Assembly: GCA_026196875.1 (NCBI GenBank)
Contig: JAPHTP010000083.1
Span: 1-64,000 of the forward strand
Direction of reading: 5' to 3'
Length of the DNA: 64,000 bases
Source of the DNA: Kangiellaceae bacterium
GTDB lineage: Bacteria > Pseudomonadota > Gammaproteobacteria > Enterobacterales > Kangiellaceae
This document shows positions 1 to 64,000 of this stretch, in pieces. Made by a program: the position numbers and the translations under genes. The notes under the pieces are model-generated. The model did not search any database. It saw only the letters and a list, made by a program, of their open reading frames with translations, and had not been told where the DNA came from. Positions within the stretch are counted from its first letter, which is position 1. Each line of letters begins with the position of its first letter.

Positions 1-1278
1 GCCGAAAAACTATTGGCAATGACCAATTTGCCGGAGACCGAAAAAGCGGCGATTTCTAATCAAGTCAATTATTTAGCCAAACAAGGCTACCGCGTCCTGG
101 CACTTGCAGATAAGTCGCTGGAGAATATGCCAGAAACAATTGAAGAGCAGCTACATAACCTTCAATTTGCCGGTTTAGTTGGCATCATTGATCCGCTAAG
201 AAAAGAAGCAAAAGATGCAGTGAATCAATGCCGTCAAGCGCAAATTGAAGTCGCCATGATCACTGGCGATCATCCGGAAACAGCCAGAGCAATTGCGGCT
301 CGTTTAGGCATAGTCGGCGACAACGAGTCAGTAATAATTGGAAATGATATAGCTAAACTAGCCAAACAGCCGAAAGAGTTTGAAAAGACTGTGGCTTCCA
401 GCCATACCTATGCCAGAGTCAAACCGGTTGAAAAGCAGCAAATTGTCGAGGAACTACAGAGGCAAGGGCACTTTGTTGCGGTAACCGGCGATGGTGTCAA
501 TGACGCACCAGCGTTAAAAACGGCGCACGTTGGCATTGCCATGGGAAAACGTGGTACGGATGTGGCTCGCGAAAGCTCGGATTTAATTTTAACCGACGAC
601 AACTTCTCTTCAATAGTTAAGGGAATTGTTGAGGGACGCGTCGTTTACGCCAATATTCGCAAAGTTGTCTTTTTGCTGATTTCTACTGGTGCAGCAGAAA
701 TTCTATTATTCATTTTAAGCTTACTGGCTGGTCTGCCGCTTCCCCTGTTTCCGATTCAATTACTTTGGCTCAACCTGGTTACTAACGGCGTGCAGGATGT
801 TGCTTTGGCGTTCGAGCCAGCCGAAGGCAATGAGCTTAAGCAAGCACCGCGAGATCCGAACGAGTCAATTTTTAACCGGTTAATGATTGAAAGGGTTTTA
901 GTCAACGCCACAGTCATGGGTAGTCTGGCCTTTATATTATTCGCGTTAAGCATGCAAAGTGGCGCATCAGAAGCTGAAGCGCGCAATTTGACGCTATTAC
1001 TGATGGTATTATTCGAAAACGTGCACGCGCTTAACAGCCGCTCTGAAACCAAGTCTCTTTTCAGAATGAACTTTTTCAGTAATAAGTTGCTATTGCTCGG
1101 AATTTTGATAGCACAAAGCATTCATATCGGCGCAATGTACACTGATGGTCTAGGCGGATTATTGCAACTTAGCCCGGTAACTTTTGAGCAATGGTCATTT
1201 TTGCTCAGCATTGCGTTGATACTGATTGTCACCGATGAGGGGGTCAAATGGTGGAATAGGCATAAATCACTCAAATAA
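1..1278 (+). CDS. P-type cation-transporting ATPase, C-terminal part (5' end outside window)
   Basis: The reading frame is open to the first base, so the gene begins upstream; the phosphorylation motif DKTGT and the first membrane segments are not in the window. What remains is the end of the nucleotide-binding and phosphorylation domains (MITGDHPETA, then the hinge VTGDGVNDAPALKTAH) and about six C-terminal membrane helices, the layout of type II P-ATPases that move Ca2+, Na+ or similar cations. The helix that in SERCA holds the ion ligands reads LLWLNLVTNGVQD: the ligand Asp of the family motif NLVTD is Asn here. Calcium should therefore not be assumed as the substrate. The family call is firm and the ion is unknown. 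Confidence 0.93.
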   Translation, partial: AEKLLAMTNLPETEKAAISNQVNYLAKQGYRVLALADKSLENMPETIEEQLHNLQFAGLVGIIDPLRKEAKDAVNQCRQAQIEVAMITGDHPETARAIAARLGIVGDNESVIIGNDIAKLAKQPKEFEKTVASSHTYARVKPVEKQQIVEELQRQGHFVAVTGDGVNDAPALKTAHVGIAMGKRGTDVARESSDLILTDDNFSSIVKGIVEGRVVYANIRKVVFLLISTGAAEILLFILSLLAGLPLPLFPIQLLWLNLVTNGVQDVALAFEPAEGNELKQAPRDPNESIFNRLMIERVLVNATVMGSLAFILFALSMQSGASEAEARNLTLLLMVLFENVHALNSRSETKSLFRMNFFSNKLLLLGILIAQSIHIGAMYTDGLGGLLQLSPVTFEQWSFLLSIALILIVTDEGVKWWNRHKSLK

Positions 1279-1372
1279 TGCAAGCAGACATTTTGAAATT
1301 CATAATTATCCAAGACATGGTATGATGTCCATTCATCAAATTATAGATCTCTGATTAAGTTTTTTCATACCA

Positions 1373-2419
1373 ATGACATTATTAATTGTTTACATCCTTT
1401 TGGCGATTTTAGTCTCTTTCGCCTGCTCCATTTTTGAAGCTGTTTTACTGTCAATCAATAATGCCCATGTTGAGCTTTTAAAAAGCAAGAACGAACCGGT
1501 TGGATTTGAACTCGATAAACTAAAAAATGACATCGGCAAGCCTTTGGCCGCTATCTTAACCTTAAATACCATAGCCCACACTATTGGTGCAGCAGGCGCA
1601 GGGGCACAAGCCGCAGTTGTTTTTGGCAACGCTTACCTAGGCGTATTTTCTGCTGTCCTTACCCTATTAATTTTGATCTTTTCAGAGATTATTCCAAAAA
1701 CGATTGGCGCCAGCTATTGGAAAAAATTGACACCTATCACCACTTATTGCTTAAAGTACCTGGTGAAAGCCCTTTATATTTTTATCAAATTGTCTGAGTC
1801 GATTACCAACAAAATTTCTCATGGCCCAACCATCACTGGATTTAGCCGAGAAGAGTTTGCGGTAATGGCAGAGCTTAGTAATCAAGATGGGCAGTTATTG
1901 GAACAAGAGTCGCACTTTTTAAAGAACTTAATGCAACTACACCAATGTAACGTAAAGGAGGCTATGACCCCTCGTACCGTTGTATTTTCGCTCAATCAAA
2001 AACTTCTCGTTCAAGAGTTTTTCCACAAACATGATCAAAAAACCTTTTCACGGATCCCAGTATATGAAGATGATAGTGAGAATATCACAGGCTATGTATT
2101 CAGAAGCGATCTGCTGCTTGCTCAAGCCAGAGGTAATGGCGACCAACCACTAGTCAATTACATTCACAAGCTGCCAGCGCTCCTGGTGAATGCGCCTCTG
2201 TCGCAAGCGCTAAACCAAATGTTAGAGCTACGCGCCCATATCATTTTGGTTGTCGATGAATATGGGGCAATTCAGGGAATTATCACAATGGAAGATGTGA
2301 TGGAAACCATGTTAGGCTTTGAAATAGTGGACGAAAAAGATCAAGCGATCGATATGCAAAAAGAAGCAATGAAACAGAAAAAGCGTAGAGACAAAGAATC
2401 TACGCATAAGCAATGGTAA
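1373..2419 (+). CDS. CNNM/DUF21 domain protein with CBS pair (CorB-like)
   Basis: This is a 348-residue membrane protein. Residues about 1-140 form a CNNM (DUF21) transmembrane domain starting with a typical signal-anchor helix and including the family segment IIPKTIGASYW. Residues about 185-315 form a tandem CBS pair (MTPRTVVFSL, then HIILVVDEYGAIQGIIT). Such proteins (CorB/YfjD/HlyC group) are linked to Mg2+ or Na+/Mg2+ transport. The C-terminal CorC_HlyC domain common in the longer members is absent; the chain ends in a short Lys-rich tail. Its stop codon directly abuts the stop of the convergent SIMPL gene (2419/2420). It follows a P-type ATPase on the same strand, so both may serve cation homeostasis, which is inference. 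Confidence 0.88.
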   Translation: MTLLIVYILLAILVSFACSIFEAVLLSINNAHVELLKSKNEPVGFELDKLKNDIGKPLAAILTLNTIAHTIGAAGAGAQAAVVFGNAYLGVFSAVLTLLILIFSEIIPKTIGASYWKKLTPITTYCLKYLVKALYIFIKLSESITNKISHGPTITGFSREEFAVMAELSNQDGQLLEQESHFLKNLMQLHQCNVKEAMTPRTVVFSLNQKLLVQEFFHKHDQKTFSRIPVYEDDSENITGYVFRSDLLLAQARGNGDQPLVNYIHKLPALLVNAPLSQALNQMLELRAHIILVVDEYGAIQGIITMEDVMETMLGFEIVDEKDQAIDMQKEAMKQKKRRDKESTHKQW

Positions 2420-3148
2420 CTACTGAGGAAGAATTTTAAACATAGCACTAACTGTCTGCGAAATAGTAATGTGCTTAGGGGAATACAAGGTCAATTGCGG
2501 TCGACTTGGTGAACGTTGCCGCATCATAACTCTATCTCTTGGTACTGCAAAAGCTGAAGAATAGTCGCCGTAATCCCCTCTTCCTTGGGTAATTGCGTAC
2601 ACTGACGCTATTTTCGCATTGAGTCCTTTAACCAACACCATTGCATTTTCTCGCGCTTTCTTTCCTGCTTCTACCTTCAAGTCTTGCTCAAGGCTCTCTC
2701 TATTCGCCGCATCGAAATTGGCATAAGCATTGGATACGTTATCTAAAGCTAAAACTTTTTCCATTATCCTGGAGTAGGCTGATACTTCGGTAATTTCGAA
2801 GTTAAAAGTTCGCGAGAATTCGTAGCCTTGAATATCCAGATTCTGATAGTTATCGTTTCTTGTTCTTATTGTATTTTTGTCCAGGTCAGTAGCTTCTATA
2901 CTTTCAATATCGCTGTCGTTTTCCTGAAGTATTTTGATAAGCTGCTCCGAAACTAATGACATTTTCTCTAGCGCATTGGTAGAAGATTTGTTAAATGTCT
3001 TCAAGCTTATACTAACGATCGCAAAGTCAGGTTTAACTTCCATCTCCGCGTAGCCTTCCGCAGAAACAAACGGAAAGCCAGGTTTTACGTTCGCGCCAAC
3101 TGAGTGACTGCTAATCAAGCAGATAAAAACAAGTAATTGTCTATACAT
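2420..3148 (-). CDS. SIMPL (DUF541) domain periplasmic protein
   Basis: The 242-residue protein has an N-terminal signal peptide (about residues 1-19, ending near SVGA) and one SIMPL/DUF541 domain covering nearly all of the rest: the VSAEGYAEMEVKPDFA opening strand, a middle helix region, and the VEAGKKARENAMVL segment are typical. Family members (e.g. E. coli YggE) are periplasmic or envelope proteins tied to oxidative stress, but no enzymatic activity is established. The start has a strong AGGAGG ribosome site just upstream. It is convergent with the CNNM gene with no spacer. Confidence 0.88.
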   Translation of the reverse strand: MYRQLLVFICLISSHSVGANVKPGFPFVSAEGYAEMEVKPDFAIVSISLKTFNKSSTNALEKMSLVSEQLIKILQENDSDIESIEATDLDKNTIRTRNDNYQNLDIQGYEFSRTFNFEITEVSAYSRIMEKVLALDNVSNAYANFDAANRESLEQDLKVEAGKKARENAMVLVKGLNAKIASVYAITQGRGDYGDYSSAFAVPRDRVMMRQRSPSRPQLTLYSPKHITISQTVSAMFKILPQ

Positions 3149-3242
3149 GACTCCTCCTAAAGATTTTATTGTAAAAAAGAAACTTGGTCTCTTTTCTATT
3201 ACAACGGTAACAATCTTTAGAAAGGGCTAACCGATTCTGTCA

Positions 3243-3629
3243 CTATGTCCACTTATTTACGTTGCTGGAATTTTCGAAGTCTGCTCGTTGGGGGTTAACG
3301 ACGCAGAACTTGTGGCCGGTAGGCGCTTGCATAACGACCCACCTCTCGAATGTTTCAACAACATGAGCTCCTAAACTCGAAAGCCGCTCGACCTCAGCTT
3401 GAATATCGTCAGTTTCAATATCCAGATGAACTCGACTCTCGTGCTCTACTTTTTGAATTAAGATCTGCGGTTGATCCTTTTCAACTTCCAAGTGAGAGTA
3501 TTTGGATGCCCAATCTTCATTTGAACGAACGCAATCTTTTCCTAGTGCCTTCTCCCAGAATTCATTAGCTTCTTCTATATTGTCAACATTACTATCGATA
3601 ACGATTGCGGCTAGTCTGCTGCGGTGCAT
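3243..3629 (-). CDS. VOC-superfamily (glyoxalase/bleomycin resistance-like) protein
   Basis: This small protein of 128 residues comprises a single vicinal-oxygen-chelate fold: an N-terminal strand (RSRLAAIVIDSNVDN), the helix with FWEKALG, and a C-terminal half ending WVVMQAPTGHKFCVV. Family members are metal-dependent lyases, dioxygenases or drug-binding proteins; the substrate cannot be read from sequence. The ATG at 3629 is preferred because AGAGGAG lies 5 bases upstream; a GTG two codons earlier lies inside that ribosome site. Confidence 0.85.
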   Translation of the reverse strand: MHRSRLAAIVIDSNVDNIEEANEFWEKALGKDCVRSNEDWASKYSHLEVEKDQPQILIQKVEHESRVHLDIETDDIQAEVERLSSLGAHVVETFERWVVMQAPTGHKFCVVNPQRADFENSSNVNKWT

Positions 3630-3675
3630 AATCACTCCTCTAACAGGTTGGTATGCATTTGCTTACTCTGATTAG

Positions 3676-4797
3676 TTACGGCTTAATAATGAGGAATCCA
3701 TCAAATCGTTTGGGATTTTTTTCGCTTTGCCTTTTGATATCCCGTATGAAAACTTTTTTGATTTGCTTTGTGTATTTGTTTTTGAGCTCTCGAAATACTT
3801 CTGGGTCGTGCTCCCCGGAGTCACCAATTAAAATAAACTTCCGATTAGGAAAGTGCTCTAGAATCATAGAGATTTGTTCAATCTTTTGCGCTTGCGTAGC
3901 TCCGCCGCTAATTAACTTAGATATATCATCATAGGTTTCTGATTCGGTTAAATTTGTTCTAACATTTTTCATATGAAAACTGCCGCGGGGAAAATTTCCA
4001 TTAGGTTCAATTAAGAAATTCGACAAGGGCCTATAGAGTTGCCAAGGCCCTCCTGAGACATAATGAAACGCAGTCGATTTAGCATACGACCGATACATTT
4101 CACGCATACCAGGAGCTTCATTAAACTCCCTAAAAAAAGTGTTATTAAGCACTTCCCTGTTTCCTAAGGGAATATTGGTAACTTTAATTGTGTCGTCTAT
4201 ATCGGAAATTATCGACAGCCCCTCAGAAGAAATTAGCCTGATTGCTCCGGTGCCATAATGCTTTTCACCGTTTGCGGTAAAAGTTAACCAACCATTGTGA
4301 GATTGTTGCGCCGCTAATAGTTTCGTCGCTCTTTCTTGCGGCAATTTAAATACACCGGCTAAATTTCCATTTCGATCGGTCTCATGTTTTCCGTTGGCGC
4401 CGGACAAAACGTAGTGAATTTTCTCAGGGTCGTTATCAAACAGTATTTTAACTTGTTCTCCAGATTCACTATCTCTTAGAAAATCTTGAGCACGGCTTTT
4501 AAATATGGTCTTTTGAGCTTGAGTTAAATCATCTATTCCGATTTTTTGTTCAATAATTTTACGGGCTGCATTGAGCGACAATTTACGAGCAGGATCCAGA
4601 TCTTCGCTGATCCAAAACCTAAAAGGTATATGCCAATCGGTTCCAGCGGAATTAGCCAGGTATCCATAGGTAGGATAGAAAGTTACTAACTTCTCTTTGC
4701 TCTCATCCTTTTCTTCAGCAATAGAATGTGAGGCCGAAAGGGCTAGTATAAAAAAAACAGCCTGGATTACAGGAACTTTCACGATTAGATTAGACAT
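3676..4797 (-). CDS. App1-family (DUF2183) phosphatase-domain secreted protein
   Basis: The 373-residue protein has an N-terminal signal peptide (about residues 1-27). The C-terminal half is the App1/DUF2183 domain: the HAD-type motif ISDIDDTIK (D199, D201, T203), the YVSGGPWQLY segment near 247-256 and the FILIGDSGEHDPE motif near 321-333 are hallmarks of this phosphatidate phosphatase-like family. The N-terminal half (about 30-190) has no clear assignment, though App1 proteins usually carry such a beta-rich region. The signal peptide implies a periplasmic location. Substrate is unproven; yeast App1p is a phosphatidate phosphatase, but bacterial members are largely unstudied. Confidence 0.87.
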   Translation of the reverse strand: MSNLIVKVPVIQAVFFILALSASHSIAEEKDESKEKLVTFYPTYGYLANSAGTDWHIPFRFWISEDLDPARKLSLNAARKIIEQKIGIDDLTQAQKTIFKSRAQDFLRDSESGEQVKILFDNDPEKIHYVLSGANGKHETDRNGNLAGVFKLPQERATKLLAAQQSHNGWLTFTANGEKHYGTGAIRLISSEGLSIISDIDDTIKVTNIPLGNREVLNNTFFREFNEAPGMREMYRSYAKSTAFHYVSGGPWQLYRPLSNFLIEPNGNFPRGSFHMKNVRTNLTESETYDDISKLISGGATQAQKIEQISMILEHFPNRKFILIGDSGEHDPEVFRELKNKYTKQIKKVFIRDIKRQSEKNPKRFDGFLIIKP

Positions 4798-4929
4798 ATC
4801 AACCTGTTATTTAAGAGTGCCCATCTTGTTTATGGATAACACCATGTTAGGGAGTACACTGAAGATACTTGATCGACTCCGCAATGACAAATAGGTTAGA
4901 ACATCAATTTTTTCCAAAGACATAAAAAA

Positions 4930-4952
4930 AGCGGCCAGCTTAGCTGACCGCT
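4930..4952 (-). terminator. Intrinsic terminator of the S8 protease-chaperone operon
   Basis: A hairpin (AGCGGcCAGC, loop TTA, GCTGaCCGCT; one mismatch) is followed on the minus strand by a run of seven T. It lies about 25 bases beyond the stop codon of the chaperone gene. Confidence 0.88.
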
Positions 4953-4977
4953 CTTATCTACATAACATCAGTAAATG

Positions 4978-5517
4978 TTAGTCTGCGCTATAAATAGTTT
5001 CCAATACTTCAATTCTTGCATTTGAAACTAAGCCAGATGATTTAATCGCGTCGGCGACTGCTATTAAATCTGCATCTTCACTTGCTTTAAATACAGCCAA
5101 TTGGGTATTTGGATAGCTAACAACTAAAGTTAAACCCAGTTCAGTTCTCAACTTGTCAGCACTCACACCTTTTTTCAATAACACATTTATGTTTCCTGAA
5201 ACAGGCGCAAGCTCACCAGTTAATAGATTGCGAACAACAGTATTTTTGTTCACTATTTTCTTGGGAGTGCTTGATTCAACAATGGCCATTGAATTAGTTT
5301 GAGTGATAACTTGTTTTTTTCCAATTTGGCTAACTGGAACATAAGCCATCTCTCGTTCAACTTTATATCCGCCAAAATCAGCTTGGGTCGAAATTACTTT
5401 ACGAACTTGTTTTACTTCAACTTCTTGCCCGGGCTTGATTAGTTTTGGAGTCGCTTGAGCAACAGCTGTCGCCGCAAAAATTAACCCCGCAGAAGTAACT
5501 GCTATTTTCTTCAACAT
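4978..5517 (-). CDS. Probable external chaperone of the adjacent S8 protease (ASP/ORF2 type)
   Basis: The 179-residue exported protein starts MLKKIAVTSAGLIF with a signal peptide ending near AVAQA. The C-terminal part (about residues 105-175) has an alpha/beta pattern like a subtilisin propeptide domain (LLKKGVSADKLRTELGL, then LAVFKASEDADLIAVADAI). In Aeromonas sobria the kexin-like protease ASP needs a separately encoded chaperone, ORF2, directly downstream; gene order, size, signal peptide and propeptide-like end all match here. The ATG at 5517 has AAAGGAG 8 bases upstream; the longer frame begins at a TTG overlapping that site. Only about 20 bases separate it from the protease stop, so the two are co-transcribed. 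The role is inferred from position and resemblance. Confidence 0.78.
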   Translation of the reverse strand: MLKKIAVTSAGLIFAATAVAQATPKLIKPGQEVEVKQVRKVISTQADFGGYKVEREMAYVPVSQIGKKQVITQTNSMAIVESSTPKKIVNKNTVVRNLLTGELAPVSGNINVLLKKGVSADKLRTELGLTLVVSYPNTQLAVFKASEDADLIAVADAIKSSGLVSNARIEVLETIYSAD

Positions 5518-5538
5518 AATAAATTCTCCTTTCAATTA

Positions 5539-7863
5539 CTATTCTGCGTTTGCGTGGCCAAAGGTACGGATAGAAACACCTTCTAAAACACTAGGTGCCA
5601 CATTGTTTACGTAACGAGTAGCTCCAATCAAGTTGTTGCCGCCATCAGTTGCATCAAAACTCGCACCACCAGCATCAATTACTCTGATTGTCCAGGTGCC
5701 TACCGCTGATTCACCATAAAAGGCGTTAGACATCATTACTGAGTTATTTAAAATGTAGCCAGCAGCCCATCCTGTTTCAAAGCTCAGAGCAGGAACAATC
5801 AATGCTTGCTTAGACGATAGAAGTACACTTCGAGTTCCCGAAGGAGAAGTTACTTCAATTGCCAGGTCTGTTCCAGCAGTAGTCTGATTTCCACCACCGA
5901 GTCCGAAGCCCATTTCAGGGTTGCTCACGTTAAGCATAAATTGAACCGCTTCCAATGTCATATCTTCGGTGATTTCAATTTCGTGTGTAACACCAGCAGC
6001 AGTATTATCTGGAACGTTCTTAGCAAGAGACGCTTCTCCAGCCGTGGTTCCGGCACCAACCCAGTCAGAAATTACTTGCTGACCCAAGTCTGCCGTGTAA
6101 TTAAGTGCCATATTAACGGCAGCTCCCGCATTAACTCTACCGAAACCGTAAAGGTTGTTGAATTGGTAACCCGCTGCGTTCTCAACCCAACCTTGGTGCG
6201 CAACAAAGTCTTCGCCGTTTACATCCAAAGTAACCGCCGCATCCTCCGCATCATTTTGTGTGCTGGTTGAAGCTAGGATATGACGAACATCACGCCAAGT
6301 AAGTTCCGGATTAGCAGATAGGATTAGCGATACTACTCCTGACGTGTTTGGTGCCGCAGAAGAGGTTCCATTCATTGTCGAATGGTAGTTACAGCTCGGG
6401 TTATCTTCATGTCCTGGATAATCAAATGGATACTGGCTGGCAGCAAACTCTTCACCATAAGCAGCAGCCCAAGCTGCAATGCGACCGCCGGTGAATCCAG
6501 AAGTACCACTTAAACAAGTCATTGAATCGGTTGTGATCATAGTCGGCGACCAACGTCCAAACTCTCCAGCAGGAGCAGATACAAATACGTTCGCTCCAGC
6601 AGTTGAATAACTGGTGTGCTTGCCATCAGAGTTTACAGCCCCAATACTCAAGTAGTATGGATGTGCTTGGCTAGGCTCAAATGACCCGTTGTAACATGTT
6701 AAACCAACAGTAGTAGCTCCATTATCAGTACAGATTGAACCCTCAGGTGACCCGCCATCGAATCCGTTACCACTCGATTTGATATTCAACGCGCCCTTAC
6801 CATTTCTAAGGTGGAGACTAGGATAAGACTCAACTGCTTCATCAAATGCAGAATAACTAATGGCTGTCGGGTAGGTGATGCCATAACTACGGTTAAATGC
6901 AGCGACATTTTCGTTCAGTGTAATCCCACTTCCGGCAAAACCGTGAACCAAAAAGTCTGTTTGAGGAACTTTGCCGCTACCTAGATAATTCATTCCTATC
7001 AATTGGGTATCAGGAGCGACGCCTCGTCCACCTAAGCCGTTCCAACCTTTTGCAGCAATAAGACCTGCAACACTTGTTCCATGATCGCCGCTTCTCGAAG
7101 AGCTAGTAGGGTCAGTTACATCGGCAGCGTCAGTATTTAAATTTAATGATCTATTGGCAATTACATTTGGTTCAAGATCTTCATGGCGAATTTCTAATCC
7201 GCTGTCAACTACTACGGCAATCGCGCCTTGGCCTGTCACGCCTTGAGCATACGCGCCAAGGACATTCATATCTTCGCCGGCAACCAACGTAGCTTCAGAC
7301 GCAGCGAAATCTGCATCGAGAGATGCATTTGCATCTTCTTCAGACATACCGAACTGATTAACATATAGATTAAATAATCCTTGTCTCATTGCGTCACTAA
7401 GCGCATAGGCTTTTTGGCCTGTATTTCTTAAGTGCCATTGCTGGTTCGCAAGCGGATCATTTGCGACATCGGAAACATTGATTTTGCCTTGATCAGATTG
7501 ACCATTTGCAGAAACTTGGTAGTCGATTGATACAGCTTCGCCTGAAATAGAAAGATAACTAAAGTTTACGCCATCTAATTCAAGTACACCGTGGCTGAAA
7601 GTATAAGCACCATTCTCAGCTACAACTTCGGCATCATTTTCGAAAAACGCAATCGAAATTGCATCGCCATCAGGATCTGCCGCAGGTAAGGTGCCGGTAA
7701 TTGGTACCCACTGTTTTAGACCAGCCAGTGGTAGGTCATTCGCACTTGGTGGATGATCAACTTCTTGAACTGGTGGTGGAGTGTTATCGCTGCTAGAGCA
7801 AGCAGACAGAGCAAGTAAAACGGCAGAAGAAAGCAACGATGCCTTCCAAAAATTATTCTTCAT
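5539..7863 (-). CDS. S8 (subtilisin/kexin-like) serine protease with P-domain, lipoprotein
   Basis: This 774-residue protein starts with a lipoprotein signal (lipobox LSAC, Cys22), so it is probably membrane-anchored. Residues about 30-135 form an Ig/cadherin-like domain (DPDGDAIS). The catalytic domain follows: Asp220 (VVVDSGLEIRH), His261 (GDHGTSVAG), oxyanion Asn366 (KSSGNG) and Ser501 (NGTSSAAP). Residues about 620-765 fit a proprotein-convertase P-domain (VTHEIEITEDMTLEAVQF, then GTWTIRVIDAGG). The kexin-like layout, with the small chaperone gene downstream, matches the ASP/ORF2 pair of Aeromonas; there the protease is secreted, so a lipid anchor here is a notable difference. It lacks an obvious inhibitory prodomain, as expected if the second gene supplies that function. 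Confidence 0.92.
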   Translation of the reverse strand: MKNNFWKASLLSSAVLLALSACSSSDNTPPPVQEVDHPPSANDLPLAGLKQWVPITGTLPAADPDGDAISIAFFENDAEVVAENGAYTFSHGVLELDGVNFSYLSISGEAVSIDYQVSANGQSDQGKINVSDVANDPLANQQWHLRNTGQKAYALSDAMRQGLFNLYVNQFGMSEEDANASLDADFAASEATLVAGEDMNVLGAYAQGVTGQGAIAVVVDSGLEIRHEDLEPNVIANRSLNLNTDAADVTDPTSSSRSGDHGTSVAGLIAAKGWNGLGGRGVAPDTQLIGMNYLGSGKVPQTDFLVHGFAGSGITLNENVAAFNRSYGITYPTAISYSAFDEAVESYPSLHLRNGKGALNIKSSGNGFDGGSPEGSICTDNGATTVGLTCYNGSFEPSQAHPYYLSIGAVNSDGKHTSYSTAGANVFVSAPAGEFGRWSPTMITTDSMTCLSGTSGFTGGRIAAWAAAYGEEFAASQYPFDYPGHEDNPSCNYHSTMNGTSSAAPNTSGVVSLILSANPELTWRDVRHILASTSTQNDAEDAAVTLDVNGEDFVAHQGWVENAAGYQFNNLYGFGRVNAGAAVNMALNYTADLGQQVISDWVGAGTTAGEASLAKNVPDNTAAGVTHEIEITEDMTLEAVQFMLNVSNPEMGFGLGGGNQTTAGTDLAIEVTSPSGTRSVLLSSKQALIVPALSFETGWAAGYILNNSVMMSNAFYGESAVGTWTIRVIDAGGASFDATDGGNNLIGATRYVNNVAPSVLEGVSIRTFGHANAE

Positions 7864-8615
7864 AGATTTGTTTCCTTTCTAATTTATATTGAAGATTCAA
7901 TGCGCAAAATTGAAAGCGATATTTTGCCCGGCCAATGTTTTACCTTTCTATATTTATTCGGTCAACGTGAATAATGCGCAGATTTTTAGATAATTTTTCT
8001 GATAAAAAAATTGAAAAAATGTGCATCTAAAAATAGAAATAGTTGAGGTTATCAACGAACTAAAGACCTAGTTCAAACATATGTTCTTTAAAAATAGAGA
8101 CTTGAGAGCAAACCACAGATATAAAAAGCTCAACTTCAGTTGTTCGGTTTTTTGCCACTTGTTTATCTAATACTCTTTTCGGTTTGAAAAAAAATTTGTA
8201 AAATAAGATTGTAACTAAAGATTAATGAGTAAAAATAATAGGCAAAGTATAAAGAAAATAACCAAATAGAATATCCACTTAACTCACTTAATCTTTACCA
8301 GGATTCAAGACCGCCAGTTATTTGTGGTTATGTTTTAATCAGATAAAGTATCTGCCATAAATGTGATGGTTCAATAAATAGCCACTAGCTTTAGCAAATT
8401 ACTAATCTCCTTTTTTCTGAGCTAAATCGAATTTAACCTACCATTACTTTCTAACATTCCGTATTTTTTCGATTCTTTGCATCAAATAATTGTTAGATCT
8501 TTTTCCAATATTCTTGACCACCATCAGACCCCCAAACTTGAAATTGTGAGAAAATCCTGCGCAATAACATAAGTTGCGCCTTGCGGTAGAGGTGTAACGC
8601 CAACCCTGAGGAATA
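7864..8615. other. 752-bp AT-rich intergenic region between divergent protease and tryptophanase genes
   Basis: No convincing gene is present. The region must hold the promoters of the minus-strand S8 operon and the plus-strand tryptophanase-family gene. I looked for a tnaC-like leader peptide upstream of 8616 and found no short frame with a Trp codon. A half CRP-like TGTGA occurs near 8363 but without a clear second half. A 79-codon minus-strand frame (8444-8683) runs into the tryptophanase start and shows no ribosome site. Confidence 0.6.
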
Positions 8616-9983
8616 ATGATGAAGACTATCATTGAACCTTTTCGCATTAAATCGGTTGAACCATTGAGGATGACAACAAACACCGAGCGCGAAACTTACT
8701 TGAAAGAGGCAAATTACAACCTCTTTTCGTTAAAGTCTGACGACGTACTGATTGATTTGCTTACCGACTCTGGCACCTCCGCTATGAGCACCAAACAGTG
8801 GGCAGGCATTCAGATGGGGGATGAAAGCTACGCGGGTTCTCCTTCTTTTTATCGCTTTGAAAAAGCGCTTAGAGAGTTAGCTCCGTTTAGGCATATTATC
8901 CCTACTCATCAAGGACGTGCAGCAGAGAAAATTCTTTTCTCTATCGTTGGCCAAAAAGGCAAGGTAATTCCAAATAATACTCACTTTGATACTACCCGCG
9001 CCAATGTTGAAGCGACCACAACCGAAGCAATTGACCTGGTGAAAAAAGAAGGACTCGACCCACAGCTAGAACACCCATTCAAAGGGGACATGGATCTTAA
9101 TCGATTAAGAGACCTTCTTGAGACCCGTGCCGATGACGTGCCTTTAGTGATGTTAACAATCACCAATAATTCTGGTGGTGGCCAACCGGTTTCTATGAAA
9201 AACATTCGGGAAACCAAAGCACTATGCGAAGAGTTCGGTAAACCATTATTTTTGGATGCCTGCCGATTCGCTGAAAATGCCTACTTTATAAAGCAGCGTG
9301 AAGAGGGCTATGCTGACAAAACGCCAAAAGAGATCGTCCAGGAAATCTTCAGTTATGCGGACGGTATGACCATGAGCGCCAAGAAAGACGCATTGGTTAA
9401 TATGGGCGGCTGGCTAGCTCTTAATGATGATGATTTGGCGATGAATGCCCGCAATCTGTTGATCTTAACTGAGGGCTTTCCGACATATGGCGGCCTGTCC
9501 GGCAGAGATCTGGACGCCATGGCCATAGGTTTGTAAGAAGTCGTTGAAGAAGACTACTTGAACTATCGTATTACTTCTACTGCTTATCTGGGCAATGCGC
9601 TTGATCGTTTAGGCATTCCGGTGATGAAACCTATAGGCGGTCACGCCGTTTATATTGATGCCAAAGCGATGTTACCGCATATCGATCCTTTGCAATATCC
9701 AGGTCAAGCACTAGCCATCGAAATGTATCGTGTTGGTGGGATCAGAACCTGCGAAATTGGCAGCGTAATGTTTGGACGTCAACCCGATGGTTCAGAAAAG
9801 GCATCGCCGATGGAACTCGTACGAATGGCAATCCCCCGAAGAGTTTACACCCAAAGTCATATCGACTATTGCATTGAATGTTTAGAAGAAGTTAATGCCA
9901 GTAAAAATGAACTCAAGGGCGTAAAGATCGACTGGGAACCACCGGCGCTTCGCCACTTTACCGCGCATTTCTCTCCTCTCTAG
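8616..9983 (+). pseudogene. tnaA: Tryptophanase-family beta-eliminating lyase, interrupted by an in-frame TAA
   Basis: The gene encodes a PLP enzyme of the tryptophanase/tyrosine phenol-lyase family, which splits tryptophan (or tyrosine) to indole (or phenol), pyruvate and ammonia. The first 306 codons contain the N-terminal region, the cofactor loop THQGRAAE, the FLDACRFAENAYF segment and the PLP-lysine motif SAKKD (Lys256-257). Codon 307 (9534-9536) is TAA, yet the same frame continues without indel from GAA GTC GTT through a complete family C-terminus (IGGHAVYIDA, IPRRVYTQSHIDY, LRHFTAHFSPL) to a TAG at 9981. The intact product would be about 455 residues, normal for the family. A single substitution explains the break. 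The start has TGAGGA upstream. Which substrate it used is not certain; overall resemblance favours tryptophanase. Confidence 0.85.
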
Positions 9984-9990
9984 AGATTCT

Positions 9991-10020
9991 CGCCTCTCCT
10001 CTTTCTCTCAGAGAGAGGCG
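9991..10020 (+). terminator. Hairpin after the tryptophanase gene
   Basis: CGCCTCTC pairs with GAGAGGCG across a 14-base loop, starting 8 bases after the stop codon. No T-run follows, so its function as a terminator is uncertain. Confidence 0.45.
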
Positions 10021-10052
10021 GGCTCTTACCATTGAAATTGGCCGTTTCTGTC

Positions 10053-10073
10053 CCCTCTCCCTCTGGGAGAGGG
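10053..10073. repeat. REP-like palindrome, CT/GA-rich
   Basis: CCCTCTCCC-TCT-GGGAGAGGG is a perfect 9-bp stem with a 3-base loop in the intergenic space before the DUF3016-like gene. A related but less perfect copy (CCCCTCT ... AGAGGGG) lies at 15854-15887. Intergenic palindromes of this composition are common dispersed repeats in gammaproteobacteria. Confidence 0.6.
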
Positions 10074-10142
10074 AAATAACAATCTGGCTTTGCCTTAAAA
10101 CTGTTAAGTTGACATTTCCACTTAGATCTCTACGATAACGAA

Positions 10143-10646
10143 ATGCTTAGATTTCAATTAAAATTGGTCCTCATTGCGAGCTTAACCTTATTTCACCCAG
10201 TTGTACTATCAACTACCAAAACAATTCTTATCAACGGCGAGTCATTTACCGATTATCGTGTAACCCAAAAAGGGCCCGAAGAAAGTCTTAAGATAATCCA
10301 ACAAGAATTAGGCCTTCTTTTTAGTGAAGCTTTGTCAGAATATTTAAGCCCTGCACACCAAATTCTCATCGGAATTACTGATATCGACCTACCCGGCGAA
10401 CTAAATTCTTATGCACGTGTAGCGGGAAAGAATTTAAGGGCAACAGGCGACTTTAGAAAAGTCCGTCTTAACTTTAAAATTGTAGTCAAAGACGAACTTG
10501 GAAAAGTAATTCTAGCTGATGCTTTCGAGTTAAGGGATAACTCCAAGCGCCCCAAAATTAGAAAAACGTTCTCTGATTGGAAAGCAACGGATCTGTTTAG
10601 ACGACCAATTAAACGATGGGCTGCCGAAACTTTCACAAAAGATTAA
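10143..10646 (+). CDS. Exported DUF3016-like protein
   Basis: This 167-residue protein has an N-terminal signal peptide (about 1-23). The mature part contains an ITDIDLPGELN segment, a basic LRATGDFRKVRLNF strand and a C-terminal helix region LFRRPIKRWAAETF, which matches my recollection of the DUF3016 family (small exported proteins of unknown function in gammaproteobacteria). No catalytic motif is visible. It stands alone between the tryptophanase gene and a convergent PGPGW gene. Confidence 0.7.
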   Translation: MLRFQLKLVLIASLTLFHPVVLSTTKTILINGESFTDYRVTQKGPEESLKIIQQELGLLFSEALSEYLSPAHQILIGITDIDLPGELNSYARVAGKNLRATGDFRKVRLNFKIVVKDELGKVILADAFELRDNSKRPKIRKTFSDWKATDLFRRPIKRWAAETFTKD

Positions 10647-10651
10647 AAAAA

Positions 10652-10670
10652 ACCGGCAACAGTTGCCGGT
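10652..10670 (-). terminator. Intrinsic terminator between convergent genes
   Basis: The perfect palindrome ACCGGCAAC-A-GTTGCCGGT is preceded on the plus strand by eight A (10644-10651), i.e. followed by a U-run in minus-strand RNA. It therefore suits the PGPGW gene, whose stop is about 110 bases away, and may also stop plus-strand transcription. Confidence 0.8.
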
Positions 10671-10781
10671 ATACAGGGGGAGTCACATCTGGGTTATTTA
10701 CACTTTAAAGAGTGTTCGCTAACCCAACGATAAACACGTCATCGCACTTCAGCCATTTCACTTCAGCTATTGCAGAATTGA

Positions 10782-11111
10782 CTAGGATTTAGCCTTCTTG
10801 CGCGCAAAATAGTCATCAGCTTTTCTGGCGGAAGCCGCTAGCCAATGCTGGAATTTGCGCAACCATTTCCGGGCAATCGGATATTCGATAGCTAAGATTC
10901 CTAAACCGATAGGGAGAATTAAGAAAGCAGGACCAGGTAAAACTATCAGCACCATACCCAGTAATGTCACAAAGACACCAACAACAGTAATGACAGCTTT
11001 TTTCGCCGGACGACCAACAGGGTGGTCAAAAACTTCGTTGAAAGATCGCTTAATTCTTTGCTTGAACTCTTTGACAAACTTACTACCGGATTGGCTATGC
11101 CGTGCACTCAC
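10782..11111 (-). CDS. PGPGW-type small membrane protein
   Basis: The protein has 109 residues with two adjacent transmembrane helices (AVITVVGVFVTLLGMVLIVL and FLILPIGLGILAI) joined by the PGPAF turn that defines the PGPGW family, then an amphipathic Lys/Arg-rich tail. Function is unknown. The frame can be extended to an ATG at 11204, but the GTG at 11111 is preceded by AAGGA at proper spacing and removes an unlikely Cys/Tyr-rich extension, so that start was chosen. Confidence 0.78.
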   Translation of the reverse strand: MSARHSQSGSKFVKEFKQRIKRSFNEVFDHPVGRPAKKAVITVVGVFVTLLGMVLIVLPGPAFLILPIGLGILAIEYPIARKWLRKFQHWLAASARKADDYFARKKAKS

Positions 11112-11310
11112 TTTCTTATTCCTTCTTTCGGCCGTGTTAGGACTGATTTTACCGATCAAAGACGTTTTTGAGTTTGTATAAATGTAACAAGGGATTAGCC
11201 ACACTCTGTAACATTTACTCTAAGCAATTGTTTTAAATCTATTTTTTTCCAAATTTGTTCGATTTTCCTCGAGTCAGAATAGCCTCCCCCAATTAATTTA
11301 CTTGATCACA

Positions 11311-11358
11311 CATACTATTTGCCATACAGTATGCAAATACTGTTTGTCACACAGTGTG
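11311..11358. promoter_or_regulatory. Paired palindromic operator upstream of padR-like gene
   Basis: Two perfect 11-bp palindromes of the same design, CATAC-A-GTATG (11323-11333) and CACAC-A-GTGTG (11348-11358), lie with centres 25 bp apart just upstream of the PadR gene. A half copy CATACT is at 11311, and CAAA...TTTG sits between them. PadR regulators usually bind such sites in their own promoters. Confidence 0.55.
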
Positions 11359-11409
11359 TTACGCACAGCATTAATTGCACCTATCACGCTTGCATAAATG
11401 GAAATATCG

Positions 11410-11739
11410 ATGACAGAAATTGAACATTATCAGAAGTTAAAACTAGAGCTTCGTAGAGGTGTACTCATTCTTGCGGTGTTAGCAGAATTGAGAGAAGAGC
11501 ACTATGGTTATTCCCTACGTAAGAATTTATTAGCGAAAGGACTAGAAATTGATGAAGGTACTTTGTACCCCCTCGTAAGGCGGCTCGAAAAACAAGGGTT
11601 GCTCACAAGCGAATGGCGCGAAGAATCGAATCGTAAAAAACGTTTTTACAAAGTTTCTGAGATTGGCCAGCTAACTTTGGAAAAGCTAACTCAGGATTGG
11701 CATCAAGTTGAAGAAACCTTAAACCGAATTTTAAATTAA
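11410..11739 (+). CDS. PadR-family transcriptional regulator
   Basis: The small winged-helix repressor has 109 residues: the LRRGVLILAVLAEL helix, the recognition region GLEIDEGTLYPLVRRLEKQGLL and the wing SNRKKRFYKVSEIGQ are diagnostic of PadR. These proteins have a C-terminal dimerisation helix (here about 85-109) and respond to small molecules or stress. The ATG at 11410 follows GGA at 7 bases; an in-frame ATG at 11398 is the alternative. It is followed after 16 bases by a HAAS-type membrane protein gene, a recurrent PadR partner, so the two are likely one operon, probably autoregulated through the palindromes upstream. Confidence 0.9.
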   Translation: MTEIEHYQKLKLELRRGVLILAVLAELREEHYGYSLRKNLLAKGLEIDEGTLYPLVRRLEKQGLLTSEWREESNRKKRFYKVSEIGQLTLEKLTQDWHQVEETLNRILN

Positions 11740-11755
11740 ACAATTGGAGTTTATC

Positions 11756-12706
11756 ATGCAATTAATCACCAATTACTTGGACAACATAAAAGATCATTTA
11801 CCGGAAGAACTTCAACAAGAAGTTTGTGACGAACTTGAAGCTTCAATTTATGGCCAAGTGGAAGACAAGCAAGAAGAACTAAATCGTGAGCTAAACGAAA
11901 AAGAAGTGGAAAAAATCTTGTTGCAAATCGGCCATCCAATGCGGGTCGCATCAGCCTATTTGCCTGGTCAAGAAGTTGTCGGCAAAGAATTGTTCCCAGC
12001 TTATAAAAAAGCATTAGAAATAACATTAACGGTAGCTTTTATTATCATCATCTTAACCATGGTTCCGGGATTGTTTGAAACGCGATCAATTATTGGCAGC
12101 GCGATTTCAATCTTCGCAGAGATGATTGATACCAGTCTCTACGTGTTTGCAGTTGTTACCCTGATTTTTTACCTAATGGGCTATTACGGCGTTGACCTGA
12201 ATGAAATATACGCCTGGTCTCCGAAGGACTTAAAAGGTAAAGCACCAAAGTTAAAAATCAGTCGGGTGGAAACTGGATTTGAGCTAGTTATCTATATCGT
12301 GTTTTTAGCATGGTGGAATAATCTTTTCACTTGGCCGGCAGATATTTTTCATGACGGACAGGCCGCCACGGTAAGCCTTAGCAACGAGTGGACAAAAGTG
12401 GCATTGAGCATAAACATTGTGATGGCGTTAAGCGTGCTTGTAGGAATTCACAAGTTTATTATTGCCAGCTGGACCAAATTCAGTTTAGCGACAGATATTG
12501 CTCTATCGTTAGCCGCTATTGCGATCTGTTTTCAGATCAGCCAATTCTATGAGTTTGTAGTTTATAGCGAAGAGTTTGTTCAAAACGAAAATTGGGAATC
12601 CGTGAGAACAGTAATGAATAATATTGTTTATTCTTTCTTGGTGGTCATTTCATTAATCAGCGCTTGGGAAATATTTTCTAACTTCAGAAAAATAATTAAC
12701 AAATAA
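11756..12706 (+). CDS. HAAS-domain-type multi-pass membrane protein, PadR partner
   Basis: The 316-residue protein has an N-terminal soluble helical region (about 1-75; ITNYLDNIKDHLPEEL, then EVEKILLQIGHPMRVASAY) that fits the HAAS domain commonly encoded next to PadR regulators. About six transmembrane helices follow (first near 85-105, last near 285-305). The HAAS segment is thought to link membrane events to the PadR protein; the ligand or transported species is unknown. The ATG at 11756 has TTGGAG upstream; a TTG four codons earlier is rejected. The gene ends just before a hairpin shared with convergent ruvB. Confidence 0.72.
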   Translation: MQLITNYLDNIKDHLPEELQQEVCDELEASIYGQVEDKQEELNRELNEKEVEKILLQIGHPMRVASAYLPGQEVVGKELFPAYKKALEITLTVAFIIIILTMVPGLFETRSIIGSAISIFAEMIDTSLYVFAVVTLIFYLMGYYGVDLNEIYAWSPKDLKGKAPKLKISRVETGFELVIYIVFLAWWNNLFTWPADIFHDGQAATVSLSNEWTKVALSINIVMALSVLVGIHKFIIASWTKFSLATDIALSLAAIAICFQISQFYEFVVYSEEFVQNENWESVRTVMNNIVYSFLVVISLISAWEIFSNFRKIINK

Positions 12707-12724
12707 TCATATGTGTTTTTGTAG

Positions 12725-12752
12725 CCCCGAAAGAGCGCTAGCGGCTTCGGGG
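12725..12752. terminator. Hairpin between convergent HAAS gene and ruvB
   Basis: CCCCGAA pairs with TTCGGGG across a 14-base loop and is followed on the plus strand by ATTACTTTT. It probably terminates the PadR-HAAS operon. Confidence 0.55.
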
Positions 12753-12772
12753 ATTACTTTTGTTGCATTTAT

Positions 12773-13792
12773 TTAGTCAAATAAGTCATTTCGAATTTGC
12801 TTTAACCCGAAATGTTGATAAGCCAACTTGGTCGCCATTCTTCCTCTCGGCGTACGATGGATAAATCCTTGTTGAATTAAAAATGGTTCTAACACATCGT
12901 CAATGGTATCTCGTTCTTCACTGATAGCAGCAGCTAGAGAATCCAAACCGACCGGTCCTCCATCGAACTTCTCGATAATCGCAAGCATTAACTTACGGTC
13001 CATATTGTCGAACCCTTGGTCGTCAACATCGAGCAAGTTTAGCGCCTTATCAGAAACTTCTTGAGAAATCTTGCCATCTGCTTTGACTTCCGCGTAATCC
13101 CTGACTCGTCTTAATAATCTATTAGCAATTCGTGGTGTACCGCGAGAGCGTCGAGCAATTTCTTTGGCACCCTTTGAATCGATTGGAATACCGACAATGT
13201 TGGCAGAACGTTCAACAATATGCGTGAGATCGTCAATATCGTAAAACTCAAGTCTTTGCACAATGCCAAACCGGTCTCTTAAAGGCGAAGTTAAAAGTCC
13301 TGCCCTAGTAGTTGCACCGACCAATGTAAAGGGTGGCAAATCGAGCTTTATTGAACGAGCTGCGGGCCCTTCACCAATCATAATATCTAATTGATAATCT
13401 TCCATCGCAGGATAAAGAATTTCTTCGACCATTGGGCTCAGCCGATGGATCTCGTCAATAAACAGAACATCATGTTCTTCAAGGTTAGTTAGCAATGCTG
13501 CGAGGTCACCTGCTTTTTCTAACACCGGGCCAGAGGTATGACGAATATTCACGCGCATTTCATTAGCAATAATATTGGCTAAAGTAGTTTTGCCTAATCC
13601 CGGCGGGCCGAAAATGAGCGTATGATCGAGAGCATCCTTTCTTTTGCGCGCAGCTTGAAAAGCAATATCCATTTGTTCCCGTACTTTGGGTTGCCCTACG
13701 TAATCTTGCAAAGTCTTTGGCCGAATGGCTCGGTCAATCTGCTCTTCGGTTCCTTGGCTGGTCGCGCTGATAATGCGGTCGGTCTCGATCAT
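12773..13792 (-). CDS. ruvB: Holliday junction branch-migration ATPase RuvB
   Basis: RuvB is the hexameric AAA+ motor that, with RuvA, drives branch migration of Holliday junctions. The 339-residue product is of normal length: Walker [12 protein letters not shown] near 64-74, Walker B LFIDEIHR, sensor/arginine-finger region [18 protein letters not shown], and the C-terminal winged helix ending [16 protein letters not shown]. It is the only ruv gene here that is not next to its partners: ruvA and ruvC lie about 10 kb away at 23.9-25.2 kb on the same strand. It must therefore have its own promoter in the 78-base gap before the CpeT-like gene or be read from there. Confidence 0.98.
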
Positions 13793-13870
13793 ATCTATCT
13801 CGATCAGTTAAAATAACTTCAAACATCTATTTATTTGAGTAGTATTCTAACCTGAAAATGTTATGAAAAA

Positions 13871-14494
13871 CTACTGCTTCAAAAAGATATATCCAGCTTT
13901 AACCGCCCCCCAGACTTGCTTGTCTTTCGAGTCGAAGCCTCTATCCCAGCTGACAATCCCTTTATGGTTTACGATGACTTCCGACGTAGCATAAGTCGCT
14001 CCTCGCAATTTGCTCATGCACTTGTTTGTATCAGTTGAACCGCTATAGCTCTTATTCTCTTCTCGCCAAGCGAGATAAACAGTACAGCCATCTTTTTCTT
14101 TTAGCTTCGAGGGATTCAGGTTTTCCAGAGGTTTTGCTTTCTTCCAATCTCCTGCATATTTCAGTGGCTCGTCAAAAGTGTAAACTATGCTAGCAAATTC
14201 ATTGCTGGAAAGTTGTTTGAGTTGGTACACTCTTTGTCGATAAGGTTTATCTAAGTGCCCTTCTGCCGCCTGTTCAACATATATCCAAATTCCTTTATGT
14301 TTTCCTTGCCAAATTTGCTTCATATTTAAATGAATGTTAAAAAAATCTTCATCTTCTTTTGACTGAACTTCGCTATTAAAGTGCCCTTGCATCCATTGAG
14401 TGAGTTGCTCAAGTTTTGAAATCGCTTGTGCCGGTTGATTGAAACACAAAAACAAAACCGTCACGATTCCATATTTGAAAAGATTATTATTCAT
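13871..14494 (-). CDS. CpcT/CpeT-like exported protein
   Basis: The 207-residue protein has a signal peptide (about 1-24, ending QPAQA). The rest fits the CpcT/CpeT (DUF1001) fold: LEQLTQWMQGHFNSE, the beta strand GIWIYVEQAAEG, PYRQRVYQL, a DGCTVYL segment with two Cys, and WGAVKAGYIFLK at the end. In cyanobacteria this family attaches bilins to phycobiliproteins; members in non-phototrophs are exported proteins of unknown function, and no phycobilisome gene is seen here. The ATG at 14494 has GAGG upstream; an in-frame ATG at 14509 overlaps that site. Confidence 0.82.
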   Translation of the reverse strand: MNNNLFKYGIVTVLFLCFNQPAQAISKLEQLTQWMQGHFNSEVQSKEDEDFFNIHLNMKQIWQGKHKGIWIYVEQAAEGHLDKPYRQRVYQLKQLSSNEFASIVYTFDEPLKYAGDWKKAKPLENLNPSKLKEKDGCTVYLAWREENKSYSGSTDTNKCMSKLRGATYATSEVIVNHKGIVSWDRGFDSKDKQVWGAVKAGYIFLKQ

Positions 14495-14675
14495 TATTTT
14501 CGCCCTCATATTGCCATTTGACGCGACTCAATGGCCTTCAGTTTTTTTAGTTCGTTCTAGATAATTGTCTAATCTCGTCCAGCCTCTATCTTACATATTG
14601 CACAGGCAGTTGCAAAAGATGATTGGGAAGCGCAAAATAAATTCATTGCAAACAAAAATAACATTCCAATTGTGA

Positions 14676-15806
<1,131 letters not shown>

Positions 15807-15853
15807 TAGCGCTTTTTGATTAAAATCCATCCTCACTTTCTATTATGATCTAT

Positions 15854-15887
15854 CCCCTCTCCATATGGGAGTACCCAAAGAGAGGGG
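15854..15887. repeat. REP-like CT/GA-rich imperfect palindrome between adhC and fghA
   Basis: CCCCTCT (15854-15860) pairs with AGAGGGG (15881-15887). The composition matches the palindrome at 10053-10073, suggesting a dispersed intergenic repeat. Its position between two co-oriented genes could modulate fghA expression. Confidence 0.45.
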
Positions 15888-15920
15888 CATAGCAAAGGGT
15901 TAGCGAGAAGGAAAACTTCA

Positions 15921-16772
15921 ATGTCTTTAGTAGTAAAATCGCAACAAAAATCTTTTAGCGGTATACAAAGTGTATACACCCACGACTCTGAAACGACTCA
16001 ATGCGAAATGGAGTTTAGTGTATATACTCCGGAGAAAACTGATTCAACCAAGTGCCCAACTCTTTATTTTCTCTCCGGCTTAACCTGCACTCAGGAAAAT
16101 GTAACAACCAAATCTGGGTTTCAGAAATACGCAAACGAATTTGGATTTGTCGTTGTTTGTCCTGACACGAGTCCTCGGGATAGTAACCACCCGGGCGAGC
16201 ACGACACATATGATTTTGGCAGCGGCGCTGGTTTTTACCTTAACGCAACTCAACATCCTTGGTCGCAAAACTATAAGATGTATGATTACATTGTGACCGA
16301 GCTCCATCAGCTAATTGAAAACAACTTCAATGTTGATCACTCTCGATGTGGACTATTCGGCCATTCGATGGGAGGACATGGTGCTTTGACTATCGGGCTA
16401 AGAAACCCTGCCCAATTTCACTCTATTTCTGCTTTCTCGCCCATAGTCGCTCCGTCACAATGTCCTTGGGGTAAAAATGCATTTACAAAATACTTAGGTG
16501 GTGATGAATCTAACTGGAAAAACTACGATGCATACGAATTAATTAGGTCGGGCTTTGGCTCCAAGAATTCAATATTAATTGACCAAGGTACAGACGATAA
16601 CTTCTTGGCGGAACAGCTCAAACCAGAACTTTTTGAATCCGCTTGTCAAAATCAAGAGCAATCACTTGAGCTTCGCTTGCATGAGGGCTATGATCATAGT
16701 TACTATTTTATCTCTTCTTTTATGCGTGACCACTTTGAATTTCATGCAAAAAACTTAGGGCTATTAGATTGA
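15921..16772 (+). CDS. fghA: S-formylglutathione hydrolase
   Basis: The 283-residue alpha/beta hydrolase of the esterase D family completes glutathione-dependent formaldehyde oxidation by hydrolysing S-formylglutathione to formate and glutathione. Visible are the oxyanion region FLSGLTCTQENVTTKSG, the nucleophile elbow GHSMGGHGAL (Ser149), the acid region DQGTDDNFL and the catalytic His near the end (EGYDHSYYF). Length and motifs are as usual. It lies 114 bases after adhC on the same strand. Confidence 0.97.
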   Translation: MSLVVKSQQKSFSGIQSVYTHDSETTQCEMEFSVYTPEKTDSTKCPTLYFLSGLTCTQENVTTKSGFQKYANEFGFVVVCPDTSPRDSNHPGEHDTYDFGSGAGFYLNATQHPWSQNYKMYDYIVTELHQLIENNFNVDHSRCGLFGHSMGGHGALTIGLRNPAQFHSISAFSPIVAPSQCPWGKNAFTKYLGGDESNWKNYDAYELIRSGFGSKNSILIDQGTDDNFLAEQLKPELFESACQNQEQSLELRLHEGYDHSYYFISSFMRDHFEFHAKNLGLLD

Positions 16773-16801
16773 ATCTTAAAATCCGCCAGTTGAGATTTTG
16801 A

Positions 16802-17185
16802 ATGAAAGTATTTTGGGTAGAATCCATTGATCATAGTGAGGACTGGTTTGTCGTTGCTCCGGATGTTGAAGTCGCCGTCAGTTTATTTGCGAATGAGATG
16901 GGTTATGACATTATTGTTGATGAAGTAAACGCAACTGAAGTGTGTCAACTCGCTGAAAAACTCTACTATCCAGCCCCAGCATTTTTGGATAACACTGGTG
17001 TTACCGCTTGCGGTGGAGAATTTATTGATTTTCACGATCAGGACCTTCTCGAACATGTACCCGAAGATTTTCTCAGGACCGTTGCAGGAGAAACCCGTAT
17101 TGTTCGCTTTGGCAACAAAGTCTATATGGAAGGGAACGTAATGCGAGTTGCGCTACAAATGGAAGGCAAACTCAAAAAGTGCTGA
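16802..17185 (+). CDS. Hypothetical acidic protein
   Basis: I do not recognise this family. The 127-residue protein is soluble and acidic with no signal peptide or membrane segment. It begins MKVFWVESIDHSEDWFVVA and has a VEVAVSLFANEMGYD helix and a short Cys-containing loop (TGVTACGGEF). It starts 29 bases after fghA on the same strand, so it may be transcribed with the formaldehyde genes, but nothing in the sequence ties it to that pathway. The last residues are KKC. Confidence 0.65.
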   Translation: MKVFWVESIDHSEDWFVVAPDVEVAVSLFANEMGYDIIVDEVNATEVCQLAEKLYYPAPAFLDNTGVTACGGEFIDFHDQDLLEHVPEDFLRTVAGETRIVRFGNKVYMEGNVMRVALQMEGKLKKC

Positions 17186-17206
17186 CAGAAATCCTTTAAG
17201 CTCTAA

Positions 17207-17905
17207 TTAGCGACACTGCCTAAACCACTCTTTTCTCACTTTATCCAAATTCGCTTTTAACTTTTCTACTTCTGGCGCGCTATTTCTTTCTCTTAATCTA
17301 TCGTCTAAGTGCTCAATAGTTACCTCAAGCCATTTACATTTGTCCTCATCAGACATATTAGTGAGTTCTGCTGGTAACAGGGACTCCATGTGTGTAGAGA
17401 ACTGACCCAAAGATTCTTTATTGGAAATATCCGACATTTTCATCAAAACGCTTACAAGAGGATCTGATGACTGGGTTATTTTTTCGAGCTGCGCAATATC
17501 TGTCTTGTCAGGATTGGTAATTTGCTCATTTTTATTGTTAAAAACCTCTTGTCTAGCTTTTTTCCCCTTTTGAATTAATTCTTCATCGATTAAGTTCTTA
17601 TTGTTAAGCAAATCAGCAGATCCTTCAAAAGTAATATAATCAATATTCAAATTAGGCTTGCTTCGGCTAATGATTATTTCACCAGAAGCACTTGTCCATT
17701 GATAGAAAGTTATAAGTCTTTCATCGCTTTTGCTAACAGCATTAAATTGTTCAGAGACTAATCCCACTACGCCGGTAAAATAAAGAATAAGCAAAAATAT
17801 AACTCCGCCAAGAAAAGAAGCGAAAGCTAACCAAGTATTATCACTGCTCGATTCTTTTTTAGACTCTTTTTCTCTTTGCGGTGAAGCTGTCTGATTTTGT
17901 TGCAT
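17207..17905 (-). CDS. Hypothetical membrane-anchored protein with DUF4124-like segment
   Basis: The 232-residue protein has a charged, Ser-rich cytoplasmic N-terminus (1-24), one transmembrane helix (about 25-50) and a periplasmic part. Right after the helix, the segment FYQWTSASGEIIISRSKP resembles the short DUF4124 motif (YxWxDxxGxxxYSxxP), often found in envelope proteins of gammaproteobacteria; this resemblance is weak. The C-terminal third (about 180-232) is strongly helical with two Cys (KCKWLEVTIEHL, then WFRQCR) that could form a disulphide. Function is unknown. Confidence 0.6.
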   Translation of the reverse strand: MQQNQTASPQREKESKKESSSDNTWLAFASFLGGVIFLLILYFTGVVGLVSEQFNAVSKSDERLITFYQWTSASGEIIISRSKPNLNIDYITFEGSADLLNNKNLIDEELIQKGKKARQEVFNNKNEQITNPDKTDIAQLEKITQSSDPLVSVLMKMSDISNKESLGQFSTHMESLLPAELTNMSDEDKCKWLEVTIEHLDDRLRERNSAPEVEKLKANLDKVRKEWFRQCR

Positions 17906-17909
17906 CTAT

Positions 17910-17957
17910 CTAGTTTAGTTTCTGGTTAAGTTTCTAGTTTAGTATCTGGTTAGCTTC
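17910..17957. repeat. 24-bp tandem duplication upstream of the 17905 gene
   Basis: Two adjacent copies of a 24-base unit beginning CTAGTTTAGT (17910-17933 and 17934-17957) match at 20 of 24 positions. They fill most of the space between the hydrolase stop and the start of the downstream gene. Confidence 0.75.
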
Positions 17958-17973
17958 TCTGCTCAAACCTAAA

Positions 17974-18747
17974 TCAATTTTCTAAAGGTGTGCTTTTGAA
18001 AAATTCGACAATTATTCTATTATACGTTGGATGAATATGGATATCATTATGGCGAGCATTTCGAACCGTAATTTTTTGAAGTATTTCGCTAGAGAATAGT
18101 TCGGCTAACGCTTCACTATGTTTAACTGGGATCACTTGATCCTTTTCTGCTATCAATATTAATGTAGGAATATCTATACTGGCAGCTCGTTTATTGGATT
18201 CAAATCTATCCCTCGCCAGCCAAGAAATAGGAAAAATTGGATAGTGTGTTTTAGCCACTTCCACAATTGAATCATAAGGAGTGACTAAGGCGATCTTTTC
18301 TACTTCACGGTTCACCGCCACATAAGTAGCCACACCACTTCCTAAACTCCGACCAATCAATGATATCGATTGATGGATTGCAGTCACATGATCAAAAACG
18401 GCCAATGCATCTGTGTAGAGTGCGGCTTCAGTTGGCTCTCCAGAATTTAAACCGTACCCCCTATAAGGTATCAAATAAATAGTGTATTCAGGAAACCACC
18501 GATAAAAGTCGTTAATATTGGCTTCAATAGCCTCTGCGTTGCCTCCATAATAAATAATCGCCTTGGCGTTGCTGGGATTTAAAACCCAACCATTCAACAG
18601 TTGCCCTTTATTTTTTAGCTGTATGCTCTCAACGCCCGCTAGTGACTTTGAGCTTTGAGGAAAAAAGAGCAAGGAGCGCTGAAAAACGAACATCAATCCA
18701 CATAGCAATAGATAGACTAAAACTACAAAGATAATTAGCGATTTCAT
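17974..18747 (-). CDS. Membrane-anchored alpha/beta hydrolase
   Basis: The 257-residue protein has an N-terminal signal anchor (about 1-25) and a single alpha/beta hydrolase domain. The oxyanion strand IIYYGGNAEAI, the nucleophile elbow LIGRSLGSGVA (Ser134), the acid DQVIP (Asp near 203) and the catalytic His ARHNDIH (near 232) are in order. This resembles the FrsA/ABHD13-like group of bacterial serine hydrolases near the inner membrane. The substrate cannot be predicted. It lies 28 bases downstream of the acyltransferase gene on the same strand and may be co-transcribed. Confidence 0.85.
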   Translation of the reverse strand: MKSLIIFVVLVYLLLCGLMFVFQRSLLFFPQSSKSLAGVESIQLKNKGQLLNGWVLNPSNAKAIIYYGGNAEAIEANINDFYRWFPEYTIYLIPYRGYGLNSGEPTEAALYTDALAVFDHVTAIHQSISLIGRSLGSGVATYVAVNREVEKIALVTPYDSIVEVAKTHYPIFPISWLARDRFESNKRAASIDIPTLILIAEKDQVIPVKHSEALAELFSSEILQKITVRNARHNDIHIHPTYNRIIVEFFKSTPLEN

Positions 18748-18775
18748 TTTGCTCCTTTCTATTGGTTCAGGGGAT

Positions 18776-20023
18776 CTATTTTAAGAATTTGTAACGTTTA
18801 CCATTTAACAAGCTTCCTATTGGAGTACTTCGTACAATTAAAGTGTAGCTGATAATACCGATACCTAAAGTACCAAAAGAACTGATAATAAACTTAATCC
18901 ATAGATTCATCTCAATATCTAAAAGCCAATATTGAATGATAAATAAAAGTGGTAAGTGAATAATGTATACCCAATATGATGAGTCGGCAACATATCTAAA
19001 TAATTTACTTTCGGCATTAAGTAAAGATTTGCCATAAATCAGACAAACCAGCGTCATATATACTGCGACATAACATTCCAGAGCAGCAACGATTAGATGC
19101 TCAACGGAAAAGGATATTCCTTCAACGGCGATTTTCATCATATCTGCCAAGCTAATGACTATGGGCATTTGATAATAAAGATATGCATAACCAACTAAAC
19201 TAATGACAAATAATAAGGGCCCAAATCTTTCTATTTCTTTAAGTAATTCCTTCTTTTGATACGCCAGATATCCAAATAGGAAAAATAAACCATAAAATCC
19301 GAAAGACCAGAGTTCCGGATAAATTCTTTCCGGGGCAGGGTGTGGTGCAGTCTGAGTTAACAGTGCAGGTATCATTAATGCCGGTAATACTAACAAAATA
19401 AATGAAGGATTCATTATTTTATTCAGCCAGGCAGTTAGGTGAATTTTAGATTTATATATCACCGCAGCGGCAAGGTAAAACCAGCATAAGTTATATAAAA
19501 ACCACAAGTGTGTAGTACTAAACGGAGGCTGTGGCGCATCAGGGTTATTTTGCATCATTGCAATGAGCTTTAAAAATGGCGATTGGTTTTCGACATTCCC
19601 TAGAGCCCATCCAATGCCTATAATTAGGCTAATAAGAACCAAAGGTAAAAAGATAAAGAAAGGAAGTAATATTCTCTTGCTTCTATTTTTTAGCATTCCT
19701 CCAACACTGTACTTTTTTAATAGCATTAGAGTAAAAAAACCTGCAATAAAAAAGAACAAAGGCATCCGAAATAAATGAGTAAACCATGCAACTATATCTA
19801 TAGCAGACGAGGTTTGAGTATCAGCGGTCATCCAAAGCTGTCCCATCATTGGACTATAAGCTAAAGCTGCATGAAAAAATATTCCTAGCAACATTGCCAA
19901 AGCTCGTAGATTATCCATATAGTGGAACCGAGAAATTGACTGCTCTTCTATGATGTTTACGCTTTGCTGCGATTTAGTTTCTTCAGGGTGTACAACACCC
20001 TCGCTAACAATTGTCTGCGACAT
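18776..20023 (-). CDS. Acyltransferase-3 family (OpgC/MdoC-like) integral membrane protein
   Basis: The 415-residue protein has about ten transmembrane helices. The N-terminal motif YMDNLRALAMLLGIFFHA carries the conserved His of acyltransferase-3 proteins, and FRMPLFFFIAGFF and a later YWVYIIHLPLLF are also typical. OpgC/MdoC members add succinyl groups to periplasmic glucans, others modify exopolysaccharides or antibiotics; which applies here is unknown. An N-terminal cytoplasmic extension of about 30 residues precedes the first motif. It follows the GntR-ABC operon by about 70 bases on the same strand. Confidence 0.85.
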   Translation of the reverse strand: MSQTIVSEGVVHPEETKSQQSVNIIEEQSISRFHYMDNLRALAMLLGIFFHAALAYSPMMGQLWMTADTQTSSAIDIVAWFTHLFRMPLFFFIAGFFTLMLLKKYSVGGMLKNRSKRILLPFFIFLPLVLISLIIGIGWALGNVENQSPFLKLIAMMQNNPDAPQPPFSTTHLWFLYNLCWFYLAAAVIYKSKIHLTAWLNKIMNPSFILLVLPALMIPALLTQTAPHPAPERIYPELWSFGFYGLFFLFGYLAYQKKELLKEIERFGPLLFVISLVGYAYLYYQMPIVISLADMMKIAVEGISFSVEHLIVAALECYVAVYMTLVCLIYGKSLLNAESKLFRYVADSSYWVYIIHLPLLFIIQYWLLDIEMNLWIKFIISSFGTLGIGIISYTLIVRSTPIGSLLNGKRYKFLK

Positions 20024-20094
20024 AATGTATACCTCTTAAGGTGGTTAAGCGGCCAGGCTAACTCAATAAGTTAAAAAATGGCGAATGGATCTGT

Positions 20095-20769
20095 TCAGAG
20101 GAAAGATCTTTTCCTTGATTGAAAATAGAAAGTGATCATTATTAATAAAATAATAACTATTAGTTCGGCCAGTAAGAATGATATAGCTGTAGCATTCCAG
20201 ACGGGGATCTCACCCCACAAATGTTTTTTGATTTCGGAGAAACTACCTAACCAGAACATAAACAACGAAATCGAAATATTGCAAATCGCCATAGTTATCA
20301 CGGTGACGCCTTCAGACTCGAAAATAATAGCCACACTAAGAATTAACACATAAGCGACAAATAGTTCCGCGATGGTAATGGCGGCAAATGGAATCATTCC
20401 ATTGGGTAAATTTGAAGAGTTCCAAATTACCAGCATTATGACTGCAGCAATAAATCCCCAGGAAAATAGTGACAGTGATAAATTGGCAAATATTTTAGCT
20501 ATCGTATAGTCGCGAAAATTTACCGGTAAACTCATTATAAAAGGTAGAGTCTGCTCCTTTCGTTCGTGTATTACCGTGGTAAATACAAGATGGGTACCAA
20601 CGGTAGCAAACAAAGAGATTATTAATACCAATCCAACATAGAATGTGGCTTTATGGTCAATACTAAAAACAGCAGATGCAACTACGCCCGAAACTAAATA
20701 GATAATTAGCAAACTGCGATTTAAACGCCAATCCTTTAATACCAGACTTTTAATCATAGGAAGATTCAT
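20095..20769 (-). CDS. ABC-2 type transporter permease
   Basis: The 224-residue membrane protein has about six helices. It begins MNLPMIKSLVLKDWRLNRSLLI, the cytoplasmic start typical of ABC-2 permeases, and has the coupling region FTTVIHERKEQTLPFIMSLP. It is the membrane partner of the ATPase encoded immediately upstream (2-base gap). GntR-controlled ABC-2 units of this build export lipids, peptides or antibiotics in several bacteria; the cargo here is unknown. Confidence 0.87.
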   Translation of the reverse strand: MNLPMIKSLVLKDWRLNRSLLIIYLVSGVVASAVFSIDHKATFYVGLVLIISLFATVGTHLVFTTVIHERKEQTLPFIMSLPVNFRDYTIAKIFANLSLSLFSWGFIAAVIMLVIWNSSNLPNGMIPFAAITIAELFVAYVLILSVAIIFESEGVTVITMAICNISISLFMFWLGSFSEIKKHLWGEIPVWNATAISFLLAELIVIILLIMITFYFQSRKRSFL

Positions 20770-20771
20770 AG

Positions 20772-21662
20772 TTATTCTCCTCCTCTGCTAGAAAAAACTT
20801 CAGCGACGAATATTTCTTCGAGAGACAAACTTTCAACACTGGAAATCGAAGCACCGAAGCCTTTTAACAATTGAATAAACGACTCGTTAAATTTATTTGT
20901 GGTGACTACAGCGACTCTTCCACTTCGCTTAACATCTACTAAGTGATTTATCGAATTAAGATCTTTTTCTGAATCGATTTCAATTCGAACACGACGCCAT
21001 TCCTCCAGAAAGGTTTCCTTATCTTTAGAGTTGACCACTCTACCGCGATCGATGAAGGTAATTTTATCTGATAATTGCTCTATATCTTGGGTGTTGTGGG
21101 ACGAGAACAAAATACTTCGATCTTCATCCATCATCACATCCATTAGTTCACGTAATGTTTCTTGCCTTGCTACGGGATCTAACCCAGTTGTAGGTTCATC
21201 CAATACTAATAATTTTGGTCGTCTCGCGAGAACTAATAGCAAATTAGCTTTGACACGTTGTCCATGTGAAAGGCCTTTGATTTTTTGCTCAGGAATAAGG
21301 TCAAACCTTTTGATAAGCGTTTTGACGTATGAATCATCCCAACCAGGAAATAGAGATTTCATATAATCGATATGCCACTGCAAGCTCATATTTTTATATA
21401 AACGCATATCCTCTGAGGCAAAACCAATTTTCCATTTAGCTAGTGCAGCCTCTTTTAACATATCATGTCCCAGAACTTGGACATTGCCACCCTGCGGAAC
21501 AAGAAGTCCCATTAAGATACGAATAGTCGTCGACTTTCCTGCACCGTTTGGACCAATTAATCCCAATATGCTCCCCGCTTCTAACTCAAGATTGATTCCT
21601 GACAAATTAAAATGGGAATAACTTTGGCACACATTATTAAGTTCTATTGCTAGGTTAGACAT
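20772..21662 (-). CDS. ABC transporter ATP-binding protein
   Basis: The 296-residue nucleotide-binding subunit has Walker A GPNGAGKST near 36-44, an ABC signature variant LSHGQRVKANLLL, Walker B LLVLDEPTTGLDP and the H-loop SSHNT. A C-terminal extension of about 80 residues (after 220) resembles the regulatory tail of export-type ATPases. It is the middle gene of a GntR-ATPase-permease operon with gaps of 5 and 2 bases. Confidence 0.95.
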   Translation of the reverse strand: MSNLAIELNNVCQSYSHFNLSGINLELEAGSILGLIGPNGAGKSTTIRILMGLLVPQGGNVQVLGHDMLKEAALAKWKIGFASEDMRLYKNMSLQWHIDYMKSLFPGWDDSYVKTLIKRFDLIPEQKIKGLSHGQRVKANLLLVLARRPKLLVLDEPTTGLDPVARQETLRELMDVMMDEDRSILFSSHNTQDIEQLSDKITFIDRGRVVNSKDKETFLEEWRRVRIEIDSEKDLNSINHLVDVKRSGRVAVVTTNKFNESFIQLLKGFGASISSVESLSLEEIFVAEVFSSRGGE

Positions 21663-21667
21663 AACTT

Positions 21668-22069
21668 CTACTCACTTCTATCAACGTTCTGCAAATGTTT
21701 ACTCGCAAGGCTTCCTAACCTATCGAGTAATTCATCTACGGATATGCCTAGTGCATTTGCTTTCTTTAAAGCCTCAACTAAATGTACGTCGATTTCCTGC
21801 TCTCTAATTTTCAAGCTCATATTCTCACCACTAGATACAAATGACCCTTTACCTTGTTGAGTTACAATAACTCCCTGGTTTTCCAGTTCTTGATACGCGC
21901 GCTTCACGGTAATAACACTAACTTTCAAGGTCACCGCGAACTCTCGAATGGAAGGCAGCTTAAACCCTTGCTGCCAATCCCCCACTGCAATCTTATTTTT
22001 TATCTGTTCGATGATCTGCAAATACATTGGCCGACCATCGGTTTGCGAAAGTAGAAAATGCGACTCCAT
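21668..22069 (-). CDS. GntR-family (YtrA-type) transcriptional regulator
   Basis: The short regulator of about 133 residues has an N-terminal GntR winged helix (PMYLQIIEQIKNKI, then LPSIREFAVTLKVSVITVKRAYQEL and the wing GKGSFVS) and only a small helical C-terminus of about 50 residues, the size that defines the YtrA subgroup. Such regulators normally repress the ABC genes they precede, as here. The ATG at 22069 was chosen; an in-frame GTG at 22084 is possible, and neither has a strong ribosome site. Confidence 0.9.
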   Translation of the reverse strand: MESHFLLSQTDGRPMYLQIIEQIKNKIAVGDWQQGFKLPSIREFAVTLKVSVITVKRAYQELENQGVIVTQQGKGSFVSSGENMSLKIREQEIDVHLVEALKKANALGISVDELLDRLGSLASKHLQNVDRSE

Positions 22070-22090
22070 AAACTCAGCAAACACCTTTTT

Positions 22091-22165
22091 TACTGTATGT
22101 TTTTATATGTACAACCGAATACTGTACATATCGTATATACACAGTATACACACATATACACACTG
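22091..22165. promoter_or_regulatory. AT-rich operator/promoter region of the GntR-ABC operon
   Basis: Repeated TACTGT (22091, 22120) and its complement ACAGTA (22141) form an inverted repeat TACTGT-N15-ACAGTA (22120-22146), overlapped by GTATA-N7-TATAC (22133-22149) and more TATACAC repeats. It lies 20-100 bases before the GntR start and is a good candidate for autoregulation. Confidence 0.5.
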
Positions 22166-22374
22166 ATCAAGCCATTTTGTACAAAATTTGCTCTACTCTA
22201 CTTAAGTCTCGGATTTTTAACGTAAAGTGAAGAAAATTTAACGTAGTCTATCGGAGATCTTCGATAATATGAAAGTTAGACAGGATTAGATGACGGGCCT
22301 AATAATAGATGATCGCGTATAGTATGAGTGGTAGAGTCGCAATGGTCGTGAATGCTCAAAATTGAATTATTAAG

Positions 22375-23079
22375 ATGGTTATATTGCTTCGAAAAATATA
22401 CTTAGCACTGCTTATATTGCTCACTTCAACGCATATTTCTGCAGCTGAAGAGCAAAGACAATTTGGTATGTTGCTATTAGGTGGCGATGGGCATTTGTTT
22501 GCTTCGCACATTATTCAATGGGAAGAAAAAAACAACTTTCAAGCTTTCTTGGAAGTCAAGCTTGCCGATCTAAAGACCCACCAGACAATTGCCAGAAAAG
22601 TTGAAAACAACCAGCAGATCTACACACTAGTTCCTAAAAAGCTAAATAAGACGGATCTCAAATCCGGCGAAGAATTTGACGTAAAAATCGATGTCTTTAA
22701 GGGGCAGTTTGATAACGCAGGAAAGAGAATCCTTGAGTCTACCGATGCCTCAATGAGAAGTTTATTCTATCGCCAAATACATAAAGCAAAAAAAGATAAA
22801 AAGAAAAAATACTCCAAATTTGAAAAATACTATGCCATCCAGAGTGGCAAGAAAACCTTCCTATTTAATCGAGTTACAGATTACCGTCCGTTTGAACACG
22901 TGGTTATTGCAAACAATCAATGCGCAATGAAAAACAAATCACTTGAAGTAAGAATGCTCAAATCCAAATCCCAGCCGACTTACAGTGGCTCATTAGAAAG
23001 CTTAAAAGCAATCGCAGATAAATATGATTTAAATGATTTAAGAACTATCTACTTAAACAAGAAGAAAAAGAGTTGGTAG
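22375..23079 (+). CDS. Hypothetical exported protein
   Basis: I do not recognise the family. The 234-residue protein has a clear signal peptide (about 1-24, ending HISAA), then a mature part starting EEQRQFGMLLLGGDGHLFASH. Lys-rich stretches occur near 140-150 (KAKKDKKKKYSKF) and at the C-terminus (KKKKSW), giving a basic protein probably residing in the periplasm. A single Cys lies in NNQCAMKNK. The gene stands alone and ends inside a hairpin shared with the convergent XRE gene. Confidence 0.7.
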   Translation: MVILLRKIYLALLILLTSTHISAAEEQRQFGMLLLGGDGHLFASHIIQWEEKNNFQAFLEVKLADLKTHQTIARKVENNQQIYTLVPKKLNKTDLKSGEEFDVKIDVFKGQFDNAGKRILESTDASMRSLFYRQIHKAKKDKKKKYSKFEKYYAIQSGKKTFLFNRVTDYRPFEHVVIANNQCAMKNKSLEVRMLKSKSQPTYSGSLESLKAIADKYDLNDLRTIYLNKKKKSW

Positions 23080-23096
23080 ACCACCAACCAACTCTT
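23068..23096. terminator. Bidirectional hairpin between convergent genes
   Basis: AAGAGTTGGT (23068-23077) pairs perfectly with ACCAACTCTT (23087-23096), with a 9-base loop. It overlaps the stop codon of the plus-strand gene and ends 2 bases before the stop of the minus-strand XRE gene. Confidence 0.75.
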
Positions 23097-23098
23097 GT

Positions 23099-23806
23099 TC
23101 ATATTGAATTGTCAGACCTTGCCATTTGTTCCGTTAACATCTTTTCCATCTTTCTCTTGAACGGGCGAAACCAGAACTCAACAAATATAACAGCGTAAAT
23201 CAGAGGCTTTAGGATAATCGCCACAGCCATCGAAGTTGAACCAAATGATTCAGGGCTGTGAATGGCGAGTGTGATCCCCGTGACCAATGATGCAACACAA
23301 CCGACTATGTAAGCGTTGTTGATGGTCACTTTTGATTGCATAATCAATTCGCTGAGATTAGGTGCGTAGCTAGGGTATTTAACAATCCAGGATGTCTTAT
23401 CAAATAACTGATAAGTTTTACTAGCCCCAAATGTCATGATAGACAGACACACAGTCAAACCAATAACAATAGCGAAACTCGCAAGTTCCCACTTTCCATT
23501 TGTTCCGGTGAGTAATACAACTGCAGGAATTGCCAGGCCCAAAATAAATAGCCCAAATGCACCGCTCCAATCCGTTCTAAAGCCCACTTCTTGATTAATC
23601 GGCGCCTTATCCTCATTTTTAGATAGTTCAGCTGGAGAGACATCAAAGGCCGTAGCTAAAGCGACCTTAGAATCTAATGAACAATTACCGTCTTTCTCAA
23701 TTCGTTGAATTGTTCGCTCACTTAATCCACAAATTGCCGCGAGTTTTTCTTGCGACCAACCACGCTGTCTTCGTAGCTCGACCACTTTTTCACTTGATAC
23801 AGACAA
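23099..23806 (-). CDS. XRE-family transcriptional regulator with four membrane helices
   Basis: The 235-residue protein has an N-terminal HTH_3 domain (VELRRQRGWSQEKLAAICGLSERTIQRIEKD, about 8-60), then about four transmembrane helices (from residue about 80 to 215). This is a membrane-bound one-component regulator, so the signal is probably sensed in or at the membrane. The start is a TTG with AGGGA at 6 bases; no ATG is available nearby. Four 11-bp-spaced repeats lie 66-110 bases upstream and are the likely binding site. The protein sits between the ABC region and ruvA. Confidence 0.85.
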   Translation of the reverse strand: MSVSSEKVVELRRQRGWSQEKLAAICGLSERTIQRIEKDGNCSLDSKVALATAFDVSPAELSKNEDKAPINQEVGFRTDWSGAFGLFILGLAIPAVVLLTGTNGKWELASFAIVIGLTVCLSIMTFGASKTYQLFDKTSWIVKYPSYAPNLSELIMQSKVTINNAYIVGCVASLVTGITLAIHSPESFGSTSMAVAIILKPLIYAVIFVEFWFRPFKRKMEKMLTEQMARSDNSI

Positions 23807-23871
23807 AATTCTTCCCTCTCTAATAACGACTAAAGTTACTGGGGAATTTAGATAAGTTGCAGATAGTTAAC

Positions 23872-23915
23872 CACGACAAAATCCCGACCATTTCACGACA
23901 GTCTCACGACAATCG
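23872..23915. promoter_or_regulatory. Four 11-bp-period direct repeats (CACGACA-N4), candidate operator
   Basis: Copies start at 23872, 23883 (degenerate, CCCGACC), 23894 and 23905, exactly one helical turn apart. On the minus strand, which is the coding strand of the XRE regulator starting at 23806, they read TGTCGTG. Same-face direct repeats in this position suggest cooperative binding of a regulator, most simply the XRE protein itself. Confidence 0.6.
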
Positions 23916-23954
23916 TTCAAAAAGAAATAAAATTCTATGTAAATTAGCAACTTA

Positions 23955-24563
23955 CTACATCATATTTTTTAGAGCGAGACGAATCAATGTGGCTGGAGGT
24001 AAAGAGTCATCTTCCAACTTACTGATCGCCTTGCTTGCTTCAGCAGGCTTGTATCCCAGTGCGACCAGGCCGCTAATCGCTTCCTGTACATATGCATTTC
24101 CACTTGAAGCCACTGGGGTTGGAGAGACTTCTCCAGTAGAAACAGGCGCTTCCACCTGCCAGTCTTTTAAACGGTCCTTCATTTCAATGATCAATCTTTC
24201 AGCAGTCTTTTTACCAACTCCCGGAATTTTAACCAACGTCGATGCTTCTCCGTGGTGCACGTTTTGTACAAATTCGATTGCGCTCATCGCCGAAAGAATA
24301 GCTAAGGCTAACTTGGGCCCGACACCATTCACCTTGATCAGCTCGCGAAACAACTTTCGTTCCTCTAAACTATAAAAAGCAAACAAGGTATGCGCATTTT
24401 CGCTAACTGAAAGGTGGGTATGCAGAACTACTTTTTGTCCTACTTCTGGTAAATTGTATATGGTATTCATCGGTGCTTGGCATTCATAACCAACGCCATT
24501 GCAATCAACTAAAATAAAGGGAGGTTGTTTTTCTAAGAGCGTTCCGCTTAATCTTCCGATCAT
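23955..24563 (-). CDS. ruvA: Holliday junction DNA helicase subunit RuvA
   Basis: The 202-residue junction-recognition subunit is of normal length: an N-terminal OB domain (MIGRLSGTLLEKQPPFILVDCNGVGYE), two helix-hairpin-helix motifs (LIKVNGVGPKLALAIL and LVKIPGVGKKTAERLI) and the C-terminal domain III that contacts RuvB (AISGLVALGYKPAEASKAI). It lies 96 bases after ruvC. ruvB is absent downstream, where an XRE regulator follows instead. Confidence 0.98.
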   Translation of the reverse strand: MIGRLSGTLLEKQPPFILVDCNGVGYECQAPMNTIYNLPEVGQKVVLHTHLSVSENAHTLFAFYSLEERKLFRELIKVNGVGPKLALAILSAMSAIEFVQNVHHGEASTLVKIPGVGKKTAERLIIEMKDRLKDWQVEAPVSTGEVSPTPVASSGNAYVQEAISGLVALGYKPAEASKAISKLEDDSLPPATLIRLALKNMM

Positions 24564-24659
24564 CTATTTTCACTTTTTATTTGATTTGTTTTTAAGTACT
24601 TTTGTCTTTACGTGTTTTTGTCTTTATGTACTTATGCTCGATCACTGAGTTTAAATATT

Positions 24660-25178
24660 TTACCTAAGCCGGCCACGTACAGTACGCTTCGCCCCGGCTT
24701 GAAACAATGCACTTTGTAAAGCGTGGCCATGGCAAATTGCAACTGCAAGTCCATCCGCCGCATCAGCTTGGGGAGTAGCACTCAATCCTAGCAGGCTTGT
24801 CACCATATGCTGAACTTGTGCTTTGTCAGCGCCACCGGTACCAACAACTGACTGTTTGATCTGCCTCGCGGAATACTCCGCCACCACTAAAGCGTGTTGG
24901 GCCATAGCCACCATGGCTGCACCACGGGCTTGGCCTAGCTTCAGTGCAGAATCAGCATTTTTTGCCATAAACACTTGTTCAATAGCAGCTTCGCTTGGCT
25001 TGTACTCTTGAACAACTTCCGCAATGCAGGAGTAAATCTGATTAAGGCGGTCAGATAAAATTCCGTCTTTAACCCGTATGCAACCGCTCGCTACGTATTC
25101 TACTTTTCTTCCTTCCATACGAACCACACCGAAGCCGGTGATCCGAGAACCTGGGTCTATTCCGAGAATTATGGGCAT
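24660..25178 (-). CDS. ruvC: Crossover junction endodeoxyribonuclease RuvC
   Basis: RuvC resolves Holliday junctions by paired nicks. The 172-residue sequence has the RNase H-like fold with the acidic residues expected at the active site: Asp in [12 protein letters not shown] (residue 8), Glu in [11 protein letters not shown] and the Asp pair in [16 protein letters not shown]. It starts about 80 bases after a terminator that follows yebC, so it probably has its own promoter. Confidence 0.98.
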
Positions 25179-25263
25179 GGACGACTTTATATCAATGAAC
25201 TACACACCTAACGAATATACCACATTGTGATCAGCCGGGTAACGAGGTGTTCGAATTATAAAA

Positions 25264-25286
25264 AAGGCGAACAACTCGTTCGCCTT
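25264..25286 (-). terminator. Intrinsic terminator downstream of yebC
   Basis: AAGGCGAAC (25264-25272) pairs perfectly with GTTCGCCTT (25278-25286), loop AACTC. The A-run at 25259-25265 becomes the U-run in minus-strand RNA. It separates yebC from ruvC. Confidence 0.88.
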
Positions 25287-25308
25287 AAATTAATCGATTA
25301 AATTCTAG

Positions 25309-26052
25309 CTATAGTTGCTCGTAAGCCTCAGCAGGAATGTTTGCGTTGTGATATACATTCTGAGTATCATCCAGATCATCAAGACGGTCGATAAGAGTTA
25401 ATACTTTCACCGCTGTATCTACATCAATATCCGCATGAGTTGAAGGTAACATAGTTACTTCACCGGCTTCAGGTTGCAGACCTTTTTCTACCAGCGCCTC
25501 TTTAACATTCATAAAGTCTTCGGGCGAAGTTAATACTTCAAAAGAGCCATCTTCATGATTAACAATATCATCAGCACCTGCTTCCAGCGCTTCTTCCATC
25601 AATGTATCTTCATCAACTTCAGATGAGAAAACTAGCTGTCCTTTCCTTTCAAATAAATAGGCAACCGAACCAGAAGCTGCTAGTTCGCAACCAGATTTCG
25701 AAAATGCATGTCTTACTTCTGCAACGGTGCGGTTTTTATTGTCAGTCAAACAGTCAACCAATACTGCAACACCACCAGAAGCATAACCTTCATAAACCAA
25801 ATTTTCGTAATCATCTCCTTCCGCCGTTCCTGCACCACGTGCAATTGCTTTATCAACGGTGTCACGCTTCATATTAGCACCAAGCGCTTTATCGATGACC
25901 GCACGTAACGAAGGATTGTCATCTGGGTTAGGACCACCAGATTTTGCCGCCACTACGAGCTCACGAATAATCTTAGTAAATACTTTTCCGCGTTTTGCAT
26001 CTTGGGCAGCTTTTCGGTGTTTAATGTTAGCCCACTTACTATGTCCTGCCAT
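25309..26052 (-). CDS. yebC: YebC/TACO1-family protein
   Basis: The 247-residue protein begins with the family signature [22 protein letters not shown] and continues with [18 protein letters not shown] and [10 protein letters not shown]. YebC-type proteins act as DNA-binding regulators or as translation factors on proline-rich sequences (TACO1 in mitochondria). Placement between aspS and ruvC is the common gammaproteobacterial order. It ends before a strong terminator. Confidence 0.97.
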
Positions 26053-26092
26053 TGGTATACTCCAATTTACTTTATTTCAGGTTTTGTATTTC

Positions 26093-26196
26093 TGTAGGAG
26101 AACGAACTCCGGCACGAAGAAATATTGAGTGTTTACAACAAGCCGCTAGATTTCTATTCGTAAACACCGTTTCGCGGCTCAGAAGCTTCTCCTACA
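26093..26196. repeat. REPIN-like inverted REP doublet between aspS and yebC
   Basis: TGTAGGAGAA (26093-26102) is repeated inverted as TTCTCCTACA (26187-26196), 104 bp end to end. TGTAGGAG heads are typical of gammaproteobacterial REP sequences, and two inverted REPs of about 100 bp make a REPIN. Inside, GTGTTTAC/GTAAACAC (26129-26136, 26160-26167) and AGCCGC/GCGGCT (26141-26146, 26174-26179) interleave, so they could form a pseudoknot or alternative stems. Confidence 0.7.
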
Positions 26197-26206
26197 ACGT
26201 TATTAT

Positions 26207-27979
26207 CTATGCCTCATCTTTTTTAACGGTAGAGGCAATATGCAATTCTTCCAATTGTTTGTCCGACACGAATGAAGGCGCGGAAGTTAATGGACAGCTT
26301 GCGGTAGTTGTTTTCGGAAACGCAATTACATCACGAATTGAATCGGCGCCTACCATCAGCATAACAAGTCGGTCGAGACCAAAAGCGATCCCTCCATGTG
26401 GAGGGCAGCCATACTGCAAGGCTTCTAGCAAGAAGCCAAATTTTTCTTCTGCTTCTTGCTTATCAATTCCCAAAATATCAAATACAGCAGCTTGGATATC
26501 CTGGTTGTGGATACGTACCGAACCACCACCGACTTCACAACCATTTAACACCATATCGTAAGCGCGTGATAAGGTTTCAGTTGGCGCAGCTCTTAGTTTT
26601 TCCGCATCGTTTTCTTTCGGCGCGGTAAACGGATGATGTAACGCATGAAGCTGTCCATCTTCTTCTTCAAACATTGGGAAATCCACTACCCACAATGGCT
26701 TCCAGCTATCTTCGACCAAACCACGGTCTTCAGCAACTTTCAATCTCAACGCGCCGAGAGAATCGGTAACAACTTTATATGAATCAGCTCCAAACAACAG
26801 GATATCGCCCGCTTTTGCACCGGTCCTTTCAGTGATCTGATTGATTATGTCATCGTTTAAAAACTTTGCGATAGGAGACTGAACGCCTTCGGCTCCATTA
26901 CCGACTTCATTAACTTTTATCCACGCGAGTCCTTTAGCGCCATAACGGCCTGCATACTCACCGTATCCGTCAATTTGCTTACGGCTGAGTTCTGCACCAC
27001 CTGGAACGCAAATAACAGCGACCCTACCTTTAGGATCATTGGCTGGTCCGGCAAAGACTTTAAATTCGATGTCCTTTAGTAAATCATCAACATCTACCAA
27101 CTCAATTGCTACGCGTAAATCAGGCTTATCGCTTCCATATTTTTGCATTGCCTCTGCATATGGCATACGTGGAAATTCACCGAGATCTACCTCGAGACAT
27201 TCTTGGAATAAATCTCGGATCATTGTTTCCATCATGCCCATGATAGATTCTTCATCCATAAACGAAGTTTCAATATCCAGCTGGGTAAACTCCGGTTGGC
27301 GATCTGCCCGTAAATCTTCATCACGGAAGCAGCGTACAATTTGGTAGTAGCGGTCAAATCCGCTCATCATCAATAATTGCTTAAATAGCTGAGGGGACTG
27401 AGGAAGCGCGAAAAAAGCCCCTTTGTTAGTACGGCTAGGCACAAGATAGTCACGCGCACCTTCCGGGGTTGCTTTGGTCAAGATTGGCGTTTCAATATCC
27501 GCGAAATTCTCTGCTTCAAGGAAATCGCGCAACTTCTTGGCTACCTTATTGCGGAACAAGAGTTTTTGCTGCATTTCCGGGCGTCGTAAATCCAAGTAAC
27601 GATATTTCAAACGCAGTTCCTCAGAAACCTCTTCGTGCTCGCTGACCAGGATTGCCGGTGGAGCCGATTTGTTCAAAATTTCGATATTGATTGCGACCAC
27701 TTCAATCGCGCCGGTTTGCATATCCTTGTTGATCATGTCTTGAGGACGATTTCTAACCTTTCCTTCCACGCAAACGACATATTCACTGCGCAGCTTTTTA
27801 GCGACGGCTAATAGTCCTTCTTGATCGGGATCGATAGCAACCTGAACAATCCCACTTCGATCTCTTACTTGTAGGAATGCTAAACCACCTAAATCTCGCT
27901 GCTGGTGGATCCAACCAGCAATTTTGACCGTTTCACCCTCGGAAACACTAACTAAATCACCACAATAATGGCTACGCAT
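26207..27979 (-). CDS. aspS: Aspartyl-tRNA synthetase
   Basis: AspS is a class II aminoacyl-tRNA synthetase that charges tRNA-Asp. The 590-residue bacterial-type enzyme has the OB anticodon-binding domain (about 1-110; [21 protein letters not shown] split over its first strands), class II motif 2 with [18 protein letters not shown], the bacterial GAD insertion in the middle, and motif 3 [13 protein letters not shown] near the end. Length is normal. It is divergent from the pilin-like cluster and precedes yebC across the REPIN-like repeat. Confidence 0.98.
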
Positions 27980-28188
27980 AACTAAACCTTGATTTTAAGC
28001 TTGAAGCGGCCTGTCAAAGGCCTCGGAAAAACCGCGTATATTACTGGATATATGGGCTAAAGTCGACGATTTGAAGACTGCCTCTGCTATCGATGGGACT
28101 CATGCTCATGAGAATTTCGATTGCAGCGGGAATATTTTTCGACTAACTTCGTTGACTGTCAATAATATCAATAAGTTATGGAATAATA

Positions 28189-28722
28189 ATGGTTAATGGC
28201 AACATCATGCTAAAAGAAAGCGCTGCCGACTATTTCTTTAACGTTAACGCTCAAATTACAGCCTCTATGCTGCTAATATCAGTGCTGGTTACGCTACTTC
28301 TCAGCCAGTCAAAAAATTACATCGCCAAGTCAAAAACAACCGAGGCGCTCTCAGTAATTACCGCCAGCATACAGGACTTGACTGCGCACTATTACGAGAC
28401 CAATCAATGGCCCAGAGCCCATAAAATTCACCACTATAACTCAGAGACTATCGGAAGCTATGTAGCTTCAATAAGTTTTGACGGAGTTGGTGGACTTCAT
28501 ATTGAATTTAACCACCAAGAATCGCTACTGGCAGGTAAATATCTCTCCATAGTAGCGTCGGTGCCCAAAGAGTCGCGCGCCGGAAGTATTATTTGGGTTT
28601 GTGGCTACGCCAAACCTTTAACTGGCTATCAACTTACTTCTGCATCAAAAACTGATTTATCTCCATTACTGCTAGGCATGGCCTGCAAAAACTCGAACAA
28701 TCAAGCTAAGGAAACTCAATGA
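28189..28722 (+). CDS. Atypical type IV pilin-like protein lacking a prepilin peptidase site
   Basis: The 177-residue protein has one hydrophobic helix (about 23-42, ITASMLLISVLVTLLLSQ) after a 20-residue polar N-terminus, then a pilin-like layout: a helix with LTAHYYETNQWPRAH, a strand GSYVASISFDGVGGLHIEF, and near the C-terminus IIWVCGYAKP with the Cys expected in the pilin D-region. It aligns in outline with the PilE-like pilin two genes downstream but has no G-F-T-L-I-E leader, so PilD would not process it. It may be a membrane-anchored minor component. The stop overlaps the start of the GspF-like gene (ATGA), indicating coupled translation. Confidence 0.68.
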   Translation: MVNGNIMLKESAADYFFNVNAQITASMLLISVLVTLLLSQSKNYIAKSKTTEALSVITASIQDLTAHYYETNQWPRAHKIHHYNSETIGSYVASISFDGVGGLHIEFNHQESLLAGKYLSIVASVPKESRAGSIIWVCGYAKPLTGYQLTSASKTDLSPLLLGMACKNSNNQAKETQ

Positions 28723-29669
28723 TAAAATCTCGAAATGAATTTATCACAAGACAATTAAGTCTTTTAAAAGAGTCTTCGGAAAATAATCGAGAGCCTCTCG
28801 ACCGAATTTTGGCTCAAGTACTATCATCGACCGAACATCGAGAGGCGATGCTTTACTTTGATAAAACTCAAAGTGTGGCGCAAACCTTAAATGAGTTTAA
28901 TTTATCTGACTTGGCACCAGATATGATTAGTCAAATTGTCGCCATTGAAAAGAAACACCAAGTTTCGGTTCCACTACAAAAGATTTCCAACATCAGTGGA
29001 GTAGCAACCAAAGTTTACGAAATACTTACGCTTAGATTGGTTATGGGGCTAACTTACGCTTTAGCCTTAACGTGCCTGGCCACTGTGGTGTTTTACATTA
29101 TTTCGGCTAAAGTTCTGGTTCAATTTGAGGAGGTCTTTGTTTCTTTTGGTGCAGACTTACCTCAGCTAACGCAGCTAGCTATCAACTGGCAGCACTCCTA
29201 TTTTCCGCCTACGGCTTTCGCTCTATTAATGGTCATCTTTGTCGGCTTTATTTTGTTTCAAGCTAAAAATTTAAACCGGCTTAAAGGCTCCTCAAAACTC
29301 AAAAAGCTTCCATTTATACACCGCGTATTTGACTTCGTTGATAGCCTTACTTACCTAACTCAGATAAAACTTCTGCTAAGCGCTGGTTTGACTTATGAGA
29401 CGGTAAAAACTGAGCTTCCTGAACCACCTTCTTCGCTAAAACAAATGGCCAAGTATTCACTTGCTGAAATAGAAATGGCAGAGGCCCTAGGCAACGTCGC
29501 GTCTGAAATTGATTTTCAAATAGACGCGCTAAGTTTGAAAGCAGAAAATGTCGTCGTATCAGCCTGTCGATCGCTTTTGACCTTTATTATGTCACTGGTC
29601 ATTGGATTTGTCGGCTTCATCTTAATCGCCAGTTATTTGCCCATTTTTCAAATGGGGGCTGTCGTTTAA
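28719..29669 (+). CDS. Type II secretion/type IV pilus inner-membrane protein (GspF/PilC-like)
   Basis: The 316-residue protein has about three transmembrane helices (near 110-130, 160-180 and 285-310). The final segment VIGFVGFILIASYLPIFQMG is characteristic of GspF/PilC proteins, which form the platform of type IV pilus and type II secretion machines. It is shorter than PilC (about 400 residues) and its N-terminal cytoplasmic domain (1-100) is divergent; only the second GspF domain is well recognisable. No pilB/pilT ATPase or pilD is next to it, so it would need partners encoded elsewhere. Confidence 0.8.
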   Translation: MIKSRNEFITRQLSLLKESSENNREPLDRILAQVLSSTEHREAMLYFDKTQSVAQTLNEFNLSDLAPDMISQIVAIEKKHQVSVPLQKISNISGVATKVYEILTLRLVMGLTYALALTCLATVVFYIISAKVLVQFEEVFVSFGADLPQLTQLAINWQHSYFPPTAFALLMVIFVGFILFQAKNLNRLKGSSKLKKLPFIHRVFDFVDSLTYLTQIKLLLSAGLTYETVKTELPEPPSSLKQMAKYSLAEIEMAEALGNVASEIDFQIDALSLKAENVVVSACRSLLTFIMSLVIGFVGFILIASYLPIFQMGAVV

Positions 29670-29741
29670 GTAGGAAACCTTGGTGCCACCACACTAGAAG
29701 AAATTTACCCAAGAGAAACAGATTTACCGAGAGGACTTAAC

Positions 29742-30215
29742 ATGAAATATAAAGGATTCACCTTAATCGAATTAATGATAGTAGTCGCGATAATAGGAAT
29801 TCTTGCGGCAATAGCGCTACCTGCTTATCAAGACTACACGATTCGAGCTCAAATTGCTGAAGGGATCAGTTTGACCAATGCTGTAAAACCTAAAATTCAA
29901 GAATACTATAAACAACACGGACGATTTCCTGCAAACAACCAAGATGCAGGTTTACCTCAGGCACAATACTTAATTGGTAACTATGTCAAAGGTATAGAGG
30001 TGGTTGCAGGCGCCATCCATGTTACATACGGAAACAAGGTCAACGCCTTAGTTACTGACAAAGTGCTGACAATGCGCCCTCAATTTGTCCGTCAAAGTGC
30101 TATTACACCATTAGCCTGGCTATGTGGTGGCGATCAAGTTGTTAACGGTATGGAGGTGGCTGGAGAAAACCTAACTGACCTAGGTCCACAGTTTTTACCG
30201 GCAGTATGTCGCTAA
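29742..30215 (+). CDS. Type IV pilin (PilA/PilE-like)
   Basis: This is a canonical major-type pilin of 157 residues: short leader MKYKG followed by [19 protein letters not shown] with Glu at position 5 of the mature chain, then [16 protein letters not shown]. The globular part has the pilin C-terminal Cys pair (WLCGGDQ and PAVCR). It would be processed by the prepilin peptidase and assembled into a pilus or pseudopilus. It ends a three-gene unit with the pilin-like and GspF-like genes, 72 bases after the latter. Confidence 0.93.
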
Positions 30216-30234
30216 TAATAATTTAGTCCGGTAA

Positions 30235-30876
30235 TTAATTTACCTTATAGCGATAATGACCCGTAATTTTGGCCCCAAATAAAAAATCATCTTGTTTAGG
30301 GCCAAAACCAATATTATGCAAAATCAAGTAGTTACTCCCATCTGAGTTTTTATTATCACTGACAATGCCGATGTGGGGTAAATTGCCTGGCAGCATCCAG
30401 GTAACTATATCTCCAGGTTGATAATCTTGCGGATTGGAAGATATGGATAAACTCGCACCTCGGCGCTCAAAAAAGACCTGAAGGTTGGGCACACGTCGGT
30501 GATCGATATTAGTATCTGGTCGTTTTAGCCCCCAAATTTTCGGATACAAGTCAAAATTACTCTTCATATCCTCGTGAACCAACTGCTGTAAATCCACGCC
30601 TAACTTCCGGTAACTGCGAATTACCACATCAGTACAAACGCCTATGTTGTCTGGAACATCCCCTCCAGGATATTTTATGGCCATGTAACGGCCATTATAA
30701 GTCACATTTTTTTGTGTTCGCTGCTTCGCTGCCCGTATCAGTTTTTGGCTCCACTCTGTGGAGCTAGCCGTAACTTTGGCTGTATCAGTCATCCCACGGT
30801 TACTTTCGGCAGCAATTATGGAGTGACTCATTGTTATCAATAAAACAACTAGTCCATAGTTAATCGCACACTTCAT
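30235..30876 (-). CDS. DUF1287-family exported protein
   Basis: The 213-residue protein has a signal peptide (about 1-22, ending SIIAA). The rest is DUF1287: YPGGDVPDNIGVCTDVVIRSYR with the family's conserved Cys, then PGDIVTWMLPGNLPHIGIV with a conserved His, and the end LILHNIGFG. The Cys/His arrangement recalls NlpC/P60-like papain-fold enzymes, so a peptidase or amidase role is plausible but untested. The ATG at 30876 has AAGGGA at 8 bases; the longer frame to 30927 adds an unlikely Cys-rich extension. Confidence 0.88.
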   Translation of the reverse strand: MKCAINYGLVVLLITMSHSIIAAESNRGMTDTAKVTASSTEWSQKLIRAAKQRTQKNVTYNGRYMAIKYPGGDVPDNIGVCTDVVIRSYRKLGVDLQQLVHEDMKSNFDLYPKIWGLKRPDTNIDHRRVPNLQVFFERRGASLSISSNPQDYQPGDIVTWMLPGNLPHIGIVSDNKNSDGSNYLILHNIGFGPKQDDFLFGAKITGHYRYKVN

Positions 30877-31104
30877 TTTTGTTCCCTTTTTAGCTTCTTT
30901 AAGATTAAGACAACAGTTAATTACCAAAAATTCACCTGAGACCTAATTTTAGGCTTATCAATAGGTTAAGTGATACACATTCAAATTGACGAGATATATT
31001 TAACTTTGTATAGAATATTCAAATATATACCTCCGAAACTGGAAAAATCGTTAAAACTTGCCTATTTATTAACTACAACTATTCTAATCATTTTCGGTTA
31101 ATCA

Positions 31105-31716
31105 ATGAGTGAGAGCAACGACGCCGCTGACACATTTATCTCAGTAGCACATGTGGCATCAGAGTTATTCAAAGCCCAGTCCATTGCTGAAGAGCTTTCG
31201 ATAACTTCCAAGAATGCTCGCGCACTAGCCGTGAGAGCGGGCTCTACGGCCGCTGGATTTAATGAGATCACGCGCTTTATTGAAGGGCTTTCCAAACTAA
31301 CCATAGATGCGGCTAGAAGTGTCAATACGATTGCTATATCTCAAACCAAAATCGCCTCCGACCTTTTTCGATCACAAAGTTTTGTCTCTAAACTCGATAA
31401 AGTCGACTATGAGCCGGTAAAAGGTCATGTAAATGAGCTAGCACCTATTTACGATGAAGTTAATCAAGCTCGTTCACAATTAGAACGAAAAATAAGGATA
31501 AGTTTGCGTGAATTGGTTGACAGATTGGACGAAACAAAAATGGAATTAAGGGCGACACAAGTTGTTTCGGTCGTATCTAGAGTCGAAGCTTCCAGGGCAC
31601 ACGAAGATTTTCAGAACTCACTTAACTCCGTTGCCGATAAAGTTTCAAGTGCTGGTCAAAGAATTAACTCTCATTTAGAAAGAGCACGCAGACATTTAGC
31701 CCACTTGAGAACCTAG
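31105..31716 (+). CDS. Soluble helical protein with a degenerate chemoreceptor (MCP) signalling tip
   Basis: The 203-residue protein is entirely helical with no membrane segment. Residues about 26-75 (AEELSITSKNARALAVRAGS, then TAAGFNEITRFIEGLSKLT) follow the spacing of the MCP hairpin tip, whose consensus runs through [20 protein letters not shown] and GRGFAVVADEVRKLA; N37, A38, R44-A45-G46 and G51-F52 coincide with conserved positions. The remaining half is a long coiled coil (about 110-200). It lacks an input domain. The next gene encodes an ODP-type di-iron protein, a fold known in Treponema denticola to feed a cytoplasmic MCP. A role as a minimal soluble receptor is inference. Confidence 0.6.
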   Translation: MSESNDAADTFISVAHVASELFKAQSIAEELSITSKNARALAVRAGSTAAGFNEITRFIEGLSKLTIDAARSVNTIAISQTKIASDLFRSQSFVSKLDKVDYEPVKGHVNELAPIYDEVNQARSQLERKIRISLRELVDRLDETKMELRATQVVSVVSRVEASRAHEDFQNSLNSVADKVSSAGQRINSHLERARRHLAHLRT

Positions 31717-31789
31717 ATAATCAGTAGACTAACTTCAAAAACTCTAATCGCTAAGTCAAACAATTTAAAACACAAATCAAGGAATAAGA

Positions 31790-32527
31790 ATGAAGGCAAT
31801 CTCAATATTTCAAAAGGGCAGTCACCAATGGTTGTGCTTTGGTAGGGACCCCGACAAGCCAGAGAAAATCATCGATACAAACCAATATATGGTTACAAAC
31901 GGTGAAAGTAGTATCATTCTCGATCCAGGCGGAGTTGAGTTGTTTTCTCAAATGCTAACTTCAGTGCTTCGCTACACTACGCTCGACAATATCAAAGCTC
32001 TGTTTTCGTCACATCAAGACCCAGATATTATTTCGTCACTTGGCTTGTGGGACCAATGTTTAAAAAATTCGAAACTCTATTCTCCTTGGTTATGGGAGTC
32101 TTTTATTCGTCACTTCGGAATGAGTAATATTGAATTTGAGGCAATTCCTGATGAAGGAAGTGAAATCCAATTAGGCAATATCGTATTACAGTTTGTTCCA
32201 GCCCATTACCTTCATTCATCGGGCAATATGCATGTCTATGATAAAGAAGCAAAAATACTAATGAGCGGCGATGTTGGTGCTGCGCTCGACGAGGTGAGCG
32301 CTCCATTTTACGTCGAAGACTTTGAGGCGCATATTCCCAAAATGGAATATTTTCATCGACGCTGGATGCCGTCCAATAAAGCGAAAGAAGAGTGGATCAA
32401 CCGAGTTAGAAAACTCGATATCGAAATTATAGCGCCACAGCATGGAGGGATCTTCAAAAACGATATGGTTGGCAAGTTCTTAGATTGGTTTGAGCGTCTT
32501 GATGTCGGCATAGCAACCAACAAATAA
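31790..32527 (+). CDS. ODP-type (oxygen-binding di-iron) metallo-beta-lactamase-fold protein
   Basis: The 245-residue MBL-fold protein is of the flavodiiron/ODP branch without a flavodoxin domain. Candidate metal ligands are H75, D77 and D79 (SSHQDPD), H139 or H142 (PAHYLHSSGN), D161 (LMSGDVG) and H218 (PQHGG). Such proteins bind a di-iron centre; T. denticola ODP acts as an Fe(II)/O2 sensor coupled to chemoreceptors. The cluster HxDxD differs from the usual HxExD. The gene lies 73 bases after the MCP-like gene on the same strand, supporting a functional pair. Confidence 0.83.
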   Translation: MKAISIFQKGSHQWLCFGRDPDKPEKIIDTNQYMVTNGESSIILDPGGVELFSQMLTSVLRYTTLDNIKALFSSHQDPDIISSLGLWDQCLKNSKLYSPWLWESFIRHFGMSNIEFEAIPDEGSEIQLGNIVLQFVPAHYLHSSGNMHVYDKEAKILMSGDVGAALDEVSAPFYVEDFEAHIPKMEYFHRRWMPSNKAKEEWINRVRKLDIEIIAPQHGGIFKNDMVGKFLDWFERLDVGIATNK

Positions 32528-32571
32528 GGTGCAGAAGAATAAGTCCAAGAGCTAAATATTAGATTTGGTAG

Positions 32572-33291
32572 TTATTTTCCTATCATTTCTTCTATGGCAA
32601 CCTCCCCTAATGGTCTTTTGCGCTTTACCGACAAACTATCGTTCCATTCTTTGGCAAAGTCCTTTTGATAATGCCAGTTTACAAGCGCGGTAATCAGCAT
32701 CGCGATTAGTGCGCCTATTGCCGCTAGCAACATATCTTTATGTGCATCCCAAACATCGCCCTGTGTACCTAAATATGCCTGTCCGAGATCAGCCGCAACA
32801 ATTTCCACCACACCCCATTCGAATAATTCAAAAACCAAAGAAGTCGACATCGTCAAGTCAAGCGGCAGAAAATATCCCCAGAAACCTTTAACTTCAACAA
32901 TTCTAATAAATAACTCACGAATCGGATAAGCCAGTAAAAGCCCATAACAAAAATGCACCAGGCGATCGAAGTTATTTCTTTCCCAGCCTACCCACTCGTT
33001 AAAAGAGAAACCAAACAGATTGATCGACCAGGTATCATATGGCACTCTGGCATAAGTGTAATGGGAACCGAGTTCATGGAGTAGCATAAAAAGAAAAATA
33101 CATGTGTAGCTGATCTTTGAAAGTGGAAACTTATTAGCGGTTACAGCCAATAAACCAACAAATAGTACGCTAAGAATGTTTTCCAGCGCCCAGTCATGAC
33201 GGTCAAATGGGGCAATTGCTAAGAAAATAAACCAACCAGTGAACAAAAGTAATAATATACCAGGAAAGAGTTTTGTAGATTTATAATTCAT
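32572..33291 (-). CDS. DUF2238 (YjdF-like) integral membrane protein
   Basis: The 239-residue protein has about six transmembrane helices. The region ELGSHYTYARVPYDTW, then FDRLVHFCYGLLLAYP and the C-terminal FELFEWGVVEIV with QGDVWDAHKDM are the conserved parts of the DUF2238/YjdF family. Function is unknown. Conserved His, Glu and Asp in or near the helices could bind metal. It stands alone between the ODP gene (convergent) and the DUF885 gene. Confidence 0.86.
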   Translation of the reverse strand: MNYKSTKLFPGILLLLFTGWFIFLAIAPFDRHDWALENILSVLFVGLLAVTANKFPLSKISYTCIFLFMLLHELGSHYTYARVPYDTWSINLFGFSFNEWVGWERNNFDRLVHFCYGLLLAYPIRELFIRIVEVKGFWGYFLPLDLTMSTSLVFELFEWGVVEIVAADLGQAYLGTQGDVWDAHKDMLLAAIGALIAMLITALVNWHYQKDFAKEWNDSLSVKRKRPLGEVAIEEMIGK

Positions 33292-33359
33292 TTGGGTAAA
33301 ATTTTAAGTTGGCTTTAATGGCAACACTTCAATATTTTAAAATTATTCTACTCAAAAGG

Positions 33360-33399
33360 AGGGTTGGCTATTCACAGCTTTTGTTACGTAGCCAACCTT
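33360..33399 (-). terminator. Terminator downstream of the DUF885 gene
   Basis: GGTTGGCTA (33362-33370) pairs perfectly with TAGCCAACC (33389-33397), and on the minus strand the stem is followed by CCTCCTTTT. It is 25 bases beyond the stop codon. Confidence 0.65.
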
Positions 33400-33423
33400 C
33401 TATCAAAAGTTTAGTTCTCAAAG

Positions 33424-35259
33424 TTATTCTAATCCTAACTCCGTCAACATAAGTTTGCGTATTACCGGTACCGGAGCATTTCCATAACTCAAGAACTTAT
33501 TATGAAAATCTTTTAATTTGAACTTGTCGCCCATTTTCTGTTTAAGCTCTTCTCTGAAAGCGTAGATTTCAGCGTACCCATTAAAATAGCTGGTTAATTG
33601 TACCTGTGATAACGTCGCCCGGCGCCACTTGCCTTCAGCTTCTGTCTTTTCTTGAAAAGCTTCATTCATCAACAAGTTTAGTCCTTCTTCTCTGGTCATA
33701 CCTAGCACGTGAATACTGTAGTCCAAAATAGTATTCGCTACTACGCGCAGGTTCCACTTACTATACATTAGCCACATTTCAGGCTCGTTGTTGCCATAAC
33801 CTTCTTCTAACATCATTCGCTCAGAATAAACGGCCCAACCTTCGATCATAGCGCCGTTACCAAAAATAGATTTAATCATGCTAGGAGATTTATTGGCATG
33901 GACCAATTGGGTGTAATGTCCAGGTAATGCCTCGTGGATATTTAAAATCTGCAAGATCCAATGGTTGTATTCTCTTAAATAACTTTCTGCTTGTTCCTCG
34001 GTATAGTGATCAAGTGGTGTTACATTGTAGTAAGTATTTGCCGTTGCATCGTATGGCCCTGGCGCACTAACGGACGCGCCTGCAAAGCCGCGCATATATT
34101 CTGGTGTTTCCCGAATAACTAAAGGCCGGGAGGGATCCATTTCCAATAAGTCATGGTCCAGAATAAACTTCTCAATAATAGGCATTTGACGACGTACTTC
34201 ATCGACAAACTCTTCGCGCTTAACATGCTTTACTGATAAATGGTCAATCAATTTTTTTACCGCGACTAGTTCTTCATCAGGCATGACTTCATCAGAGAAG
34301 TATTTTGGCCAGAGCTTTTTAGTAATTGCAATCATTTCCTGGTGCAGTTCAGCTTTCGACTGCAACGCCTTCTCATAAAGTTGTTTAGCGGTGTAATCGG
34401 AAACGATGTCGTGTTTAAACTTTTGCTCATACAAAGTTTCACCTATTCGGAAACTTTTAGCTGAACCGTCAGCGATATTCTTGTGCTTTTCCTCGAGCCA
34501 CGAAATATAACCGTTAATAGCATTGATAGCTTTTTCTAATTTAGGCTCGAAAGTCTTTTTCTCTTCATCGGGTAACGTTGATTGTTCTATTTTTTCAGGA
34601 ATAGACTTTTGGAATATGCCAAGCGCGCCTTTGTTTTGCTGAATAGCCAGCTCAGTATACTCCAATGTCGGTTTTTTAATGTTGGCAATTGCAGCTTGAT
34701 AATAAGCAGGAACATTATCTAGCCGTTTGGAAATAGCTTTTAGTCTTTCATCAAGCGATTTGTAATCAGTATTTAAAATTACGCCAAATACACCGGCTAC
34801 ATTGTAATTAGAAGGATTCCACTCGCTACTTTTAAAAACATCTCGATACCACTCTCCGGATTCAATTTGGTTTTTGATTAATGCATGGTCTGTTGCATTA
34901 AGCGGAGAAAGTTTACTTGTATCAAATTTGGCTAGCTGCCGTTTAATTTTATCAGAAAATTGTTTTTCTTCAGCTTCCCTTTCTTGATTGGGAATTTTCA
35001 ATTGGTCGTCATACTTATAATAACCAACATACACGCCATAGTTAGGGTAAACCTGCCACATTTCTTCAAGAAATTTTTCTTTAAATTCTTCAAATTCTTG
35101 ATTTTGATCAGCTTGAATAACTTCTCGAGTAGTTTCTTGTACTTCGTTTTTAGCGGTCGCCTCTTGAGGATTAACCGATTGCTCTGACGAATCGCTACAA
35201 CCACCTAGCATCGCTCCGGCCAATACTACAGAAAGCGAAACTCTCAGTATTGTCTTCAT
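33424..35259 (-). CDS. DUF885-family lipoprotein, probable metallopeptidase
   Basis: The 611-residue protein has a lipoprotein signal (GAMLGGC). DUF885 proteins carry a zinc-type motif, here NIHEALPGHYTQLVH near residue 450, with a downstream acidic segment GWAVYSERMMLEEGYG that would supply the third ligand; this pattern makes a carboxypeptidase/oligopeptidase-like function likely. The N-terminal 90 residues after the Cys are charged and probably a linker. The ATG at 35259 has GGAG at 7 bases; a start 4 codons earlier overlaps this site. It adds to the unusually rich set of exported peptidases in this window. Confidence 0.88.
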   Translation of the reverse strand: MKTILRVSLSVVLAGAMLGGCSDSSEQSVNPQEATAKNEVQETTREVIQADQNQEFEEFKEKFLEEMWQVYPNYGVYVGYYKYDDQLKIPNQEREAEEKQFSDKIKRQLAKFDTSKLSPLNATDHALIKNQIESGEWYRDVFKSSEWNPSNYNVAGVFGVILNTDYKSLDERLKAISKRLDNVPAYYQAAIANIKKPTLEYTELAIQQNKGALGIFQKSIPEKIEQSTLPDEEKKTFEPKLEKAINAINGYISWLEEKHKNIADGSAKSFRIGETLYEQKFKHDIVSDYTAKQLYEKALQSKAELHQEMIAITKKLWPKYFSDEVMPDEELVAVKKLIDHLSVKHVKREEFVDEVRRQMPIIEKFILDHDLLEMDPSRPLVIRETPEYMRGFAGASVSAPGPYDATANTYYNVTPLDHYTEEQAESYLREYNHWILQILNIHEALPGHYTQLVHANKSPSMIKSIFGNGAMIEGWAVYSERMMLEEGYGNNEPEMWLMYSKWNLRVVANTILDYSIHVLGMTREEGLNLLMNEAFQEKTEAEGKWRRATLSQVQLTSYFNGYAEIYAFREELKQKMGDKFKLKDFHNKFLSYGNAPVPVIRKLMLTELGLE

Positions 35260-35325
35260 TATCTTCTCCACTTAATGTTTTAGTTCTAGTTTTAGTTTAA
35301 ATCTTATTATTGTTGTTCCCAATTA

Positions 35326-36066
35326 TTAGGATATGCGTTGTCTTACGACTTCGAATAAACATACACCGGTCGCTACAGAAACATTCAGACTAGACACACT
35401 TCCAGCCATGGGAATTTTTATTAATTGGTCACAGTTTTCACGAGTTAATCGACGCATACCTTCACCTTCAGCTCCCATAACCAGCGCCGTTGGACCACTG
35501 AACTTAGTTTGATAAACAGTAGTCTTTGCTTCTCCAGCAGTGCCGATTACCCATACATCTCTTTCTTTTAATTGTTTGAGAATCCTGGCCAAGTTTGTCA
35601 CCTTCACCACCGGAACGTTTTCTGCAGCACCGCAAGCTACTTTTCTCGCAACCGCAGTTAATGACGCAGAACGGTCTTTAGGTACAACTAAAGCGTCAAC
35701 TCCGGCAGCATCCGCAGTACGAAGACAAGCCCCTAAATTATGAGGGTCCGTCACTCCGTCTAAAATAAGCAGCAGTAGATCACTTTTTTGCTCCGCGAGT
35801 TCTACTAATTGATTTTCATTTAGCTGTGCATCATAAACTTTGACCTCTGCGATAACTCCCTGGTGATTACCTTTTACCCAGTTGTCCATTTTTTTCTTGT
35901 CTACTAGTTGAAAACGAATGCCAGCATTTTTCGCGAGCCCTTCTATATGCTCAGCTTTTTTGTCATGGCGATTTTTCTGGATAAATAACTGCAATACATT
36001 TTCCGGTGTTCTTTGTAGAAAACTTTCCACCGCGTGAATACCAAAAATTTTTTCACTTTGACTCAT
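35326..36066 (-). CDS. rlmB: 23S rRNA (guanosine-2251-2'-O)-methyltransferase RlmB
   Basis: RlmB is a SPOUT-class enzyme that methylates G2251 in the peptidyl-transferase loop. The 246-residue product has the N-terminal substrate-binding domain (IFGIHAVESFLQ) and the C-terminal SpoU knot with motif 1 LDGVTDPHNLGACLRTADA, motif 2 ALVMGAEGEGMRRLT and motif 3 IPMAGSVSSLNVSVA. It follows rnr on the same strand, the usual pairing in gammaproteobacteria. Confidence 0.97.
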   Translation of the reverse strand: MSQSEKIFGIHAVESFLQRTPENVLQLFIQKNRHDKKAEHIEGLAKNAGIRFQLVDKKKMDNWVKGNHQGVIAEVKVYDAQLNENQLVELAEQKSDLLLLILDGVTDPHNLGACLRTADAAGVDALVVPKDRSASLTAVARKVACGAAENVPVVKVTNLARILKQLKERDVWVIGTAGEAKTTVYQTKFSGPTALVMGAEGEGMRRLTRENCDQLIKIPMAGSVSSLNVSVATGVCLFEVVRQRIS

Positions 36067-36124
36067 AGTTTTTTAAATACTCTTTTCGAGCTTAAAGTAG
36101 ATAAGTTTTCCAACACGAAACTAT

Positions 36125-38581
36125 CTACTTTCGCTTTTTCCTGGTTGAACGACTCGGTTTTTTCTTGGCACTGGTTCGTGACGAAACGTTCTTGGTGGTG
36201 CCACTCGCTTTCTTTTTAGCCCCGCCAACTCTCTTTTTCGAGGAAGATTCTCTCTTCTTACTACCACTTCCTCTTTTTGCACCTGCCGCTGATTGCTCTC
36301 GCATGGCTTTCATTCGAGCCCTGGCATATAGTTTTTCACGCTCGCTCATACGCTTTCGTGGACCAGTAGCACTTTCGATAACCTCAATCAAGGCAAAGTC
36401 GATTTTACGCTGGTCTAAGTCGACACTATCAACTTCAATTTCCAATTTGTCACCAATTGCAAACGACTGACGAGTATGCTCCCCAATTAGCCTTTGCCGC
36501 GCGCTATCATAATTAAAGTAGTCTTCGCCTAGTTCCGTAACGTGTACTAAACCTTCGACAAACACTTCGTCAAGTCGAACAAAAATTCCAAAGTTAGTGA
36601 CCCCCGATACAACCCCCGTGTACTGTTTTCCTATATGACTTTGCATATATTCACACTTAAGCCAATCAGTAACATCACGCGATGCCATATCCGCATTTCT
36701 TTCAGTCATGGAACTCGCTTGACCGATGGAATCCAATTTACCAAAATTATACTGCTTAAGAATTGCATCGGATTCTTGCTTTGATTGAAGCGCTTCTTCC
36801 GCTACTAAAGCTTTAATTATTCGATGGACAATTAAATCCGGATATCTTCTAATTGGCGAAGTAAAATGAGTATAAGCATCAAAAGCCAGTCCAAAATGGC
36901 CTTGATTTTTCGGAGAATATTCAGCCTGACTCATCGAACGCAATAGCATTATCTGAATGTTTTCCGCATCTGGTCTTTCGGCCGCTTCCAATAATAGCTT
37001 TTGAAATATTTCCGGCCCAGGTTCAGCACCACCGGTAATAAATAGACCTAGCTCGGAAAGAAAACTACGAAATTTATCCAGCTTGGCTTCGGTTGGGCCG
37101 AGATGCACCCTATACATCCCCGGTACTTTGTGCTTTTTAAAGAACTTGGCAGCCGCGACATTCGCGCAAATCATACATTCTTCAATTATTTTATGGGCGT
37201 CATTTCTAACCACAGGCACAATTTTTTCGATTTTTTTATTATCATTAAAAATGATCCGGGTTTCGGTTGTTTCAAAATCGATTGCACCTCGAACTTGTTT
37301 TTGTTTTATGCGAGTTTGATATAGTTGATGCAAATGATTAATTGGCTCCACTAGCTCAGCATATTCAGATCGCAGAGATTCATCGCCCTCGAGTATTGCC
37401 CACACTTTGGTATAAGTCATGCGCGCTTTAGAGTGCATGACCGCAGGGTAGAACTTGCTTCGCGTTACTTTGCCCTGTGCACTAAGATTCATTTCACAAA
37501 CCATACACAGACGATCAACTTTAGGTTTTAACGAACACAAGCCATTAGATACTTGTTCCGGTAACATTGGAATTACGGAGTTGGGAAAATAAACGGAAGT
37601 GCCCCGCTTGTTGGCTTCTATATCCAAAGCGCTTTCCGGCTTTACATAATGACTGACATCGGCAATGGCCACCCATAACTTCCAGCCCCCTGATGCAGTT
37701 GGTTTACAATATACAGCATCATCAAAATCACGGGCATCTTCTCCATCAATGGTGATCAAAGGAAGTCCCCTTAGATCGACTCTGCCACCTAATTCACTTT
37801 CGTCGACTTCTAACGGCAACTGCTGTAGCTGATCATGTACATCAGCATTCCACTCATGGCGGATCCCATATTGGGCGATAGCGATTTGGGTTTCCATACC
37901 AGGGGCTAAATAATCGCCTAGCACTTGGGCAATAGTGCCAACCGCTTTAGAGCGATACGTCGGTCGAGTAACAATATGGGTAACAACTACTTGTCCGGGC
38001 TTAACCCGCACCGGGTCATCCGGTGGGATCAGGATATCTTGGGCAATGCGAGTATCCTCAGGGCTGACAAAACAAATCCCACTTTCTTCATAATATCTGC
38101 CAACGATTTGCAACGGTTCTTGCGATTCTAGAACTTCCACAATGCCAGCTTCAATGCGTCCATCCGAGTGAATTTTCTTTTCTCTGACGAGAACTCTTTC
38201 GCCAGGAAATACTTTGCGCATTTCTTTAGCTGATACAAGCCAATCTTTCCCTCCAGTATCAGGAGTGAAAAAACCGAAGCCATCACGGTGCCCAATAATC
38301 ACCCCGGCGACCAGGTTCATCTTGTCGACAACCCCATAGGCCCCACGTCTGTCGCAGTGGATTTGTCCATCTCGTTCCATCGCGCGTAATCGTCGTGAAA
38401 GTGCGATTTCTTGTTCAATGTCGTACAAGCCTAAATTATATTGAATCGCTTTAAATTTAAGTGGTCCGCCGGCATGAGCTAAATGCTCTAGAATAAGTTC
38501 TCTACTGGGTATCGGATTTTCGTATTTTTGAGCTTCGCGCTCAAAATGAGGGTCTTCCAAGGAAGGAGTCTTTTTTGGCAT
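36125..38581 (-). CDS. rnr: Ribonuclease R
   Basis: RNase R is a processive 3'-5' exoribonuclease that degrades structured RNA. The 818-residue protein has an N-terminal winged helix (HLAHAGGPLKFKAIQ), two cold-shock domains, the RNB catalytic domain (ITIDGEDARDFDDAV with the metal-binding Asp cluster; later YTHFTSPIRRYPDLIVHR), an S1 domain (YTGVVSGVTNFGIFVRLDE) and a long Lys/Ser-rich tail from about 745 that likely binds RNA or ribosomes. All expected parts are present. It is upstream of rlmB. Confidence 0.98.
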   Translation of the reverse strand: MPKKTPSLEDPHFEREAQKYENPIPSRELILEHLAHAGGPLKFKAIQYNLGLYDIEQEIALSRRLRAMERDGQIHCDRRGAYGVVDKMNLVAGVIIGHRDGFGFFTPDTGGKDWLVSAKEMRKVFPGERVLVREKKIHSDGRIEAGIVEVLESQEPLQIVGRYYEESGICFVSPEDTRIAQDILIPPDDPVRVKPGQVVVTHIVTRPTYRSKAVGTIAQVLGDYLAPGMETQIAIAQYGIRHEWNADVHDQLQQLPLEVDESELGGRVDLRGLPLITIDGEDARDFDDAVYCKPTASGGWKLWVAIADVSHYVKPESALDIEANKRGTSVYFPNSVIPMLPEQVSNGLCSLKPKVDRLCMVCEMNLSAQGKVTRSKFYPAVMHSKARMTYTKVWAILEGDESLRSEYAELVEPINHLHQLYQTRIKQKQVRGAIDFETTETRIIFNDNKKIEKIVPVVRNDAHKIIEECMICANVAAAKFFKKHKVPGMYRVHLGPTEAKLDKFRSFLSELGLFITGGAEPGPEIFQKLLLEAAERPDAENIQIMLLRSMSQAEYSPKNQGHFGLAFDAYTHFTSPIRRYPDLIVHRIIKALVAEEALQSKQESDAILKQYNFGKLDSIGQASSMTERNADMASRDVTDWLKCEYMQSHIGKQYTGVVSGVTNFGIFVRLDEVFVEGLVHVTELGEDYFNYDSARQRLIGEHTRQSFAIGDKLEIEVDSVDLDQRKIDFALIEVIESATGPRKRMSEREKLYARARMKAMREQSAAGAKRGSGSKKRESSSKKRVGGAKKKASGTTKNVSSRTSAKKKPSRSTRKKRK

Positions 38582-38880
38582 AAATTGAATTGGCTTAGTT
38601 ATTTCTTATAAAAGTGGCTCTTTAACAGAGATTATCGGTTTGTCTATAGTTTAACGGATTTTTAAGTTCAAGATCACAAATATATCTTTTTTAACCAATT
38701 ATTGATTGTTAATTCATGCTTTTATCGCCTATCTCAAGATTTTAATACCCGTCATTAGGGTTAAGGTGAATTCTGCACAATATTTTTGCCATCTAAAACT
38801 AGCTCTAAGGTAGTGACTTTTGCTAGTCTTGTAACTACTAAGTACCCATAATAAAAAACAACTCCTTAGGGAATAAATTC

Positions 38881-41097
38881 ATGAAATTAATTAGTTATAG
38901 AGCCACATTGTGCCTTTTATCTTTTGCCCTCGTTCCTGGTTGCAGCGAGCAAAACTCAAACAGTCAGTTACCCGCTGAAAAGCCCGAATCTCATATGGAG
39001 AAACCAATGCCAGCCAATTCGGTGGACCAAAATTCTGTTGTAATAAAACCTCCTGTGGCGAAAAAAGTTGACCACGAGATGGAAATCCACGGCCATAAAC
39101 GGAATGACCAATATTACTGGATGCGCGACGATGAACGTAAGGCACCGGAAGTCATTTCCTACCTCAACGCTGAAAATGACTACACCAAGGCAAAATTAGC
39201 CCATACTGCAGATCTTCAGAAAAAGCTATTTGACGAAATTACCGGTCGATTAGAACCCAATGAAGAGTCGGTTCCTGTTTTTGACAAGGGATACTGGTAT
39301 CAGTCCAGGTATGAAGAAGGCAAGGACTACCGAATTCATACGCGCCATAAAGAGAAACTTGAGGCCCCTGCGGAAGTTTTGTTGGACCAAAATGAACGTG
39401 CTAAAGGACACGAGTATTACCGTCTGGCCGCGCTAGAAGTAAGCCCTAATCAAAAATTGCTCGGAATCTCCGAAGATACGGTCAGCCGTCGGCAATACGA
39501 TATTCGCGTTAAGGATCTTGCTACCGGCAAGTACTTTGACGAAGTGATTGAAAATACTTCAGGTCAAATTGTTTGGGCTAATGACAATAAAACTATTTTC
39601 TACGTTAAAAAAGATCCGCAGACCTTGCTACCTTTCCAAGTATACCGCCATGCTTTGGGTACTGATCCAAAAAATGACGTGTTGGTATACGAAGAGAAAG
39701 ACAATACCTTCTACACTTATATATACAAAACTCGCTCCGAAAAGTACATTGGCATTGGCTTGTCCTCAACCATGAATAGCGAAGCACGGTTTATTGATGC
39801 AGATAATCCGGCCAGCGAGCCTAAAATCTTTTTGCCGAGGGAAAAAGATCACAAGTACATTGCTGACCATATCGGTAACAAATTCTACGTAAAGTCTGAT
39901 TTGAATGCACTTAATGAACGAGTAGTTTCTGTAGAAGAAAATAAAATTGGCAGCAAAGAACATTGGCAAGAAGTGCTTCCTCACCGCGAAGATACGCTGC
40001 TGCAAGAGTTTGAATTATTCAACGACTACATGGTAGTGAACGAGAGAATTGATGGGGTTGAAAAACTTCGACTTAGAGATTACCAAGGCAAGCTCCTCCA
40101 GGAAATCACTTTTAACGATGCAGCATACACGGCAGGTTTGGGAGCAAATCCAGATCCTGCTTCAGAAGTCGTACGATACTATTACTCAAGTATGACTACG
40201 CCTGATTCTGAGTTTGAATATGATGCAAAAACGAAAACGAGTAAACTCCTAAAACAGGACAAAGTGCTAGGAGAATTTCATCCCGATGCTTATCAAAGTG
40301 AACGTATAATGATAGATGCTCGCGATGGTAAAAAAGTGCCTGTGTCGATCGTTTACCGTAAAGATACGTTTAAAAAAGACGGCGCTAATCCTTTGCTGTT
40401 ATATGCTTACGGATCGTATGGTGCTACCATGGATCCAAGCTTTAGTATTTCTCGCCTGAGTCTTTTAGATAGAGGATTTGTTTACGCGATTGCACATATC
40501 CGCGGAAGCAAAATGCTCGGGCGCCAATGGTATGAAGACGGTAAAAAACTTACTAAGATAAACACTTTTACCGACTATATCGATGCAACCAAGGCCCTGG
40601 TAAAACAAGGCTATGGTAATGCGGAAAAAATCTATGCCCGTGGCGGTAGTGCTGGTGGAATGTTAATGGGTGGCGTAGTCAACATGGCACCGGAACTCTA
40701 TCATGGCGTTGTTGCAGCTGTTCCTTTTGTCGATGTAGTTACAACCATGTTAGACGAATCAATTCCACTGACCACAGGTGAATATGATGAATGGGGGAAT
40801 CCTAACGATAAAACTTATTACAATTACATGCTGTCTTACTCGCCGTATGATCAGGTCAGAAAGCAAAATTACCCTAACCTACTGGTTGTTACCGGTTTAC
40901 ATGATTCACAAGTTCAATATTTTGAACCGGCTAAATGGGTTGCTAAATTAAGAGATATGAAAACTGATGACAATCTATTGTTACTTGATACTGACATGGA
41001 GGCTGGACACGGTGGAAAGTCAGGTCGCTACAAGCGTTATCTAGATGTAGCAAAACAATATAGTTTTATACTCGACTTAGCAGGTATAAACGAATAA
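38881..41097 (+). CDS. S9A family oligopeptidase B-like lipoprotein
   Basis: The 738-residue protein has a lipoprotein signal (LVPGC, Cys21). The domain order is that of prolyl oligopeptidase/oligopeptidase B: a seven-bladed propeller (about 90-440) after an N-terminal segment with YYWMRDDERK, then an alpha/beta hydrolase domain. The nucleophile is Ser590 in RGGSAGGMLMGG, and the acid and base are in DSQVQYFEP and EAGHGGKSG. Oligopeptidase B is normally cytosolic and cleaves after Arg/Lys; a lipid-anchored form would digest peptides in the periplasm. The 299-base region before it holds no other gene. Confidence 0.93.
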   Translation: MKLISYRATLCLLSFALVPGCSEQNSNSQLPAEKPESHMEKPMPANSVDQNSVVIKPPVAKKVDHEMEIHGHKRNDQYYWMRDDERKAPEVISYLNAENDYTKAKLAHTADLQKKLFDEITGRLEPNEESVPVFDKGYWYQSRYEEGKDYRIHTRHKEKLEAPAEVLLDQNERAKGHEYYRLAALEVSPNQKLLGISEDTVSRRQYDIRVKDLATGKYFDEVIENTSGQIVWANDNKTIFYVKKDPQTLLPFQVYRHALGTDPKNDVLVYEEKDNTFYTYIYKTRSEKYIGIGLSSTMNSEARFIDADNPASEPKIFLPREKDHKYIADHIGNKFYVKSDLNALNERVVSVEENKIGSKEHWQEVLPHREDTLLQEFELFNDYMVVNERIDGVEKLRLRDYQGKLLQEITFNDAAYTAGLGANPDPASEVVRYYYSSMTTPDSEFEYDAKTKTSKLLKQDKVLGEFHPDAYQSERIMIDARDGKKVPVSIVYRKDTFKKDGANPLLLYAYGSYGATMDPSFSISRLSLLDRGFVYAIAHIRGSKMLGRQWYEDGKKLTKINTFTDYIDATKALVKQGYGNAEKIYARGGSAGGMLMGGVVNMAPELYHGVVAAVPFVDVVTTMLDESIPLTTGEYDEWGNPNDKTYYNYMLSYSPYDQVRKQNYPNLLVVTGLHDSQVQYFEPAKWVAKLRDMKTDDNLLLLDTDMEAGHGGKSGRYKRYLDVAKQYSFILDLAGINE

Positions 41098-41103
41098 TCT
41101 CCA

Positions 41104-41131
41104 ACGGGGTGAATAATTTTATTCGCCCCGT
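41104..41131 (+). terminator. Hairpin after the S9A peptidase gene
   Basis: ACGGGGTGAAT pairs with ATTCGCCCCGT (one G-U pair, 6-base loop) starting 7 bases after the stop. A T-run occurs only about 20 bases later, so this is a probable but not classic terminator. Confidence 0.55.
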
Positions 41132-41483
41132 AACTTCCCGCCGTTCAACTCTTCTTTTTTAAGCAACTTTCACAATTTTTTAATAACTCATTCCTATCAA
41201 CTTAATTGATAAAAACCCTTAAATTTTTAGGGATTAATTAGCGAGTTTATTTGAGTTTTATTTCCCTAATTATTTTGTTGTTTTAGTTACAAGAACGCAT
41301 TAGCTTTTTGGTGATTACCCCTATTATTTTTGCAGGTATTTAGGCATTTATTTGCTAATTCCTTACTAAATTAGTCAAACTTTTTTGGTTTGCCGCCGAC
41401 ATCTGATCCACATCAATAAACAAATATCCCTGAGGCATAACATGTGATTGTTCATTCTTTTATCTAACAGGGGAGGGAAAACG
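41132..41483. other. Intergenic region upstream of norC
   Basis: About 350 AT-rich bases without a gene. They contain the FNR/DNR-like site at 41403-41416 and, directly before norC, the ribosome site GGGAGGG. Nothing else was recognised. Confidence 0.6.
41403..41416. promoter_or_regulatory. FNR/DNR-type site upstream of norCB
   Basis: CTGAT-CCAC-ATCAA differs at one base from the consensus TTGAT-N4-ATCAA. It is about 70-80 bases before the norC start, a suitable position for activation by an FNR, DNR or NNR-type regulator under low oxygen or nitric oxide. A similar site precedes norQ. Confidence 0.7.
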
Positions 41484-43324
<1,841 letters not shown>

Positions 43325-43362
43325 TCTAAGTCTAGTAAATAACGCACTTTAAAATTAAAAAA

Positions 43363-43386
43363 GCCGGGAAATTTCTCGGCTTTTTT
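43363..43386 (+). terminator. Intrinsic terminator after norB
   Basis: GCCGgGAAATTTCtCGGC hairpin (43363-43380) is followed by six T. It separates norCB from norQD, which then must have their own promoter. Confidence 0.9.
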
Positions 43387-43461
43387 ATTGTGCTATTTTT
43401 ACTTGTACGACATTTTTATTATATCAAATAGCTGATAAATACCTGACTAAATTACATAGGT

Positions 43462-43475
43462 ATGACCCACATCAG
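43462..43475. promoter_or_regulatory. FNR/DNR-like site upstream of norQD
   Basis: ATGAC-CCAC-ATCAG shares the core TGAYCCACATCA with the site before norC and lies about 70-80 bases before the norQ start. The outer bases are weaker than the consensus, so the site is likely but less strong. Confidence 0.55.
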
Positions 43476-43544
43476 CATTCACAACCGCCAATTTGATAAT
43501 CTACAAATACTCGAATTATTTTTGATAAGCAACAGAGTATTCCA

Positions 43545-44354
43545 ATGGATGCAAAAACCATGATCGAAACCAGTGACATTCCAATGTACGTACCTCAACA
43601 TAATGAAGTTGATGTGTTTCAAATGGCATTTGAAAACCAACTTCCATTAATGCTTAAGGGGCCGACTGGGTGCGGAAAAACACGCTTTGTTACTCATATG
43701 GCAGAAAAACTCGGACGCCCTTTATATACCGTAGCATGTCATGATGATTTAACTGCGGCAGACTTAGTTGGCCGATATCTAATTGAAGGAGGCCAAACCG
43801 TTTGGCGCGATGGTCCGTTGACCCGCGCTGTTCGAGAAGGTGGTATTTGTTATTTAGACGAAGTGGTGGAAGCGCGCAAAGATACAACGGTTGTTATCCA
43901 CCCCTTATCTGACGATAGACGTCAGTTACCGATTGATCGCACAGGAGAGTTACTGCAAGCGCCAGACGATTTTATGCTCGTTATTTCATACAACCCAGGC
44001 TATCAAAACCTACTAAAAGGACTAAAGCCGTCTACAAGGCAGCGTTTCGTTTCATTGACTTTTGATTACCCGAAAAGCGAAACCGAGCAATCAATAATTA
44101 GCAAAGAAACAGGCGTAGATGATTTTACGGTTAGACAATTGGTTGACTTATCAAATGCATTACGGCGACTAAAAGATCACGATTTGGAAGAATCAGTTTC
44201 CACCCGCCTAATCGTTTACACTGCCACTTTAATTAAGGCTGGTATGGATCCTATTCAAGCTTGTAGAGCCGCGTTGATCGAACCATTGAGCGACGACGAA
44301 GAAGTAGTAAAAGCCTTGATGGAAGTCGTTGTAGCTAAACTTGATGTTGAGTAG
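43545..44354 (+). CDS. norQ: NorQ/CbbQ-type MoxR AAA+ ATPase
   Basis: NorQ is an AAA+ activase that, with NorD, matures NO reductase, probably by inserting the non-heme iron. The 269-residue protein has Walker A GPTGCGKT (39-46), Walker B GGICYLDEVVEAR and sensor/arginine region VISYNPGYQ, then STRQRFVSLTFDYP. A typical CbbQ C-terminal domain follows. It stands between the norB terminator and norD (39-base gap). Confidence 0.96.
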   Translation: MDAKTMIETSDIPMYVPQHNEVDVFQMAFENQLPLMLKGPTGCGKTRFVTHMAEKLGRPLYTVACHDDLTAADLVGRYLIEGGQTVWRDGPLTRAVREGGICYLDEVVEARKDTTVVIHPLSDDRRQLPIDRTGELLQAPDDFMLVISYNPGYQNLLKGLKPSTRQRFVSLTFDYPKSETEQSIISKETGVDDFTVRQLVDLSNALRRLKDHDLEESVSTRLIVYTATLIKAGMDPIQACRAALIEPLSDDEEVVKALMEVVVAKLDVE

Positions 44355-44393
44355 CTACATAACAATGTCGAAAGTAGCGAGTAAATAACGCTT

Positions 44394-46238
44394 ATGGAAG
44401 AATATGTCGGCCAGATTTGGCATAAGTATATAACTAAAGCAGCTTCACTTGAATTTGCCGAAGCAAAAGTCGAGTTAAATGATATTCGCCATACACTAGC
44501 AATTCAATTTCGTGCATTCGGCGGTGATCTAGCGTTAGAACTTAAAGACGCATTGAACAAGGACTGGGAGGGTAAACGAAGTTTTCTCAGTAAGCTAGCT
44601 TCATCTCAACAGAAAATGGAATTGGCTTCGGTTGGGATCAACAATCTTTATCTTCCCAAGCATATCGCTATTTTTCCTGATAAAGAGCTTAATAAAAAAA
44701 CCTACCTTTGGCTAAGTGCGCTCTTAGCGAGTTATGAAAATTCGACCGGTACTAATTGGCTCGAAGATAACGTTAAATCTGTAAATAAGACATTAAGCCT
44801 ATTTCCAGGGTTAAGGAGGACCTATCGTGTTTTATCTCAGGAGCATGTAAAGCTCAGAAGCAAAATAAAAACGCTGAAGCAAACAGAAGATGAACTGATC
44901 ATTCAAAGGCTTTTATTATCTCCGGATATATCGGAAGTGAGCGATCTGAATCTGGATAGCTTTAACCCCAAAGATATCTTTCCTGTTCCGCTTTGGTGCG
45001 ATCCTTTTCCTGCAGAAGCAACCAGAATAGAAAAAAAGCTAAAAGATACTCAAACAGAATCTGATATCGCGAAGCACGAAAAAGCCAAAAAAGTCGACTT
45101 AAGAAAAAAAGGCGAGCACGTTGATGACATCGATGAAAAAGATGGCTTAATGGCATTTCGCCTGGATAGTGTTTTTTCTTGGACTGAATATATTCCTGTT
45201 GATAGAACTGCAGATGAAGAAAATGAAGACCAAGCGGCCTTGGCGGCTGAGGACATCGACCAAATATCAGTGGTGCGAGGTTCAGAAACAACCGCAGGTA
45301 AGCTTAAGTTTGATTTGGACCTACCAGGCTCAGATCAGGATGACATAACAATTAACGAAGGTATCAAATTGCCTGAATGGGATTACAGAAAGTCGGCACT
45401 TCAAAAAGACTTCTGTAGGCTCCACACAATGCAACCCAGGAAAGTTGAAAAGCATGAGTTTTCACCAAAGCTTCGTGAAAAAGCCAAACGATTGAAAGCC
45501 CAATTCGAATTTCTCGTAATGCAAAAACAGTGGTTAAAAGGTCAACCTGATGGTAGCGAAATTGATCTCGAGCGATTTATTTTGCGTCAAGCCGATGAAT
45601 TAAATGGCCAAGTGAAGCAGGATAGTAATCTATATCTGGAACTCCGCCAGAATTCACGTAGTTTGTCGTGTTTACTATTGGCAGATTTAAGTTTATCGAC
45701 CGATAGCTATGTAAACAACGAGTCTAAAATAATCGATATGATTAAAGACTCCCTTTACCTATTTTCTGAGTCTCTGTCAGCGACCCAAGATCGATTCGCT
45801 ATCGGAGGGTTTTCGTCCAAACGAAGAGATATGGTCCGTTACTACCCGATCAAGTCCTTTGATGAAAAACAATCGAAAACTACTTTAGACAAAATTTCTT
45901 CATTAACACCTGGCTACTATACGCGTATGGGCGCTGCAATTCGACACGCGGCCAATCAACTGGAAAAAGAATCGACTGAAACTAAATTACTGCTATTGCT
46001 CAGTGATGGAAAACCTAATGATATTGATCTATATGAAGGGCGCTACGGTATTGAAGACACTAAGCATGCCGTACGCGAAGCATTTACTAAAGGAATAAGA
46101 GTGTTCTGTGTAACCATCGACGACGAAGATAATAATTATCTTCCTTATATTTTTGGTTCGGCCAATTACATCAAAATTAAGCGAGCCACTGAATTACCGG
46201 AGAAGCTACCAAAGCTATATTCACTGCTGACCAAGTAG
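44394..46238 (+). CDS. norD: NorD-type VWA-domain protein
   Basis: NorD is the partner of NorQ and is required for active cNor. The 614-residue protein has a long N-terminal helical region (1-200), a charged acidic middle (about 200-310) and a C-terminal von Willebrand A domain with MIDAS motif LLADLSLSTDSY (Asp431), the conserved Thr/Gly loop PGYYTRMGAAIRH and LLLLSDGKPND. This matches NorD, which presents substrate to the AAA+ ring through the VWA metal site. Confidence 0.95.
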   Translation: MEEYVGQIWHKYITKAASLEFAEAKVELNDIRHTLAIQFRAFGGDLALELKDALNKDWEGKRSFLSKLASSQQKMELASVGINNLYLPKHIAIFPDKELNKKTYLWLSALLASYENSTGTNWLEDNVKSVNKTLSLFPGLRRTYRVLSQEHVKLRSKIKTLKQTEDELIIQRLLLSPDISEVSDLNLDSFNPKDIFPVPLWCDPFPAEATRIEKKLKDTQTESDIAKHEKAKKVDLRKKGEHVDDIDEKDGLMAFRLDSVFSWTEYIPVDRTADEENEDQAALAAEDIDQISVVRGSETTAGKLKFDLDLPGSDQDDITINEGIKLPEWDYRKSALQKDFCRLHTMQPRKVEKHEFSPKLREKAKRLKAQFEFLVMQKQWLKGQPDGSEIDLERFILRQADELNGQVKQDSNLYLELRQNSRSLSCLLLADLSLSTDSYVNNESKIIDMIKDSLYLFSESLSATQDRFAIGGFSSKRRDMVRYYPIKSFDEKQSKTTLDKISSLTPGYYTRMGAAIRHAANQLEKESTETKLLLLLSDGKPNDIDLYEGRYGIEDTKHAVREAFTKGIRVFCVTIDDEDNNYLPYIFGSANYIKIKRATELPEKLPKLYSLLTK

Positions 46239-46277
46239 TTTTTCCATAAATTAAAATGGAGTATCTGTAATTAGCCT

Positions 46278-47486
46278 ATGGACACTTCGACAGTCATTTT
46301 ACAGATAGCTGCGATTTTGATCATCGCCAGAATTTTTGGCGAAATTGCAGTTCGCTTTAGTGCTCCGGCGGTTATCGGAGAACTAATTGCTGGAGTCATT
46401 CTTGGCCCGACTCTATTCAATATTATCCAACCAGACGGAATGATTCGAATACTCGCGGAGATCGGTATCATTCTTCTCCTTTTCCAAATCGGATTAGAAA
46501 CCAATATTCAAAACTTAGCAGCCTCTGGAAGAAAGTCAGTAATCGTTGCCATAGGTGGCTTTATTATTCCTTTTGTTGCTTGCTATGCACTCAGTTACTA
46601 TTGGTTCGGGCTTTCGCAATTAGTATCCCTGCTCATAGCAGGCACAATGACAGCCACTAGTATAGGGATCACCATGCGCTCCCTCAAAGACATCGGGCAA
46701 GAGCAAAGCAAAGAAGGGCAAATTGTTTTAGGAGCAGCAGTACTCGATGATATATTTGGTGTGTTACTACTTGCGGTTCTTTTTGATTTTTCTCAAAACG
46801 GCGAAGTTAATTTAGTAAGTACAGCAAGAATACTTCTATTTATGACAGTGTTCTTCCTAATAGCACCGACGATTGCTAAATTCCTTAGCCTATTAATCAG
46901 AAAGCACGAGCGAGTCACAAAGCTTCCGGGGTTAGTACCTACAACCATTGTTTCTTTAGTACTTTTTCTTGCATGGTTATCTCATGCGATAGGTATTCCA
47001 GAACTACTCGGAGGATTCGCTACAGGCCTGGCTTTATCCAGAAGATTTTTTATTCCATTTGGCATGTCCTTAAAAGCCGACTCAGAGTTTTCGGATAAAA
47101 TCCATAACCAGATGAAGCCAATCATTCAGCTCTTCACACCGATCTTTTTTGTCACTGTGGGATTGTCTTTGGACTTAAGTTCAATAGATTGGACTTCAAC
47201 TTTTTTCTGGTATTTTTCTATCTCATTAACTGCAGTGGCAATTGTCTCCAAAATGGGCGGAGCCATGCTAATCAAGGAAAATTTTGCCCGTCGAGTGGTG
47301 ACGGGTATGGCCATGGTACCGCGAGGTGAAGTTGGGTTAATTTTTGCCGAGCTTGGCCGTTCTACCGGGCTTTTAAACAATGAAATCTATGCAACTGTGG
47401 TAATTGTAATTGCGTATACCACCCTCTTTACACCATTTTGGCTGAAGTTGTTTTATAAGCGATTTGGCAAATATATGGATGATTAG
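46278..47486 (+). CDS. Cation:proton antiporter, CPA2 family
   Basis: The 402-residue protein has about twelve to thirteen helices. The sequence is CPA2-like: IARIFGEIAVRFSAPAVIGEL at the start, TATSIGITMRSLKD, then GAAVLDDIFGVLL with the Asp pair of ion-coupled transporters. MVPRGEVGLIFAELG near the end is the family signature. It has no RCK/TrkA domain, unlike KefB/KefC, so it is probably a Na+/H+ or K+/H+ antiporter of the short type. It lies 39 bases after norD on the same strand and could be in its transcript. Confidence 0.93.
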   Translation: MDTSTVILQIAAILIIARIFGEIAVRFSAPAVIGELIAGVILGPTLFNIIQPDGMIRILAEIGIILLLFQIGLETNIQNLAASGRKSVIVAIGGFIIPFVACYALSYYWFGLSQLVSLLIAGTMTATSIGITMRSLKDIGQEQSKEGQIVLGAAVLDDIFGVLLLAVLFDFSQNGEVNLVSTARILLFMTVFFLIAPTIAKFLSLLIRKHERVTKLPGLVPTTIVSLVLFLAWLSHAIGIPELLGGFATGLALSRRFFIPFGMSLKADSEFSDKIHNQMKPIIQLFTPIFFVTVGLSLDLSSIDWTSTFFWYFSISLTAVAIVSKMGGAMLIKENFARRVVTGMAMVPRGEVGLIFAELGRSTGLLNNEIYATVVIVIAYTTLFTPFWLKLFYKRFGKYMDD

Positions 47487-47524
47487 ATGTTGGTATAAAA
47501 AATTGCTCAGGAACAAATTTTGAT

Positions 47525-47556
47525 GCAAGCTCGTAAAGAGAGGTAAACGAGCTTGC
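47525..47556. terminator. Hairpin between convergent antiporter and MFS genes
   Basis: GCAAGCTCGT pairs perfectly with ACGAGCTTGC across 12 bases. No clear T-run follows on either strand, so it is a probable bidirectional stop. Confidence 0.45.
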
Positions 47557-47591
47557 CGAGTGGTTTAATTACGTTTTCCGAACTAACCGAT

Positions 47592-49142
47592 TTAGCCTTT
47601 GTTCATTTCCATACGAAATAACCACTTACCGTATAGTAAAATACCGACAGCTGAAACCGCACCAATCACCCCAATAACGTACCAAGCATTACCGACATTA
47701 TGCATAGCGTAAAGTTGGCTAGTTAGGGCTTGGGCATTTTCACCAGTAAACTCAACCAGTTTCGAAAATCCTTCACCTTGCGGAACTGCAGTAATTTGAT
47801 CAGCAGTCATACCTTTATCTGCAAGCATTTGTCGTGCGAAGTTTTCCTTTGAAGCAAACTCATTGTATAGCCAAGGACCGAAATACCCTTCAAGTCCCCA
47901 GCCAATTCCCTGAGGTAACATGACAAATCCCAAATACATTGCGCGCTTGTTTTTCGGTGCAATGTTGGACATATATTCATTTTTCTTAGGGCTAATCATC
48001 ATTTCGCCCAAACTGAATAAGGCGACTGCAAAAAGAACAATCCAAGCGCTTTCAAATCCACCGATTAGGATCATCGAAACGACACTTGCGACAGCACCGG
48101 CAAACATTGCGGTAGTGATCCGGTAATGTGCTGTCCAAGCTGCGACCAGGAAACACGTCAACATAATCATTGCGGCATTTAAGTTAACTATTCCTTCCGG
48201 TTCAATTCTGGTTCCTTCATGGTTCATCCCAAGGAAAAAGCGGGCAAAGCTACTATCCGTGCCACCAGCACCAAATAAATCAGTGACAATTACCGAAGTA
48301 TCCACCCAATCCTTAACGTGCAATGGTAAGACATCAAATAAGGCATTGAACATAAACCAGAAGCCGGCGAAAACTAACATGTACCAATAAACGATCGGCT
48401 TTCTTAATTCAGACCAAGCGTCTTTCCACAAGTGTTGTTGTTTGATTTCACCCGATTCAACTTTTTCCTTTAGCTTTAATCGTTCTTCTTTTCCGGGTTC
48501 TTTATAAGTGAGTAACAAAAGAAAGTTAAGAGAGATAATTCCGGCACATACGAAGAACAAGCTATCCCAAGAAAGCTGGCGGAAATGAACGGCTACAATC
48601 GGACCTAGGAAGCCACCAATATTTACGACTTGATAAAAAATCCCCCACGCCATTGAGCCGCTTTCTTTTTTAACCGCATTACCAAGTGTCCCTTGAATTC
48701 CGGGTTTAAAGATCCCCGTGCCGGTTGCAAGTAGTACAGCGCCACACATAAATCCCCAGAAACTAGGGAAAAATGCCATGCAAAGATAACCGGCAATTTT
48801 TATTATCGTAGAAGCAAAAATGGTTTCTTTATAACCAATACGATCGGATACTCCGCCGGAGAATACCGGGATAAAAGTCTGCACTAGTGCCCAGGTCATG
48901 GTGATAAGACCGTAGTCGGTTATTGTTAACCCTAAAGCCCCTTCAGAAACCGGTGATGTTGCATACAAGGCGGCACTAGCCTTCACACCGTAGTAGGCTA
49001 AACGCTCTACCATTTCCATGCCACAAACCAGCCAGAACACATAGCCTAAGCTAACAATGGCCGCGATCATCCCAAGTTGTTTGGTATCTGCCAGCTGATT
49101 CTCGTCAGATAATTCGATTGTTGAACTATTATTTTCAGACAT
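47592..49142 (-). CDS. MFS transporter, POT (peptide) family-like
   Basis: The 516-residue protein has about twelve to fourteen helices. Features of the proton-dependent oligopeptide family are visible: the N-terminal MEMVERLAYYGVKASAALY (family ExxERFxYYG), the SGGVSDRIGYKETIF loop and the FYQVVNIGGFLGP motif (family FYxxINxGSL). A large loop lies between helices (about 300-330). Import of di- or tripeptides would suit the peptidase-rich background, but the substrate is not certain. Confidence 0.85.
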   Translation of the reverse strand: MSENNSSTIELSDENQLADTKQLGMIAAIVSLGYVFWLVCGMEMVERLAYYGVKASAALYATSPVSEGALGLTITDYGLITMTWALVQTFIPVFSGGVSDRIGYKETIFASTIIKIAGYLCMAFFPSFWGFMCGAVLLATGTGIFKPGIQGTLGNAVKKESGSMAWGIFYQVVNIGGFLGPIVAVHFRQLSWDSLFFVCAGIISLNFLLLLTYKEPGKEERLKLKEKVESGEIKQQHLWKDAWSELRKPIVYWYMLVFAGFWFMFNALFDVLPLHVKDWVDTSVIVTDLFGAGGTDSSFARFFLGMNHEGTRIEPEGIVNLNAAMIMLTCFLVAAWTAHYRITTAMFAGAVASVVSMILIGGFESAWIVLFAVALFSLGEMMISPKKNEYMSNIAPKNKRAMYLGFVMLPQGIGWGLEGYFGPWLYNEFASKENFARQMLADKGMTADQITAVPQGEGFSKLVEFTGENAQALTSQLYAMHNVGNAWYVIGVIGAVSAVGILLYGKWLFRMEMNKG

Positions 49143-49307
49143 TTGTTGATTGCCCCTACTACTTTACGCCGCTAATTTCTGCTGCGTGATTTATTTATAA
49201 TTGTGTAAAAGGACTAACTTTATCGAGAAAATAGATAGATTGGAATGCTTTGGGGATTATTTCACTGATTATTCACTCAAGGCCTAGATAAAGAACTACT
49301 TGCTATC

Positions 49308-50480
49308 TCAGACTTTGGCGTATGACTTACGAAACTCGGTTGGAGTTTTACCGGTTTCCTTTTTAAAGACCTTATAAAAGGATGAACGCGCATTAAAGCC
49401 AACCCCCAAGGCAATATTCAGTACGGTATCTTCATTGGCAATAATTTGGGGTTTAGCAGATTCAATCCGCCATTTATTGACGAAATCGAAAAAGTTTGTC
49501 CCCATAGTTTCATTTAACGTTTGAGAAATGTAGTTGGGAGAAACGGCAACATGTTTTGCGAGTTTTTGCAATGACAGGCCAGGATCTAAATGCAGCTGAT
49601 CTTGCTCCATCGCCAGGTTAATCTTACCGGCAATACGCTCAGCCTGATCGTCACCCAGTGCCGAGCGTTGGTACTTACTGCGCGTTTCGACCTTGTCATT
49701 TGTGGAGATATTGGTTTCACTCTCAATGTAGCGCCCCTCAAAACCAGGTTTTTGGCGTAACCCCCAATAAGCCAAAGTCCACACTAACACCAGCAATAGT
49801 GTCGAACCAACTCTATGCCCAAATAACGAATGCTCCTGAACTAGTGTCGAGACCAAACTGGCGAAACCCACAAGCCAGGTTCCCGCAATAATCAGAAGCA
49901 CCCAACTTAACCAGCCCAATTCACGATGTTCATTACTTGCAAATAGGTCTTTTAATTGTTTTCTATATTGAGAGAGGCGAATAATTATACGAATGACATA
50001 ATAGCCCGACTGTACCGCCCAAAGCAGCATTGCCAGCAGCATACTTAAAACCACCAGCAGCGGAAATCCGCTGTCAATGTCCGACTCTTCACTAAAAATA
50101 AATAGCCGCATTTCCAGTGGCAGGCTCAGTAGCAATGCAGTGACCACCAGACCGAATAAGAATGGTAGAAATTGAACCATGTGTTTAGGGTGTAAACGCC
50201 ATGGTGTGCTTGACGTTAGTCCTTCAACGTAGAGCCAAAGCGAAGGCGCGAGCAAAAGCCATGCAGGAAATATTGAAGCAATGTAAATAGTAGTCCACCC
50301 GGGAAACAGCAAAAACGCAACCGGCCCTAAGGCGATAACCCCATTAGCAATAAAGAAAATAGCCAAAGGCAAATAGGTTCGCGTGTGAAATGCGCGTACC
50401 AAAAGTTGCGAGAGACAAAAGCCAATTTGCCCCAGCGTTACCATGGTAATTGCAAACACAACCAAATCTTCCAAGCTCAC
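49308..50480 (-). CDS. AraC-family regulator with membrane N-terminus
   Basis: The 390-residue protein has about seven N-terminal transmembrane helices (1-235), then a cytoplasmic AraC DNA-binding domain (about 285-388; LSLQKLAKHVAVSPNYISQTLNETMG, then NIALGVGFNARSSFYKVFKKETG). This layout is a membrane-embedded one-component regulator. The GTG at 50480 has its ribosome site too close; TTG at 50474 (SD GAGAGG) or ATG at 50444 are possible starts, so the true N-terminus is uncertain. The divergent DUF4386 gene is a plausible target. Confidence 0.88.
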   Translation of the reverse strand: MSLEDLVVFAITMVTLGQIGFCLSQLLVRAFHTRTYLPLAIFFIANGVIALGPVAFLLFPGWTTIYIASIFPAWLLLAPSLWLYVEGLTSSTPWRLHPKHMVQFLPFLFGLVVTALLLSLPLEMRLFIFSEESDIDSGFPLLVVLSMLLAMLLWAVQSGYYVIRIIIRLSQYRKQLKDLFASNEHRELGWLSWVLLIIAGTWLVGFASLVSTLVQEHSLFGHRVGSTLLLVLVWTLAYWGLRQKPGFEGRYIESETNISTNDKVETRSKYQRSALGDDQAERIAGKINLAMEQDQLHLDPGLSLQKLAKHVAVSPNYISQTLNETMGTNFFDFVNKWRIESAKPQIIANEDTVLNIALGVGFNARSSFYKVFKKETGKTPTEFRKSYAKV

Positions 50481-50545
50481 ATCCTCTCAACCATTGCGTG
50501 ATGTCGATTCTACCTCGTTTTTGCCCACTTAAAATACACAAAAAT

Positions 50546-50567
50546 GTCCGTCCTTATAGTCACGGAC
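50546..50567. promoter_or_regulatory. Short inverted repeat between divergent araC-like and DUF4386 genes
   Basis: GTCCGT (50546-50551) pairs with ACGGAC (50562-50567) across 10 bases. It lies 66 bases before the AraC gene and could be an operator, but the arms are short. Confidence 0.3.
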
Positions 50568-50722
50568 GACTGGGCTCAATCGGTATGTCAAGATTCTACT
50601 TCATTGGTGAATATTTGAACTGACAGAGCGGAGTGACTAGCAAGACATTCAAATAACGAGCAAGTAACTTTATTCAGCCCTTGCGTACACCAACATGTCA
50701 TAACATATAAGGATAAACCTAA

Positions 50723-51412
50723 ATGAACAACCTGCAAAAAATGGGTGGTATTGCAGCCCTCTCCGAAGCACTCTTATATTTGGCTGCATTTATTTTTTTT
50801 GGTGCTGTTTGGGATTTTCCATCAAACTCCAGCGTCGAACAGAAGCTACTCTATTTAATAGAGAACCAAGTGATTCTGCATATTGCACACTTCGTTTTAT
50901 ATATCCTGTTTGGCATTATCTTGCTGGTGCTCGTACTAGCAATACATGAACGTTTGCATAAGCATGCCAATCTTCTTTCAAAGATGGCTGCCGCCTTCGG
51001 TTTAATATGGGTTGGTCTTGTCATAGCCAGCGGAATGATCGCCAACATAGGGCTCAACGAAGTTATTGAACTCGCCGTGCTCGAACCAGAACAAGCCAGA
51101 CCCGTCTGGTTATCGGTTAACACCATTGTGGAAGGCTTGGGGGGTGGAAATGAAATTGTTGGAGGTCTTTGGGTTCTACTTTTAAGTATTGCTGCTTTAA
51201 AAACAAACACTCTTCCTAATAAGCTCAATTACTTGGGCCTAACAGTTGGATTAGCCGGAGTTTTCACAGTTTATCCGGCAGAAATACTGACGGAGATATT
51301 CGGTGTAAGCCAACTATTATGGTTTGCCTGGTTAGGTTTAGTATTACTGTCATCACCTCAAGATAAACGTTTTCACCAACCAGACCCTAACCAACAACCA
51401 AACAATGATTGA
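50723..51412 (+). CDS. DUF4386-type integral membrane protein
   Basis: The 229-residue membrane protein has about six helices, beginning MGGIAALSEALLYLAAF and with the family segment NIVEGLGGGNEIVGGLW-like region (NTIVEGLGGGNEIVGG). DUF4386 proteins are of unknown function and often sit near AraC or MerR regulators. The last 60 bases overlap the end of the convergent beta-lactamase-like gene, which is unusual but both frames look intact. Confidence 0.75.
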   Translation: MNNLQKMGGIAALSEALLYLAAFIFFGAVWDFPSNSSVEQKLLYLIENQVILHIAHFVLYILFGIILLVLVLAIHERLHKHANLLSKMAAAFGLIWVGLVIASGMIANIGLNEVIELAVLEPEQARPVWLSVNTIVEGLGGGNEIVGGLWVLLLSIAALKTNTLPNKLNYLGLTVGLAGVFTVYPAEILTEIFGVSQLLWFAWLGLVLLSSPQDKRFHQPDPNQQPNND

Positions 51413-52879
51413 AATGGAACTCAACACAATCAAGCAGAAAATCAATGGTTGAAAGAACCTAATTGCATTTAAAGGTGCCCCGTAGGCGGACGGTAATAAA
51501 ACTAATAAAAAGTACGGGATAATGAAAGAAATTACAGCGGGAATAATTGCTCTCGATAAATAGTGCTTTTTCTTCCAAGTTTTGAAATCAAGATAGTTAC
51601 TCTCGTTGTTAGCTTTAGACTTTAATCTCCAGATAAGCAGAATAACTATAATAGGAATAAGTAATACCAACCAAAACAATATCTTTTCTGAAAATGGAGT
51701 ACCGTAAAGCGTTGCAGGCTTGCCATTTAAGACAGGCCCAATCTGGCTAATCAGAGCAGATAAGTTTACATCGCCAAATGCAGAGCTTGAATTAACCACG
51801 ATAAACCAGCCTATATTTAAGTCCTTTGAGAAACTAATTAATGCCTCAAATCCTGCAGACTGACCAAAGTGGTAGTTAATATTAAAATCGTCTATCTGCC
51901 TATAATACCATCCCAGCCCATAACCATATTGTTCTTCGGGCGAATCTAGCATTAACATTTTTTGTTTGGTCTCATTCGAAATAATCGAGCTATCATCCGA
52001 CAACATCATCTTTAAGTAGACAAGCATATCCTCAGCAGATGAATAGATACCTCCTTGTGCGGAAGTTAACGGACCTAAATGATCTATCTGTCCTACAGGT
52101 TGTCCAAACCAGTACAAGTGCCCTCTCGCGGCCTGTTCTAAGTATGCTTTTTCTTCTTGCATAAAGCTGTTGGACATTTTTAACGGCGCAAAAATAGTTT
52201 CGCGGACAAATTGAGTGTATTTTTGCCCTGATATTGATTGCACTAAATATCCCAATAACTGGTAGTTAGTATTGGAATATTGAAAGCGCTCTCCAGGAAC
52301 TGACGCCAAGCTGTGAATCTTAAGTTCTTTCGCGGCTTGTTCTAGTACATTAGAGTCAGTGTTAACGTTGTCTTGATTTCTATTACCGGTACGCTTAGAA
52401 AACCCGCTAGTATGGTTGAGTAATTGCTTCACTGTAATTTGATCAGATAGGACTTTATCTTGAGTCTGAAACCAGGGGATGTAATTAACCACGGGCTTAT
52501 CAATATCGATTTTTCCGTCTTCATAAAGCTTCATTACCGCAAGTGAGGTAAAAGTTTTCGAAACAGAGCCCAATTTGAAGGGTGTTGAGTGGGCTACGTC
52601 TTCTCCCCCCGGATAAACTTCTCCAAGAGATTTAAGATAAGCTATCTCGCCATTTTCGATAATACCGATGGAAAGCCCGGGCACATTTAGTTGCTCCATC
52701 CCGTCGATTAAGTAAGACTCGATTGTTCTAATTTTTTCCTCTGTAACTAGCGCGGGCTTTGCGCTAACGCTAGCGGCTATTGCAAAATATAGGGCTAGAG
52801 TAGCGACATTGGCTTTGACCGCTATTAACAGTGGCTTTAATAAGTTCATTACTAATATTGGAGTACAGATCCCAAACAT
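51353..52879 (-). CDS. Serine beta-lactamase/penicillin-binding-like hydrolase with C-terminal membrane helices
   Basis: The 508-residue protein has a signal peptide (about 11-40) and a class C beta-lactamase/esterase-like domain: SxxK motif S105-V-S-K108, YxN motif Y201-S-N203, and HFGQSAG as the third motif. The last 130 residues (from about 395) form three to four transmembrane helices. Such proteins are usually esterases or D-amino-acid peptidases rather than antibiotic hydrolases. The start has AAGGA at 7 bases. Its C-terminus overlaps the end of the DUF4386 gene. Confidence 0.88.
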   Translation of the reverse strand: MFGICTPILVMNLLKPLLIAVKANVATLALYFAIAASVSAKPALVTEEKIRTIESYLIDGMEQLNVPGLSIGIIENGEIAYLKSLGEVYPGGEDVAHSTPFKLGSVSKTFTSLAVMKLYEDGKIDIDKPVVNYIPWFQTQDKVLSDQITVKQLLNHTSGFSKRTGNRNQDNVNTDSNVLEQAAKELKIHSLASVPGERFQYSNTNYQLLGYLVQSISGQKYTQFVRETIFAPLKMSNSFMQEEKAYLEQAARGHLYWFGQPVGQIDHLGPLTSAQGGIYSSAEDMLVYLKMMLSDDSSIISNETKQKMLMLDSPEEQYGYGLGWYYRQIDDFNINYHFGQSAGFEALISFSKDLNIGWFIVVNSSSAFGDVNLSALISQIGPVLNGKPATLYGTPFSEKILFWLVLLIPIIVILLIWRLKSKANNESNYLDFKTWKKKHYLSRAIIPAVISFIIPYFLLVLLPSAYGAPLNAIRFFQPLIFCLIVLSSISIIVWLLVRVWLVKTFILR

Positions 52880-53048
52880 TGAATTTCCTTTCTATAAATT
52901 TGCAGATGTTTCAAACCCATTGTTACACATGTAACAATATAATTACAAATAAATTATATTACCCACTTTACGGTGATAAAAGGCTTGAAACGCCCAATAG
53001 AAATTCAATACCGATTAATTTGAATAACCCCGCAGGGCTCAGTAGATA

Positions 53049-53420
53049 CTAAAAAGTAGCCGTCAAGACGCCAAGACTAATAAGCAGAAATATAATCCAC
53101 GACAGGTGCTTTCCTTTAGAACCAATGAGTGCAATTAAGAAGTGAATGAAAAAGGTGACGCCGATAACATAAGCAATGAATGACTTATTTAGCCCATCAC
53201 TCGCCAGGTGAATGACTATAGCTGCAAACCCAAACCAGGCGACGGTGGTGATATGCCAGGCGAACCTCAATGTTTTGATGGTAAAGTCGGGACTACCGAA
53301 GATCTTGGGTAAATCGTCACGGCGGAATAATCGGATGAGAATGTATTTTTCGCCCAGGTAGGAATGGGCGATTCCGATGAAGATCAATAGGGCTGCGGCA
53401 CAGTAAAGCAAGATATCCAA
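53049..53420 (-). CDS. Small conserved membrane protein
   Basis: The 123-residue protein has four predicted transmembrane helices (about 2-22, 50-75, 80-97 and 103-121). I know similar small four-helix proteins of unknown function with the motif IGIAHSYLGEKYIL near the N-terminus, where the His and Glu are conserved. It is not obviously linked to the neighbouring beta-lactamase-like gene, which lies on the same strand 170 bases downstream. Confidence 0.68.
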   Translation of the reverse strand: MDILLYCAAALLIFIGIAHSYLGEKYILIRLFRRDDLPKIFGSPDFTIKTLRFAWHITTVAWFGFAAIVIHLASDGLNKSFIAYVIGVTFFIHFLIALIGSKGKHLSWIIFLLISLGVLTATF

Positions 53421-53550
53421 AGTCTTAATCCTGGGGATTTTTGGAGATAGAAGCTTAAGGGTAATCTAAATGTTTATTGGGGAATTTTCAAATGAATTTG
53501 GGTTTCAATTTATTTTTGTGAACTATTTATTGAGTTTGAATTTAGGGTTT

Positions 53551-54051
53551 GTTTCGCAACGCTTCGCTTGCGCTCGTTAAATTTTTGTGTCTATCCGATG
53601 GCTCATGATTTCCACGAGTCCGTTATAGCCGCTAGGCGGCCATTAATTTCGCTTTCCTTTTCTTTTATTAGCTTTTAAGAATACGGATAATTTGAAACTA
53701 AATTGATGCTTAACTTACTCTAATAAGCTGAGCGGATTTAATACTCATTCAACTTTGAGCTTTCTTTTTTCTTAACACTAAAAAAGTAAAACACAAAACT
53801 TTAAGATCGGGTGCCCAGCGGCTATAACGGGCTTGTGGAATGCATGACACATCAAAAAAAGCAGAACAATTGTTTGAGCGGAGCGAGTTTTGTTCTGCCT
53901 GATGTGTCGATTTCAAGTTGAGACAGCCAGTGAAGGCTTGTATAACCAACCAAATGAATATGAATTAGTTATTTTCAGCGAAAAAGCCCTTTTGGTTCCT
54001 TTTGGGGCTTTGGCCAAAAGGAACTCGCACGCAAGCGAAGCGGTGCGAAAC
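53551..54051. repeat. Non-coding element of nested inverted repeats, about 500 bp
   Basis: The ends are a 22-bp inverted repeat (53551-53572 and 54030-54051) with 21 of 22 matches. Inside, a 26-bp inverted repeat (53612-53637 and 53813-53838) matches at 23 of 26. Further in, GACACATC/GATGTGTC (53846-53853, 53901-53908) encloses GCAGAACAA/TTGTTCTGC (53861-53869, 53890-53898), and GTTCCTTTTGG/CCAAAAGGAAC (53995-54005, 54014-54024) is a perfect 11-bp hairpin. The only frame, 66 codons on the minus strand at 53749-53949, runs through the hairpin and looks spurious. A mobile non-autonomous element or a structured RNA is possible. Confidence 0.65.
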
Positions 54052-54069
54052 AAGAAAAATCGTACTTAA

Positions 54070-54174
54070 CTATACTATAGCCTTCCCAATCATCTCTGGA
54101 TGCTGACCACACCGATAATCAAACTCCTTTTCTCTATCAAAGAACTTCTAAAAAATCTCATCCGGAAAAACAAT
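54070..54174 (-). pseudogene. Decayed C-terminal fragment of a cupredoxin gene
   Basis: On the minus strand the frame reads FPDEIF-stop-KFFDREKEFDYRCG, then QHPEMIGKAIV and a stop. It matches the C-terminus of the cupredoxin encoded at 61484-61831 (FPDETFDKLFD, EFDYRCGPHPEMIG) at about 23 of 32 positions, including the copper ligands Cys, His and Met. A TAG at 54148-54150 interrupts it and the upstream part is missing. It sits directly between the inverted-repeat element and the next gene. Confidence 0.8.
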
Positions 54175-54182
54175 TTAATTGG

Positions 54183-54995
54183 CTAAGCGTTATTCCCTCT
54201 GCCAAATATCTCCTTGAATCTTCTAATCCGCTGGTCCAGGACTTCCTTACGCACTTGGTATTCCGGGTCGTGAACTCGATCTTGGAGGAGTGAGTCAGCA
54301 AGTTCTTCGTTACGTCCAAACTCAACCACAAAAAAGACAGAGAATCTTCGCACCCATGGATCCGGATGGTGTTTAGCCGCCCATGCTAGCACCTCGACCG
54401 TTTCGTGGCCCTGCCCCGGCATCCAGGCCAAAGTGTACGGAATGTAGCTCTTTGTTCCTTCTTCAGCGGATGTTATCAATGCTTCATAAAGCGCATTTTG
54501 AATGTCGGGAAGATGCTCCTTTGCGTCTTTCCAAAACTGGTTCCTTTTGTCCGCAAAACCGCTCTCTTCATGATGAGTCAACTTAACATTCAAAGAGCCA
54601 AATGCGGAGGCCACTTTGACGCGTTGTATTTTCTGAGGATGAGTGAACAATCGTAGAAGCACGTCTGGCGATTTACCATCCAGAATAGCTTTGAGTACCA
54701 ACCTTTCGTCATTGGAGAAGTCCATACTCTGCCTCCAGGATTCAGATTTTTCAACTACTGAATCGTCGACGTGTCCGCCGTCGGTTCCTGACTCCCTCAG
54801 TGGAGGAGACGCGGCTAAATGGTCTAATTCAGCTGCATGCCGTTCGACAAACGCGGGTGGATCATCGAAAACCACCGGACTCGCATTCAACCCTGCCAAT
54901 GTATGGACGAAAAAGCCGGCGACGGCCATTGCAATAACGGCTGTTACGATGATTAATTTTTTATATGTAGAACTGATTTTCATGATTTTATTCAT
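54183..54995 (-). CDS. Hypothetical membrane-anchored HEAT-like protein
   Basis: The 270-residue protein has an N-terminal signal anchor (about 12-35) and a helical periplasmic part. From about 95 on, repeated helix pairs (LVLKAILDGKSPDVLLRLF, DPWVRRFSVFFVVEFG, DPEYQVRKEVLDQRI) suggest HEAT-like repeats. No family is recognised. Its coding sequence is visibly richer in G+C than its neighbours, and it is next to the inverted-repeat element and a cupredoxin fragment, so recent transfer is likely. No good ribosome site is seen before either ATG (54995 or 54983). Confidence 0.62.
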   Translation of the reverse strand: MNKIMKISSTYKKLIIVTAVIAMAVAGFFVHTLAGLNASPVVFDDPPAFVERHAAELDHLAASPPLRESGTDGGHVDDSVVEKSESWRQSMDFSNDERLVLKAILDGKSPDVLLRLFTHPQKIQRVKVASAFGSLNVKLTHHEESGFADKRNQFWKDAKEHLPDIQNALYEALITSAEEGTKSYIPYTLAWMPGQGHETVEVLAWAAKHHPDPWVRRFSVFFVVEFGRNEELADSLLQDRVHDPEYQVRKEVLDQRIRRFKEIFGRGNNA

Positions 54996-55162
54996 ATGCG
55001 TAATTCGATCCTTATGTGTGATAAACAGCGGCCTATTTATAAGTAAATCAAGTTCTTCAAAACTTAAACGAATCGAAATGAAAATACCTGAAGTCCTTAT
55101 GACTTTTGGATGAATTTGCGCTGATGGTGATATTCAGCTGGTTAACTACATATGATTAAGGT

Positions 55163-55207
55163 GGGAGTGAATAATCCTTATCAAAGAAATCAGGGAGGAT
55201 CACTCCC
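55163..55207 (-). terminator. Stem-loop downstream of S9 peptidase gene
   Basis: GGGAGTGA (55163-55170) pairs with TCACTCCC (55200-55207), with an inner ATCCT/AGGAT stem. It lies 20 bases past the stop codon on the minus strand. The U-run is weak, so confidence is moderate. Confidence 0.5.
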
Positions 55208-55226
55208 CCCTTTAGAGTTCAAATGC

Positions 55227-57308
55227 TTAGTTTTTCTTTCCTTCTTCCGACTCTCTATACTTGTCGAACCAAGCCAGAATATACCCAATCTTTCTCGCTA
55301 AATTAGAAGGCTTGGCCGCAATCCCATGATAAGCCCCTTGAATACGCACTAGTGAACTTTCCACACCTTCCAAACGCAAAGCACCATAATATTGCTCGCT
55401 TTCACTCATAGGTGTACGGACATCGAGTTCGCCAGTTAACACCATAGTTGGAGTTTCCACATTACCCACCAGTGCTAAAGGCGAACGTTTCCAATATTGC
55501 TCGTAGTCTTTCCACGGCAAATCGGTAAACCAATATCGGGTCATAAATGTATAAATATCTGAGGTACCAATCATGCTAATCCAATTAATTACAGGCTTAG
55601 CTACAACCGCCGCTTTAAATCGATTAGTTTTACCAATAATCCAGGCGGTTAACACCCCTCCGCCAGAACCACCGGTAACAAATAAATTATTCTCATCGAC
55701 ATAGCCTTTGGCAATCACACCATCCACCATATCCATCAGATCATCATAATCATTTGACGGATAATTTTTATTAATCAAATTAGCAAACTCACTGCCCTGA
55801 GAAGTTGAACCTCGTGGGTTGCCATATACCACCACATAACCTGCCGCAGCAAAGAGTTGTACTTCCGATGAATAACCAGGACCGTATGCTGTATGAGGAC
55901 CACCATGAATTTCTAAAATCATTGGATATTTTTTCTTAGGGTCAAAATCCGGCGGAGTTACAATCCAGGCTTGTAAATCACGTTGATCAACAGAACTTTT
56001 CACCGTTAACAGCTCAGGCTTAGTCACCGTTTTATGATCAAACACATCACCGTTTAAATCAGTGAGCATAGTCACTCGACCACGTCTATCAACTACAGCT
56101 AAATCAGCCGGTTTATTCCCGCTCGAATGGGTGTAAACCACACTACCATTATCTGTAATATCGTATTGACCAGAAGTATAAGGTCTCCCAAGACTCATGC
56201 CCCCCAACAGACTGGTTTTATTGGAAAGCTTGGCAGACAGATTAACGTAACCGACTCGCTTTTTACCGTCATTATCGTAACTAAAATAAATCCCTTTGCT
56301 ATTTTTCGCCCAGCGAATATTCTGCACTGAACGATCCAGCTTTGGGGTTAGCTGTTTAATGTTACTGCCATCGGCATTCATCACATACAGCTCACTATTT
56401 TGAAAAGACTTACCGTCATCTTCAAACCCCGTAAAAGCAATTCGTTTTCCGTCGGGGCTCGTTTTAGGTGAATTTTCTGGGCCGGTGGCATTGGTTAATT
56501 GAGTGACCTTACCGCTTAGCACGTCAATGGCTAATAGGTCGCTGTTAAAAATATCGAATTCAAAATCTTCTCTAGTGTTGGCCGACACAATAATTTGTTT
56601 GGCATCTTTGGTCCAAGCCAATGAGCCGGCATAATTGTGAGCACTCGAAGTAATTTGTCTGGGGGTGCCACCAATAGCCGGCACAACATAAACCTGAAGG
56701 TTCCCCGGTTTGTTCATTCCTGCACCGTCTTGCTGGAATAAAGTCTTGTCAATATACTGCGCATCATTCGCCCACTTAGCACCCTTAGGTTTAAACGACA
56801 GGCTGAATAAAGGCTCGGCTTTGGCAGGAGTAAACATTGCAAAGGCTATCTGCTTTCCATCAGGCGAAAAACTGAGACTGTTAGGACTCATCGCCACATC
56901 GGTGACTCGGGCGGTATTACCAGTTTTCACGTCTCTTACATAAATTTGCACTTTGCCTTCTTTACTAGACAAGTAAGCCATTTTAGAACCATCGCGAGAA
57001 AAAACGGGGCTATAATGATTTTTTGAGTCCGATAACAGCGGCATATGACTGCTGCCGTCTAAAGCCACCGTCCACAAATTTCTGCGCACGCTATCAGTCA
57101 TAATATCCATGCTACGGCGTTCATAAACAACATGATCACCATCGGGCATGACTACAGGGTTGGCCGCATACTCTAAACTAAATAGATCCTTGTAATTGAG
57201 GAAGTGCTTATTCTCCTCATTAGATTCTGGTTTTGCGGATAGATTTGCCGTTAATAAAAGGCTTGCAAACAGGGTCGATATGGTTCGCAATGACTTGGGG
57301 TTCTTCAT
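55227..57308 (-). CDS. S9 family prolyl oligopeptidase-like peptidase, exported
   Basis: The 693-residue protein has a signal peptide (about 1-25, ending ANLSA). The N-terminal two thirds form a TolB/WD40-like beta-propeller (repeated SFSPDGKQIAF, NSPKTSPDGKRIAF), and the C-terminal third is an S9 alpha/beta hydrolase with nucleophile in VTGGSGGGVLTAW, acid in GELDVRTP and His in GAYHGI. This is the S9C acylaminoacyl-peptidase-like group, which digests peptides in the periplasm. The ATG at 57308 gives a clean signal peptide; the frame to 57386 adds 26 residues without ribosome site. Confidence 0.92.
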   Translation of the reverse strand: MKNPKSLRTISTLFASLLLTANLSAKPESNEENKHFLNYKDLFSLEYAANPVVMPDGDHVVYERRSMDIMTDSVRRNLWTVALDGSSHMPLLSDSKNHYSPVFSRDGSKMAYLSSKEGKVQIYVRDVKTGNTARVTDVAMSPNSLSFSPDGKQIAFAMFTPAKAEPLFSLSFKPKGAKWANDAQYIDKTLFQQDGAGMNKPGNLQVYVVPAIGGTPRQITSSAHNYAGSLAWTKDAKQIIVSANTREDFEFDIFNSDLLAIDVLSGKVTQLTNATGPENSPKTSPDGKRIAFTGFEDDGKSFQNSELYVMNADGSNIKQLTPKLDRSVQNIRWAKNSKGIYFSYDNDGKKRVGYVNLSAKLSNKTSLLGGMSLGRPYTSGQYDITDNGSVVYTHSSGNKPADLAVVDRRGRVTMLTDLNGDVFDHKTVTKPELLTVKSSVDQRDLQAWIVTPPDFDPKKKYPMILEIHGGPHTAYGPGYSSEVQLFAAAGYVVVYGNPRGSTSQGSEFANLINKNYPSNDYDDLMDMVDGVIAKGYVDENNLFVTGGSGGGVLTAWIIGKTNRFKAAVVAKPVINWISMIGTSDIYTFMTRYWFTDLPWKDYEQYWKRSPLALVGNVETPTMVLTGELDVRTPMSESEQYYGALRLEGVESSLVRIQGAYHGIAAKPSNLARKIGYILAWFDKYRESEEGKKN

Positions 57309-57491
57309 TATTTTTTGTCTCACTGTTCTTGCAATTGCGCCAATTGTATCAGAGGAATAAAAACATAGGCGGTAAGAGTGTTTCAAAATGTATCTTTGGC
57401 AATCAGTTCAATCTACCAGTTTGGATTACCTCGACTTGCTGTGTTAAGAAATCTAAGGGGTAAGTTACTCGGTCTTAGCTCTGCCAGTAGT

Positions 57492-57860
57492 CTACTCATC
57501 TTGATAGATATCAAGTACTTCAACAAACAACTTGTTGCCTTCAATTCGTTTAACCACGGCTTTCGATCCGCTAAGCAATGGTTTGTCGCCAAATAATTGC
57601 TCTGCGCGCCATCCTGTGCCTCTTGCTTTTACTCTGCCTTCAAAAGCATTTCCCACTTGTGATTTCACAAAATCGCTTTCAACTATAACGATAGAGCCAA
57701 CTAGAGAATCTTTCAAACTCCCTAAATTTTCTTTAGTACGAGGTTCTTCTTGTAGCCCGAGCTTCAATGAGAGTTTATCAAGATGTGGGATTAGAAAATC
57801 AAAAGCTCCCAAGAAAGCCAGTCCAACTAAAAGCGCTATAAAAAGGAATAATTCGAGCAT
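57492..57860 (-). CDS. NfeD-like membrane protein
   Basis: The 122-residue protein has an N-terminal transmembrane helix (LFLFIALLVGLAFLGAFDFL) followed by an OB-like beta domain (residues about 48-118; LVGSIVIVESDFVKSQ, GRVKARGTGWRAEQLF, GSKAVVKRIEGNKLFVEV). NfeD proteins usually accompany stomatin-type membrane proteases; the short form here has no such partner in the window. Function is unproven. Confidence 0.75.
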   Translation of the reverse strand: MLELFLFIALLVGLAFLGAFDFLIPHLDKLSLKLGLQEEPRTKENLGSLKDSLVGSIVIVESDFVKSQVGNAFEGRVKARGTGWRAEQLFGDKPLLSGSKAVVKRIEGNKLFVEVLDIYQDE

Positions 57861-57900
57861 AGTTTTTTACCTTATTCTAGGTTGATGCTGGACAATTCAT

Positions 57901-58509
57901 TTATATGCTAGGTGGCCAAGAAAAGTCGGAAAACCTTTCGAGATCCTGAGCGTATCGCTTCGGTAACTTTCCATACTCTTTCTCATAGATTTTAGCCATA
58001 GCTAAAATCGTATATCCTCCACGCGAGATCCCTTTGCTGTCAGTAAGCATCCAGTCTTCAATGTCACCAATCTTAATTTTTATTCGCTCTAATAACTCTT
58101 CATCCATTTCACCAACTGGCTCTGATGCCAGGGAAGTTACTACATAGCCATCATTCTCAGCATGAGCCACTCCCCAAATATGTTCAATAACTCCGTCAAA
58201 TTCATAAGGGAATTTTATATACGCTTCTAGCTTTCCAGCAGCTAATCCTTCTAAGAAAAAGTCGAGCTTAGACTTTGCAATGGCAATATGCTCCTGCATA
58301 GTAGGATCATCTATATCTACTGGTAGAGCTTCCAGGTCTGGTTTTAACTTCCATAACTTCAATAAAACTATAGGCAGTATTATCCAACCTATAGCAAGCG
58401 AGACAACCGCTCCTAAATCATCATTAAGTCCCAACTGTTGAGTCGTAAATGAGTATAGTGGAAATAGTGAAGCTAGAGATACAATGCCGATAACAATCAG
58501 GCGGAACAA
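57901..58509 (-). CDS. Membrane protein with DUF2314-like domain
   Basis: The 202-residue protein has two N-terminal helices (about 1-20 and 30-50), then a soluble domain (about 68-200). The segment AYIKFPYEFDGVIEHIWGVAH, SLASEPVGEMDEE and KIGDIEDWMLTDSKGISRGGY match the DUF2314 pattern. Function is unknown. It lies 40 bases upstream of the NfeD-like gene on the same strand and may share a transcript. Confidence 0.72.
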   Translation of the reverse strand: MFRLIVIGIVSLASLFPLYSFTTQQLGLNDDLGAVVSLAIGWIILPIVLLKLWKLKPDLEALPVDIDDPTMQEHIAIAKSKLDFFLEGLAAGKLEAYIKFPYEFDGVIEHIWGVAHAENDGYVVTSLASEPVGEMDEELLERIKIKIGDIEDWMLTDSKGISRGGYTILAMAKIYEKEYGKLPKRYAQDLERFSDFSWPPSI

Positions 58510-58924
58510 TGTGCTTTCCTCTGGTTCTTAACTTTTATTTCCTTGAGTTTATCTACGTGGGATTTAATTATCAATGAACAAATTTGCCAAATTACTTAGT
58601 AATCGCTGTAATCATTTCAAGTGTCATCGACACTTGTTTCTTTGAATTCCATAAAAGGTAAGGTCAACACAAAGACTATGGTTAGCAACCTTTCCTTCTC
58701 TAGCCAATTATTTATTTTTCTAGAGCACAAGCTTAATTTCGCTAAAACAGACCAACCCCTTTTATGCTCAAATAGGTGACACCAAACATCCGTTTCATCA
58801 CGGCAAGTGGTAGTTTGGACCCCAGCATCTTGTTTGTCCCTTTTCCTTCATTAAACTCTTTCACATGCGAGAAAACCTCAGTTTATTAATCAATTAAAGA
58901 TACTTCAGTCAGTATGGAGAACAT
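58510..58924. other. 415-bp intergenic region between divergent genes
   Basis: No gene was recognised. The notable structure is a perfect palindrome CAAGTGTC-ATC-GACACTTG at 58618-58636, about 110 bases before the minus-strand gene, which could be an operator or an RNA stem. Confidence 0.55.
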
Positions 58925-59491
58925 ATGAAACTTGTTAATTTCAAGCGTCTTATAAAACTATCGGTGACCACTGTGATGATAATTGCGAGTTCTTTTAGCT
59001 TCGCAGGAGATGCCAAAAAGAAAGAAGCAGAGCAGCCTCAAAAAGACTTTGATTTTTTGATCGGCAATTGGGACTGTGAATGGCAGCGATTTGATCCGAA
59101 AGGCAAAATACAGTCTAAAATTCGTTGTAAATGGGACGCAAGATATACATTCGATGGACTGATGGTTCAGGATGATTTTAGAATGTTTAACTCATCAGGA
59201 AAGCTTGTCTACGCCGGTACGACACTGAGAAATTATTCCCCGCAAGAAAAACAATGGAAAAATACTTTTCTAGACGTAGTGGGAGGACCGTCCTTTGAAG
59301 ATTTCGTCGGCAAGAAAGTTGGTGGTGAAATTCACATTCAAACCACACGAAAGAATGCAAACGGCCAAAAAGCGTTTATGAAAATTCGTTTTCATAATAT
59401 TAGTGAGAGTGGATTTTCATGGGAGGGAAAAACCAGTTCAGATGGCAAAAACTGGACTTTGGATTCTCGGATCATTTCGAAAAAAGGTTAG
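58925..59491 (+). CDS. Exported DUF1579-like protein
   Basis: The 188-residue protein has a signal peptide (about 1-27, ending SSFSFA). The mature part begins KDFDFLIGNWDCEWQRFDPKG, and proceeds through a series of beta strands to ESGFSWEGKTSSDGKNW. FLIGNW followed by repeated strands is the mark of the DUF1579/heme-binding-like beta-barrel group. No role can be assigned. Two Cys (near WDCEW and RCKWD) could form a disulphide. Confidence 0.74.
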   Translation: MKLVNFKRLIKLSVTTVMIIASSFSFAGDAKKKEAEQPQKDFDFLIGNWDCEWQRFDPKGKIQSKIRCKWDARYTFDGLMVQDDFRMFNSSGKLVYAGTTLRNYSPQEKQWKNTFLDVVGGPSFEDFVGKKVGGEIHIQTTRKNANGQKAFMKIRFHNISESGFSWEGKTSSDGKNWTLDSRIISKKG

Positions 59492-59576
59492 AGTTGATAA
59501 GTTAGAAGCAGGGTAAATAGGTTTCATCTAGTGATCTATTGGTTCTGCTTTCAATTGATGTTGGTTCTTGCGCGCA

Positions 59577-59828
59577 TCAAGCGCCTTGATGCCGTACTGA
59601 CTTGGATGCTTCCCTCTTGTTATCAGGAAATTGATAACCTGTAATTTGGAATTTCAGATGCACTATGTTCTCGATATTGCTAAGTTCAATTATATTATTT
59701 TCGACTTTTGAAGATAACTCAAAGCTAGTTTTGCGTGTCTTTCTTCTCTCTACACTAAATTTAAGTGTATTGTTAGGTTCATTCGATACTTTAACCAAAT
59801 AGTTAGGGCCAGAGTAAATATATCTCAT
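59577..59828 (-). CDS. Possible small protein of unknown function
   Basis: This 83-codon frame encodes an even, hydrophilic, beta-rich sequence (LVKVSNEPNNTLKFSVERR, then IVHLKFQITGYQFP), which reads like a real protein. However, there is no ribosome site before its ATG and no recognised family. It may be a remnant. It lies in a tail-to-tail position with the DUF1579-like gene. Confidence 0.3.
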   Translation of the reverse strand: MRYIYSGPNYLVKVSNEPNNTLKFSVERRKTRKTSFELSSKVENNIIELSNIENIVHLKFQITGYQFPDNKREASKSVRHQGA

Positions 59829-59850
59829 CTAAGAATCAATTGACTCTGCC

Positions 59851-59907
59851 GCCAATTATTTAGTTTTCAATTTGTTTATGCAAACCACTAAGTCGTAAAT
59901 AATTGGC
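59851..59907. repeat. 12-bp perfect inverted repeat
   Basis: GCCAATTATTTA (59851-59862) and TAAATAATTGGC (59896-59907) are perfect inverses with 33 bases between. They lie upstream of both the small minus-strand frame and the 60037 gene; an operator or hairpin is possible. Confidence 0.55.
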
Positions 59908-60036
59908 AATCTTTTTGAGTGTATGTGCGCTAATATTAGACTAGGGACTTCAATTTCCCTTTGAGAGTGTGAGCTTTGTTAAAACTATCTCCAAATATAA
60001 TAGTGCTCACCTCGTCCAGGAACAGGTTGATTTCTT

Positions 60037-60495
60037 ATGGTTGAATCTAAAAATGTCGGTGAGTTTGTTACCCCCGCTCTTTATGACAAAGTGCATCAAC
60101 TGGCGTTAGAGATGATTAGTTCTTCGGAAACTAACGATTTGCAAGCGATGTGGCATGCGTACAACAGTTTAGAGCAACTTTGTAAAGATAACGAATACTC
60201 TAGCACAGACCATCCTTTTCAGTGGGAGGTTTTGGCCGACTTTACGAATGATCCTAAAACGGCCATTCAACTCTACCACAATGCACTTAAATTGGCGCTT
60301 AAAGCTGACTTTCGCGAGTACGTCGCTTCTATTCTTATTTCCTTGGCTGAAAATTATCTTGAGCTCGGTGAACGTGTACTTGCCTGGAAAGAGGCGTTGG
60401 CAGCAGACCAGGTCGCACGGTTCACAAAAAATCTTCGATTGAGGAAGGAAGTTAGTGAGTTTCTACTTCGGATGAGCGCTAGCTCGAACAACTAA
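60037..60495 (+). CDS. Hypothetical helical (TPR-like) protein
   Basis: The 152-residue cytoplasmic protein is all-helical. Paired helices (MWHAYNSLEQLCKDN, TAIQLYHNALKLALKADF, VASILISLAENYLELGERVLAWKEAL) have the length and Ala/Leu/Tyr pattern of tetratricopeptide repeats, although no strict TPR consensus is met. Such proteins usually mediate protein contacts. No neighbour suggests a partner. Confidence 0.65.
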   Translation: MVESKNVGEFVTPALYDKVHQLALEMISSSETNDLQAMWHAYNSLEQLCKDNEYSSTDHPFQWEVLADFTNDPKTAIQLYHNALKLALKADFREYVASILISLAENYLELGERVLAWKEALAADQVARFTKNLRLRKEVSEFLLRMSASSNN

Positions 60496-60591
60496 GTTTT
60501 GATCCGATTGAATAATTAAGATCAGAACGACTAAATCTCATTTTGAAATCAGCTGACTCTTCCCCAAACTACTTTCTGATTACTATCTCAG

Positions 60592-61176
60592 CTATTTTGC
60601 GTCCTGTGTCGTAGGCATGTAGTTGATAGCCTTGTGGGGAGTTTTTACTAGCTCATTATATCTTTCAATAGTTTCTATATATTCGCTTCTTAGCAAGTCT
60701 TCAAGATCTGATGGAAAAGGCGCTCCGACATCAATAGGATTACAATTTTCACCAGAACTTCGTATCGATTCGTAAACGGATACATGTCGAATAAATTCAA
60801 TCAGTTGACTGTATAGTAGCCCATTCATTTTAACATAATGTAAATTTTGCCTCACTAAATCTCGTGCCGTTACAAGATTTGACAGAAGGTGATTTTTCTC
60901 GACTTCTTTTGACAGGTTTACACTAAATGTGTCATTGGCATCAGACAACATGGATAGATTCCGCCAAATCGAGTTATCAAACTCAATACAAGATATAAGC
61001 GGATTTAGGAACTGAGTTAACTTGTTCTTGTAGTAATCAACTTCTGCTTTGTAATGCTCGGACTTTATTGATGACTCAAAGTCAGTAGAAGATTTCAATC
61101 TAGCCAAACGGTAGTTAAAAATAAACCCTAACCCAACGACTAATAGTGGAGTAATGTATGTAATGAGTAGTTCCAT
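60592..61176 (-). CDS. Hypothetical protein with N-terminal membrane anchor
   Basis: The 194-residue protein begins MELLITYITPLLVVGLGF with a signal anchor, followed by a cytoplasmic helical domain rich in Asn, Glu and Ser (ESSIKSEHYKAEVDYYKNKL, FSVNLSKEVEKNHLLSNL). The family is not recognised. The ATG at 61176 has AGGA at 8 bases; the ATG two codons earlier lies too close to the ribosome site. Proteins with one anchor and a helical body also occur in small defence islands, but nothing nearby supports this. Confidence 0.6.
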   Translation of the reverse strand: MELLITYITPLLVVGLGFIFNYRLARLKSSTDFESSIKSEHYKAEVDYYKNKLTQFLNPLISCIEFDNSIWRNLSMLSDANDTFSVNLSKEVEKNHLLSNLVTARDLVRQNLHYVKMNGLLYSQLIEFIRHVSVYESIRSSGENCNPIDVGAPFPSDLEDLLRSEYIETIERYNELVKTPHKAINYMPTTQDAK

Positions 61177-61182
61177 TTTCAT

Positions 61183-61483
61183 ATTCCTCGCTTTTGACTG
61201 TAGCTCAGGGGCTCTCCAATTACTCTAGCAAAAACATAACACCTAGCCCCCTAATATAAAAGACAAAAAAGGAAGAGGTTGAAAATATTTACAGTGAGAA
61301 TTTGAATCAAGCTGAGATATGAGCTTTTAAGACAAAACAGTCTCAAGCTGGAACCACTCAAGAACAATAGATAGATAAATTAGGTAAAGAAAAGCTGACA
61401 GATAACCATCAGCTTAAAGAAAGACACGAACAAATAAGACCGAAGCGGCTCACGAATCAAAAAAAGTTCTCTTGTTATTCTTG
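61183..61483. other. 300-bp intergenic region with terminator hairpin
   Basis: No gene was seen. AAGCTGA (61392-61398) pairs with TCAGCTT (61409-61415); on the minus strand the stem is followed by TTTCTTT, so it probably ends cupredoxin transcription. Confidence 0.6.
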
Positions 61484-61831
61484 TTATTTTACAATAACTC
61501 TCCCAATCATCTCGGGATGAGGCCCACACCGATAATCAAACTCCCCTACCTTATCAAACAACTTATCAAACGTCTCGTCGGGAAAAATATAGTCCGACTC
61601 TTCCTCACCATATTTTTCAAAAAACACACTGTGATATTGACGCTTCTCTTTGTTCACCCACCGAATAGTTTGCCCCTTTTTAATCTCAATCACTTCCGGC
61701 ACAAACTTAAACTTAATCATGGTCACTTCTACCACATCCGCTTCGCTTTTTTCTGTCGCTTCTTTATTCCCATTAAATGCGCATGCGGTAAAGCTGATGA
61801 CTAGAGAAAACACTACAAGTAATTTTTTCAT
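61484..61831 (-). CDS. Cupredoxin (plastocyanin-like) lipoprotein
   Basis: The 115-residue protein has a lipoprotein signal (FTAC, Cys17) and a blue-copper fold: VVEVTMIKFKFVPEVIEIKKGQ split over two strands, W58 in TIRWVN, and copper ligands H67 (RQYHSVFF), C102, H105 and M108 (FDYRCGPHPEMIG). It would serve as a small electron carrier in the periplasm. It lies 290 bases downstream of a NapC/NirT-type multiheme protein on the same strand, although a terminator separates them. A decayed copy of its C-terminus is at 54070-54174. Confidence 0.9.
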   Translation of the reverse strand: MKKLLVVFSLVISFTACAFNGNKEATEKSEADVVEVTMIKFKFVPEVIEIKKGQTIRWVNKEKRQYHSVFFEKYGEEESDYIFPDETFDKLFDKVGEFDYRCGPHPEMIGRVIVK

Positions 61832-61973
61832 TGCTTTTCCCTCTTATATTTTGAATAAGATAAAAAATTCATCTGTACCCTGAGTGGAGTCAAAGGGTAA
61901 CAAGTGCATTGCATGAATTGAAAGGGCTTCAACTCCGCTCAACCTACTTTTTATTTATTGAAATAGTGTAAAT

Positions 61974-62002
61974 AAAAAATGGGGAAGCCAAATGACTCCC
62001 CC
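61974..62002 (-). terminator. Intrinsic terminator of the NapC/NirT-like gene
   Basis: GGGGAAG (61981-61987) pairs with CTCCCCC (61996-62002), with one G-U pair and an 8-base loop, and the plus-strand run AAAAAAT at 61974-61980 supplies the U-run in minus-strand RNA. Confidence 0.78.
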
Positions 62003-62032
62003 ACAAATAACTAAGCCAAAGACTTAGTTAGG

Positions 62033-62060
62033 CCAACGGGCCCTACTTCCAACGGGCCCT
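62033..62060. repeat. 16-bp-period tandem repeat (CCAACGGGCCCT twice)
   Basis: CCAACGGGCCCT occurs at 62033-62044 and 62049-62060, in the 3' untranslated region of the NapC/NirT-like gene. Each copy contains the palindrome GGGCCC. Confidence 0.75.
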
Positions 62061-62121
62061 TTTCTCTTGCAACAGAGATCGGTTGCAGAGGTCTATCCCT
62101 TACCTCCGTGCAATTTGTTAA

Positions 62122-63915
62122 TTATTGTTTCTTAGCGTTTATTTCAGCTTCCCCATTATCTAATCCTAACTTGTACCCGAGAGATACATGGTGGAATCTT
62201 GATTGGGCATAATCATCATGGATGGCAAACCCAAAGTTATATAATTTGCCGGGCTCAATGCTTACATCGCCGGATTTATCTGAAACCAGTTTTCGTTTCA
62301 TTATCACGGTCCAGGTCTTGCCTTTAAGCGTCGCTTCAATCTCAGCACCAACACCGCCTTGCATCACTCTTTGTTCTAAGATGTAGCCATCTTCAACAGA
62401 CTTGCTGCCTGATTTATACCGAACGATATCCATATAGTGACCGGCATCCATTTCACCTTTAATCATGTCGGCATCAGCCAATTTGTCCCAGCCTCCACGT
62501 TTTTTACCTCGGCGGCCTTTCACTTCTATTTTGGTGCGACTTTCCTTCAAATATTTAGTCACTCCGTCTGTTATGCTAATGCGATCTTTAAATTCACTTC
62601 CGTCTAGCGCTGCTTGTTCAGGTGCATGTGGCATATTGCGATTATCGTGGTGGCAAGTCCCCCAGCACCCTGCCCTATCAGCAAACTCAACCTCGTCGGT
62701 TGCGAACATTACAGCTAGCTTGACCTTGTTTTCTGGGTCCATTTTTCCGCCATCAACAAATTCAACGGGTGAATGTCCAGTGTCAGGCCAAGAGAATTTC
62801 ATATATAAGTACTCACCATCATGAGCTGAATCAACTTTTACTGGAATACTGCCTCTTTTGTTTGGAATCGGGGTTGATTCCGCAGTTTCCCCGGTAACGA
62901 TTTTCTGCCCCATCTCGGCAGTTTCGTTATCATGGCAAGTCACACAACGATCCCCACCTTTATCAAATGGCCTGGCACCGCCATGGTCACGACCATTAAG
63001 TACCCATTCAATTGATGCTTCACCGGGATAAAAGATGGTGATATCGCGGCTGGCCGCATTTCCCCAGTTAACGCTGATATTACTTGCAGAAGCCGCCGGC
63101 GTCTTACCTGAAGTCGCATCAGCAGATTTTCCACCGGCAGTTTTATATTGTGCGATTGCTTCTTCTACAGCGGCTTTAATTCTGTCTTGCTCTTCAGCTT
63201 CTGCCACAGCTTTCTCATCAGCCGCCTTTTGCTTGGCTTCAGTTTCCTGTTTTTCAACTAGTGCCAGCCCATCCAAATACATTTGAGGCACTTCTCTGGC
63301 AAATTTTGGATTAGGCGCTTCTAATTCTTCGATTTCTTCGTCAGTTAACATATGACGAACATCGTTATGGGCAATGCCTTTGTGGCAATCGATACAAGTT
63401 TGACCTTGCTCGAAAGCATTCATGTGCTGTTTTCTAGCGCGAGGCTTCTGAAACTGGGGCGCCATCGATTCAAAGTTATGGCAGTTGCGGCATTCTCTTG
63501 AGTCTGTGTCCTTCATTTGTTTCCAGACTCGTTTGGCCATCGTTAAGCGGCGCTCTTCAAATTTCTCAGGTGTGTCTATTGTGCCTAAGGCTTTGTGGAG
63601 TAATTCGTTTGATGCTTGAACTTTACGCACCATTTTATGAACCCAGGGATCAGGTACGTGGCAGTCTGAGCAAGTCGCTCTCACGCCAGTTCTGTTGCTA
63701 TAGTGAATGGTTGGCTTATATTCTTTGTAAACGTTATTTTCCATTTCATGGCAGCTGATACAAAACGTCATTGTATTGGTAGCTTCCATCGCTGTATTAA
63801 AACCGCCCCAAAAAATAATACCGCCAATAAAAAAGACCAATCCAGCTGCAACTGTCGCGCCCATCAGGACTTTTTTTCTCATCAGTTTTTTTAACTTCGA
63901 TTCTTTTTGTGACAT
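62122..63915 (-). CDS. NapC/NirT-type tetraheme cytochrome fused to ethylbenzene-dehydrogenase-like heme domain
   Basis: The 597-residue protein has one N-terminal membrane anchor (about 14-36), then the NapC/NirT domain with four CxxCH sites at C52, C82, C142 and C174, which draws electrons from quinol. A Lys/Glu/Ala-rich coiled linker (about 218-262) leads to a C-terminal part with a fifth CxxCH (CVTCH, C324) and a CxxxCH site (CWGTCH, C417-H422) in an EB_dh-like domain (YMKFSWPDTGHS, then NMPHAPE). Such domains bind b-type or c-type heme in molybdenum-enzyme gamma subunits. The AAGGAG ribosome site lies 9 bases upstream. The partner reductase must lie outside the window or be the Nor/Nap system. 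The overall fusion is uncommon as far as I know. Confidence 0.88.
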   Translation of the reverse strand: MSQKESKLKKLMRKKVLMGATVAAGLVFFIGGIIFWGGFNTAMEATNTMTFCISCHEMENNVYKEYKPTIHYSNRTGVRATCSDCHVPDPWVHKMVRKVQASNELLHKALGTIDTPEKFEERRLTMAKRVWKQMKDTDSRECRNCHNFESMAPQFQKPRARKQHMNAFEQGQTCIDCHKGIAHNDVRHMLTDEEIEELEAPNPKFAREVPQMYLDGLALVEKQETEAKQKAADEKAVAEAEEQDRIKAAVEEAIAQYKTAGGKSADATSGKTPAASASNISVNWGNAASRDITIFYPGEASIEWVLNGRDHGGARPFDKGGDRCVTCHDNETAEMGQKIVTGETAESTPIPNKRGSIPVKVDSAHDGEYLYMKFSWPDTGHSPVEFVDGGKMDPENKVKLAVMFATDEVEFADRAGCWGTCHHDNRNMPHAPEQAALDGSEFKDRISITDGVTKYLKESRTKIEVKGRRGKKRGGWDKLADADMIKGEMDAGHYMDIVRYKSGSKSVEDGYILEQRVMQGGVGAEIEATLKGKTWTVIMKRKLVSDKSGDVSIEPGKLYNFGFAIHDDYAQSRFHHVSLGYKLGLDNGEAEINAKKQ

Positions 63916-64000
63916 TTTCGGTACTCCTTACAAGAGGTAGCCTTTTAATATTTGTCGATTTTTTGTTTTAGTAAATAATTTGAAATTATCTGAATATGAG

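Follow-up and report, generated by a model that had tools for sequence, protein, structure and literature searches.

The window analyzed here is a 64,000-nucleotide stretch of a contig from a Kangiellaceae bacterium. Toward its end lies a region of about 500 bp (Table 1) that no open reading frame of at least 80 amino acids overlapped, in agreement with a first-pass annotation that had described it as being without a gene. The same annotation had placed a pseudogene and a compositionally distinct gene beside the region. The former was confirmed as the C-terminal remnant of a cupredoxin-like gene, while the latter proved only mildly distinct, with a GC content of 0.46-0.48 compared with about 0.40. 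The remnant lacks its start and shares approximately 80% identity with an intact paralogue elsewhere in the window, for which the label "cupredoxin-like" is a reading of the translation.

Table 1. Features of the element copy in the window and of its neighbors (positions of the window).
Feature	Positions	Strand	Remarks
Outer inverted ends	53549-53572 and 54030-54053		24 nt, 96% complementary
Left outer arm (hairpin A of left end)	53549-53572	-	hairpin B absent here
Remnant of reverse-strand centre module	53566-53641	-	profile hit 53639-53525, minus strand
Inner inverted pair	left arm 53597-53637; right arm 53813-53853	left arm +	34 of 41 matching
AT-rich spacer	53642-53810	no strand
Centre module	53811-53918	+	AGCGGCTATAACGG..TTGTGGAATGCATGA, then hairpin C; alignment A2, 20 copies
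Hairpin C	53846-53908	+	outer stem, 5' bulge, inner stem, tip
Arms of hairpin C (two-stage bulged hairpin)	53846-53867 with 53887-53908
Conserved tip TGTTTGAGCGGAGCGAG	53871-53887	+	mini-hairpin GCGGAGC at 53878-53884
Hairpin B of right end	53995-54024	+	perfect 11 bp, 53995-54005 with 54014-54024
Hairpin A of right end	54025-54048	+	loop holds mini-hairpin GCGAAGC, 54035-54041
Right outer arm	54030-54053	+
Cupredoxin-like pseudogene remnant	54073-54170	-	C-terminal part
Mildly distinct gene	54183-54995
Intact cupredoxin-like paralogue	61484-61831

The outer inverted ends (initially given as 22 bp with 21 matching), the two-stage bulged hairpin, and the perfect 11-bp hairpin were all present. 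A second inverted pair was present as well, and it exceeded the length of 26 bp (23 matching) first given for it. The suggestion that this order is not due to chance also held: the best ungapped inverted pair matched at 21 of 22 positions, compared with 14-16 of 22 in 24 other 703-nt stretches drawn from the window and scored as controls. Additionally, the fold energy was about 9 standard deviations below that of dinucleotide shuffles, both as DNA (plus strand) and as RNA (both strands).

Across copies, the general plan comprises two inverted ends around a centre module. Each end includes a hairpin B of 10-11 bp and a hairpin A of the form TCGC...GCGAAA. The centre module is composed of a conserved lead (AGCGGCTATAACGG..TTGTGGAATGCATGA in the window's genus) and hairpin C, whose outer and inner stems are separated by a 5' bulge and which carries the tip TGTTTGAGCGNAGCGAG. 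Among 32 hand-listed end pairs (31 distinct; ends lacking a partner in the list were excluded), the paired ends spanned 292-802 bp, mostly near 470-560. The flanks of some copies extend the inverted repeat beyond this core, so that the true edges differ between subfamilies.

In the window copy, no left end was called by the end model R1, which was built from 45 ends. The left hairpin B is missing because a second centre module, present as a remnant, is joined to the left outer arm within the shared mini-hairpin motif GCAAGCGA. Judged from its sequence, the copy is a damaged chimera, with the right half intact and the left half truncated inside this motif, and its inner inverted pair is two centre modules placed face to face. 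A fusion of the same kind was found in another copy of the same genome (L062, contig C39). Other copies of the same genome matched the spacer only partially (C88 from query 212; C54 to query 185). A coding reading was rejected, as spurious frames matched no curated family and gave a single sub-threshold Pfam hit. For genome annotation, this serves as a warning that these repeats yield non-genic open reading frames.

Copies, intergenic sites, and the search for a transposase

The element is dispersed rather than single-copy. Relatives were found in 11 other places of the window's genome (contigs C129, C56, C39, C76, C54 with two, C64, C88, C116, C57, and C32, where those of C57 and C32 are short pieces), which makes the window copy one of about a dozen dispersed copies and fragments. 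In the same genome, R1 had 17 matches at E<=1 and 15 at E<=0.001. DNA matches were found in 12 of the 41 genomes among relatives, and R1 matches (E<=0.001) in 36 of 274 genomes in a sample of the class Gammaproteobacteria, both counts including the window's genome. The genome G152 contained 11 full-length copies that were 88-93% alike. In G001 (L090, L091, and L092), the element occurred in tandem arrays that repeat approximately every 467 bp, constant linker included, which suggests an amplification via unequal exchange or rolling replication.

Two intergenic sites were found occupied in some genomes and bare in others. At the cpoB-queE site, which holds the C56 copy, the element was present in G000 and G005, and seven of the nine genomes read had none in this interval (G001, G002, G003, G004, G006, G011, and G012). 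Similarly, the elbB-glpE site of the C64 copy was occupied in G000 and bare in G001, G004, G005, and G006. These gene names, and argH below, were read from translations without a family search. At cpoB-queE, the element of G005 is oriented opposite to the C56 copy (L325 against L061), and beside argH the elements of G152 and G268 also have opposite orientations (L479 against L136). Such differences at two orthologous sites hint at an inversion in place. The occupied sites could be ancestral and the bare ones losses. The cpoB-queE interval of G004 (L329, G004:C2:661650-662250) contains a short tandem repeat of CTAAGGG-type units. As for the window copy, its neighbors were not syntenic in the relatives, and no exact empty site was obtained.

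Target duplications, which the first-pass annotation had proposed as a check and which belong to the criteria for a miniature inverted-repeat element (MITE), were not observed. None was detected among the 11 near-identical copies of G152, which provided crisp edges, and none of at least 3 nt was found in 29 elements elsewhere (30 were listed, one of which had no anchor and was dropped), where a weak 2-nt signal was present.

Genes of the Y1 transposase family (Pfam accession PF01797) were found in 31 of the 41 relatives, whether or not these carry the element, and in 17 of the 20 genomes bearing the element or its tip. The family was absent from G112, which has 26 tip copies, and from G183 and G268, while G032 contained only a broken gene. 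A significant end match was located near only one of 60 Y1 loci (L363, 370-1530, G192:C317), where a GTAG-REP transposase gene (REPtron) lies between two element ends and appears to have been inserted into an element copy. These results weakened the case for a Y1/RAYT transposase as the mover, which had been considered seriously. The recurrent genes near 83 loop hits were only housekeeping- and transporter-like, and no autonomous partner element was found in a transposase search that covered Y1 only.

Stem covariation, the folded strand, and the conserved tip

Stem conservation, on which the first-pass annotation had made its proposal depend, was borne out: the stems covary, changing by compensatory substitution while the tips stay constant. 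Among the ends, 98.3% of 720 cells were paired, and 92 double-change cells were observed, compared with 27 for shuffles and no more than 15 for slid controls. The corresponding numbers for hairpin C were 68, 22, and at most 35. Since both alignments were compiled from sequence hits and themselves provided the structure, the slid controls are also biased in favor of it. Templated repair can also yield compensatory changes in long inverted repeats without selection.

The mini-hairpin of the tip covaried as well. Over 20 rows it was 97.5% paired, with a change from G-C to A-T in two and from C-G to G-C in four, and the mini-hairpin of hairpin A was 96.7% paired with one double change. The tip TGTTTGAGCGNAGCGAG contains the motif GCGNAGC, the N of which was A in 69, C in 53, T in 33, and G in 11 of 166 distinct tips at the loci analyzed, and tetraloop variants of the tip included GTAA, GTGA, and GATA. 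A GNA or GNNA loop on at least two pairs was found in the window copy and in most rows of the alignments A1 and A2; the exceptions were chiefly GCAAAGC, in eight of 45 end rows, and also included some broken rows of both alignments. Tandem sheared G.A pairs could be contributed to the tip by the flanking GA...GA.

Mismatches within the stems were asymmetrical. Isolated G.T and T.G pairs exceeded A.C and C.A pairs by 83 to 18 in the stems of hairpin C and by 37 to 5 in all ends. Of the latter, the 78 distinct ends that belong to the genus and family of the window gave 18 to 5, and the 54 other ends gave 19 to 0, a ratio to which the model's own preference may contribute. In both DNA and RNA, a G.T pair is more stable than an A.C pair. 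As the stems accept G.T much more readily than A.C, and a duplex cruciform would be symmetrical, one strand is indicated as the folded one. When the ends were separated by direction, the ratio was 8 to 0 for those pointing against the centre module and 5 to 3 for those pointing with it, both being small numbers. Each end thus seems to fold on its outward-reading strand, and hence the two ends on opposite strands, which is hard to reconcile with a single transcript. The orientation of the loop relative to GC skew gave no clear preference, at 46 versus 37.

A scan of named genome records identified the tip in at least 115 stretches. The taxa among the 80 matches listed included Desulfuromonadales, Methylophaga, Lachnospiraceae, Selenomonas, Bacteroides, Sphingobacterium, Flammeovirga, Aquificaceae, Ralstonia, and a candidate Vogelbacteria genome, among others. 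For 76 distinct tip hits among the matches listed, the complementarity of the flanks was above the 99th percentile of cross-locus flanks in 50 and above that of shuffled flanks in 63. The cross-locus control was passed by 126 of 166 tips in a wider set, which includes the window's genus and is therefore not independent. In a phylum sample of 398 genomes, the tip was present in 18, and the reversed tip pattern had no match among the matches listed. In other phyla the same tip was found on unrelated stems. Two-hairpin ends are documented solely for the window's class, the one in which they were sought. The distant tips may represent the same element or merely the same type of hairpin.

Carriage by phages or plasmids was rejected, as no DNA match was found in a plasmid collection (two queries) or a phage collection (one query). 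The loop pattern occurred in 100 stretches of a viral collection, a number judged to be little above chance by an estimate made without a control. One viral contig (L423, 4147-4283) contains three tip copies with a spacing of 60 nt. In different bacteria (L218, L235, and L249), a tip hairpin is located 235-298 nt from a glutaminyl-tRNA synthetase-like gene, a proximity that may be due to chance.

Explanations for the element

The window very likely includes a copy of a dispersed element that is built of hairpin modules and conserved in its tip. Among the options named in the first-pass annotation, a non-autonomous transposable element fitted best, being favored by the dispersed relatives, the lack of coding capacity, the inverted ends, and the empty sites in relatives, but neither a target duplication nor a transposase was found to accompany it. 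In the main reading, rated at about even odds (a probability of roughly 0.5), the stretch is a left-damaged copy of a non-autonomous, mobile-type hairpin element of 0.3-0.8 kb, which would be recognized as folded single-stranded DNA and mobilized in trans. Recognition of each hairpin would take place when its outward-reading strand is unpaired with its complement, such as at a replication fork, and would depend on the shape of the hairpin and its GNA/GNNA mini-hairpin tip rather than on the sequence of its stem. A putative host enzyme, provided in trans and similar in its action to a REP or IS200-type single-strand transposase, would copy or move the element into intergenic DNA without target duplication, and exchange at shared mini-hairpin motifs would give rise to chimeras such as the window copy. 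A broader version, tentative and rather doubtful, is a new multi-phylum superfamily of mobile or selfish bacterial elements that is recognized as folded single-stranded DNA by a tip in which tandem G.A lies beside a GNA mini-hairpin, with drifting stems and an enzyme other than Y1.

Action as RNA, through transcript hairpins or a small RNA with the dispersed copies as by-products, would agree with the preference of G.T wobbles over A.C, with the strong RNA folds, and with the transcription of QMITE1 copies in Coxiella (PMC5896051). It is nevertheless unlikely, and the structured RNA gene of the first-pass annotation was disfavored: the window had no match in Rfam 15 at gathering scores (sub-threshold ones were mostly to plant-type microRNA models), promoter-like sites were not in excess (one, compared with 1.6 in shuffles), and the genes flanking loop hits had no consistent sense direction. 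Furthermore, each of the inverted ends seemingly tolerates G.T on its own outward strand (small counts), and the GATA tetraloops among the tips fit GNNA but not GNRA.

A constant tip of 17-22 nt over phyla with differing stems, together with the asymmetry of G.T and A.C, is what a passive palindrome fails to explain. Under that explanation, which appears improbable, the copies would be old repeats spread by recombination, the stems of which are kept by templated (quasi-palindrome) mutation without any recognizer. It is consistent with the absence of an enzyme and of target duplications from the searches above, and with several elements in which the two arms of one copy were, by eye, more alike than different copies were. 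The location of the copies, largely between genes and frequently close to gene 3' ends (neighbors pointed toward the hairpin in 41 of 60 cases on the left and 32 of 57 on the right), would suit sites that organize the chromosome or bind proteins such as gyrase, IHF, or polymerase, in the manner of BIMEs, and that spread by their usefulness. The patchy occurrence of the loop in the phylum sample argues against such sites, which are a very unlikely explanation.

Comparison with known systems

The element resembles REP, REPIN, and BIME sequences in being intergenic and dispersed, in its inverted hairpin pairs, and in its preference for the 3' ends of genes. Loops of the GCGNAGC type are also found among the enterobacterial REPs in Table 1 of Nunvar 2010 (PMC2817692), where some of them carry it. 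In contrast to these sequences, which are mobilized by RAYT/TnpA-REP, the element is modular and much longer, spanning 292-802 bp where a REP unit has 20-40 bp. The GTAG/GTGG or CGTC tag was found at the foot of none of 45 hairpins B and none of 20 hairpins C; it occurred at the foot of hairpin A in six of 45, where in the rows inspected it was the 3' arm of hairpin B. Unlike REPs, the element does not flank RAYT genes, and it occurs where no Y1 transposase was found. The sole RAYT associated with it has GTAG repeats of its own. The TIRtrons, or TIRYT repeats (Di Nocera 2013, PMC3733652), share with the element long inverted repeats that lack REP tags and occur in families, but they flank a tyrosine transposase gene, and no copy of the element was found to do so in the arrangement usual for them.

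As in a MITE, the element is short, non-coding, bounded by terminal inverted repeats, and present in many copies. The MITE QMITE1 of Coxiella burnetii is 0.3-0.4 kb in length, lacks a transposase gene, is multi-copy, and has terminal inverted repeats and a strong fold, according to PMC5896051. It differs in its direct repeats of 2-3 nt, compared with the weak 2-base signal of the element, and the stems of the element vary in sequence while its tips are fixed. A 77-bp repeat of Porphyromonas was rejected as a relative, as it looked unrelated (PMC3969353). Searches of the open-access literature with tip and end strings and keywords returned nothing relevant beyond REP, RAYT, and MITE papers, and within this literature the element is provisionally regarded as undescribed. 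It works like a REPIN or a MITE but departs from them in the tag, the RAYT gene, and the target duplication.

The tip itself has a counterpart in DNA chemistry. Extraordinarily stable DNA mini-hairpins are formed by GNA and GNNA loops that are closed by two or more G-C pairs, according to a source on the work of Hirao and colleagues (PMC4686876). These d(GCGNAGC)/GNNA mini-hairpins have the same loop and stem as the element tip, with the N position free. They are known there as a physical DNA structure. No paper in the open-access literature searched treated d(GCGNAGC) as a conserved tip in a family of repeats. Should the tip be a device for the recognition of folded single-stranded DNA, this would account for a large class of hairpin repeats in intergenic DNA that lack REP tags and RAYT genes, would point to a new DNA-processing enzyme common to distant bacteria, and would give a test-tube DNA structure a natural and widespread use.
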